In this document: positions 1 through 26,807 of the stretch, in pieces | Numbering within the stretch: the stretch's first letter is position 1 | How the letters are laid out: every line of letters starts with the position of its first letter | Source of the DNA: a virus | IMG/VR virus record: IMGVR_UViG_3300000405_000017 | Span: 8,556-35,362 of that record | Length of the DNA: 26,807 bases | Reading direction: 5' to 3' (one strand) | Notes under the pieces: generated by a model | What the model was told of the DNA's origin: nothing | Seen by the model: the letters and a program-made list of their open reading frames with translations, nothing else | The model's database searches: none | Made by a program: the position numbers and the translations under genes

Positions 1-327
1 CCTAAATTCAAATGTTTAGGTATTGATGATAATGTAACTGTCAAAGGGTGGTTAATGAGTGTTCACGGTCATTTAGGTGCATCTGGTTCTAGAGGTTCAT
101 TACCACAATATAGTCGTTTATCAACTAAAATAATGGTAGGTCATTCACATACAATCGGACGTATTGGAGGAGCCATTTCGGTAGGTTGCTCTTGTAAACT
201 AAGAGTTGGATTCAATACTTCATTTAATGGGTGGTTAAATGCACATGGGATTATTAATAGACTTGGAAAAGCACAATTAATTGTATTTTTCAATACTAAA
301 GATGGTATGGAATATACTACGTTATAA
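1..327 (+). CDS. Calcineurin-like metallophosphoesterase, C-terminal part
   Basis: The reading frame is open from base 1, so the 5' end lies outside the window; 108 codons are visible. The protein keeps two histidine motifs typical of the C-terminal half of calcineurin-like phosphoesterases: VHGHLG, and MVGHSHT followed by a glycine-rich strand (IGRIGGAISVG). These histidines normally bind the two-metal centre that hydrolyses phosphoesters. The end, GKAQLIVF, resembles the last beta strand seen in phage phosphoesterases. An internal ATG at 55 is unlikely to be the start, because the fold clearly continues upstream. The substrate cannot be told. A hairpin terminator starts on its stop codon. 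Confidence 0.6.
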   Translation, partial: PKFKCLGIDDNVTVKGWLMSVHGHLGASGSRGSLPQYSRLSTKIMVGHSHTIGRIGGAISVGCSCKLRVGFNTSFNGWLNAHGIINRLGKAQLIVFFNTKDGMEYTTL

Positions 328-360
328 CTGAAAAATTATCATAATTTTTCAGTTTTATTT
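326..360 (+). terminator. Hairpin terminator after the phosphoesterase
   Basis: Inverted repeat AACTGAAAAATT / AATTTTTCAGTT (326-337 and 343-354) with a 5-nt loop, followed by a T-rich run. It overlaps the stop codon of the upstream gene. Confidence 0.65.
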
Positions 361-458
361 TCATCGTATTTAATTATAAGTAATGGAATATTGTTATCTT
401 TACAATATTCCATTTTTATTTTATCAATTTCACCAAATAATTTAAGTTTGAAAAAAAA
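339..458 (-). pseudogene. C-terminal remnant of a Vsr-type homing endonuclease (copy 1)
   Basis: Read on the minus strand, this stretch gives about 38 codons ending in a stop. They include FGEIDKIKMEYCKDNN followed by IPLLIIKYDEN. That is the usual C-terminal signature of the Vsr-like homing endonucleases of phages and Bacteroidetes (DxxKxxYCxxNNIxLLxIxY). No start or catalytic part remains, because the promoter of the next gene lies immediately upstream on this strand. A second, diverged copy of the same fragment sits at 7612-7739, also antisense and also directly after a gene. I infer a relic of a homing event. The same bases form a hairpin that may now act as a terminator. Confidence 0.5.
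383..421 (+). terminator. Conserved hairpin terminator, copy 1
   Basis: Arms ATGGAATATTGT (383-394) and ACAATATTCCAT (402-413) form a perfect 12-bp stem with a 7-nt loop, followed by TTTTATTTT. The copy at 7689-7719 has the same stem with one compensating base-pair change. Confidence 0.6.
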
Positions 459-469
459 ATATTTAATTG

Positions 470-500
470 TTGTGTAATCAAAATTAAATTAGTACATTTG
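470..500 (+). promoter_or_regulatory. Bacteroidetes-type promoter
   Basis: TTG at 470-472, a 20-nt spacer and TACATTTG at 493-500 match the -33/-7 consensus TTG-N19/20-TAnnTTTG of the Bacteroidetes primary sigma factor. The ATG of the next gene is at 521, giving a leader of roughly 15 nt. Confidence 0.7.
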
Positions 501-520
501 TATTATCTAAAATAAATAAC

Positions 521-1579
521 ATGAAAAAAGAATTTAAAAGAAAAATGTGGACAACTCAAGATGATGAGTTAATTAAAAATAACTATTCTAGAAATGGTAA
601 GGATATTACGCAATTGTTAGCTAAAATTACAAATAGAAGTCCAGATGCTATTAGAACAAGAATGTATGTTTTGGTTAGAAATAATTCAATTGGTTTAAGT
701 CATAATGAAACTATCACAAAATTAAAAACTTTTCAGAGTGAAAATAACCTTAACCATAATGATTTTGCGGTAATTGCAAAAAAATACGGTTATTCAATTG
801 GTGTTAGTACATTAAGTCATATTCTTTGTAAAAACCCTAGAGATTTCAATCATTCAACTAAAGCTATTATTTTAAATACTATAGATAGCTTCAATAAAGC
901 TAATATTACTAATGTAAATAATATTACTGATATCTTAAAAGTTAAAAAAACTAAAATTACTAATCAAATTGATTTATTTGATAAAAGTGATAATATTTTT
1001 AATGGTGATAAAACTAGTGGTTTATTATTTACATTTTTAAAAGAAAATAATTTAAATCATGTTGAGTTTATTAAATTGGCTAAAAATTATGGTTTCAATA
1101 TATCTCCATCAACTATATCACGTATGTCTAATTTAATGGGGTATAAAACTAGTAATTTAACAAAAAAAACTATTTTAGCAATTATTTCCACATACGAAAA
1201 AAATATTACTAAAGAAGAAATTGTACCAAACGATAATGAAATTAATAATGTTAAATTTAATTTTAATAATGGTTTAGTTTCTATTGAAATATTGAAAGAA
1301 TTAACATCTTCAATAAAAAATGATGAGGATAAATTTAGAGATCTTGAACAACTAAACAACACCAATAAACAAGAAGTTGAAAAATTAGAGTCTTTGGTTA
1401 GTGAACTTAAAATAAAATTAGATTTAAGTCAACAAACCAATATAATCTGTGGTAACGAATGTGAAAGTCTTAAGGTTATAAACGTTGATCTTGTTTTAGA
1501 AAATATTAAATTAAATCAAATTATTACTGAAAGTAATGGTGGTTTCATTGATAAAATAGGTAAATTATTCCGTAAATAA
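521..1579 (+). CDS. Myb/SANT-like DNA-binding protein with duplicated central module
   Basis: A 352-residue protein, not assigned to a named family. Residues 8-55 look like a Myb/SANT tri-helical domain: it begins WTTQDDELIKNNY and has a later SPDAIRTRMYVL helix, with the spacing of aromatic and hydrophobic residues typical of the fold. Two similar segments follow (about 70-105 and 165-200), each with the pattern ENNLNHxxFxxxAKxYGxxIxxST, and so a duplicated helix-turn-helix-like module. The last 90 residues are coiled-coil rich. This suggests a DNA-binding regulator or architectural protein. It has its own promoter at 470-500 and overlaps the next ORF by one base (TAATG). The substrate sequence and role are unknown. 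Confidence 0.75.
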   Translation: MKKEFKRKMWTTQDDELIKNNYSRNGKDITQLLAKITNRSPDAIRTRMYVLVRNNSIGLSHNETITKLKTFQSENNLNHNDFAVIAKKYGYSIGVSTLSHILCKNPRDFNHSTKAIILNTIDSFNKANITNVNNITDILKVKKTKITNQIDLFDKSDNIFNGDKTSGLLFTFLKENNLNHVEFIKLAKNYGFNISPSTISRMSNLMGYKTSNLTKKTILAIISTYEKNITKEEIVPNDNEINNVKFNFNNGLVSIEILKELTSSIKNDEDKFRDLEQLNNTNKQEVEKLESLVSELKIKLDLSQQTNIICGNECESLKVINVDLVLENIKLNQIITESNGGFIDKIGKLFRK

Positions 1580-1740
1580 TGTATAAGATATCCATAGAAC
1601 ACTTAAAAGCTATAAAAGAAGCATTAGTTAATACTAACATTCTTTTAAGTGAGCAAATAATAACTGTTGAGATAACTGCTATTATTGTTGCAAATCAATT
1701 ACAAATAGATACTATAAATAAGAATTTCCTTATTTTATGA
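1579..1740 (+). CDS. Small ORF of 53 residues coupled to both neighbours
   Basis: An ATG at 1579 overlaps the upstream stop (TAATG), and the TGA at 1738-1740 overlaps the Nudix ATG at 1737 (ATGA). The frame fills the gap exactly, which is good evidence that it is translated. The product begins MYKISIEHLKAIKEAL and looks helical and soluble, with no recognised domain. It is probably translationally coupled within the operon. Function unknown. Confidence 0.6.
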   Translation: MYKISIEHLKAIKEALVNTNILLSEQIITVEITAIIVANQLQIDTINKNFLIL

Positions 1741-2222
1741 ATAAGGTTATTTCAGCTGGTATCTTCATTGTGCGAAAAAATGGTGAGTTATTAATATGTC
1801 ATGTGACTAATAGTGATCTATGGTCAATTTCTAAAGGTAAGGTTGATAAAGGTGAAACATTTCATGATGCTGCTGTTCGTGAAACGTATGAAGAAACAAA
1901 TATTGATTTAACTGAATCAACTGATTTCGTTGTTCATGAATTAGAACCAGTTGATTATATACATAAACAAAAAATTCTTTATCCATTTTTATATTTAGAA
2001 AAAATGGATTCAGAAATGGATTGGAGTAATGTTGAAATTAAATGTAATTCAAACGTTCATGAATCACGTGGTGCTTTTCCAGAAATGGATTTATATCTAT
2101 GGGTTACTATAGAAAAAGCTAGATTGATGTTACATAATACACAAATAAAATGCTTGGATAATATCAATCTTTTATTGATAAATCATGTGGTTGATCAGAT
2201 AAAAGATTTATCACATAAATAA
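1737..2222 (+). CDS. Nudix hydrolase
   Basis: A 161-residue protein with a clear Nudix box at residues 34-56: G34, five residues, E40, seven residues, then R48 E49 T Y E52 E53. The final glycine of the consensus is N55. This box binds the divalent metals that support hydrolysis of a nucleoside diphosphate linked to another group. Phage Nudix enzymes act on (d)NTPs, NAD-like molecules or RNA caps, and the substrate here cannot be told. The N-terminus (VISAGIFIVRKNGELLI) is the usual first strand pair. It overlaps the previous ORF by 4 nt and is separated from the AAA ATPase by AAAT repeats. Confidence 0.85.
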   Translation: MNKVISAGIFIVRKNGELLICHVTNSDLWSISKGKVDKGETFHDAAVRETYEETNIDLTESTDFVVHELEPVDYIHKQKILYPFLYLEKMDSEMDWSNVEIKCNSNVHESRGAFPEMDLYLWVTIEKARLMLHNTQIKCLDNINLLLINHVVDQIKDLSHK

Positions 2223-2240
2223 ATAAATAAATAAATAAAT
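2217..2240 (+). repeat. (AAAT)6 microsatellite before the AAA ATPase start
   Basis: Six perfect AAAT units (phase ATAA) run from the stop region of the Nudix gene to the ATG at 2241. They supply stop codons in several frames and an A-rich leader, which is what Bacteroidetes ribosomes use instead of a Shine-Dalgarno sequence. Confidence 0.8.
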
Positions 2241-2507
2241 ATGAGTGAAGTAAAAAAAGTATGGAATAAAGATGGTGAAAGATTACGTCTTAGTAATCCT
2301 TCAAAAGAGTTTTCAGTGTTAGAAAATGCAATTTATATAATTGGTCTTGATGATTACGGTTTCTATTTAAGTAAAAAAAGTGATGGTTATGATTTTAATT
2401 ATAAGATTTATGGTCTTGAAAGCTCTTTTATTGATAGAACTATTAAAACGTATAGTTTAACTGATAATAATTTAGGTATATTATTAAATGGTTTAAAAGG
2501 TACTGGT
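2241..2507 (+). CDS. AAA-family ATPase, exon 1 (residues 1-89)
   Basis: First exon of a 416-residue ATPase. The 89 codons end in NGLKGTG, the first six positions of a Walker A loop; the missing K-T pair is found 1173 nt downstream at 3681. Unspliced, the frame adds N-C and stops at 2514-2516. Exon 1 ends in T (GGT), as group I introns require, and exon 2 resumes in the same frame, so splicing would restore GLKGTGKT exactly. Residues 1-75 are a small N-terminal domain without an obvious family. Without splicing, only a short protein lacking the catalytic lysine would be made. Confidence 0.8.
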
Positions 2508-3680
2508 AATTGTTAAACTTTTGTAATCTTTTAGATATTTATATTTAAAAGATATTATTAAAATTGGTGAATTATATGAATCGGGTGTAAGTGCAACACA
2601 AATATCTAAAACTTTAGGTATTAGCTTATACAAAGTGTTAAAACGTTTAAAAAGGTTAGGTGTAAACGTTTATAATAAACAAAATGTTATAAAATGGGAT
2701 GTTAATACTTTCATTAAATTATACAACGAAGGGAAAACTTTAACAGAGATTTCAGAAATTTGTATTGTTTCAGTTTCAACTGTTTCGTTAGCTTTAAAGA
2801 AGATAAAATTTAAAGTTAATAATAAGCAAAATGAAACTAAGTTTAATGAAAATATATTTAATGTTATAGATAACGAAGAAAAGGCTTATTGGTTAGGATT
2901 TATCTACGCTGATGGTTATGTTTCATACGATAGAAACACTTTTGAGTTATCTTTATCGTTAAAAGATATTGAACATTTAAAACGATTTGCTGATTTTATG
3001 GGTTATTCTGATAATGTTAAAACAGATGATTATCGATGTAGGTTTTATGTGTCTAATAAGCATTTAAAAGCTAGATTGATTGAGTTAGGTGTTATACCTA
3101 GAAAATCATTAACACTTACATTTCCAACATCAGAACAAGTTCCAAATAATTTAATTCATCATTTTATAAGAGGGTATTTTGATGGTGATGGTACCATAAT
3201 AACAAAAGAAACTAGTTGTGTTAAATTACGAATTTCTTTATTAGGTACTGAATCATTCTTAAAAAGTGTATTATATGCGGTTGATATAGAAAAGAAAGTT
3301 TATAAAACTAAAAGTAAAGTTATGTATTTTGCGTTAGCGGTTAAAAACTCTACTAAATTTTGTGAATATATCTATAAAGACTGTACAATTACTTTATTAC
3401 GAAAAAAATATCTTTATGAAAGATTGCCGTCTTAGGTAGAAATACTTAAGATTATGAGAGGGTAAAAACGGTGGAAGGTGAGAATCCCAATACCGTGCTA
3501 AGACAATAGATTTCGAAAGGCTATTGGACAGTGTAACGCATAGATGGTGAATAAATATAATCCATCCACGAGTATCCTCCATCTTAACAAGTAAAGTTGA
3601 AGATGAAAATATATGCTGAGCTATAGCGAATATGAAGCTATAGAACTATGGGATAAAAAGCCTATAGGGTAACAAAACTG
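2508..3680 (+). mobile_element. Group I-type intron in the P-loop of the AAA ATPase
   Basis: Boundaries are set by protein continuity: GGT at 2505-2507 (Gly) and AAA ACA at 3681-3686 (Lys-Thr) rebuild a Walker A motif in frame. The exon ends in U and the intron ends in G (AAAACTG), the two hallmarks of group I introns. A possible internal guide, ATTGCCG at 3423-3429, pairs with TGGTAAT (2504-2510) across the 5' splice site with seven pairs, including U.G at the site. If right, the endonuclease gene lies in the P1 loop and overlaps the guide. The 3' part (about 3436-3680) is more GC-rich, non-coding and full of short complementary segments, as expected for a ribozyme core. I did not assign P3-P8. 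Confidence 0.75.
2635..3435 (+). CDS. LAGLIDADG homing endonuclease encoded in the intron
   Basis: Two LAGLIDADG motifs are clear: AYWLGFIYADGYV, and later FIRGYFDGDGTI with the acidic residue at the end of each helix. This is a single-chain endonuclease that would cut intronless alleles of the ATPase gene. A resolvase-like helix-turn-helix (FIKLYNEGKTLTEISE) precedes them. The start given is a GTG, but the frame stays open back to 2527 and encodes a second helix-turn-helix (IGELYESGVSATQISK) with no ATG, GTG or TTG before it. The true start is therefore either non-standard (an ATT at 2554, 2557 or 2563 is possible) or has been lost. The 3' end overlaps the proposed intron guide sequence. Confidence 0.8.
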   Translation: MLKRLKRLGVNVYNKQNVIKWDVNTFIKLYNEGKTLTEISEICIVSVSTVSLALKKIKFKVNNKQNETKFNENIFNVIDNEEKAYWLGFIYADGYVSYDRNTFELSLSLKDIEHLKRFADFMGYSDNVKTDDYRCRFYVSNKHLKARLIELGVIPRKSLTLTFPTSEQVPNNLIHHFIRGYFDGDGTIITKETSCVKLRISLLGTESFLKSVLYAVDIEKKVYKTKSKVMYFALAVKNSTKFCEYIYKDCTITLLRKKYLYERLPS

Positions 3681-4664
3681 AAAACAGTAACAGCTAAACA
3701 AATCGCAAATAAAGTTGAACAACCTATAATTGTTGTTGATACACCATATAAAGGTGTGCAAGGGTTTTTAAATAGTATCACTCAAAATATAACAATATTC
3801 ATTGATGAATATGAGAAAATTTTTGGTGATTCTTCAGCAATGTTAACTATTATGGATGGTGCGTTAAATTCAAGTTATCGAAGATTATTTTTATTGACAA
3901 CTAATCAGTTACACGTGGATAAAAATTTAATTCAACGTCCAAGTCGTATTCGTTATTTGAAGAAATTTAGCGATCTTAAACCAGCAGTTATTGAAGAAAT
4001 TGTTGATGATTTATTGGAAAACAAATCGTTTAGATCTGCTTGTATCCAATTCATGTCTAGTTTAGAGGTAATCACAGTTGATATTGTAAAATCAGTCTTG
4101 AATGAGGTAAATATGCATAATGAACAACCATCTGAATTTGAAGACATTTTTAATGTTAAAAAAATAAAAGGTAAGTATAATGTGATTATCAAAAATGATG
4201 ATAGTACTGTTTCTGAATTAGCAACATCAATATTATTAAGTCCTATCCCAGCATTTAATGAACATAATATTGGTAATCATTTTTATGTTGATTACCAATG
4301 TATTGGGGTAATTACTAAAATTATTAACTGGACAACATTTGAACTTTCACCAATTTTGGATCAAAAAGGAAAAGAAATTGGTTTTTCGACCCCAATTATA
4401 TTGAGTGTTGAAGATGCTGATCAAACTAATTACACTTATATTTTTGATCAACACTATTCATCAAAAATAGAAAAACCAGTTAAGAGTTCTTCACCATTGA
4501 TGGATTTAATAAAAAAAGGAATTATGTCAAACGCTAACGATAATACATTTGACATGATTGTAGACGAGCCTCAAGTTATGAGGTGTGAGAATATTGAGAT
4601 TTCTGATGATCGTTATCTTGATGGAGAATCTATTTGGGAAGTGGAATCAAAACAACCATTATAA
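3681..4664 (+). CDS. AAA-family ATPase, exon 2 (residues 90-416)
   Basis: This exon begins with the Walker A lysine and threonine (KTVTAKQIAN). Walker B follows as ITIFIDEYEKIF, a sensor-1-like segment as LFLLTTNQ, and a likely arginine finger in QRPSRIRYLKKF. These are the parts of an AAA+ motor that remodels protein or nucleic acid using ATP. The C-terminal 200 residues are not recognised. A gene caller that ignores splicing would start at the GTG at 3756 and lose the P-loop. A 34-nt perfect palindrome follows the stop and ends the transcription unit. The partner and target are unknown. Confidence 0.8.
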   Translation, partial: KTVTAKQIANKVEQPIIVVDTPYKGVQGFLNSITQNITIFIDEYEKIFGDSSAMLTIMDGALNSSYRRLFLLTTNQLHVDKNLIQRPSRIRYLKKFSDLKPAVIEEIVDDLLENKSFRSACIQFMSSLEVITVDIVKSVLNEVNMHNEQPSEFEDIFNVKKIKGKYNVIIKNDDSTVSELATSILLSPIPAFNEHNIGNHFYVDYQCIGVITKIINWTTFELSPILDQKGKEIGFSTPIILSVEDADQTNYTYIFDQHYSSKIEKPVKSSSPLMDLIKKGIMSNANDNTFDMIVDEPQVMRCENIEISDDRYLDGESIWEVESKQPL

Positions 4665-4668
4665 TTTT

Positions 4669-4706
4669 AAAATGTCACTTATAATATTATAAGTGACATT
4701 TTATTT
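4669..4706 (+). terminator. Strong hairpin terminator
   Basis: A perfect 17+17 palindrome (4669-4685 and 4686-4702), built on AATGTCACTTAT / ATAAGTGACATT and followed by a T-rich tract, directly after the AAA ATPase. Confidence 0.8.
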
Positions 4707-4734
4707 GTTTATAATTTAAATATGCGTATATTTG
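4705..4734 (+). promoter_or_regulatory. Promoter that appears leaderless
   Basis: TTG at 4705-4707, a 19-nt spacer and TATATTTG at 4727-4734. The ATG of the next gene is only 4 nt further (4739), so transcription would begin at or next to the start codon. Confidence 0.65.
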
Positions 4735-4738
4735 TATT

Positions 4739-5116
4739 ATGATTAAAAGAAATAATAAAACAAGACGAGACAAATTAGTCTGTTGTGTTGATGACGAATT
4801 AAATAACGCTTATCCGAATATTGATTCAATACTTAATTGTGTTGATGTTTACGAGAAAAATAACTTAGATATTATCGATAAATGTAATCGAGTTAGGAAG
4901 ATAGATTCAAATAGGGTTAGTGGGGCAATTAAACAAACAATAAATTCACACGGATCTATAACCAAACAGTTGATTGGGTCAACCACCAAACGAATATTAG
5001 GTGCTATGCTTGAAAATAACACTGAAATTAAAACCGAAAAAAAAATTAATGGGTTTTTAATTATGTTTAGTATAATTACATTATTAATATTTGGGTTATT
5101 ATTTTTAAAATTTTAA
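4739..5116 (+). CDS. Small protein with C-terminal membrane anchor
   Basis: 125 residues. The first 100 are hydrophilic and mixed in charge (starting MIKRNNKTRRDKL). The last 23 form one hydrophobic helix (FLIMFSIITLLIFGLLFL), so this is a tail-anchored protein with its body in the cytoplasm. No family is recognised. The start fits a leaderless transcript from the promoter at 4705-4734. It is the first gene of a run leading to the HAD phosphatase, 3 nt downstream. Confidence 0.65.
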   Translation: MIKRNNKTRRDKLVCCVDDELNNAYPNIDSILNCVDVYEKNNLDIIDKCNRVRKIDSNRVSGAIKQTINSHGSITKQLIGSTTKRILGAMLENNTEIKTEKKINGFLIMFSIITLLIFGLLFLKF

Positions 5117-5119
5117 AAA

Positions 5120-5644
5120 ATGAAAAGAACTAAAATGCACATATATGATTTTGATGGAACTTTGGTTTCAACTAAAACACCAGATACTGGAAAAATAATA
5201 TATGAAGAAAAAACTGGAACAAAATGGCCACATAAGGGATGGTGGTCTAAAAGAGAAAGTTTAGATATTAATATTTTCAATGCTGATATTATTGAAGATG
5301 TTAATATTGAATATAAAAAATCACATATAGATTTAGATACTGTCACTGTTATGATGACTGGTAGAATTACACCATTATCGAAACAAGTTGAGATTGTATT
5401 GGAATCACATAATCTTAAATTTGATGAATACCACTATAATACTGGTGGTTCAACCGAAGTATGTAAAATGAATACAATTGTTACCTTATTGGGAAGGTAT
5501 TTGGAAATAAGGGAAATAAAGATGTTTGATGATCGTATTAAACATATTCCAATATTTGAAAAATTTGGCCAAGATTTAGTTGATAGTGGTAGATTGGATA
5601 AATACGAAGTAGTTTTAGTTCCTGGCGGTGATCATAACGAATAA
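5120..5644 (+). CDS. HAD-like phosphatase, RNA-repair (SAK) type
   Basis: 174 residues. HAD motif I is HIYDFDGTLV near the N-terminus, with the nucleophile and acid/base aspartates of DxD. Motif II is the MMTGR segment, and an acidic motif near residue 135 (MFDDR) would be motif IV. After motif I comes STKTPD and a WPHKGWW segment. That layout is found in the HAD domain of Swiss Army Knife RNA repair-like proteins, so a role in trimming RNA or nucleotide phosphates is plausible. The family call is from memory of the motif layout. The gene lies two genes before RNase R and is followed by TAAA repeats. Confidence 0.7.
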   Translation: MKRTKMHIYDFDGTLVSTKTPDTGKIIYEEKTGTKWPHKGWWSKRESLDINIFNADIIEDVNIEYKKSHIDLDTVTVMMTGRITPLSKQVEIVLESHNLKFDEYHYNTGGSTEVCKMNTIVTLLGRYLEIREIKMFDDRIKHIPIFEKFGQDLVDSGRLDKYEVVLVPGGDHNE

Positions 5645-5667
5645 ATAAATAAATAAATAAATAAATA
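5641..5667 (+). repeat. TAAA microsatellite between stop and start
   Basis: About six and a half ATAA/TAAA units span the stop of the HAD gene and end at the ATG at 5668. The composition and position are the same as at 2217-2240 and 26738-26773. Confidence 0.8.
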
Positions 5668-6078
5668 ATGATAAATATAACTGATATAACTAGTGGTAAA
5701 TTAAATGGTAAATTTGTTTGGATTTGTGATTTAAGATATAATAATTATTCTGATAAACCAATAAGACATATTAAACCAATAAGGGTTCTTATTAGGGGAA
5801 ACGATAAAACAAAAAAGACTATTTATTATTCTGAAAGTCATTTTATTGGTTTAAATAAAACTGGAGTTCCAGTTGAGAGTAAAATATACGCACCATTTGA
5901 TAATACTGGATTTAGATCTAGAACTGGGATACCACTTAATTGTTTTGATAATGAGGACGAGTGTTTTAAATTTTATAAAAAACAATTAGGTTTAGCTATA
6001 AATGGTTTAAACGATTATAAAGATAGTGTAATTAATTTAATCGATAAAAAGATCGATGAATTAAATAAAATAAAATAA
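5668..6078 (+). CDS. Unknown protein, 136 residues
   Basis: The start is set by the ATG that follows the TAAA repeat. The product is basic and soluble, probably beta-rich at the front (KLNGKFVWICDLRYNN, RHIKPIRVLIRGND). It ends in a charged helix (DSVINLIDKKIDELNKIK). No family is recognised. It lies between the HAD phosphatase and RNase R in the same run. Confidence 0.65.
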   Translation: MINITDITSGKLNGKFVWICDLRYNNYSDKPIRHIKPIRVLIRGNDKTKKTIYYSESHFIGLNKTGVPVESKIYAPFDNTGFRSRTGIPLNCFDNEDECFKFYKKQLGLAINGLNDYKDSVINLIDKKIDELNKIK

Positions 6079-6093
6079 AATAAAATAAAATAA
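6066..6093 (+). repeat. (AAAAT)5 pentanucleotide repeat before RNase R
   Basis: AAAAT/TAAAA units cross the stop codon at 6076-6078 and end next to the ATG at 6094. The unit is 5 nt here rather than 4, but the placement between stop and start is the same as at the TAAA tracts. Confidence 0.75.
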
Positions 6094-7644
6094 ATGATAA
6101 AAATAAATGATATATTAGTAGGTACGATACAATCGAATGTTAAGGGTTCAGCGTATTTTACTAGTTCTGACTTACCTAATGATATTTACTTAAATAAAAA
6201 TAATTTAAATAAAGCATTAAATTTAGATACAGTAAAAATTAAGGTTATTGTAGGTAATGGTGATGGTAGGCGCATTGAGGGCGTTGTTATTGAAGTAGTT
6301 GAACGATTTAGAAGTGAATATGTTGGTACTATACAATTAAGTGAAAAATTCGCATTTTTTATTTCAGATAGTAATAAGATAAATGTTGATTTCTTTATTC
6401 CATTAAGTAAACTTAATGGTGCTAAAGAAGGTGAAAAAGTGGTCGCTAAGATAACTGAATGGAAAGATGGTTCTAAAAACCCTAATGGTGAAATTATTAA
6501 GGTAATTGGGAATATTGGTGATCATGAAACTGAAATTCATAGTATTCTTGAAGAATTTGGTTTACCATATGAATTTTCAAGGGATGTATTGGATGAAGCT
6601 GAACTTATTTCTGAAGTAATAACTGATAAAGAAATTGCTAAAAGAAAAGATTTAAGACACCTAACTACCTGTACTATAGATGGTTATGATGCGAAAGATC
6701 TTGATGACGCACTAAGTTTAGAATGGGTTGATGGTAATATAAAAGTTTATATTCATATTGCTGATGTTTCTCATTATATAAAAGAAGGTTCTGAGATACA
6801 CGCAGAAGCCTTAAACCGATCAACATCAGTTTATTTATGTGATAGAGTGGTTCCAATGTTGCCAGAAAAATTAAGTAATAATTTATGTTCGTTAAACCCG
6901 AATACAGATAAATTAGTTTATTCGTTTATATTCACACTTGATCAAAACGCTAAGGTCATTAAGGAGGAGTTTGTTAAAGGTATAATTAACTCTAATTACC
7001 GTTTAACTTACACGGAGGTACAAAGTGTTATCGAGGGTGGTGAAACTCATTCTACTGAGCTTAAACAAGCCTTATTAGATTTGGATAGATATGCGAAAAA
7101 ACTTAAAAAGGTTATGAATAAAAATGGTTCATTAACTTTTAATAATGCTGAAGTTAAATTTAAACTTGATGAAAATAATAAACCAATCGATATATTCTTT
7201 TCTGTTCAAAAAGACGCAAATTTTTTAATTGAACAATTCATGGTTTTAACTAATAGAAGAGTTTGTGAATTTATTGCTAAGAAGGATGTTAAATCAATTC
7301 ATAGAACACATAACACCCCAGACCCAACAAAATTGTATGCATTAAAACAGTTTATTGAGACTATGGGTTATGCTTTAGATTTAAGTAATGAGGATAATAT
7401 AAAATCTGAATTAAATAATTTGGTTAAACAAGTTATTGGTACACCAGAAGAAACCATAGTAAATAATCTAATAGTTAGATGTATGGCTAAAGCTGAGTAC
7501 CAAAGTGATAATATTGGTCACTATGGGCTTGGTTTACAGTACTATACACATGTGACTTCACCTATTAGGAGGTTTTGTGATCTCCAAATTGGATATCAAT
7601 TATCTAATATATTAGGTAATGGAGGTTATCCTATTAAAGAATAA
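6094..7644 (+). CDS. rnr: RNase R, N-terminal part: cold-shock and RNB domains
   Basis: 516 residues closely matching bacterial RNase R, a processive 3'-5' exoribonuclease that degrades structured RNA and non-stop mRNA. Two cold-shock-like domains span about residues 1-150. The RNB catalytic domain has the metal-binding motif TIDGYDAKDLDDA (T194 to A206) with all four aspartates, and TSPIRRF at 488-494. The protein stops just after the RNB domain, where normal RNase R continues into an S1 domain. That S1 part is encoded separately at 11903-12301, after a 4.2-kb insertion. The N-terminal winged helix of long host enzymes is absent. Active as a two-chain enzyme or not, the catalytic residues are intact. 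Confidence 0.88.
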   Translation: MIKINDILVGTIQSNVKGSAYFTSSDLPNDIYLNKNNLNKALNLDTVKIKVIVGNGDGRRIEGVVIEVVERFRSEYVGTIQLSEKFAFFISDSNKINVDFFIPLSKLNGAKEGEKVVAKITEWKDGSKNPNGEIIKVIGNIGDHETEIHSILEEFGLPYEFSRDVLDEAELISEVITDKEIAKRKDLRHLTTCTIDGYDAKDLDDALSLEWVDGNIKVYIHIADVSHYIKEGSEIHAEALNRSTSVYLCDRVVPMLPEKLSNNLCSLNPNTDKLVYSFIFTLDQNAKVIKEEFVKGIINSNYRLTYTEVQSVIEGGETHSTELKQALLDLDRYAKKLKKVMNKNGSLTFNNAEVKFKLDENNKPIDIFFSVQKDANFLIEQFMVLTNRRVCEFIAKKDVKSIHRTHNTPDPTKLYALKQFIETMGYALDLSNEDNIKSELNNLVKQVIGTPEETIVNNLIVRCMAKAEYQSDNIGHYGLGLQYYTHVTSPIRRFCDLQIGYQLSNILGNGGYPIKE

Positions 7645-7739
7645 ATCTAATTTTTCGGATACATCTTCATCGTGTTTAATTATTAGTAATTGAATATTGT
7701 AAAAATAACAATATTCAATTTTTATTTTTTTAAATAAGT
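7612..7739 (-). pseudogene. C-terminal remnant of a Vsr-type homing endonuclease (copy 2)
   Basis: On the minus strand the frame reads LFKKIKIEYCYFYNIQLLI followed by IKHDEDVSEKLDLFF. This is the same C-terminal endonuclease signature as at 339-458 (KIKMEYCKDNNIPLLIIKYDEN there). There is no catalytic region. It lies exactly at the left edge of the segment separating the two RNase R halves, which fits a past homing insertion here. Its last codons overlap the 3' end of the RNase R ORF in antisense. Confidence 0.5.
7689..7732 (+). terminator. Conserved hairpin terminator, copy 2
   Basis: Arms ATTGAATATTGT (7689-7700) and ACAATATTCAAT (7708-7719) with a 7-nt loop and a following T-rich tract. 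Compared with copy 1, one G-C pair has become T-A, so pairing is conserved although the bases changed. Confidence 0.6.
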
Positions 7740-7759
7740 ATATAGATACCATAATTAAT

Positions 7760-8158
7760 ATGAAAAAATATAGACAAAAAGAATGGGATGGTAAAAAAAC
7801 TGAAATTATTGATAAAATCAATTCCGAAGCTGATTATACATTTAACTTAGACAATTTTAAATCGCAAATTAAACGAAATATACCAAGAAATTGTTCTAAT
7901 GCTGAAAGGGTTATAGCTGCATTGGGTGATGTGAAACAAGGAAGTATTGTAATTATTAATGACAACTTAATATCATCTGAACCTAAACCAAAAAAACTCA
8001 AAGAAGATTTAGTGGAAATATTAGAACTAATTGAGATTAAATGGTTTAGTACAATAAAAGATGTGATAAACAGTATAAGAAAAAAAGTTGACGGGAAATG
8101 GCTTGTTGGTACAGTTTTAGTTATCATTGGGTTATTGGTTAGAATTTATTATAAATAG
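7760..8158 (+). CDS. Small protein with C-terminal membrane helix, inside the RNase R split
   Basis: 132 residues with no known family. Residues 1-110 are hydrophilic and helical. The C-terminus has one membrane segment (WLVGTVLVIIGLLVRIYY). The layout resembles the protein at 4739-5116 (soluble body, tail anchor), but I see no clear sequence match. It ends directly before the ATG of the giant helicase fusion at 8159, so the two are probably co-translated. It is the first gene of the segment that separates the RNase R halves. Confidence 0.65.
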   Translation: MKKYRQKEWDGKKTEIIDKINSEADYTFNLDNFKSQIKRNIPRNCSNAERVIAALGDVKQGSIVIINDNLISSEPKPKKLKEDLVEILELIEIKWFSTIKDVINSIRKKVDGKWLVGTVLVIIGLLVRIYYK

Positions 8159-11100
8159 ATGAAAGATAAAACACAAGAATTTTTACAGAAGCTAAAAGAC
8201 TCTGGGAGCTGGAATGATGATTATGCTTATTCTAAGGTTGAGTATACTGGAATCGATAATAAAGTTATTATTATCGATGAATTAGGTCACGAACATAGTG
8301 TGACTGCATATAATGTATCTAAGTGTTATAGGTTGTCACCGTTAAGTGTTGTTGATAAAAATAGATATTTTGCGACAAGATCAAAAATATTACACAATGA
8401 TAAATATGATTATTCAAAAGTAGATTATATTAGAAACAACGTTAATGTTATAATAATTTGTAAAGAACATGGTGAATTTGGCCAAACACCAGCAAATCAT
8501 TTGAGAAATAATGGGTGCCCTAAATGTTCAAATGATGTTAGTGGTGATGCACGTAAGTCAAATACTGTTGAATTTATAATCAAAGCTAAAATTATTCATG
8601 GTGATAAATATAATTACGCTGAAACTAAATATATTAAGGCAAAAACAAAACTTAAAATAATTTGCTCAACGCATGGTGAATTTGAACAAATAGCACAAAG
8701 TCATTTAAGTGGGTCTGGTTGTCCTGTTTGTAGTAATAATAAACAATTGTCAAATGAAAATTTTATTATTCGGGTTAAAAAGGTACATGGTGATAAATAT
8801 GATTATAGTAAAGTTAATTACGTTAATAATCACGATAAAATTATTGTGGTTTATAATGGTTTTGAACATTTAGTCACACCAGCTAGTATATTAAGAGGTG
8901 AGTTAATTACAAAAAGTATTATTGATAAAACAGGTTATTATATTAGAGAATATAATAAAATACATGGTGATAAATATGATTATTCTTTATTTAAATATGT
9001 TAACTCACAAAGTAATATTAAGATAATTTGTCCAGAACATGGTGTATTTGAACAAAGACCTACTCACCATTTAAGTGGGTCTGGTTGTATTAAATGTGGT
9101 GGTCGATATAGCCCAAATACTAATGAGGTTATTACCCAATTTAATAAAATTCATGAAAATAAATATGATTATTCTTCGGTTGAATATATAAATGATCGTA
9201 CTATTATAAATATAATATGTGCAGTACATGGTTTATTCACTCAAACACCAAGTAACCATAAGCGTGGTCAAGGTTGCCTAAAATGTAGTCAAGGTTATTC
9301 AAAAACAGTTAAAATAAATTTAATTAACCAATTAGTAGAATCTGACCTTTTAACAATGGACCCATTTGAAATTTACACAATCATTAGTCAAGGTAAACTA
9401 CCAGTAGATTTTCAAGCACTAGTACATACTGATGCTGTGTCAGATGAACGTATAGTTACTTTACGTGAACTTAGAGATCAGTTATCCAATGAAGCAGAAG
9501 AATCATCAGATGGTATACTTAACACTATTATAGATGATAATACTACTGAGTTTACTGAAATTGATGCTGTTGATTCTGAAATTACATCAAATAGAACTAA
9601 TGAACAAAGATTACCATCTATAAATGTTACTGGTGATTTACATTCATTAGATAATTCATTATACACATCTATGGATGAAGAAGCTTTTGAATCTCTAATC
9701 CAATATAAATTACGTAAACTATGGAATAACATTTTAAATAATGATATAACTATTGATTCACTTAAAAATGAAAATGGTGGGAAATACTTTACAATGATTA
9801 AAGATATGTTCTTAAATGAATATAATGAAATCATCGGTTATGAACCTAAAGGAAATTATCAGTTCAAGTTCAAACCTAATTTGATGCAGAAGCTAACAGT
9901 TTCTAGATTGATTAAAAATAAATCATACGGGAATTGGTCTGGAACAGGTGCTGGTAAAACACTATCTTTTATTATTGGTAGTAGAGAAGTAGAATCTAAA
10001 CTAACGCTTATAATAGCTTTAAATTCTACAATAAAACAAACGTGCAATGTAATCAAAGAAGTGTATCCAGATAGCAAATGTTTCACTGAGTATAATAAAG
10101 GTTATTTGTTTGATCGAAATGATAATAACTATTTAGTGTTGAACTATGAAAAATTCCAACAAGAGTATTCAGAAGAGTTATTTCAAGATTTAACAAATAC
10201 AAATCAGATTGATTTTCTTGTTATTGATGAGGTTCATAATGCAAAACAACGTGAAGAAGAACATGAATCAATTAGACGTGGAGTCATGAATCGTTTATTG
10301 GGTAGAATACGTGAGAACAACGATAACATTTATACTCTAGTTATGTCAGCAACACCAGTTGTAAACAATTTATATGAAGCAAAATCATTACTATCACTTA
10401 TGACTGGTTTAGAATACAATGATCTACAAACTAGAAGAACGTTACCAAACGCATTGAAGGTGTTCCAACAATTAATACTTAATGGTTTAAGGTATATTCC
10501 TAAGTATGATATTGATATGTCTGAGTTGACTGGTAACAACATGAGCAACTTAAACATTGATGGTCAACATTTATTGGATGAGTTATTAACATTACCATCT
10601 AATAACTATATCGCAAGTGAAAAACTACTTTTAAATGATAAACTAAATACTATAACACCATATTTAAGAAAAGGTGTTATTATCTATAGTTATTTTACTA
10701 CTGGATTCATAACTGAAATTGAAACATACGTTAAATCTATGGGGTACTCTGTTGGAACATATACTGGTGAAGAATCAGTTACCTTTAGGGAGAATAACTT
10801 AAATAGTTTTATAAATGGTGGTATTGATATTCTTATAGGGTCAAGACCAATAGGAACTGGTGTCGATGGGTTACAAGATATATGTAATAGAATGATATTA
10901 ATTACATTGCCATGGACTGATTCAGAATACACACAATTAAAAGGTCGTATCTACCGTCAAGGATCAGAATTTAAAGATGTCGAAATAATTATTCCTCAAG
11001 TTAGAATTGAGTTAGATGAAGGAGAATTTTGGTCATGGGATATCCAAAGGTTAAATCTTATTAAGAATAAGAAGACACTTGCAGATGCTGCTGTTGACGG

Positions 11101-11845
11101 TGTTATCCCTTCTATAATTTTACCAACAAGAGAAACTATGTTTAGAAAATCGCAAGAATCGCTTATTAGATGGAAAGAACGTATTAATGATGGTAACATT
11201 ATAGAGACAAATAGATGTGTTTCATCGGTTCATTTATACCCAGAAATATTGGATATTAATGAACGTGAAAAAAGAATCACTTCAGAATTATCTGAATTTA
11301 ATAGACGTGGTAAAATAACTCGTTCTGAAACTATGAATAAAGAATTTACAGATAATCCAGAATCATGGTTTAGGTATCATTCGTTACGTAAAGAACGTAT
11401 GGTTCAATGGGAAGAAATTCCTTATGAATATATTTCGACAAAGATAAAAAATAAAAACCATAAGGTTGTTGATTTTGGTTGTGGTGAGAATCTGTTTAAA
11501 AATTGCATTTCTAATGAGGTTATATCATTTGACCATGTAGCTTATGATGATTCAGTTATAGCTTGCGATATTAAGGATGTTAGTGGTTTTTTAGATGATG
11601 AGAGTGTTGATGTAACTATGTTTAGTCTTGCTTTATGGGGTACAAACTATAAAGATTATATGTTAGAAGCTTATCGAGTATTGAATTATGGTGGGGTGAT
11701 TCACATAGCTGAACCAGCTAAATATTATGAAATTGAAGAAGATGAATCTAAATTGGTTGATTTAATTAGTGAAGTTGGGTTCAAGGTAGTTGGTGAGATA
11801 GAGAAAAGAGGTAAATTTATTTATATTACTGGAATTAAAATGTAA
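8159..11845 (+). CDS. Treble-clef repeat / SNF2 helicase / Rrp8-like methyltransferase fusion
   Basis: 1228 residues in three parts. Residues 20-376 hold a degenerate unit and five repeats of about 53 residues (70-123, 138-191, 202-248, 261-313, 324-376), with the pattern HGDKYDYSKVxY then IICxxHGxFxQ and GCxKC. These are zinc treble-clef units usually attached to Vsr-like homing endonucleases; the third lacks its cysteines. Residues 560-1000 are an SF2/SNF2 helicase: GTGAGKT at 595-601, DEVH at 690-693, MSATP, IGTGVDGLQ and QLKGRIYRQG. The C-terminus (about 1090-1228) is a SAM methyltransferase with VVDFGCGE, the SFDHVAYD segment, MFSLALWGTN and EAYRVLNYGG. That order is very like Rrp8, an rRNA m1A methyltransferase. 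No nuclease motif is visible. It may recognise, remodel and methylate a nucleic acid. Confidence 0.85.
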   Translation: MKDKTQEFLQKLKDSGSWNDDYAYSKVEYTGIDNKVIIIDELGHEHSVTAYNVSKCYRLSPLSVVDKNRYFATRSKILHNDKYDYSKVDYIRNNVNVIIICKEHGEFGQTPANHLRNNGCPKCSNDVSGDARKSNTVEFIIKAKIIHGDKYNYAETKYIKAKTKLKIICSTHGEFEQIAQSHLSGSGCPVCSNNKQLSNENFIIRVKKVHGDKYDYSKVNYVNNHDKIIVVYNGFEHLVTPASILRGELITKSIIDKTGYYIREYNKIHGDKYDYSLFKYVNSQSNIKIICPEHGVFEQRPTHHLSGSGCIKCGGRYSPNTNEVITQFNKIHENKYDYSSVEYINDRTIINIICAVHGLFTQTPSNHKRGQGCLKCSQGYSKTVKINLINQLVESDLLTMDPFEIYTIISQGKLPVDFQALVHTDAVSDERIVTLRELRDQLSNEAEESSDGILNTIIDDNTTEFTEIDAVDSEITSNRTNEQRLPSINVTGDLHSLDNSLYTSMDEEAFESLIQYKLRKLWNNILNNDITIDSLKNENGGKYFTMIKDMFLNEYNEIIGYEPKGNYQFKFKPNLMQKLTVSRLIKNKSYGNWSGTGAGKTLSFIIGSREVESKLTLIIALNSTIKQTCNVIKEVYPDSKCFTEYNKGYLFDRNDNNYLVLNYEKFQQEYSEELFQDLTNTNQIDFLVIDEVHNAKQREEEHESIRRGVMNRLLGRIRENNDNIYTLVMSATPVVNNLYEAKSLLSLMTGLEYNDLQTRRTLPNALKVFQQLILNGLRYIPKYDIDMSELTGNNMSNLNIDGQHLLDELLTLPSNNYIASEKLLLNDKLNTITPYLRKGVIIYSYFTTGFITEIETYVKSMGYSVGTYTGEESVTFRENNLNSFINGGIDILIGSRPIGTGVDGLQDICNRMILITLPWTDSEYTQLKGRIYRQGSEFKDVEIIIPQVRIELDEGEFWSWDIQRLNLIKNKKTLADAAVDGVIPSIILPTRETMFRKSQESLIRWKERINDGNIIETNRCVSSVHLYPEILDINEREKRITSELSEFNRRGKITRSETMNKEFTDNPESWFRYHSLRKERMVQWEEIPYEYISTKIKNKNHKVVDFGCGENLFKNCISNEVISFDHVAYDDSVIACDIKDVSGFLDDESVDVTMFSLALWGTNYKDYMLEAYRVLNYGGVIHIAEPAKYYEIEEDESKLVDLISEVGFKVVGEIEKRGKFIYITGIKM

Positions 11846-11853
11846 ATCATTTA

Positions 11854-11884
11854 TTGGTTATTCGGTATTTTATGTGTATATTTG
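11854..11884 (+). promoter_or_regulatory. Promoter of the RNase R S1-domain gene
   Basis: TTG at 11854-11856, a 20-nt spacer and TATATTTG at 11877-11884. It shows that the C-terminal RNase R piece is its own transcription unit. It also rules out the TTG at 11882 as a start, since that base triplet is part of the -7 element. Confidence 0.7.
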
Positions 11885-11902
11885 ATAAAAATAAAGTTAA
11901 GT

Positions 11903-12301
11903 ATGAGAAATAAAAAAGAAAATAAAAAAAATAATGTAACAAATTTGGATTCGATATGTAAACATATATCGGAGCGTGAAAGGTTATCAGCAAAGGCTGA
12001 AAGAGAGTCAATAAAATATATGCAATGTATTTATTTATCCGATCATATTGGTAAAATATATACAGGTATAGTTGGATCTGTAACTGAGTATGGGTTATTT
12101 GTTAATATCCCAGATAATGGTTGTGATGCGTTTGTTAGATTAACTAATATTGACGGTACATGGCAAGCTAATATGGAAAGTTATTGTATTAAAGAATATA
12201 ATACTGGTGAAATTATTCGTTTGGGTGATGAAGTATCACTTATAATTTCAAAGGTTGATATCGATAAAAAAAATATTGATGCTAGTTTAATTCGGTTATG
12301 A
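11903..12301 (+). CDS. rnr: RNase R, C-terminal part: S1 domain
   Basis: 132 residues from the ATG at 11903. The helix ERERLSAKAERESIKYMQC matches the segment just before the S1 domain in RNase R. The S1 domain follows: HIGKIYTGIVGSVTEYGLFV, then RLGDEVSLIISKVDIDKK and a final DASLI. It begins almost where the RNB-domain protein at 6094-7644 ends, so the two together cover a complete RNase R with little or nothing missing. The S1 domain binds RNA and raises processivity. It has its own promoter and overlaps the next gene by 4 nt (ATGA). A free-standing S1 protein is the alternative, but the matching linker argues for a split gene. Confidence 0.8.
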   Translation: MRNKKENKKNNVTNLDSICKHISERERLSAKAERESIKYMQCIYLSDHIGKIYTGIVGSVTEYGLFVNIPDNGCDAFVRLTNIDGTWQANMESYCIKEYNTGEIIRLGDEVSLIISKVDIDKKNIDASLIRL

Positions 12302-13050
12302 ATTTAGATAAGATAATTTTAATCTTTTTAGATAAAACTTTTAAAATAAGTTGTAGTGGTAAGAGTATTGATATTATGGTTCATAATTATGCGAATAATC
12401 AATTAATTACTAAAGATGAATTTTTTGAATTGATTTATAGTATGTTCCCTATTGAAAAGGAATATGATTGCTATTATGTTATAAATCAATGGTATCGGTT
12501 AAATTACGATATTTTAAACAATGATTTAACCCAATATTTAAATAATATAAATTTAACATCTGATTATGATGAATTAGTTATATCAAATAAATTAGTTGAA
12601 ACTAAATTTGGTGATATAACTCAACATTTCGATAAACGTTATTGGTATGTTGAAGAAACCAAAATAAATCAATATGTTAGTTCATTACCAATTGATTACA
12701 CTAGTTTTATGGTTATTTCTGGTTATCAATACGGAAAATTGGATAAAACAGTATTAGGTGTTAAACGATCTAAATTTTTAAAAGATTGGTATTGGGAAAA
12801 TAGATTAAAAAGTAAATTAGAGCTATTAACGAATGAATTCATTGTGGAGTTGATGCAAAATGGTTGGGGTATTAGATGGATTGGACATGGTAGACTAGAT
12901 GGTAATTCAGCTATAATTAAATTATTGGTTAGAATAAGAGAAATGGCGTGTTTTGAACGAGAGGTTGAAGGATTTATTATTAAATGGAAAGAAAAAGCTG
13001 TTGAGGATAAATGTGAGGATATAATTTGTAATAATAATAATAATAATTAA
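12298..13050 (+). CDS. Unknown protein, 250 residues, with poly-Asn tail
   Basis: Starts inside the stop of the RNase R S1 gene (ATGA), so it is probably co-translated with it. The product is soluble and rich in aromatic and charged residues (KRYWYVEETK, LKDWYWENRLKSK, NGWGIRWIGHGRLDG). No family is recognised. It ends in six asparagines encoded by a run of AAT triplets just before the stop, a slippage-prone tract that can vary in length. Confidence 0.7.
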   Translation: MNLDKIILIFLDKTFKISCSGKSIDIMVHNYANNQLITKDEFFELIYSMFPIEKEYDCYYVINQWYRLNYDILNNDLTQYLNNINLTSDYDELVISNKLVETKFGDITQHFDKRYWYVEETKINQYVSSLPIDYTSFMVISGYQYGKLDKTVLGVKRSKFLKDWYWENRLKSKLELLTNEFIVELMQNGWGIRWIGHGRLDGNSAIIKLLVRIREMACFEREVEGFIIKWKEKAVEDKCEDIICNNNNNN

Positions 13051-13051
13051 A

Positions 13052-13083
13052 TTAGGTTTATTGAAATAAGTTTAGTACTTTTG
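13052..13083 (+). promoter_or_regulatory. TTAGG-class promoter
   Basis: TTAGG at 13052-13056, a 19-nt spacer and TACTTTTG at 13076-13083. The surrounding AAATTAGGTTTATTG is shared with the promoter at 23694. Confidence 0.65.
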
Positions 13084-13112
13084 TTTTGTTAAATAATTAA
13101 ATACAAAATAAC

Positions 13113-13238
13113 ATGAAAAAAGATAACAAATTTAGAATCAAAAACCTTTATCAAATTAAGACTTGCTTTTCAATTAAATTCAGAAAAACAAATAGTAATA
13201 AAAATTTACTATTTTTTTTTAATGAAGAGGGTTGTTAA
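13113..13238 (+). CDS. Small basic protein, 41 residues
   Basis: An ATG 29 nt after the promoter at 13052-13083 opens a 41-codon frame rich in Lys, Arg and Asn (MKKDNKFRIKNLYQIK), with a Phe-Leu cluster and an acidic end. It is the only sensible reading of the 205-nt gap that has a dedicated promoter. No family is recognised, and it could instead be a leader for the SEC-C gene downstream. Confidence 0.45.
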   Translation: MKKDNKFRIKNLYQIKTCFSIKFRKTNSNKNLLFFFNEEGC

Positions 13239-13255
13239 CTGTTAATAAATAAATC

Positions 13256-13693
13256 ATGGATATACACAAGGACATACACAAGGATTTAAAAGCTATTAGT
13301 GATATTGCGATGGCTTATTCGTTAAAGCATAATTGTAATTATAATGTAATTATCTTAAACCCAGTTAATGGTGAATTTGACATTAATTCATCAACATATG
13401 AATATGTTATTGATAGTTATTTCGATAAAGAAAGACCCAATGTAATCGTTGTTTCAAAGACTGATGATTCATTACAAAGTGATTTGGGTTCTCGTGATTT
13501 ATACGGTACTACAGATATCGGTAATCAATATCATCACACTTATCTTGATTTTAAAACAAATTCAAGATTTGATGACTTTATTTTATCTAAACCAAACCAA
13601 TATACCTATATTCGTTCAACGCCTAAGTTATCTAACAATGACACATGTCATTGTGGTAGTGAATTGAAATATAAAAAATGTTGTAAAAAATGA
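13256..13693 (+). CDS. SEC-C motif protein
   Basis: 145 residues. The C-terminus DTCHCGSELKYKKCCKK is a SEC-C zinc motif (CxCxSxxxYKxCC), also found at the end of SecA and in many small bacterial proteins, where it can bind SecB or ribosomes. The N-terminal 115 residues are unrecognised. The first residues repeat (MDIHKDIHKD) because of a 12-nt tandem duplication. It overlaps the next gene by 4 nt. Confidence 0.75.
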   Translation: MDIHKDIHKDLKAISDIAMAYSLKHNCNYNVIILNPVNGEFDINSSTYEYVIDSYFDKERPNVIVVSKTDDSLQSDLGSRDLYGTTDIGNQYHHTYLDFKTNSRFDDFILSKPNQYTYIRSTPKLSNNDTCHCGSELKYKKCCKK

Positions 13694-14109
13694 TAGATAA
13701 ATTTATTATTAACTATTTAGTTACTAAAACGATCCCAATTGATGAATTAAAAGACTATAAGGATTATATTGGGTTTTTATTCCAAAATGATTTGGGTAAC
13801 TATAATATTTGTGATAATGAGCAAGAAATAATAGAAACAAATAAGTGGTCTAAGAATTTACCTTTAAATACATTAATTGTTTCTGATGAAAAAATTGAGT
13901 TGGGTGATAGATTTTTAACTTTAAACGGTAAAACATTTAAATTAATATCATATGGTGAACTAGATACTGTGTTATTATTAGATAACCAAGGAAAAGAGAC
14001 TGTATTATCTGATAATATATTAAAATCGGTTTATAAAGTAATTAGAGTTGCAACAATTGCAGATAAAGAAAAATTAGTTAATGGAACGATTAATATTTTA
14101 AATTTATAA
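13690..14109 (+). CDS. Unknown protein, 139 residues
   Basis: Overlaps the SEC-C gene (ATGA). The second half has a small beta-barrel pattern: LGDRFLTLNGKTFKLISYGE, then DTVLLLDNQGKETVLSD. This reads like an SH3- or Tudor-like fold that recurs in phage and regulator proteins, but I cannot name it. The N-terminal half is helical and acidic. Expression is probably coupled to the SEC-C protein. Confidence 0.6.
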   Translation: MIDKFIINYLVTKTIPIDELKDYKDYIGFLFQNDLGNYNICDNEQEIIETNKWSKNLPLNTLIVSDEKIELGDRFLTLNGKTFKLISYGELDTVLLLDNQGKETVLSDNILKSVYKVIRVATIADKEKLVNGTINILNL

Positions 14110-14175
14110 TAATATGGTAATAAATTATTTAAGTAAGAATATCATTCAATAAAAGTTGGTGATATCATTGAAAGA

Positions 14176-14370
14176 ATGGTTGGATTTGTATCCCCAATGT
14201 ATTTAGTTGTTACTGAGGTTTCAGATAAATTGATTATTTGCGATTTTTGGGATTTTTTAAGAGATAGTGGTTTAGAATATGATAATTATATTCCAACTAC
14301 TGTATCTTATATTTCTAAGGTGCTTAATGATTCTGAAAAAGAAATATTAAAAAACGATGGTAAATTATGA
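14176..14370 (+). CDS. Small beta-rich protein, start uncertain
   Basis: 64 residues from the ATG at 14176, but the frame is open back to 14137 and encodes EYHSIKVGDIIER. The KVGD step is the normal first strand of this kind of small barrel (VGFVSPMYLVVTEVSDKLIICDF). There is no start codon for that extension. An ATG at 14114 lies one frame off and would join it after a -1 shift near 14137. So there is either a non-standard start, a frameshift or an error in the sequence. It overlaps the next gene by 4 nt. Confidence 0.55.
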   Translation: MVGFVSPMYLVVTEVSDKLIICDFWDFLRDSGLEYDNYIPTTVSYISKVLNDSEKEILKNDGKL

Positions 14371-14621
14371 AGAAATCTATATTATTAATATCAGTCGGAG
14401 TACTTAATGTATTTCATGGTGCATTCCATATCATCCAATTTATTCAATCAATGTTTTTCGTTGTGTATTCAACCGAAGAACATAATAATGATGGTTTTAT
14501 TGAATCGATAATGCATAATCCAATTTTTGCTCTTATTATGGGGGTTATTGGTATTCTTACATTGGTTATCGGAATAAAGGATTATCAACACCATAAAAAA
14601 TGTAATACTAAACATCATTAA
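14367..14621 (+). CDS. Small two-helix membrane protein
   Basis: 84 residues with two hydrophobic segments, about 4-33 and 51-70 (ALIMGVIGILTLVIGI), separated by an acidic, Asn-rich loop. The tail is histidine-rich (YQHHKKCNTKHH) and could bind metal. The start overlaps the upstream stop (ATGA). No family is recognised. Confidence 0.6.
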   Translation: MKKSILLISVGVLNVFHGAFHIIQFIQSMFFVVYSTEEHNNDGFIESIMHNPIFALIMGVIGILTLVIGIKDYQHHKKCNTKHH

Positions 14622-14625
14622 AAAT

Positions 14626-14895
14626 ATGGATGAGATTAAGTTTGAATCGTTAGAGGAACGATACCACAAGATGTTAAGGCAAACTATAAGTGTATCAAAA
14701 GAGGATCTGAATGAAAATGAAAATACACTTATATGTAAATCGTATGAGTTATGGTCAGAGAAGTTGGATGATTTGAAAATAGCAAATGATAATGTTAATA
14801 GATTAAATATTGAATTAGCTAATTATAAAGCAATGTATCGTAACCGTGATGAAAGACGTGATATAGATAGTGATGAATCTAAAAATTTATATTAA
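14626..14895 (+). CDS. Small charged helical protein, 89 residues
   Basis: Highly charged and helical throughout (SLEERYHKMLRQT, later DRRDERRDIDSDE-like segments), probably forming a coiled coil. No membrane segment or catalytic motif is seen. It lies 4 nt after the membrane protein and 2 nt before another coiled-coil protein, so they are likely co-translated. Confidence 0.55.
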   Translation: MDEIKFESLEERYHKMLRQTISVSKEDLNENENTLICKSYELWSEKLDDLKIANDNVNRLNIELANYKAMYRNRDERRDIDSDESKNLY

Positions 14896-14897
14896 TT

Positions 14898-15281
14898 ATG
14901 GATAGTGAAAAATTTAATCAATTCAAGGAGACATTAACTGAATTGATATTAACCAATTTCAACCCTTGTAAGGGTTTCAAGGATGATTTAAATAAATGTG
15001 TATCAACAGAAGGTATTATTCATTTATTTGAAAATAATGTAGATTCAATTTATGAAAAATTAAATGGTGAAACAATTGATGAATTAAATAGTCAGATTGA
15101 AGATTTAAATAACAAACTTGAAAAATCAAGAAACATTGTTGAAGAGTTAAGCTATGAACTAAATAGAAATAATCTGTATCATGATGAACTTAAAATGATA
15201 GCTTTTTATAAATATCATAATAAATATAACCCTTGGGAATTTGAAGAATTATTAGAAAAGGGTTATAAAATAAATATATAA
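14898..15281 (+). CDS. Coiled-coil protein, 127 residues
   Basis: A strong heptad pattern in the middle (DELNSQIEDLNNKLEKSRN, then IVEELSYELNRN) indicates a dimeric coiled coil. The N-terminus has an isolated NPCKGFKDDLNKC segment. No family is recognised. It is the second of two adjacent charged helical proteins, which may bind each other. Confidence 0.6.
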   Translation: MDSEKFNQFKETLTELILTNFNPCKGFKDDLNKCVSTEGIIHLFENNVDSIYEKLNGETIDELNSQIEDLNNKLEKSRNIVEELSYELNRNNLYHDELKMIAFYKYHNKYNPWEFEELLEKGYKINI

Positions 15282-15296
15282 TTGTTTTAACAATAA

Positions 15297-15998
15297 ATGA
15301 AAAAAAATATTAGAATTTGTCTAATTTCAGACACACATGGGCAACACTATAAGTTAGATAATCTACCAAGTGCAGATATTATTATTCACTCTGGAGATTC
15401 AACTTCAGTTGGTACTAGATTTCAGATGCAAGATTTTTTAGATTGGTTTTCTTCACTAAACCAATATTCTCATCGTATTCTTATAGGTGGTAATCATGAT
15501 TATTATTTTGATAAAAATCATCCAAGAAGTATTAATTATAAATTAGAAGATAATAGTCATCTTGATATTATTCCAAATAATGTTATTTACCTTGAAGATG
15601 AAACTATTACAATAGAGGGTTTAAAAATATTTGGAAGTCCTAATACACCTTGGTTTTATAATTGGGCTTTTAACCGACAAAGAGGTGAAGAAATTAAGAA
15701 ACATTGGGACTTAATAGACTCAGATTGTGATATTATAATTTCCCACGGACCAGCTAAAGGTATTTTAGATAGATGTATGGATGGGTCCACTCCAGGTTGT
15801 GATGACCTTCTGGCTAAAGTTAAGGAAGTTAAACCGATATGTTTAATATCGGGTCATATTCACGAGGCGTATGGGTGTGATCTCATAGATGGTATTCATT
15901 ATTTTAACGCCTCTGTATTAAATCATAATTATGAAATAACAAATAAACCAATTATCATTGAAATTAATGAAGATAAAGAATTAAAAATAATTTTATAA
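15297..15998 (+). CDS. Calcineurin-like metallophosphoesterase (MPPED-like)
   Basis: 233 residues with the full metal-binding set in order: ISDTHGQH near the N-terminus, IIHSGDST, GGNHDYYFD, ISHGPAKG and SGHIHEAYG. The order and the GGNHD and GHIHEAYG forms are typical of the MPPED1/MPPED2-like group of the calcineurin superfamily, which hydrolyse cyclic nucleotides or other phosphodiesters. The length is normal for the family and nothing is missing. It is distinct from the phosphoesterase at the left edge of the window. A role against cyclic-nucleotide signals of host defence would be attractive but is inference only. Confidence 0.88.
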   Translation: MKKNIRICLISDTHGQHYKLDNLPSADIIIHSGDSTSVGTRFQMQDFLDWFSSLNQYSHRILIGGNHDYYFDKNHPRSINYKLEDNSHLDIIPNNVIYLEDETITIEGLKIFGSPNTPWFYNWAFNRQRGEEIKKHWDLIDSDCDIIISHGPAKGILDRCMDGSTPGCDDLLAKVKEVKPICLISGHIHEAYGCDLIDGIHYFNASVLNHNYEITNKPIIIEINEDKELKIIL

Positions 15999-16006
15999 CA
16001 ATTACT

Positions 16007-16339
16007 ATGGGCGAAATAGAATATACTGAAACAACACTAAAAATAGCAAAATTAATGGGTTTAACACCTATTAAAATACTTAACGAAAATACTGGTACAG
16101 TATCTTATTATTATGATGATCCTATAATGAAAGACTACGAATCCTTACCGTTTTATAATACTTGGGATGAGTTAATGCCAGTAGTAATTAAGATAGAAAG
16201 TATTGGTGGTGATGATGATAACGAATTTGATATTTTTGGTAATTGTGTTCAATTAGGTGAGCAAGAATTTGTTGGTGAAACTAAAATTGAGGCGGTAATT
16301 AAAGCCATTGCTTGGTGGGTTAATTTATCGAGTAATTAA
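16007..16339 (+). CDS. Unknown conserved-looking protein, 110 residues
   Basis: Acidic and soluble. The run YNTWDELMPVVIKIES and the C-terminal KIEAVIKAIAWWVN pattern recur, as far as I recall, in small unassigned proteins of Bacteroidetes phages, but I know no function. It lies 8 nt after the phosphoesterase and is probably co-transcribed. No terminator is visible before the next promoter. Confidence 0.6.
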   Translation: MGEIEYTETTLKIAKLMGLTPIKILNENTGTVSYYYDDPIMKDYESLPFYNTWDELMPVVIKIESIGGDDDNEFDIFGNCVQLGEQEFVGETKIEAVIKAIAWWVNLSSN

Positions 16340-16359
16340 AAATAAATATAGATAAAAAG

Positions 16360-16390
16360 TTGCATTACTAACAAAAGTTTTGTACCTTTG
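16360..16390 (+). promoter_or_regulatory. Promoter upstream of the tRNA-like region
   Basis: TTG at 16360-16362, a 20-nt spacer and TACCTTTG at 16383-16390. It could drive the next gene and the tRNA-like cluster after it, because no other promoter is visible before 17630. Confidence 0.65.
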
Positions 16391-16423
16391 TATTATAGAA
16401 ATAATAATGTTTTTTTTTTAGAT

Positions 16424-16783
16424 ATGATATACGAAAAAATAGTTGTAAGGGAAAATGGTGATAAGGTATTAATTTTAGTTAACCTTTATGTTAATAATAT
16501 TGATAACGGTCACACATATGATATTGATATTAAGGTCTGTTTGAAAAATAAACGAAAATTTGTTAAATTAGAATTTGACGATTATTTGTATCGAATGTTA
16601 TCTATGGAAGACAGAGCTACTTTTAGATATAAGGAATACCTTAAAGTTGTTTCAGAGCAAGAACTGTTAGACGCTAAAATTGAATTGTGGAATTTAATTT
16701 CACCTATTAAAAATGCTGTAATTAAAGCTCCACCACCATCTAGATTTTTAAAGGAGGGTGATATACCACCAAGAAATCACTAA
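16424..16783 (+). CDS. Unknown protein, 119 residues
   Basis: The start is the ATG at 16424. A TTG at 16388 in the same frame lies inside the -7 promoter element and cannot be used, and the ATG at 16407 is followed by a stop after four codons. The product is beta-rich at the front (KVLILVNLYVNN), then helical, with a proline-rich end (KAPPPSR). No family is recognised. It is the last gene before the tRNA-like region. Confidence 0.6.
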   Translation: MIYEKIVVRENGDKVLILVNLYVNNIDNGHTYDIDIKVCLKNKRKFVKLEFDDYLYRMLSMEDRATFRYKEYLKVVSEQELLDAKIELWNLISPIKNAVIKAPPPSRFLKEGDIPPRNH

Positions 16784-16788
16784 TGATT

Positions 16789-16859
16789 TGAGATATAGCA
16801 TATTTTGGATGTATTCACTTTATTAAAGTGATACTTTGGTTCGATTCCATATATCTCAA
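16789..16859 (+). tRNA. tRNA-like RNA 1, anticodon ATT (Asn-like), reduced
   Basis: The acceptor arms TGAGATA and TATCTCA pair perfectly over 7 bp, with discriminator A. The D stem GCAT/ATGT is small. The anticodon stem TCACT/AGTGA is perfect with loop TTATTAA, giving anticodon ATT. The T arm has TTCGATT but one mismatch, and the variable loop is only 3 nt. An A at position 34 is unusual, since Asn tRNAs normally have GTT. This is the only one of the five with a pairable anticodon arm. CCA is not encoded. Confidence 0.45.
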
Positions 16860-17071
16860 CGAACTCGACTCGTATATGGTGTGTTTGTATATAACACATT
16901 CTTTAGTTTTATTGACTAGGTATAAAATATTCGTAGCGGTTGAAATGAAAACGATTCAATCTGGGTGGTTTGTCATATAAAGGTTAAAACCTTGTATATA
17001 CTATATGTCAAATCATTAACAAGTGAGAATATCTATGAGATTACCCAAAGCGGACTTTCTAAGTAGATGAT
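16860..17071 (+). other. Structured non-coding spacer in the tRNA-like region
   Basis: No credible ORF. Two hairpins are visible: GGTTGAA/TTCAATC (16938-16944 and 16955-16961), and a nested pair with TTTGTCATATA (16969-16979) against TATATGTCAAA (17002-17012) enclosing AAGG/CCTT. It has no tRNA T-loop motif. It could be a processing spacer or a separate small RNA. Confidence 0.35.
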
Positions 17072-17145
17072 TACTGTATAGCTCAGTTGGTTAAGAGCGT
17101 CTGGCGGAAGTTGGAGGGGCGTTGGTTCGAATCCAACTACAGTAA
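17072..17145 (+). tRNA. tRNA-like RNA 2 (Phe-like), anticodon stem does not pair
   Basis: Total length 74 nt, the normal size. Acceptor TACTGTA/TACAGTA, D stem GCTC/GAGC with an AGTTGGTTAA loop, and T arm GTTGG-TTCGAAT-CCAAC are all perfect. The anticodon arm, TCTGG-CGGAAGT-TGGAG, does not pair, and U33 is replaced by G. If read by position, the anticodon would be GAA (Phe). The 3' half is strikingly G-rich for this genome (GGCGGAAGTTGGAGGGG). Confidence 0.5.
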
Positions 17146-17265
17146 CAAGCCTAACACTAGGGCTACAAACAAGGTGGGTTTTTATGTTGACCAGAAAAAT
17201 ATACGCTATACTGTTGGTGTTACAGACATTTGACTACTAGGAAGCAAATAATAGTTCTAGTTGAT
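17146..17265 (+). other. Spacer between tRNA-like RNAs 2 and 3
   Basis: About 120 nt without a supported gene. A short ATG frame at 17174 is not convincing. Short inverted repeats (AGCC/GGCT near its start, CTAG/CTAG near its end) suggest RNA structure or processing sites. Confidence 0.3.
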
Positions 17266-17365
17266 TGGTGATTGGCAGAGTGGTTTAATGCTAAACTAAA
17301 AATAGTCTGATATGGGTGTTTTAGCATTAAATTGATGACCGTAGGTTCGAATCCTACATCACCAA
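17266..17365 (+). tRNA. tRNA-like RNA 3 (class II-like), anticodon arm disrupted
   Basis: Acceptor TGGTGAT/ATCACCA and T arm GTAGG-TTCGAAT-CCTAC are perfect, with discriminator A. The D region GGCAGAGTGGTTTAATGC is that of Ser-type class II tRNAs. At 100 nt it is about 12 nt longer than usual. No 5-bp anticodon stem with a 7-nt loop and U33 exists. Instead TTTAATGCTAAA (17284-17295) is perfectly complementary to TTTAGCATTAAA (17320-17331), which would consume part of the D arm. Confidence 0.45.
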
Positions 17366-17422
17366 CGCTAATTAAGCTAGTTTATGAACAGCAAATAAGG
17401 TGTGATTCCTTATTATTAGGTT

Positions 17423-17495
17423 AAATGTGTAGCTCAGTTGGTTAGAGCAAGGGTGTAATAGCTGGGGGTCAGTGGTTCGAGTCCATTCACATTTA
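17423..17495 (+). tRNA. tRNA-like RNA 4, anticodon stem does not pair
   Basis: Normal length (73 nt). Acceptor AAATGTG/CACATTT and D stem GCTC/GAGC are perfect, and T arm AGTGG-TTCGAGT-CCATT pairs with one G.T. The anticodon arm, AGGGT-GTAATAG-CTGGG, cannot pair (mostly G opposite G). By position the anticodon would be AAT (Ile), which normally needs a G or modified base at 34. A GGGGG run follows, as in tRNA-like RNAs 2 and 5. Confidence 0.5.
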
Positions 17496-17514
17496 CATTG
17501 GTTGATTAAAATAT

Positions 17515-17605
17515 AATATTGATCGACTCTTTTGATCGAAGAGTCTGATGGGGCCACATGGTAGTGGGTTGATCTCTCCGATAGGTTCGAATCCTACCAA
17601 TATTA
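17515..17605 (+). tRNA. tRNA-like RNA 5, D and anticodon regions replaced
   Basis: Acceptor AATATTG/CAATATT is perfect, with discriminator A. The T arm has TTCGAAT with a 4-bp stem and one mismatch. The 5' inner part holds a 7-bp hairpin, GACTCTT-TTGATCG-AAGAGTC, in place of a D arm; its loop reads like an Ile anticodon loop (TT-GAT-CG). A second hairpin, CCAC-ATGGTA-GTGG, follows. At 91 nt it has class II size. It is not a standard tRNA in any register I tried. Confidence 0.35.
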
Positions 17606-17629
17606 CTATAATTTTTAAAATAAGTTGAT

Positions 17630-17803
17630 ATGACAAAAATGGGGTTATTTGTGATAGTATTGTATTTATACACTATTGTTGCTTGGTTAGTTAATTTGGT
17701 TAAATTGTTAAATTGTGATTTTAGTGGTCCAATTTGGAAAGAAGAAGTAGTACATATTATTGGTTTAATCCCAGGGGTTTCCATGATAACTTGTTGGTAT
17801 TAA
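17630..17803 (+). CDS. Small membrane protein, 57 residues
   Basis: The ATG at 17630 opens a 57-codon frame ending 1 nt before the next gene's start. Residues 4-24 are a membrane helix (GLFVIVLYLYTIVAWLV), and a second hydrophobic stretch lies near the C-terminus (VVHIIGLIPGVSMITCWY). A short NLVKLLNCDFSGPIWKEE loop lies between them. It is the first ORF after the tRNA-like cluster. No function is known. Confidence 0.6.
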   Translation: MTKMGLFVIVLYLYTIVAWLVNLVKLLNCDFSGPIWKEEVVHIIGLIPGVSMITCWY

Positions 17804-17804
17804 T

Positions 17805-18122
17805 ATGGAAAATAATAAAATAACAAAAAAAAATGTTCCGTTATTATTTGTAGATATATCGGAAATGTGTAATGGTGAAGATAGTTATAATGAACATAGA
17901 AGAGGTTCATCATTCTATAGGAAATCAATAATTACGTTTACTAATGATGATAAAGAATATTATCCAGATATTGATGATTTTGAGCAATATTTAGGTACTT
18001 GGGAAACAAATATTTATGTTATTAGTGATGACAATGTTAATTGGGATGAAATAACAGAACTTACTCGTGTTAAAGAGGTTATGAAAATAATCAAAACAAC
18101 CGAATGGATTCCAGTTAAATAA
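17805..18122 (+). CDS. Unknown acidic protein, 105 residues
   Basis: Starts one base after the membrane protein's stop. The product is acidic and soluble, with an NEHRRGSSFYRKS segment and many Asp/Glu residues (DDKEYYPDIDDFEQY). No family is recognised. It lies directly upstream of smpB in the same transcription unit, but nothing links it to trans-translation beyond position. Confidence 0.6.
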   Translation: MENNKITKKNVPLLFVDISEMCNGEDSYNEHRRGSSFYRKSIITFTNDDKEYYPDIDDFEQYLGTWETNIYVISDDNVNWDEITELTRVKEVMKIIKTTEWIPVK

Positions 18123-18144
18123 AATACATAAATAATATAGTTAA

Positions 18145-18585
18145 ATGAAAAGTGTTGTAAATAATCGAAAAGTATATTTTGAATATGAAATATTAGAAAA
18201 AATAACTGCTGGTATTTGCCTTAAGGGTTCTGAGATTAAAAGTGTTAGACACAGTTCAGTTTCAATAAGTGAAGCGTATTGTTTTATTAAAAATGGTGAG
18301 ATTTTTATTAAAGGTATGAACATTTCCATTTTCGAAAAGGGTGGTTTATATAATAACCATGAACCATTAAGAGAACGTAAATTATTATTGAATAAAAGGG
18401 AGATAATAAAATTACAAGAAAATATTTCACAAAAGGGGTTGACAATTGTACCGATAGAAGTAATATTAAATGATACTGGCTTCGTTAAGGTAATTATTGG
18501 ATTGGGTCGAGGAAAGAATAATTATGATAAAAGAGTATCTTTAAAGGATAAGGATCTAAAACGAGATTTAGATCGAAATATTTAA
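18145..18585 (+). CDS. smpB: SsrA-binding protein SmpB
   Basis: 146 residues, close to the normal SmpB length. The family landmarks are all present: NRKVYFEYEILEKITAGI, LKGSEIKSVR, IKGMNISIFEKGG, NNHEPLRERKLLLNKREI, KGLTIVPIE, GLGRGKNNYDKR. SmpB binds the tRNA-like domain of tmRNA, replaces its missing anticodon arm and enters the A site of ribosomes stalled on truncated mRNA. The C-terminal tail, which occupies the empty mRNA channel, is present but short (VSLKDKDLKRDLDRNI). No standard tmRNA gene is visible here. Nearby are RNase R, the exonuclease that works with SmpB-tmRNA, and tRNA-like RNAs without normal anticodon arms. The phage may use host tmRNA or its own unusual RNAs. Confidence 0.92.
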   Translation: MKSVVNNRKVYFEYEILEKITAGICLKGSEIKSVRHSSVSISEAYCFIKNGEIFIKGMNISIFEKGGLYNNHEPLRERKLLLNKREIIKLQENISQKGLTIVPIEVILNDTGFVKVIIGLGRGKNNYDKRVSLKDKDLKRDLDRNI

Positions 18586-18610
18586 TAAACCAAAAAACAA
18601 TAAAAAAAAT

Positions 18611-19480
18611 ATGCGAAATTTTGTTATTACTAAAAGTAATACGAATCTTGAGAATGATTCACTTAAACGTTATCTAAGGGAGGTATCATCGATACCACAA
18701 TTTATATTAGATGAAGAAATTATATGTGCTTCAAAAGCAAGTTTAGGTGATAAGGTAGCTTTTGATGAATTAATAACACGTAACTTACGTTTTGTTGTTA
18801 GTGTGGCTAAATCATATGTTACTCCTTCAATACATCTAATCGATTTGATTAATGAGGGTAATATTGGTTTGATTAAAGCTGCTGAAAAGTTCGATCCAAG
18901 TAATGGGTTTAAATTTATATCTTATGCTGTATGGTGGATTCAAAAAGGTATTTTAGATTATTTAGTTAAGTATGGTAGAACGATTAGATTTCCAGCTAAC
19001 CAGATTAATGGTTTAAGTAAACTAGATAAGAAAATATCTAATTTAGAACAAATTCATGAGCGAAATATATATATTAGTGATATACTTGAAACGGTTGAAA
19101 AATCTGATTTAAACGATTATGAGTTATTAACAGTATTAACCACTTACTCAATGGATTCATTAGATCGTGAAATAGGTGGTGAAGACGGAAACACTAGTGT
19201 ATTGGGTGATTTTATATTTGATGAAGATAGTTATGGTAACACAGATAAGTTAACAAAATTAAGTGATTCAAAATTAGAAGTTGAAAAGATTTTAAACTTA
19301 CTTAAACCTAGGGATCGTCAAATGATCATTATGCTTTTTGGCCTTGACGGTAATGAACCTAAGACACTTAAGGAAGTTGGTGATCATTTTGGTTTCAGTG
19401 GAGAATTAATTAGACAAATTCGTCAAAAGTCTTTGCTTATGTTAAAAGATAAACTGTCAAAACAAATGTCTTTTTATTAA
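18611..19480 (+). CDS. RNA polymerase sigma-70 family factor, primary (RpoD-like) type
   Basis: 289 residues, the size of the Bacteroidetes primary sigma. Region 1.2 is SLKRYLREVSSIPQ. Region 2 has DLINEGNIGLIKAAEKFD, then FKFISYAVWWIQKGI and RTIRFP. Region 3 is short and diverged. Region 4 has LKPRDRQMIIMLFGLDG and the helix-turn-helix TLKEVGDHFGFSGELIRQI. In the recognition helix, the residues matching sigma70 R584 and R586 are G and L, while E585, R588 and Q589 are kept. A changed -35 preference is therefore likely. Region 2, which reads the -10/-7 element, is well conserved. It would let the phage redirect host polymerase to its own promoters, perhaps those with TTAGG. Confidence 0.92.
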   Translation: MRNFVITKSNTNLENDSLKRYLREVSSIPQFILDEEIICASKASLGDKVAFDELITRNLRFVVSVAKSYVTPSIHLIDLINEGNIGLIKAAEKFDPSNGFKFISYAVWWIQKGILDYLVKYGRTIRFPANQINGLSKLDKKISNLEQIHERNIYISDILETVEKSDLNDYELLTVLTTYSMDSLDREIGGEDGNTSVLGDFIFDEDSYGNTDKLTKLSDSKLEVEKILNLLKPRDRQMIIMLFGLDGNEPKTLKEVGDHFGFSGELIRQIRQKSLLMLKDKLSKQMSFY

Positions 19481-19508
19481 AAATTATATATTTATAATAA
19501 AAGAAACT

Positions 19509-19874
19509 ATGAATAAAGATTCAATTAAAATAAAACTTCGTGAGGGGTTATTAGATACCTTTACTAAAAATAAAAAGATTAAAGAAGTTGGTCCTAGTGA
19601 TTCACATGTTGCTAACGTTAAACCAGACAAAGAAGGCGGTGATACGGATAAAGCAACTGATAAAGAATATTCAACAATGCAAGATAAATTAGATAATGGG
19701 ATAACATCTAGAGCTGGAGTTATGAAATTAGCACTGGGTCATGACCCAGCTGATGCAACTCTTAGATCATTAGATGGTAAAAAAGTTGAAGATGACGAAT
19801 ATTCTTTTAATAAAGATGAAGTTACTGCGATAAATAATGTCTTAAATAAATTAAATATCCCTAATAAGAGTTAA
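19509..19874 (+). CDS. Unknown hydrophilic protein, 121 residues
   Basis: The N-terminus MNKDSIKIKLREGLLDTF is an amphipathic helix, followed by a long polar, probably unfolded stretch (DKEGGDTDKATDKEYSTM) and a helical C-terminus. This composition is seen in small phage structural or scaffold-like proteins, but there is no firm match. A strong terminator follows, so it ends the smpB-sigma unit. Confidence 0.55.
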   Translation: MNKDSIKIKLREGLLDTFTKNKKIKEVGPSDSHVANVKPDKEGGDTDKATDKEYSTMQDKLDNGITSRAGVMKLALGHDPADATLRSLDGKKVEDDEYSFNKDEVTAINNVLNKLNIPNKS

Positions 19875-19895
19875 TAAACTTAAAATCAAATGTTT

Positions 19896-19930
19896 AAATG
19901 TTTATTGATATCAATAAACATTTTTTTTTT
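19896..19930 (+). terminator. Rho-independent terminator
   Basis: A perfect palindrome with arms AAATGTTTATTGAT and ATCAATAAACATTT (19896-19923), followed by ten Ts. It closes the unit that holds smpB and the sigma gene. Confidence 0.85.
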
Positions 19931-19948
19931 ATAAAAAAATAGAAAAAG

Positions 19949-19980
19949 TTTGGAAAAACAATAAATATTTATTACCTTTG
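19949..19980 (+). promoter_or_regulatory. Promoter (TTTGG variant)
   Basis: TTTGG at 19949-19953, a 19-nt spacer and TACCTTTG at 19973-19980. It is close to the TTAGG class and serves the gene starting at 20004. Confidence 0.7.
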
Positions 19981-20003
19981 TCACATAACAAATATAAATA
20001 TTT

Positions 20004-20504
20004 ATGGAATCTAACGAAATTTTATATAATGAGACGATAGTAAATTCAGTAATTAATGGTGATGCTGATTTAAAATCTATTTTTGATGATTGCATAAATG
20101 ATGGTGAAGAACCATCAGTTATTAGTGAAAATATTTTCAGAAAACTTATTTTATCTAGAAATGATTATACTTCTAGTTATTTAAAGTTCATATCTAAAAA
20201 AAATGTTAATGAAGTTATCCCAGAAGTAGTTAATAAAGTTAAAGTAGAAAAAAAATACCCTAGACGTTACGGTAAGGTTGATATTATGTTAGCAGTTGAG
20301 AAACAAGGAACACCTCCAACAACTTTACAACGAGCAATGCTTGAGTTAAATGACTTTAAAAATATGTACTCAACACTAAGTACTAAATTAATAAAAGATA
20401 CTTTCTGTGATGATAAAAAATTAAGTGAGGAGAATTATTTGGATATTATAGCAACAATTAAAATTCTTAAAAATAGACTTACACCAATAATAAAATTAAA
20501 ATAA
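20004..20504 (+). CDS. Unknown protein, 166 residues
   Basis: The N-terminal 60 residues are acidic and helical, and the middle is basic (VKVEKKYPRRYGKVD). The second half is helical, with TPPTTLQRAMLELNDFKNMY. The basic patch could contact nucleic acid. No family is recognised. The last codons and stop belong to a 17-nt tandem duplication that also fills the gap before the next gene. Confidence 0.6.
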   Translation: MESNEILYNETIVNSVINGDADLKSIFDDCINDGEEPSVISENIFRKLILSRNDYTSSYLKFISKKNVNEVIPEVVNKVKVEKKYPRRYGKVDIMLAVEKQGTPPTTLQRAMLELNDFKNMYSTLSTKLIKDTFCDDKKLSEENYLDIIATIKILKNRLTPIIKLK

Positions 20505-20521
20505 TAATAAAATTAAAATAA
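20488..20521 (+). repeat. 17-nt perfect tandem duplication across a stop codon
   Basis: TAATAAAATTAAAATAA occurs twice in a row (20488-20504 and 20505-20521). The first copy encodes the end and stop of the upstream gene; the second forms the leader of the next gene. Confidence 0.85.
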
Positions 20522-20526
20522 TAATT

Positions 20527-20742
20527 ATGGAAATAATAGAAATTTTGCGAAAATGTAAACCTTTATTCGTTAGAAAAATGTTGGTGGTTGAGTTAGATAA
20601 AAAAAAATGCTCAACAAAATTCTTATCACATAATTTTAATGGTTGTATGATCGTTAACGTTAAATGTAATGAAAACGGTGAATTAGATCTTCGTGGTAAG
20701 AAAGAAGAATATCGTATTATTGTTTCTGACTTACCTCAATAA
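20527..20742 (+). CDS. Unknown protein, 71 residues
   Basis: A small soluble protein with a basic N-terminal half (LRKCKPLFVRKMLVVELDKK) and a short beta-like middle (NGCMIVNVKCNENGELDL). No family is recognised. It is second in the operon started by the promoter at 19949-19980. Confidence 0.55.
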   Translation: MEIIEILRKCKPLFVRKMLVVELDKKKCSTKFLSHNFNGCMIVNVKCNENGELDLRGKKEEYRIIVSDLPQ

Positions 20743-20788
20743 TAAAACTAAAATAACAAAAATTTATTAACAATTAAAAACAAAAAAA

Positions 20789-21217
20789 ATGACAACAATT
20801 TATTATTTATTAGCTTTCATGTTTATTTCAGTAGAATTAGATTGGTTATTTTCACCAATTGAAAAGACTAAGGGATCAATTAAATTCTTTAAACTTTCAA
20901 AATTGAATAAAGGAAAAAAATGGGATGAGTATTCACTAGAATACAAATCTGAATTAAAATCAAAAATTTGGATGATTTTTATTTTATTTTGGTTTTTTAT
21001 TGGGTTATTTACTGTACAATGGGTTGGGTTTTTATTTATAATACTTTTTAATTTTTTGGTTATAGCACCATTATCAAATCTAACTAATTTTAATTTTATG
21101 TATACGGTTATTCATTGGATTAACTCATTGATTGGGTTTTTGTTTGGAGTATTTATTGTTATTAACCATTACCATTTAAAAATTAATTTAACATCTATTT
21201 TATTATCTTATTTTTAA
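20789..21217 (+). CDS. Multi-pass membrane protein, 142 residues
   Basis: About four hydrophobic segments: an N-terminal one (IYYLLAFMFISVELDWLF), two adjacent ones in the middle (IWMIFILFWFFIGLF and VGFLFIILFNFLVIAPL), and one near the C-terminus (SLIGFLFGVFIVI). A basic loop (KLSKLNKGKKWDEY) lies between the first and second. No family is recognised. It is an inner-membrane protein of the phage-infected cell by inference. Confidence 0.6.
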   Translation: MTTIYYLLAFMFISVELDWLFSPIEKTKGSIKFFKLSKLNKGKKWDEYSLEYKSELKSKIWMIFILFWFFIGLFTVQWVGFLFIILFNFLVIAPLSNLTNFNFMYTVIHWINSLIGFLFGVFIVINHYHLKINLTSILLSYF

Positions 21218-21261
21218 ATAATACTATTATGTAATTTTATTTAAAAATAAATCATTATTTA

Positions 21262-21293
21262 TTAGGAATATCTAAAAAGATTTATTACTTTTG
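21262..21293 (+). promoter_or_regulatory. TTAGG-class promoter
   Basis: TTAGG at 21262-21266, a 19-nt spacer and TACTTTTG at 21286-21293, ahead of the gene at 21328. Confidence 0.7.
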
Positions 21294-21327
21294 TTATAGT
21301 TAATATTAATTAAAAAAAATCATTATT

Positions 21328-21942
21328 ATGGAATTAACACCAAGAAGTATTTTTAAAGGTAAAAACTCAGATGGTAGTACTTTTAGAGCTGAAGAGTGGG
21401 ATTATGGTAGTTTAGCAACATTTGAAGTTGCCGCTATGTTCCCAAGTTTAATAGTTGCATCGTTTTTTTGTTCGATTATTTCTCCAATTATGGCTATATT
21501 TAATTTATTTACCTTTAATGGTGGTATTAAATTAGGTAGTATAATATCAGTTATATGTAGTTCATTATTTTTATTGGATGCAAGTAATAAATCATTAATT
21601 ACGATTTTACATGGTTGGTTTATAAGTGAAGGGACTATGAAATTTCTTGTTGCAATTAATATTGTATCACTTACAGTTCATTTAGTTTTGTTAATTTTAG
21701 GCCTCCCAATTATAAAATGGATCATGCGAGGTAAATCTAATTTTATTAGACGTGATAGATTGATCTGGTTTTATGTGTGTTGTTGTCTATTAATTGGTTG
21801 TATGTATGTATTTGGAACAACAAAAGCGGCTAATCATGGGAATTACCTAACTGATTACAATGTTGATGTTGATGAAGACGGATACAGTTATGGTTATGAT
21901 CTTGAAGAAGAGGATAGTAGGTTTACTGATACTAACGATTAA
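21328..21942 (+). CDS. Four-helix membrane protein with acidic tail
   Basis: 204 residues with four membrane segments: about 33-62 (SLIVASFFCSIISPIMAIF), 71-88 (GSIISVICSSLFLLDA), 111-134 (VSLTVHLVLLILGLPII) and 146-167 (FYVCCCLLIGCMYVFG). The third is cysteine-free while the fourth carries three adjacent cysteines. A very acidic C-terminal tail (DVDVDEDGYSYG, then LEEEDSRF) follows. No transporter or holin signature is recognised. Confidence 0.6.
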   Translation: MELTPRSIFKGKNSDGSTFRAEEWDYGSLATFEVAAMFPSLIVASFFCSIISPIMAIFNLFTFNGGIKLGSIISVICSSLFLLDASNKSLITILHGWFISEGTMKFLVAINIVSLTVHLVLLILGLPIIKWIMRGKSNFIRRDRLIWFYVCCCLLIGCMYVFGTTKAANHGNYLTDYNVDVDEDGYSYGYDLEEEDSRFTDTND

Positions 21943-21953
21943 ATATAAAATAT

Positions 21954-22301
21954 ATGGAAATTAACAATACAATATTAGATTTAGGTGATCTTGTTAATAC
22001 TTTAACACATAGTGAAACTTGGAGGTTATCTATAGTAGTTGATGAAACTAAATACAAAATTGAAGAATTATTATTAGAAGCAAGAAAAATGATTACAAGT
22101 AAAGAACATTTTATTGAGTTAGCTAATTCTGAAAACCCAATTCATCTTAAATATGTTAACACATTAGTTAATTATGGTAAACAGTTGACGATTATCGAAA
22201 AAAATATGGTAATAATTACCAATGCATTATTATGTTTTGAAGCAAAAATATGTGAAAAAAGACCTTCATTAAAGGATTTAAAAAATATTTGGTTAAATTA
22301 A
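21954..22301 (+). CDS. Unknown helical protein, 115 residues
   Basis: Mostly helical, beginning MEINNTILDLGDLVNTL, with amphipathic repeats and a basic end (EKRPSLKDLKNIW). No membrane segment or motif is seen. It is second in the operon from the promoter at 21262-21293. Confidence 0.55.
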   Translation: MEINNTILDLGDLVNTLTHSETWRLSIVVDETKYKIEELLLEARKMITSKEHFIELANSENPIHLKYVNTLVNYGKQLTIIEKNMVIITNALLCFEAKICEKRPSLKDLKNIWLN

Positions 22302-22315
22302 AAAATTAAAAAATT

Positions 22316-22462
22316 ATGGGTACGAAATTTTTATTTACAGTTAAGGGTATTGTTATTGGGATTTGTTTTGCTGAATTAGATTCAACTTATTATATTTGCC
22401 CATTAACTATTATGTGTTTAACAGCATTTGGTGTTTTTATTGAAATTAAAACTAATAAATAA
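22316..22462 (+). CDS. Small membrane protein, 48 residues
   Basis: The ATG at 22316 opens 48 codons that end 1 nt before the nucleotidase ATG at 22464. The product is hydrophobic, with two possible short membrane helices (FTVKGIVIGICFAE and CPLTIMCLTAFGVFIE). The tight packing between two genes supports translation. Function unknown. Confidence 0.5.
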   Translation: MGTKFLFTVKGIVIGICFAELDSTYYICPLTIMCLTAFGVFIEIKTNK

Positions 22463-22463
22463 T

Positions 22464-23171
22464 ATGAGAAAAAAAGAGATACTTTATTTGGATATGGATA
22501 ACACAATATGTGATTTTAATTCAGCAATAATTGCGTTAAATCCAGAGTTGGCTGATATTTTTAACAAACCAGAAACAGAAGAAGGTAGTGTATTGATCGA
22601 AGAAAAGATGATTAAGTCACCAAGGTTATTTAGGGATTTACCCCCAATGCCATATGCTGTTAATACAATCAAAAGACTTAATGAACACTTTGATATTTAT
22701 TTTTTATCAACACCATTTGATGGGTTACCAGAATCATTTATGGATAAGAAATTATGGTTAAATGAGCATTTTGGTAAGTTAGCTTATAAGAAGCTAATAT
22801 TGACACATAGAAAGGATTTAAACGTAGGTGAATACTTAGTTGATGATAGACTAAAGAATGGTGTTAGTGAGTTCACTGGTGAGCATATTCATTTCGCAAC
22901 TGATAAATTCCCAACTTGGATTGAAGTTGAAGAATATTTAATGGGTCAATTATCATTTTTATCGTTAAAAACATCTAGTGAGTGGTGTGAAATCATTCCA
23001 ACTAAATATAATTTAGTTATTTTAAATACAGATGGTTGGGATTGTAAAAATTTTGAATTTTCTTTCAACGAAGAAGCAATAAGTCTTGACGAATTTAAAA
23101 TTAGATTAAGTTATTCGACTATAAAGTGTGATATTTTATTTTATGAATTTATTAAAAATATGAGTTATTAA
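22464..23171 (+). CDS. 5'(3')-deoxyribonucleotidase-like HAD phosphatase with extra C-terminal domain
   Basis: 235 residues from the ATG at 22464; an in-frame GTG at 22428 lies inside the preceding small gene and is rejected. Motif I, LYLDMDNTICDF, has the DMDxT form of the NT5C nucleotidases. Motif II is YFLSTPF, and motif IV is LVDDRLKNG. These dephosphorylate deoxynucleoside monophosphates and would adjust nucleotide pools during phage replication. The HAD part ends near residue 160, where the family normally stops. About 70 further residues (from SLKTSSEWCE) form an unrecognised C-terminal domain. Confidence 0.82.
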   Translation: MRKKEILYLDMDNTICDFNSAIIALNPELADIFNKPETEEGSVLIEEKMIKSPRLFRDLPPMPYAVNTIKRLNEHFDIYFLSTPFDGLPESFMDKKLWLNEHFGKLAYKKLILTHRKDLNVGEYLVDDRLKNGVSEFTGEHIHFATDKFPTWIEVEEYLMGQLSFLSLKTSSEWCEIIPTKYNLVILNTDGWDCKNFEFSFNEEAISLDEFKIRLSYSTIKCDILFYEFIKNMSY

Positions 23172-23179
23172 AATATTGA

Positions 23180-23692
23180 ATGTCAAGTGAAAAACTATTA
23201 ATTGGTTTTTGTTTGGTTGGTTCAGATATGGGTAAACTGATAATTAAATTGATTGAAGAAAAGAAAATAAAAATGATAAGTTATAAGATAACTTATCGAT
23301 ATGTATTTTACGAAATAAAAAAAAATAGAATGAAAATTATTGTAAATAGTACTGGAAGTACCGAATCTGTATTTATTACGGAAATAAAAACATATAAGGT
23401 TTTATGTGATGATGCGAATGAATACGATATTGATGTTAGTTATGTTAAAAAAGGTACTAAATATTGTTTAAAATATTCAAATAGTGAAATATGGTCAATT
23501 GAGGCTCGTGGTTTAACTTTATTAACCATAATTGATACTGGCCTTGGGTTCAAGATATCACCAAAGATTAATAAATGTGATTACCATTATTTTTGGTATC
23601 TATCTATGTTGAGTAATTTTATCATTAAAAGTAGCCCTAACGATAATGTATCAGTTGTTGTTGAAATAGATTCTAAAAAAATAATAATTTAA
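23180..23692 (+). CDS. Unknown protein, 170 residues
   Basis: A soluble, probably beta-rich protein (KITYRYVFYEIKKNRMKIIV, then VVVEIDSKKIII at the end). A hydrophobic first helix (KLLIGFCLVGSDMGKLII) is too short and polar for a signal peptide. No family is recognised. It follows the nucleotidase closely and ends at a TTAGG-class promoter. Confidence 0.6.
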   Translation: MSSEKLLIGFCLVGSDMGKLIIKLIEEKKIKMISYKITYRYVFYEIKKNRMKIIVNSTGSTESVFITEIKTYKVLCDDANEYDIDVSYVKKGTKYCLKYSNSEIWSIEARGLTLLTIIDTGLGFKISPKINKCDYHYFWYLSMLSNFIIKSSPNDNVSVVVEIDSKKIII

Positions 23693-23693
23693 A

Positions 23694-23725
23694 TTAGGTT
23701 TATTGGTATTTGTTTAGTACATTTG
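23694..23725 (+). promoter_or_regulatory. TTAGG-class promoter
   Basis: TTAGG at 23694-23698, a 19-nt spacer and TACATTTG at 23718-23725. The surrounding AAATTAGGTTTATTG is the same as at 13052. Confidence 0.7.
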
Positions 23726-23757
23726 TAATGTTATTATAAATATATAAATTTACTAAT

Positions 23758-23967
23758 ATGAAAAATTTTACGTTATTAAAAGAGTTACCAGAAATTACAG
23801 CAAATAAAGAGTTTGTTAAATTAACAAAAAATAAAGTTTTTGTTGGTTTCTCAATCAGTATCGAAATTAATTCAGTTGATTTTGGTACATATTATTATAC
23901 AAATAAACAATCTGAAATTGAATGTCAATCAGATTTTAATGATTTAAATATTATAATTAATGGTTAA
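23758..23967 (+). CDS. Unknown protein, 69 residues
   Basis: Small soluble protein with a central beta pair (NKVFVGFSISIEINSVDFGT). It is the first gene after the promoter at 23694-23725 and overlaps the next gene by 8 nt, which suggests coupled translation. No family is recognised. Confidence 0.55.
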   Translation: MKNFTLLKELPEITANKEFVKLTKNKVFVGFSISIEINSVDFGTYYYTNKQSEIECQSDFNDLNIIING

Positions 23968-24442
23968 AGATGATTTTAAGTTTTACTCAACAGATTTCTT
24001 ATCTAATAGATTAGAATTGGAGTTAATAAATGAAAATTTTGAGTTGGTAAGTGAAATTAATGATGAAATTAATTTAAGGGAAATTACATATGTTAAAACT
24101 ATGTCCCTTGAATCACAAATAAATATTATCATTAACAGTATAGGTTTGGAACGAATTCATTTAGTTATGGAAAATCTAAATTGGTGTTGGCGGTTTTCTG
24201 GAGTACCAACAATAGATGAGTTGAAAACCGAAGCAATTTCTATGCTAAAAGAAGTATGGGATTGTGATGAACACTTATCACATGAACTAGCGATAAGTGG
24301 TGGTGGCTTTAAAGTAACAAGGTTAATATATGATGGTGTTAAATCTTTAAAACTTGAATTTATTTTATCTGATTTCATGATTGATGAAGATATATTATTG
24401 ATGACAGAAGAAGAATTTTATCGTGTAAATAATGAAGAATAA
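23960..24442 (+). CDS. Unknown acidic protein, 160 residues
   Basis: Starts inside the preceding gene (8-nt overlap). The product is strongly acidic, with a Trp/Cys segment (NLNWCWRFSGVPTIDEL) and DCDEHLSHELAISGGGF, followed by strands and an acidic end (MTEEEFYRVNNEE). It resembles a small enzyme-like fold but has no motif I can name. Confidence 0.55.
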   Translation: MVKDDFKFYSTDFLSNRLELELINENFELVSEINDEINLREITYVKTMSLESQINIIINSIGLERIHLVMENLNWCWRFSGVPTIDELKTEAISMLKEVWDCDEHLSHELAISGGGFKVTRLIYDGVKSLKLEFILSDFMIDEDILLMTEEEFYRVNNEE

Positions 24443-24516
24443 GAATTACTAAAATATGTAAGGTATAATTCATTCAATAGTCAGAATAATAGTTGGGTTG
24501 TTTTACGTATTAATTT

Positions 24517-24762
24517 ATGATGGAAAGTATGGAAAGTATGGAAAGTGAATTTAGTAAATTATTAAAAGCTAAACGTAGTGTTGAGGTTATTAAAAATGAT
24601 AAAAAAACTGAAAACGTATTAATACTATTAGAATTAATAACTTTTATATTAGGCTATGTTATCATAGTTTATTCTTTAGGTTTTTTGATTGGTTTTGGTT
24701 TTTGGATGGTAATATGGTCTAATAATTTAGCGACACAAAGATTTTTTAATGGTAAAAAATAA
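24517..24762 (+). CDS. Small membrane protein with MES repeat at the N-terminus
   Basis: 81 residues. The start region has three tandem ATGGAAAGT units, giving MMESMESMESE and four in-frame ATGs, so the exact start is unclear and unit number may vary. Two hydrophobic helices follow (ILLELITFILGYVIIVYSL and GFLIGFGFWMVIWS), with a basic end (FFNGKK). No family is recognised. Confidence 0.6.
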   Translation: MMESMESMESEFSKLLKAKRSVEVIKNDKKTENVLILLELITFILGYVIIVYSLGFLIGFGFWMVIWSNNLATQRFFNGKK

Positions 24763-24765
24763 TTT

Positions 24766-25137
24766 ATGAAAGGGATTAAAGTTGGTAGTTTAGTTGTTGC
24801 TTTAAACTCTTCAAGACCTAATGAAATACAAGTACGTATAAAGAATAAGGTCCAAAAAATTAATTGTGTTAAATATTGTACTAAATGTGCGGTTCAAATA
24901 ATCAACACTGATCAAACGGTTAATCTTAATTATTCAGATTTTAATGATCCGATATGTGTTAATTGTGATACACAACAAAGTTCTATGGATCTTGTTTGGG
25001 ATAGAAGTATTAACTATTTTTTGATCGATGAAGAAGAATCACTAATATTTTGTGAATTGGAAAAAGCATTAATTAATTGTGATTTTGAATCAGCTATGGA
25101 ACTAAGACATTCTTTAATTGAAAAAAAATACAAATAA
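24766..25137 (+). CDS. Zinc-binding protein with UVR-like C-terminus (paralogue A)
   Basis: 123 residues. After a small N-terminal barrel (KVGSLVVALNSS) come two cysteine pairs, CTKC and CVNC, about 30 residues apart, a likely zinc ribbon. The C-terminus ELEKALINCDFESAMELRHS has the shape of a UVR motif, the helical hairpin of UvrB, UvrC and McsA. The next gene encodes a paralogue of the same plan. Adaptor or regulator roles like McsA would be possible, but this is inference from motifs. Confidence 0.65.
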   Translation: MKGIKVGSLVVALNSSRPNEIQVRIKNKVQKINCVKYCTKCAVQIINTDQTVNLNYSDFNDPICVNCDTQQSSMDLVWDRSINYFLIDEEESLIFCELEKALINCDFESAMELRHSLIEKKYK

Positions 25138-25138
25138 A

Positions 25139-25170
25139 TTAGGAATAACAAAATAAATTTATTACCTTTG
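25139..25170 (+). promoter_or_regulatory. TTAGG-class promoter between two paralogues
   Basis: TTAGG at 25139-25143, a 19-nt spacer and TACCTTTG at 25163-25170, giving paralogue B its own transcription start. Confidence 0.7.
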
Positions 25171-25197
25171 TAATCATCAATTAAATATGTTTTTGTT

Positions 25198-25551
25198 ATG
25201 GTTAAATTTAGAAAAAATGATAAGGTTATTGCTTTAAATTCTAATACTGATATAAACAGTCAAACTAGGACTAAGGGTAAAATTTATAGTGTTAAAGAAT
25301 TTACATATTGTAATCATTGCGGTTCACAAAGAATTAATTTAGGTGGAATGTATATTAATGGTAATGTAGATATTGGTTGTGGGGATTGTGAAAAATCACA
25401 AAGTAATGATTTTTTAGATTGGACCGCATCAAAATATTTCGTTTTAGCAGATGATATTGGGATTAAAGAAGCTTTAATTAAAGCGATTTATGATGAAGAT
25501 TATGAAGTTGCTATTTTGTTAAGAGATTTTAATAAAAAAATAAATAAATAA
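25198..25551 (+). CDS. Zinc-binding protein with UVR-like C-terminus (paralogue B)
   Basis: 117 residues with the same plan as the preceding gene: an N-terminal barrel (KNDKVIALNSNT), CNHC and CGDC about 25 residues apart, a W-x-ASKYFVLADD strand, and a UVR-like end (LIKAIYDEDYEVAILLRDF). Identity to paralogue A is moderate, so the duplication is old or fast-diverging. It has its own promoter, which suggests separate timing. Confidence 0.65.
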   Translation: MVKFRKNDKVIALNSNTDINSQTRTKGKIYSVKEFTYCNHCGSQRINLGGMYINGNVDIGCGDCEKSQSNDFLDWTASKYFVLADDIGIKEALIKAIYDEDYEVAILLRDFNKKINK

Positions 25552-25552
25552 A

Positions 25553-25720
25553 ATGGAAGTATTATTATGGGTGTTTGGTTTTATTATAACCATTGGGTTG
25601 ATTAGAATCATTTTTAAACCGTTTACTGGTTTTGGTAATTTTATCATGGAAATGTTATTAATTGATTTATTAGTCGATTTATTAAGTGCAATAGTTGATT
25701 CAATAGATGAAATGGAGTAA
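25553..25720 (+). CDS. Small membrane protein, 55 residues
   Basis: The ATG at 25553 follows an AAAT-rich leader, and the frame ends 2 nt before the next ATG. There is one membrane helix at residues 3-21 (VLLWVFGFIITIGLIRII), then a second hydrophobic amphipathic stretch with acidic residues (MLLIDLLVDLLSAIVDSIDE). Function unknown. Confidence 0.55.
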   Translation: MEVLLWVFGFIITIGLIRIIFKPFTGFGNFIMEMLLIDLLVDLLSAIVDSIDEME

Positions 25721-25722
25721 TT

Positions 25723-25968
25723 ATGAAGATATTTTTATTAATCTTAAGTATTCACATAACTATTTTAAGTTATGGACAAGTTGGTGATAGAATTTCATAT
25801 ATATCGAATAAAAAAGATACGTTGATATTACCAAATAATGAGGTTGGACATCAAATTCTATTTAGTTGGGATTTAATTCCAAAGAGTGAAAGACCAGTTA
25901 TTGTTTGTTGTGTCGCAAAAACAATAACTGTATTAAATTATTTTATTAAAAAAGAAGAAGAAAATTAG
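25723..25968 (+). CDS. Small exported protein, 81 residues
   Basis: The N-terminus MKIFLLILSIHITILSYGQ is a good signal peptide with a likely cleavage after residue 18 or 19. No lipobox cysteine is present, so it is probably periplasmic. The mature part is about 60 residues with a CC pair. Its stop codon overlaps the TTAGG of the next promoter. No family is recognised. Confidence 0.6.
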   Translation: MKIFLLILSIHITILSYGQVGDRISYISNKKDTLILPNNEVGHQILFSWDLIPKSERPVIVCCVAKTITVLNYFIKKEEEN

Positions 25969-25996
25969 GGATAACCATTAATTGTTATTACCTTTG
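25965..25996 (+). promoter_or_regulatory. TTAGG-class promoter
   Basis: TTAGG at 25965-25969 (sharing bases with the upstream stop TAG), a 19-nt spacer and TACCTTTG at 25989-25996. Confidence 0.7.
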
Positions 25997-26026
25997 ATTA
26001 TTATTAATTATTTAAATATAAAAACT

Positions 26027-26807
<781 letters not shown>

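Follow-up and report, generated by a model that had tools for sequence, protein, structure and literature searches.

A probable group IA intron between the Walker A glycine and lysine of a phage ATPase gene, and its relatives at other P-loops

Why does a phage AAA+ ATPase gene break off inside its Walker A motif and resume more than a kilobase downstream? The gene lies in a 26,807-nucleotide stretch (the window) of IMG/VR virus record IMGVR_UViG_3300000405_000017, positions 8,556 to 35,362, and window coordinates are used unless another locus is named. A sequence-only reading had placed a group I-type intron at the break. We compared the locus with homologues and structural relatives in other phages, and conclude that the insert very probably belongs to the group I introns of the phage IA type and is both mobile and self-splicing.

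The divided ATPase gene

The open reading frame at 2241-2516 ends in LNGLKGTG/NC and a stop codon (slashes mark the junction), with T2507 as the last exon base; its exonic part, 2241-2507, translates as ...NNLGILLNGLKGTG, and the frame closes two codons on (AAT TGT TAA). In the matching phase, exon 2 opens at 3681 with AAA ACA (K T), preceded by G3680, and reads KTVTAKQIANKVEQP...IFIDEYEK...LLTTNQ, beginning KTVTAKQ. These frames and coordinates agree with the earlier description of an exon 1 ending in GLKGTG and an exon 2 beginning with KT in the same frame, with U before the 5' site and G at the 3' end. Searched alone against Pfam, exon 2 matched AAA (PF00004, E 5.6e-5) from profile position 11, which is inside Walker A, and the joined exons are predicted to encode an AAA+ ATPase.

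A protein search of IMG/VR with exon 2 gave 24 loci, the best homologues being 44-62% identical, and in nearly all the intronless loci among them the upstream frame was unbroken. More than 15 related phage contigs lacking the intron read straight through the junction as LGILLNGLKGTG/KTVSSK (the LNGLKGTG/KTVSSK form), and further intronless homologues do so as LNGVKGTG/KTVTSK and LSGIKGTG/KTVTAK. Loci L013 and L014 share the window's intron, at an identical site, with ...GGATAAAAAGCTTATAGGGTAACAAAACTG immediately 5' of AAAACT; in L013 the end of exon 1 and the start of the intron are GGAACTGGT/AATTGTTAA. Because intronless homologues are unbroken at this point and L013 and L014 have their intron at the same point, we place the window intron at exactly 2508-3680 and do not regard the junction as a chance feature. 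The proposed alignment with intronless homologues thus upholds a junction between the Walker A glycine and lysine, with the P-loop restored. At 3960-4010 of locus L011, an ATPase homologue lacks the stretch from near its start to SSK, the whole of Walker A included, which is either a deletion or an assembly error.

Elsewhere on the plus strand, the window encodes an RNase R-like RNB exonuclease (6094-7644, E 4e-104), SmpB (18145-18585, PF01668, E 4e-51) and a sigma-70 factor (18611-19480). SmpB and RNase R are partners in tmRNA rescue, and a search of the window for tmRNA found none despite the presence of both genes. A 1,228-aa protein (8159-11845) combines repeated 'KIHGDKYDYS' zinc-finger-like units (DUF4379) with a DEAD/ResIII helicase and a C-terminal methyltransferase, and four clustered tRNA genes were called by covariance model at 16789-17495, of which ARAGORN accepts two, one with an undetermined anticodon.

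Features of the divided ATPase gene and its predicted intron (window coordinates)
Feature	Position	Strand	Basis
Exon 1, phage AAA+ ATPase; first half of Walker A, ending GLKGTG	2241..2507	+	Open reading frame; homologues unbroken across junction
Predicted group I (IA-type) intron, 1,173 nt; starts AAUUGUUAA, in-frame stop at 2514-2516, ends in omega-G	2508..3680	+	Intronless homologues, covariation, covariance model
LAGLIDADG homing endonuclease with N-terminal helix-turn-helix segment; in P1 loop, overlapping guide sequence and P2	2557..3435	+	PF14528, L013 homologue
Internal guide sequence AUUGCCG, P1 3' strand	3423..3429	+	Pairs with UGGU/AAU; relatives share site; compensatory change in L003
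P2 hairpin	3430..3451	+	Fold
P3 5' strand, pairs with 3573-3579	3458..3464	+	7 pairs, two-sided changes in all; paired 87.7% in A1, 98% in A2
P4 (3468-3472/3492-3496) and short P5 (3477-3478/3486-3487)	3468..3496	+	57-sequence alignment
P6 and P6a	3497..3532	+	99% and 91% paired; every pair covaries
P7 5' strand A-c-GCAUA, C3537 bulged 5' of G3538; pairs with 3612-3617	3536..3542	+	100% paired, 57 sequences
P7.1, between P7 and P3 3' strand	3543..3566	+	99.3% paired; 5/5 pairs covary
P3 3' strand	3573..3579	+	57-sequence alignment
P8 hairpin	3580..3605	+	86% paired; two-sided change in 6/6 pairs
P7 3' strand UAUGCU	3612..3617	+	57-sequence alignment
P9 (3621-3643) and P9.1 (3646-3667)	3621..3667	+	97% and 95% paired, with covariation
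Exon 2, ATPase; opens with KT, completing Walker A; Walker B IFIDEYEK and sensor LLTTNQ follow	3681..4664	+	PF00004 AAA E 5.6e-5, homologues

Guide helix and catalytic core

The guide helix drawn in the sequence-only reading, seven pairs with U.G at the site, stands. In the window, ATTGCCG meets UGGU/AAU in T.G, G-C, G-C, U.G at the splice site, A-U, A-U and U-A, giving P1 a length of 7-8 pairs when one additional U.G is counted. Guide sequences of relatives covary with their exons (AUUGCCG with UGGU/AAU, UUUGCCG with GGGU/AAA, UUUGUCG with CGAU/AAA), and each pairing puts U.G at the splice site; the last of these pairings is a compensatory change in L003, and L002 shows a compensatory change too. 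We claim P1 for the window, L001, L002, L003, L013 and L031 only, because an automatic guide-sequence search gave spurious pairings in several relatives. The omega-G, G3680, is present in 57/57 relatives, the scan pattern itself having ended with G for most of them. The predicted fold of RNA 3420-3690 is 4.3 sd more stable than those of shuffled sequence (z = -4.3), and by the covariance model described below the window's own 35-kb record holds this single copy of the intron.

Two exon-blind pattern scans of viral contigs recovered at least about 190 loci with the core. For 57 of these sequences (alignment A1) we traced a group I fold with its P3/P7 pseudoknot and then counted pairs: 92.5% of cells were paired, against 67.9% in shuffled and 34-42% in slid alignments, with two-sided changes at 45 of 53 pairs and a covariation score of 0.621 (shuffled, 0.179). 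P3 covaries at 7/7 pairs and is paired in 98% of cells in A2, a subset selected on P4 only (n=41). P7 is paired in 57/57 sequences and has two covarying pairs, the one below the bulge (A-U in 28, G-C in 26, C-G in 3) and the fourth (A-U in 29, G-C in 28), while the G-C pair beside the bulge, G3538-C3616, is invariant in all 57. A P7 bulge with an invariant G-C marks the place of the group I guanosine site (Tetrahymena 262-264/311-312), and G3538-C3616 is the expected guanosine-binding pair. Covariation gives strong support to the predicted P3, P4, P6, P7 with its bulge, P7.1, P8, P9 and P9.1, and every core position invariant in the 57 relatives is intact in the window, in P7, J8/7 and the AUAAAAA and UAACAAAA segments. 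A first manual placement of P7 (CGAGUAU with AUGCUG) was rejected: those bases are the P3 3' strand in relatives, and the true P7 lies upstream of P7.1. Covariation and the covariance model described below argue for the group I character first proposed for the insert, and its probable assignment to group IA rests on P7.1 and on kinship to the T4 and Twort introns.

The catalytic core that a structure search was expected to find escaped the standard model and was recovered by our own. RF00028 gave no match in the window or its contig, permissive settings included, and all other Rfam families, like RF00028, gave chance-level matches only, besides tRNAs, in the window and in 3380-3720 alone. At E 0.1 or better RF00028 detected 0/10 loci (window, L001-L004, L013, L029, L031, L035, L036), the annotated two-exon terL gene of JCL1032 being one of the nine relatives. 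Since all relatives tested, the annotated JCL1032 terL intron among them, were missed too, we read this silence as a gap in the model. R1, a covariance model of P3 to the P7 3' strand built from the window's relatives, scored the window, itself within the training set, at 166 bits. Outside the seed it found the Lactobacillus JCL1032 terL intron (E 1.1e-29), the T4 nrdD intron (E 5.8e-7; annotated 'group 1A' in the T4 record) and three consecutive matches in Twort at 16.65-17.49 kb (E 9.9e-6, 9.3e-4 and 6.2e-3), which adjoin an ORF annotated as an intron-encoded nuclease and which we take to be the orf142 introns. In 16 loci of intronless homologues (140 kb), R1 had no match at E 0.1. Four R1 matches occur at 2423-4557 of L034, a region where the major capsid gene of bajarodcaudo virus 1 is split.

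The phage intron family is thus large and unreported by Rfam's standard group I model. RF00028 being blind to it, genes so split are easily mis-annotated as separate fragments, and phage intron censuses based on RF00028 may under-count.

Endonuclease, mechanism and competing explanations

The endonuclease ORF carries two LAGLIDADG motifs with acidic residues, WLGFIYADGYV and FIRGYFDGDGTI (FIYADGYV, GYFDGDGTI), the second covered by a match to LAGLIDADG_3 (PF14528, E 2.8e-9), and its product is 69% identical to that of L013. The frame has no ATG: it is listed from GTG 2635, and the ATG of L013 aligns with ATT 2557. Which of the two, ATT 2557 or GTG 2635, is the start is uncertain, and given the absent ATG the endonuclease may be poorly expressed or decaying.

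Comparison of sequences thus establishes, as predicted features, the exon boundaries, the core helices, P1 with its U.G, the terminal G and the two-motif LAGLIDADG ORF, and we infer that the window intron splices. Guanosine bound at the P7 G-C pair would attack 3' of U2507, the freed exon 1 would then attack 3' of G3680, and ligation of GGU to AAA ACA would restore GLKGTGKT; the early in-frame stop would block readthrough before splicing. By cutting across the Walker A codons of alleles that lack the intron, the endonuclease would prompt repair that copies the intron in. An invariant target motif would keep the homing site present, and imprecise intron loss, like any splicing error at the window intron, would destroy the ATPase.

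Three other explanations have to be weighed. The insert could be group I by descent and have lost splicing, with the ATPase made as two fragments or absent; an endonuclease without the ATG seen in L013 and the internal GTG starts in exon 2 would suit such decay. However, the invariant core positions are intact, the exon frames are open and the Walker B and sensor motifs are kept, and we consider a degenerate intron very improbable. Protein-level splicing by an intein is brought to mind by the position, since inteins classically sit in the P-loop beside the conserved Lys/Thr (PMC5050341), and by the LAGLIDADG domains, which are found in inteins. Yet TAA at 2514-2516 closes the frame two codons into the insert, the endonuclease frame differs from that of exon 1, no Hint domain appears among the Pfam matches, and the RNA core is structured and covarying. 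In-frame stops and RNA covariation refute the intein reading, whose remaining probability we put at next to nothing.

The same very low probability attaches to a free-standing endonuclease between two separate genes (a split gene), with guide helix and RNA fold fortuitous. Annotators record such loci as endonuclease plus ATPase, and RF00028 calls no intron here; against this, intronless homologues restore the reading at the exact junction, the full group I core covaries, and R1 recovers known introns.

Recurrence at P-loops and comparison with known elements

With 3420-3690 as query, BLASTN matched 64 phage records; the top matches are 72-74% identical to it and span more than 80% of its length. 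The relatives come from unrelated phages and interrupt different genes, and each exon pair is made whole by excision: a RecD-like helicase of Bacillus PJN02 (GGGGMG/KS), DNA polymerase A of a Leptolyngbya phage, Lbo-JY46 (GFAI/NYGGNG), and an AAA ATPase of the crAss-like phage cr6_1 (GTKGTG/KT).

Among the matches listed in the exon-blind scan, exon 2 starts with K(S/T) in phase 0 in 12 of the 93 introns with an open exon 2, against a K(S/T) dipeptide background of 0.93% in the same exons (binomial p 9e-11, the counts being phylogenetically non-independent). A P-loop exon 1 lies 5' of at least 14 introns (window, L001, L002, L013, L031, L048, L057, L062, L072, L102, L132, L139, L144, L153); most of these 5' exons were chosen by the P-loop pattern itself and are support for the site, not proof. 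For L092, L103, L121 and L192, 5' exons were not located. Pfam classes of exon 2 at P-loop introns are AAA, RecD-like helicase, DnaB helicase, AAA_24 and SNF2; exon 2 of L072 and of L139, the latter without a Pfam match, we read as terminase-like.

Across the tree of endonucleases, P-loop cases cluster only mildly: the label needs 7 changes against 9.1 in shuffles (26/500 as low), at least 4 of them forced by well-supported branches. Since the label changes several times, arrival at the site, or its transfer, happened more than once; a single origin of all P-loop endonucleases is unsupported by these changes. Tentatively, as a possibility somewhat short of even, we propose that a widespread phage group IA lineage has repeatedly settled at G/K(S/T) of unrelated NTPases (AAA, RecD-like, DnaB, AAA_24, SNF2, terminase-like), the RNA counterpart of P-loop inteins, and that endonucleases or guide sequences recognising the shared GGU/AA(A/T) may allow the intron to move from one gene to another that is not homologous. 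According to reviews, critical residues are often encoded at homing sites (PMC3984707), and the earlier remark that homing introns favour invariant codons agrees with this and with the recurrence seen here. In the mainly open-access literature covered, we found no paper on group I introns that repeatedly enter P-loops.

IA-like introns are numerous in phages, and sampling of the phage subgroups is thin (PMC11878797); in gut jumbo phages, metatranscriptomes support the splicing of many predicted group I introns (PMC12363816). The introns of T4 nrdD/sunY, Twort orf142 and JCL1032 terL, all found by R1, have core helices P3-P9 and P7.1 in common with the window, although in primary sequence those of T4 and Twort have diverged from the window family (21-38 bits only). 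In T4 nrdD the endonuclease is of the GIY-YIG type and lies 3' of the core, whereas that of the window is a LAGLIDADG enzyme inside the P1 loop. The cr6_1 ATPase intron shares with that of the window an ATPase host gene, a LAGLIDADG ORF, the GTG/KT site and a 74% identical core, although its host gene is a distant homologue (31% identical). Group I introns have been reported in crAss-like phages, ATP_43b among the core genes included (Yutin et al. 2021, PMC7886860); in the text of that paper the P-loop goes unmentioned.

P-loop inteins (TerL1-a of mycobacteriophages and others; PMC5050341) are likewise selfish, carry a homing endonuclease and sit at the Walker A Lys/Thr of ATPases. The classic intein site is between Lys and Thr and is resolved by protein splicing, whereas the window intron sits a codon further upstream, at the Gly-Lys boundary, and would be removed by RNA splicing. 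The window holds an exact case of a probable self-splicing element between these two residues, and the family suggests that group I introns, besides inteins, concentrate at P-loops. The intron class and P-loop inteins are known; what the window adds is an unusually exact site and a family-level pattern.

What the first reader, a model, noticed from the sequence alone, without database searches (positions are those of the whole stretch)
16784..17629. Cluster of tRNA-like RNAs with intact acceptor and T arms but unpairable anticodon arms
Five sequences have perfect, mutually different 7-bp acceptor stems, TTCRANT T-loops and a discriminator A followed by C; only RNA 1 has a pairable anticodon arm. 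In RNAs 2 and 4 the total length and D arm are normal, yet the anticodon stem has G opposite G and other mismatches. RNA 3 has a 12-bp helix invading the D arm, and RNA 5 has a different hairpin where the D arm should be. Decay would not spare acceptor and T arms while wrecking the same domain four times. G-rich runs replace the 3' anticodon stem in RNAs 2, 4 and 5. They may be decoys for anticodon-cutting defence nucleases, SmpB partners, or substrates of unusual processing.
Basis: partly seen in the sequence, partly recalled or inferred. Interest (0 to 1): 0.85.

Follow-up and report, generated by a model that had tools for sequence, protein, structure and literature searches.

The report
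Phage tRNA-like RNAs without anticodon arms
A fragment of a large phage carries, beside its ribosome-rescue gene smpB, a row of RNA genes that keep every mark of a tRNA except the part that reads the code; related large phages carry the same kind of row, with some members conserved and structurally covarying, so these look like real non-decoding RNAs built on a tRNA frame, in a phage group that also reshuffles its tRNA genes.

Summary
Window 16784-17620 has five RNAs, each with a perfect 7-bp acceptor stem, a T arm, A73 followed by C, and U at -1. RNA 1 has an anticodon arm. RNAs 2 and 4 have normal length but no anticodon stem. RNA 3 has a 12-bp helix reaching into the D arm, RNA 5 a hairpin in place of the D arm. 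Shuffled windows give about 0.05 such RNAs.

Related smpB-bearing large phages carry the same kind of array, in two of them between a metallophosphatase gene and smpB as in the window. Several of their anticodon-less RNAs are 88-97% conserved (smpB DNA 73%), with compensatory changes, so decay and sequencing error are poor explanations. Other cores are hypervariable between fixed arms. Best reading: processed, non-decoding tRNA-like RNAs, a natural "tRNA scaffold"; partner unknown. No ortholog of the window's own cores was found.

Decoys of anticodon nucleases fit poorly. Relatives also hold, apparently undescribed, circularly permuted tRNA genes and 41-56-nt anticodon-arm introns sharing a TTCAGCA element; 8 of 11 records over 110 kb encode an RNA ligase. 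The window shows neither splicing signal.

The parts
16360..16390 (+). Bacteroidota-type promoter TTG-N20-TACCTTTG upstream of a short gene and the array
   Evidence: Consensus match, 8 on + and 1 on - in the whole window; an almost identical site (TTGCAT...GTACCTTTG) stands directly before the G008 array. Inference, not shown to work.
16789..16859 (+). RNA 1: ordinary cloverleaf, 71 nt, anticodon loop TTATTAA (ATT)
   Evidence: ARAGORN tRNA-Asn(att); Rfam tRNA 38.5 bits
17072..17145 (+). RNA 2: 74 nt, normal acceptor, D and T arms; anticodon stem absent, G-rich 3' side
17266..17365 (+). RNA 3: 100 nt, Ser-like D arm; anticodon domain replaced by a 12-bp helix with a 24-nt loop
17343..17389 (+). 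3' end of RNA 3 and spacer behind it, homologous to the spacer behind RNA F2 of phage G008
   Evidence: 83% over 48 nt, E=3e-5
17423..17495 (+). RNA 4: 73 nt, normal acceptor, D and T arms; anticodon stem absent, G-rich 3' side
17515..17605 (+). RNA 5: 91 nt, acceptor and T arm with a 7-bp hairpin with 7-nt loop instead of the D arm, then a D-like hairpin
18145..18585 (+). smpB gene next to the array
   Evidence: Pfam SmpB 4e-51

Best explanation
The array is transcribed as one non-coding stretch and cut into separate RNAs by the cell's tRNA-end machinery (RNase P, 3' processing, CCA addition), because acceptor stem, T arm, U(-1), A73 and C74 are all kept. RNA 1 may decode. RNAs 2-5 cannot decode as drawn: the anticodon arm has been replaced by other sequence, so the tRNA frame serves as a stable chassis for another domain, as in the laboratory 'tRNA scaffold'. 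Shown here: the anatomy, the shared array position in two relatives, and conservation with covariation of other members of the class. Inferred: transcription, processing, and that RNAs 2-5 act through the replaced domain. The partner is not known.
For: End signature: base 74 is C in 5/5 window RNAs and in 199/199 RNAs scored normal plus 63/68 of the rest in 13 records. The array lies between a metallophosphatase gene and smpB in the window, G004 and G008. Conserved anticodon-less RNAs in G004/G008: F5 (anticodon stem with a tetraloop, GCGGC-TGNN-GYTGC) 93%, F6 97%, F2 88% with two compensated hairpin pairs, against 73% for smpB. F3 has an H-type pseudoknot in place of the anticodon arm whose second stem covaries (ATTGGG/CTCAAT vs AAAGG/CCTTT; read by eye). 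A GNRA hairpin in a Phe-like RNA changes GCGA to GCAA between G005 and G016, staying GNRA. Synthetic precedent: a tRNA scaffold keeps acceptor, T and D arms and replaces the anticodon stem-loop (PMC3753655).
Against: No ortholog of the cores of window RNAs 2-5 was found, so their own cores are not shown to be under selection; two loci in near relatives have non-homologous cores between the same arms (66 vs 84 nt; 87 vs 74 nt), which relaxed constraint would also give. No transcript data. RNAs 2 and 4 have no strong fold of their own (z about -1.5). Some odd RNAs may be intron-bearing or rearranged decoding tRNAs.
Confidence: 0.45

Rival explanations
1. The RNAs are precursors of decoding tRNAs whose anticodon arm is restored after transcription by splicing, trans-splicing or editing.
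For: Large relatives carry circularly permuted tRNA genes and 41-56-nt anticodon-arm introns whose removal restores 5-bp stems with canonical loops. Eight of the eleven records over 110 kb that were tested encode a PF09414 RNA ligase.
Against: The window has no TTCAGCA intron element in the array and no permuted order. RNAs 2 and 4 already have normal length. The one candidate mini-exon for RNA 2 (17184, ATGTTGA-CCAGA) is expected by chance (P=0.37), and RNA 4 has none.
Confidence: 0.2
2. Former tRNA genes whose anticodon arm was locally replaced and which are now neutral leftovers.
For: Cores of two orthologous RNAs differ completely between G005 and G016. The window RNAs have no conserved core partner. 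My scanner selects intact acceptors and T arms, so more decayed copies are partly hidden, although of 316 strict T arms 264 still have an intact acceptor upstream.
Against: Four RNAs in one array are changed in the same domain while acceptor pairs are 35/35 intact and A73-C74 is kept; F2, F5 and F6 are conserved above smpB.
Confidence: 0.22
3. Partners of the phage SmpB: tRNA-like domains without an anticodon arm, as in the tRNA-like part of tmRNA, used in ribosome rescue.
For: smpB and an RNase R-like gene are in the window; the array neighbours smpB in three records. The conserved RNA F5 has the G3:U70 pair, and its G004 copy is matched by the tmRNA model at 28.7 bits, below cut-off.
Against: None of the five window RNAs has G3:U70; no tmRNA match in the window's record. 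G004, G006 and G007 have a full tmRNA elsewhere. Odd RNAs of G005 lie about 37-60 kb from its smpB.
Confidence: 0.08
4. Decoys that occupy tRNA-attacking defence nucleases which hold the acceptor end and T arm rather than the anticodon.
For: [quoted passage not shown] Fast-changing cores fit an arms race.
Against: No nuclease or host is known; anticodon nucleases would not recognise these RNAs; the conserved members (F5, F6) do not look like fast decoys.
Confidence: 0.08

Closest known systems
tRNA-like domain of tmRNA with SmpB
   Same: acceptor and T arm, no anticodon arm, smpB next door
   Different: no mRNA-like part, no G3:U70 in the window RNAs, ordinary D arms in RNAs 2 and 4, several per array; no tmRNA match in the window
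Synthetic tRNA scaffold (PMC3753655)
   Same: acceptor, T and D arms kept, anticodon stem-loop replaced by another RNA
   Different: natural, in arrays, payload function unknown
Phage tRNAs with anticodon-loop changes that evade nucleases (PMC10264068)
   Same: phage tRNA genes altered in the anticodon domain
   Different: those keep a decoding anticodon arm with point changes; here the arm is gone
Permuted tRNA genes of archaea and algae (PMC3218864)
   Same: relatives of this phage (not the window) have 3' half before 5' half with a short linker
   Different: break in the anticodon stem near 28/29 rather than the T loop at 59/60; phage-encoded; no archaeal splicing endonuclease found
GOLLD and ROOL RNAs
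   Same: large structured RNAs of phages, often near tRNA islands (PMC12286853)
   Different: no Rfam match in the window array or the G008 array

Membership tests
canonical tRNA | 7-bp acceptor stem, T arm, A73 | tested here: met
   five of five, with one T-stem mismatch in RNAs 1 and 5
canonical tRNA | 5-bp anticodon stem with 7-nt loop, U33, purine 37 in its normal place | tested here: not met
   met only by RNA 1; RNAs 2-5 fail
tmRNA | G3:U70, mRNA-like region, pseudoknots | tested here: not met
   no tmRNA match in the record; no G3:U70
class-1 intron tRNA of related phages | AATCTG..AGATTAnnTTCAGCA insert in the anticodon arm | tested here: not met
   motif absent from the array
permuted tRNA gene | 3' half upstream of 5' half, acceptor complementary only in that order | tested here: not met
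   all five window units have 5' and 3' acceptor strands in normal order; none listed in the permuted scans
group I intron-bearing tRNA | group I core inside the gene | tested here: not met
   no Rfam match up to E=10 in 16780-17640
GOLLD/ROOL | match to the family covariance model | tested here: not met
processed stable RNA | transcript with RNase P and CCA ends | not testable with these tools
   only the sequence signature (U-1, A73, C74) was checked

The most novel reading that the evidence does not exclude
This phage group runs its own tRNA-rearranging system, with permuted and intron-split tRNA genes cut at a TTCAGCA element and sealed by a phage RNA ligase, and the window's anticodon-less RNAs are chassis molecules of that system whose anticodon domain is exchanged or added after transcription.
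Probability: 0.1. Interest if true: 0.95.

Novelty: new variant of a known kind. Interest (0 to 1): 0.74.

Why it matters
Non-decoding tRNA-like RNAs in bacteria are essentially known from tmRNA. A phage group that keeps arrays of them, some strongly conserved, next to its own smpB would open a new branch of phage RNA biology and give natural examples of a trick used in RNA engineering. The same phages appear to carry circularly permuted tRNA genes and short tRNA introns; permuted tRNA genes are so far described (in the papers searched) only from archaea and eukaryotic algae, so tRNA splicing in bacterial viruses becomes directly testable.

Tried and rejected
Mini-exon in the RNA 2-3 spacer completing RNA 2 (ATGTTGA-CCAGA at 17184): P=0.37 for a random 5-mer, and none for RNA 4. 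Shared motif AGTCTGATnnGGG in RNAs 3 and 5: no other credible case in 3.3 Mb. Group I intron remains (GACTAG-like motifs): no Rfam match. The spacer motif CTGGGAAAGACTAGAAA is mostly unrelated when scanned in viral contigs. RtcB and archaeal splicing endonuclease: absent from 17 records. Close relatives of the window array in annotated phages: none; in IMG/VR by spacer pattern: only G008. Shine-Dalgarno-like G-runs as function: noted, not tested. My automatic normal/odd split is rough: it files window RNAs 2 and 5 as normal through chance stems and some ordinary tRNAs as odd.

Full report
Where it is. The window is 8556-35362 of a 35.4-kb virus record. It has smpB (18145-18585), a sigma-70 factor, an RNase R-like gene and Bacteroidota-type promoters mostly on the + strand. 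No annotated phage resembles the array region. SmpB searches found larger relatives, at most about 67% identical in SmpB, several with dozens of tRNA matches and three with a tmRNA.

The observation. Five units at 16789-17605 have 35/35 Watson-Crick acceptor pairs, a T arm, U(-1), A73 and C74. Shuffles give 0.05 such units per strand. Since the window has 10% C, C at position 74 in all five is about a 1e-5 event if independent, and the same base follows all 199 RNAs my scan scored as normal in 13 records. RNA 1 is an ordinary tRNA gene by shape. RNA 2 (TCTGG/TGGAG) and RNA 4 (AGGGT/CTGGG) have no anticodon stem at normal length. RNA 3 has a 12-bp perfect helix, and RNA 5 has a 7-bp hairpin instead of the D arm. 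If the broken pairs of RNAs 2 and 4 (about nine) were scattered at random over all arms, finding them all in the anticodon stem would have odds near 1e-8 (my estimate); one local replacement per RNA would explain it more simply.

Relatives. G008 (L068) and G004 (L077/L005) have an array between a metallophosphatase gene and smpB, as in the window. The spacer behind RNA F2 of G008 is homologous to the window's spacer behind RNA 3. Six RNAs are shared by G004 and G008. F2 (93-94 nt) has no D arm, a hairpin TTGGG/CCCAA vs TCTGG/CCAGA (compensated) and a T stem AGAGG/CCTCT vs AAAGG/CCTTT. F3 (about 168 nt) has an insert in the D loop and a pseudoknot for an anticodon arm. F5 (74 nt) has an anticodon stem with a 4-nt loop. 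F6 (99 nt) has no anticodon stem. F1 and F4 are structured RNAs without a T arm. DNA identity is F6 97%, F5 93%, F2 88%, F1 86%, F3 77%, F4 75%, against 73% for smpB. F1 also occurs in G005 and G016.

Variation. Between G005 and G016 two loci keep the same arms with unrelated cores (66 vs 84 nt; 87 vs 74 nt), while a Phe-like RNA with an inserted 14-nt hairpin differs by GCGA vs GCAA, both GNRA loops. So the class holds both conserved and fast-changing members. G006 has several Leu-like RNAs with one acceptor and T arm and different cores.

Unexpected: rearranged tRNA genes in relatives. Sixteen distinct tRNA genes carry a 41-56-nt insert with a hairpin (AATCT...AGATT) and TTCAGCA in the anticodon arm. 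Removal restores a perfect or near-perfect 5-bp stem with U33 and purine 37 in most; an alignment shows TTCAGCA nearly invariant. The motif was found in no tRNA of the GTDB genome set. Fifteen loci (14 plus one in L052) place a 3' half with its T arm upstream of a 5' half, 3-14 nt apart. Acceptor strands match without mismatch (at most three G-U) in six different sequence versions, while re-paired halves match in 1 of 30. Anticodon stems form across the halves, with a compensated change CG/CG to CT/AG (L137 vs L054). In the first scan 15 candidates, two of them ordinary tandem tRNAs, stood against 2 in the shuffled-acceptor control. RNA ligase of PF09414 is present in G002, G004, G005, G008, G013, G014, G018 and G019; RtcB and archaeal splicing endonuclease were not found. 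Permuted tRNA genes are described from archaea and algae (PMC3218864); a library search on permuted tRNA with phage found no report. This is computed from sequence only.

Mechanism. For the window I infer processing by tRNA-end enzymes and a non-decoding role of RNAs 2-5 with the tRNA frame as chassis (0.45). Leftover genes (0.22) and spliced or edited precursors (0.2) are the main rivals. The window lacks the splice element and the permuted order, so the relatives' rearrangements are context, not proof. SmpB partnership and nuclease decoys are each possible but weakly supported.

Limits. The window's phage is a fragment; no ortholog of its odd cores was found; all loci are metagenomic; nothing is known of expression.

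Noticed in passing
G009 L140:7134-7420; G008 L137(-):9165; G010 L143(-):3610; G005 L054:7370; G004 L052(-):875 and 1463; L156, L162, L166, L179, L217, L266: Circularly permuted tRNA genes in large phages: 3' half, short linker, 5' half, preceded by AAGATTnTTTCAGCA and followed by AATCTTG in most; acceptor and anticodon stems pair across the halves.
   Followed up: partly
L137(-):5520-5402, L059(-):7925-7814, L143(-):3501-3380, L140:6013-6138, L176, L185, L162, L180 and others: 41-56-nt intron-like inserts with hairpin and TTCAGCA in anticodon arms of Asp, Glu, Asn and Pro tRNAs of large phages.
   Followed up: partly
L052(-):7865-7751 and L137(-):1111-995: A second insert type after tRNA position 38 that itself contains a T-arm-like hairpin, conserved between G004 and G008.
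   Followed up: no
L068:5229-5346, L077:2620-2736, L058:971-1059, L105:12388-12476: Conserved structured RNA (F1) with GCCAGTAAGGTCTGGC and CCAATTAGACTTGGTATGTC, no Rfam match, in at least four phages.
   Followed up: partly
window 6094-7644 and 11882-12301: RNase R-like gene appears split: catalytic RNB part in one frame, S1-like end 4.2 kb later, with a 1228-aa helicase-methyltransferase gene between them; L006 has one 652-aa gene.
   Followed up: no
L005 1769-2416 (= L077 3769-4416): A gene reading as a GIY-YIG-type homing endonuclease (by motif, not searched) sits inside the G004 array between RNAs F5 and F6.
   Followed up: no
G004:58850-59227(-), G006:44594-44949, G007:42241-42596: Full tmRNA genes in smpB-bearing large phages.
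   Followed up: no
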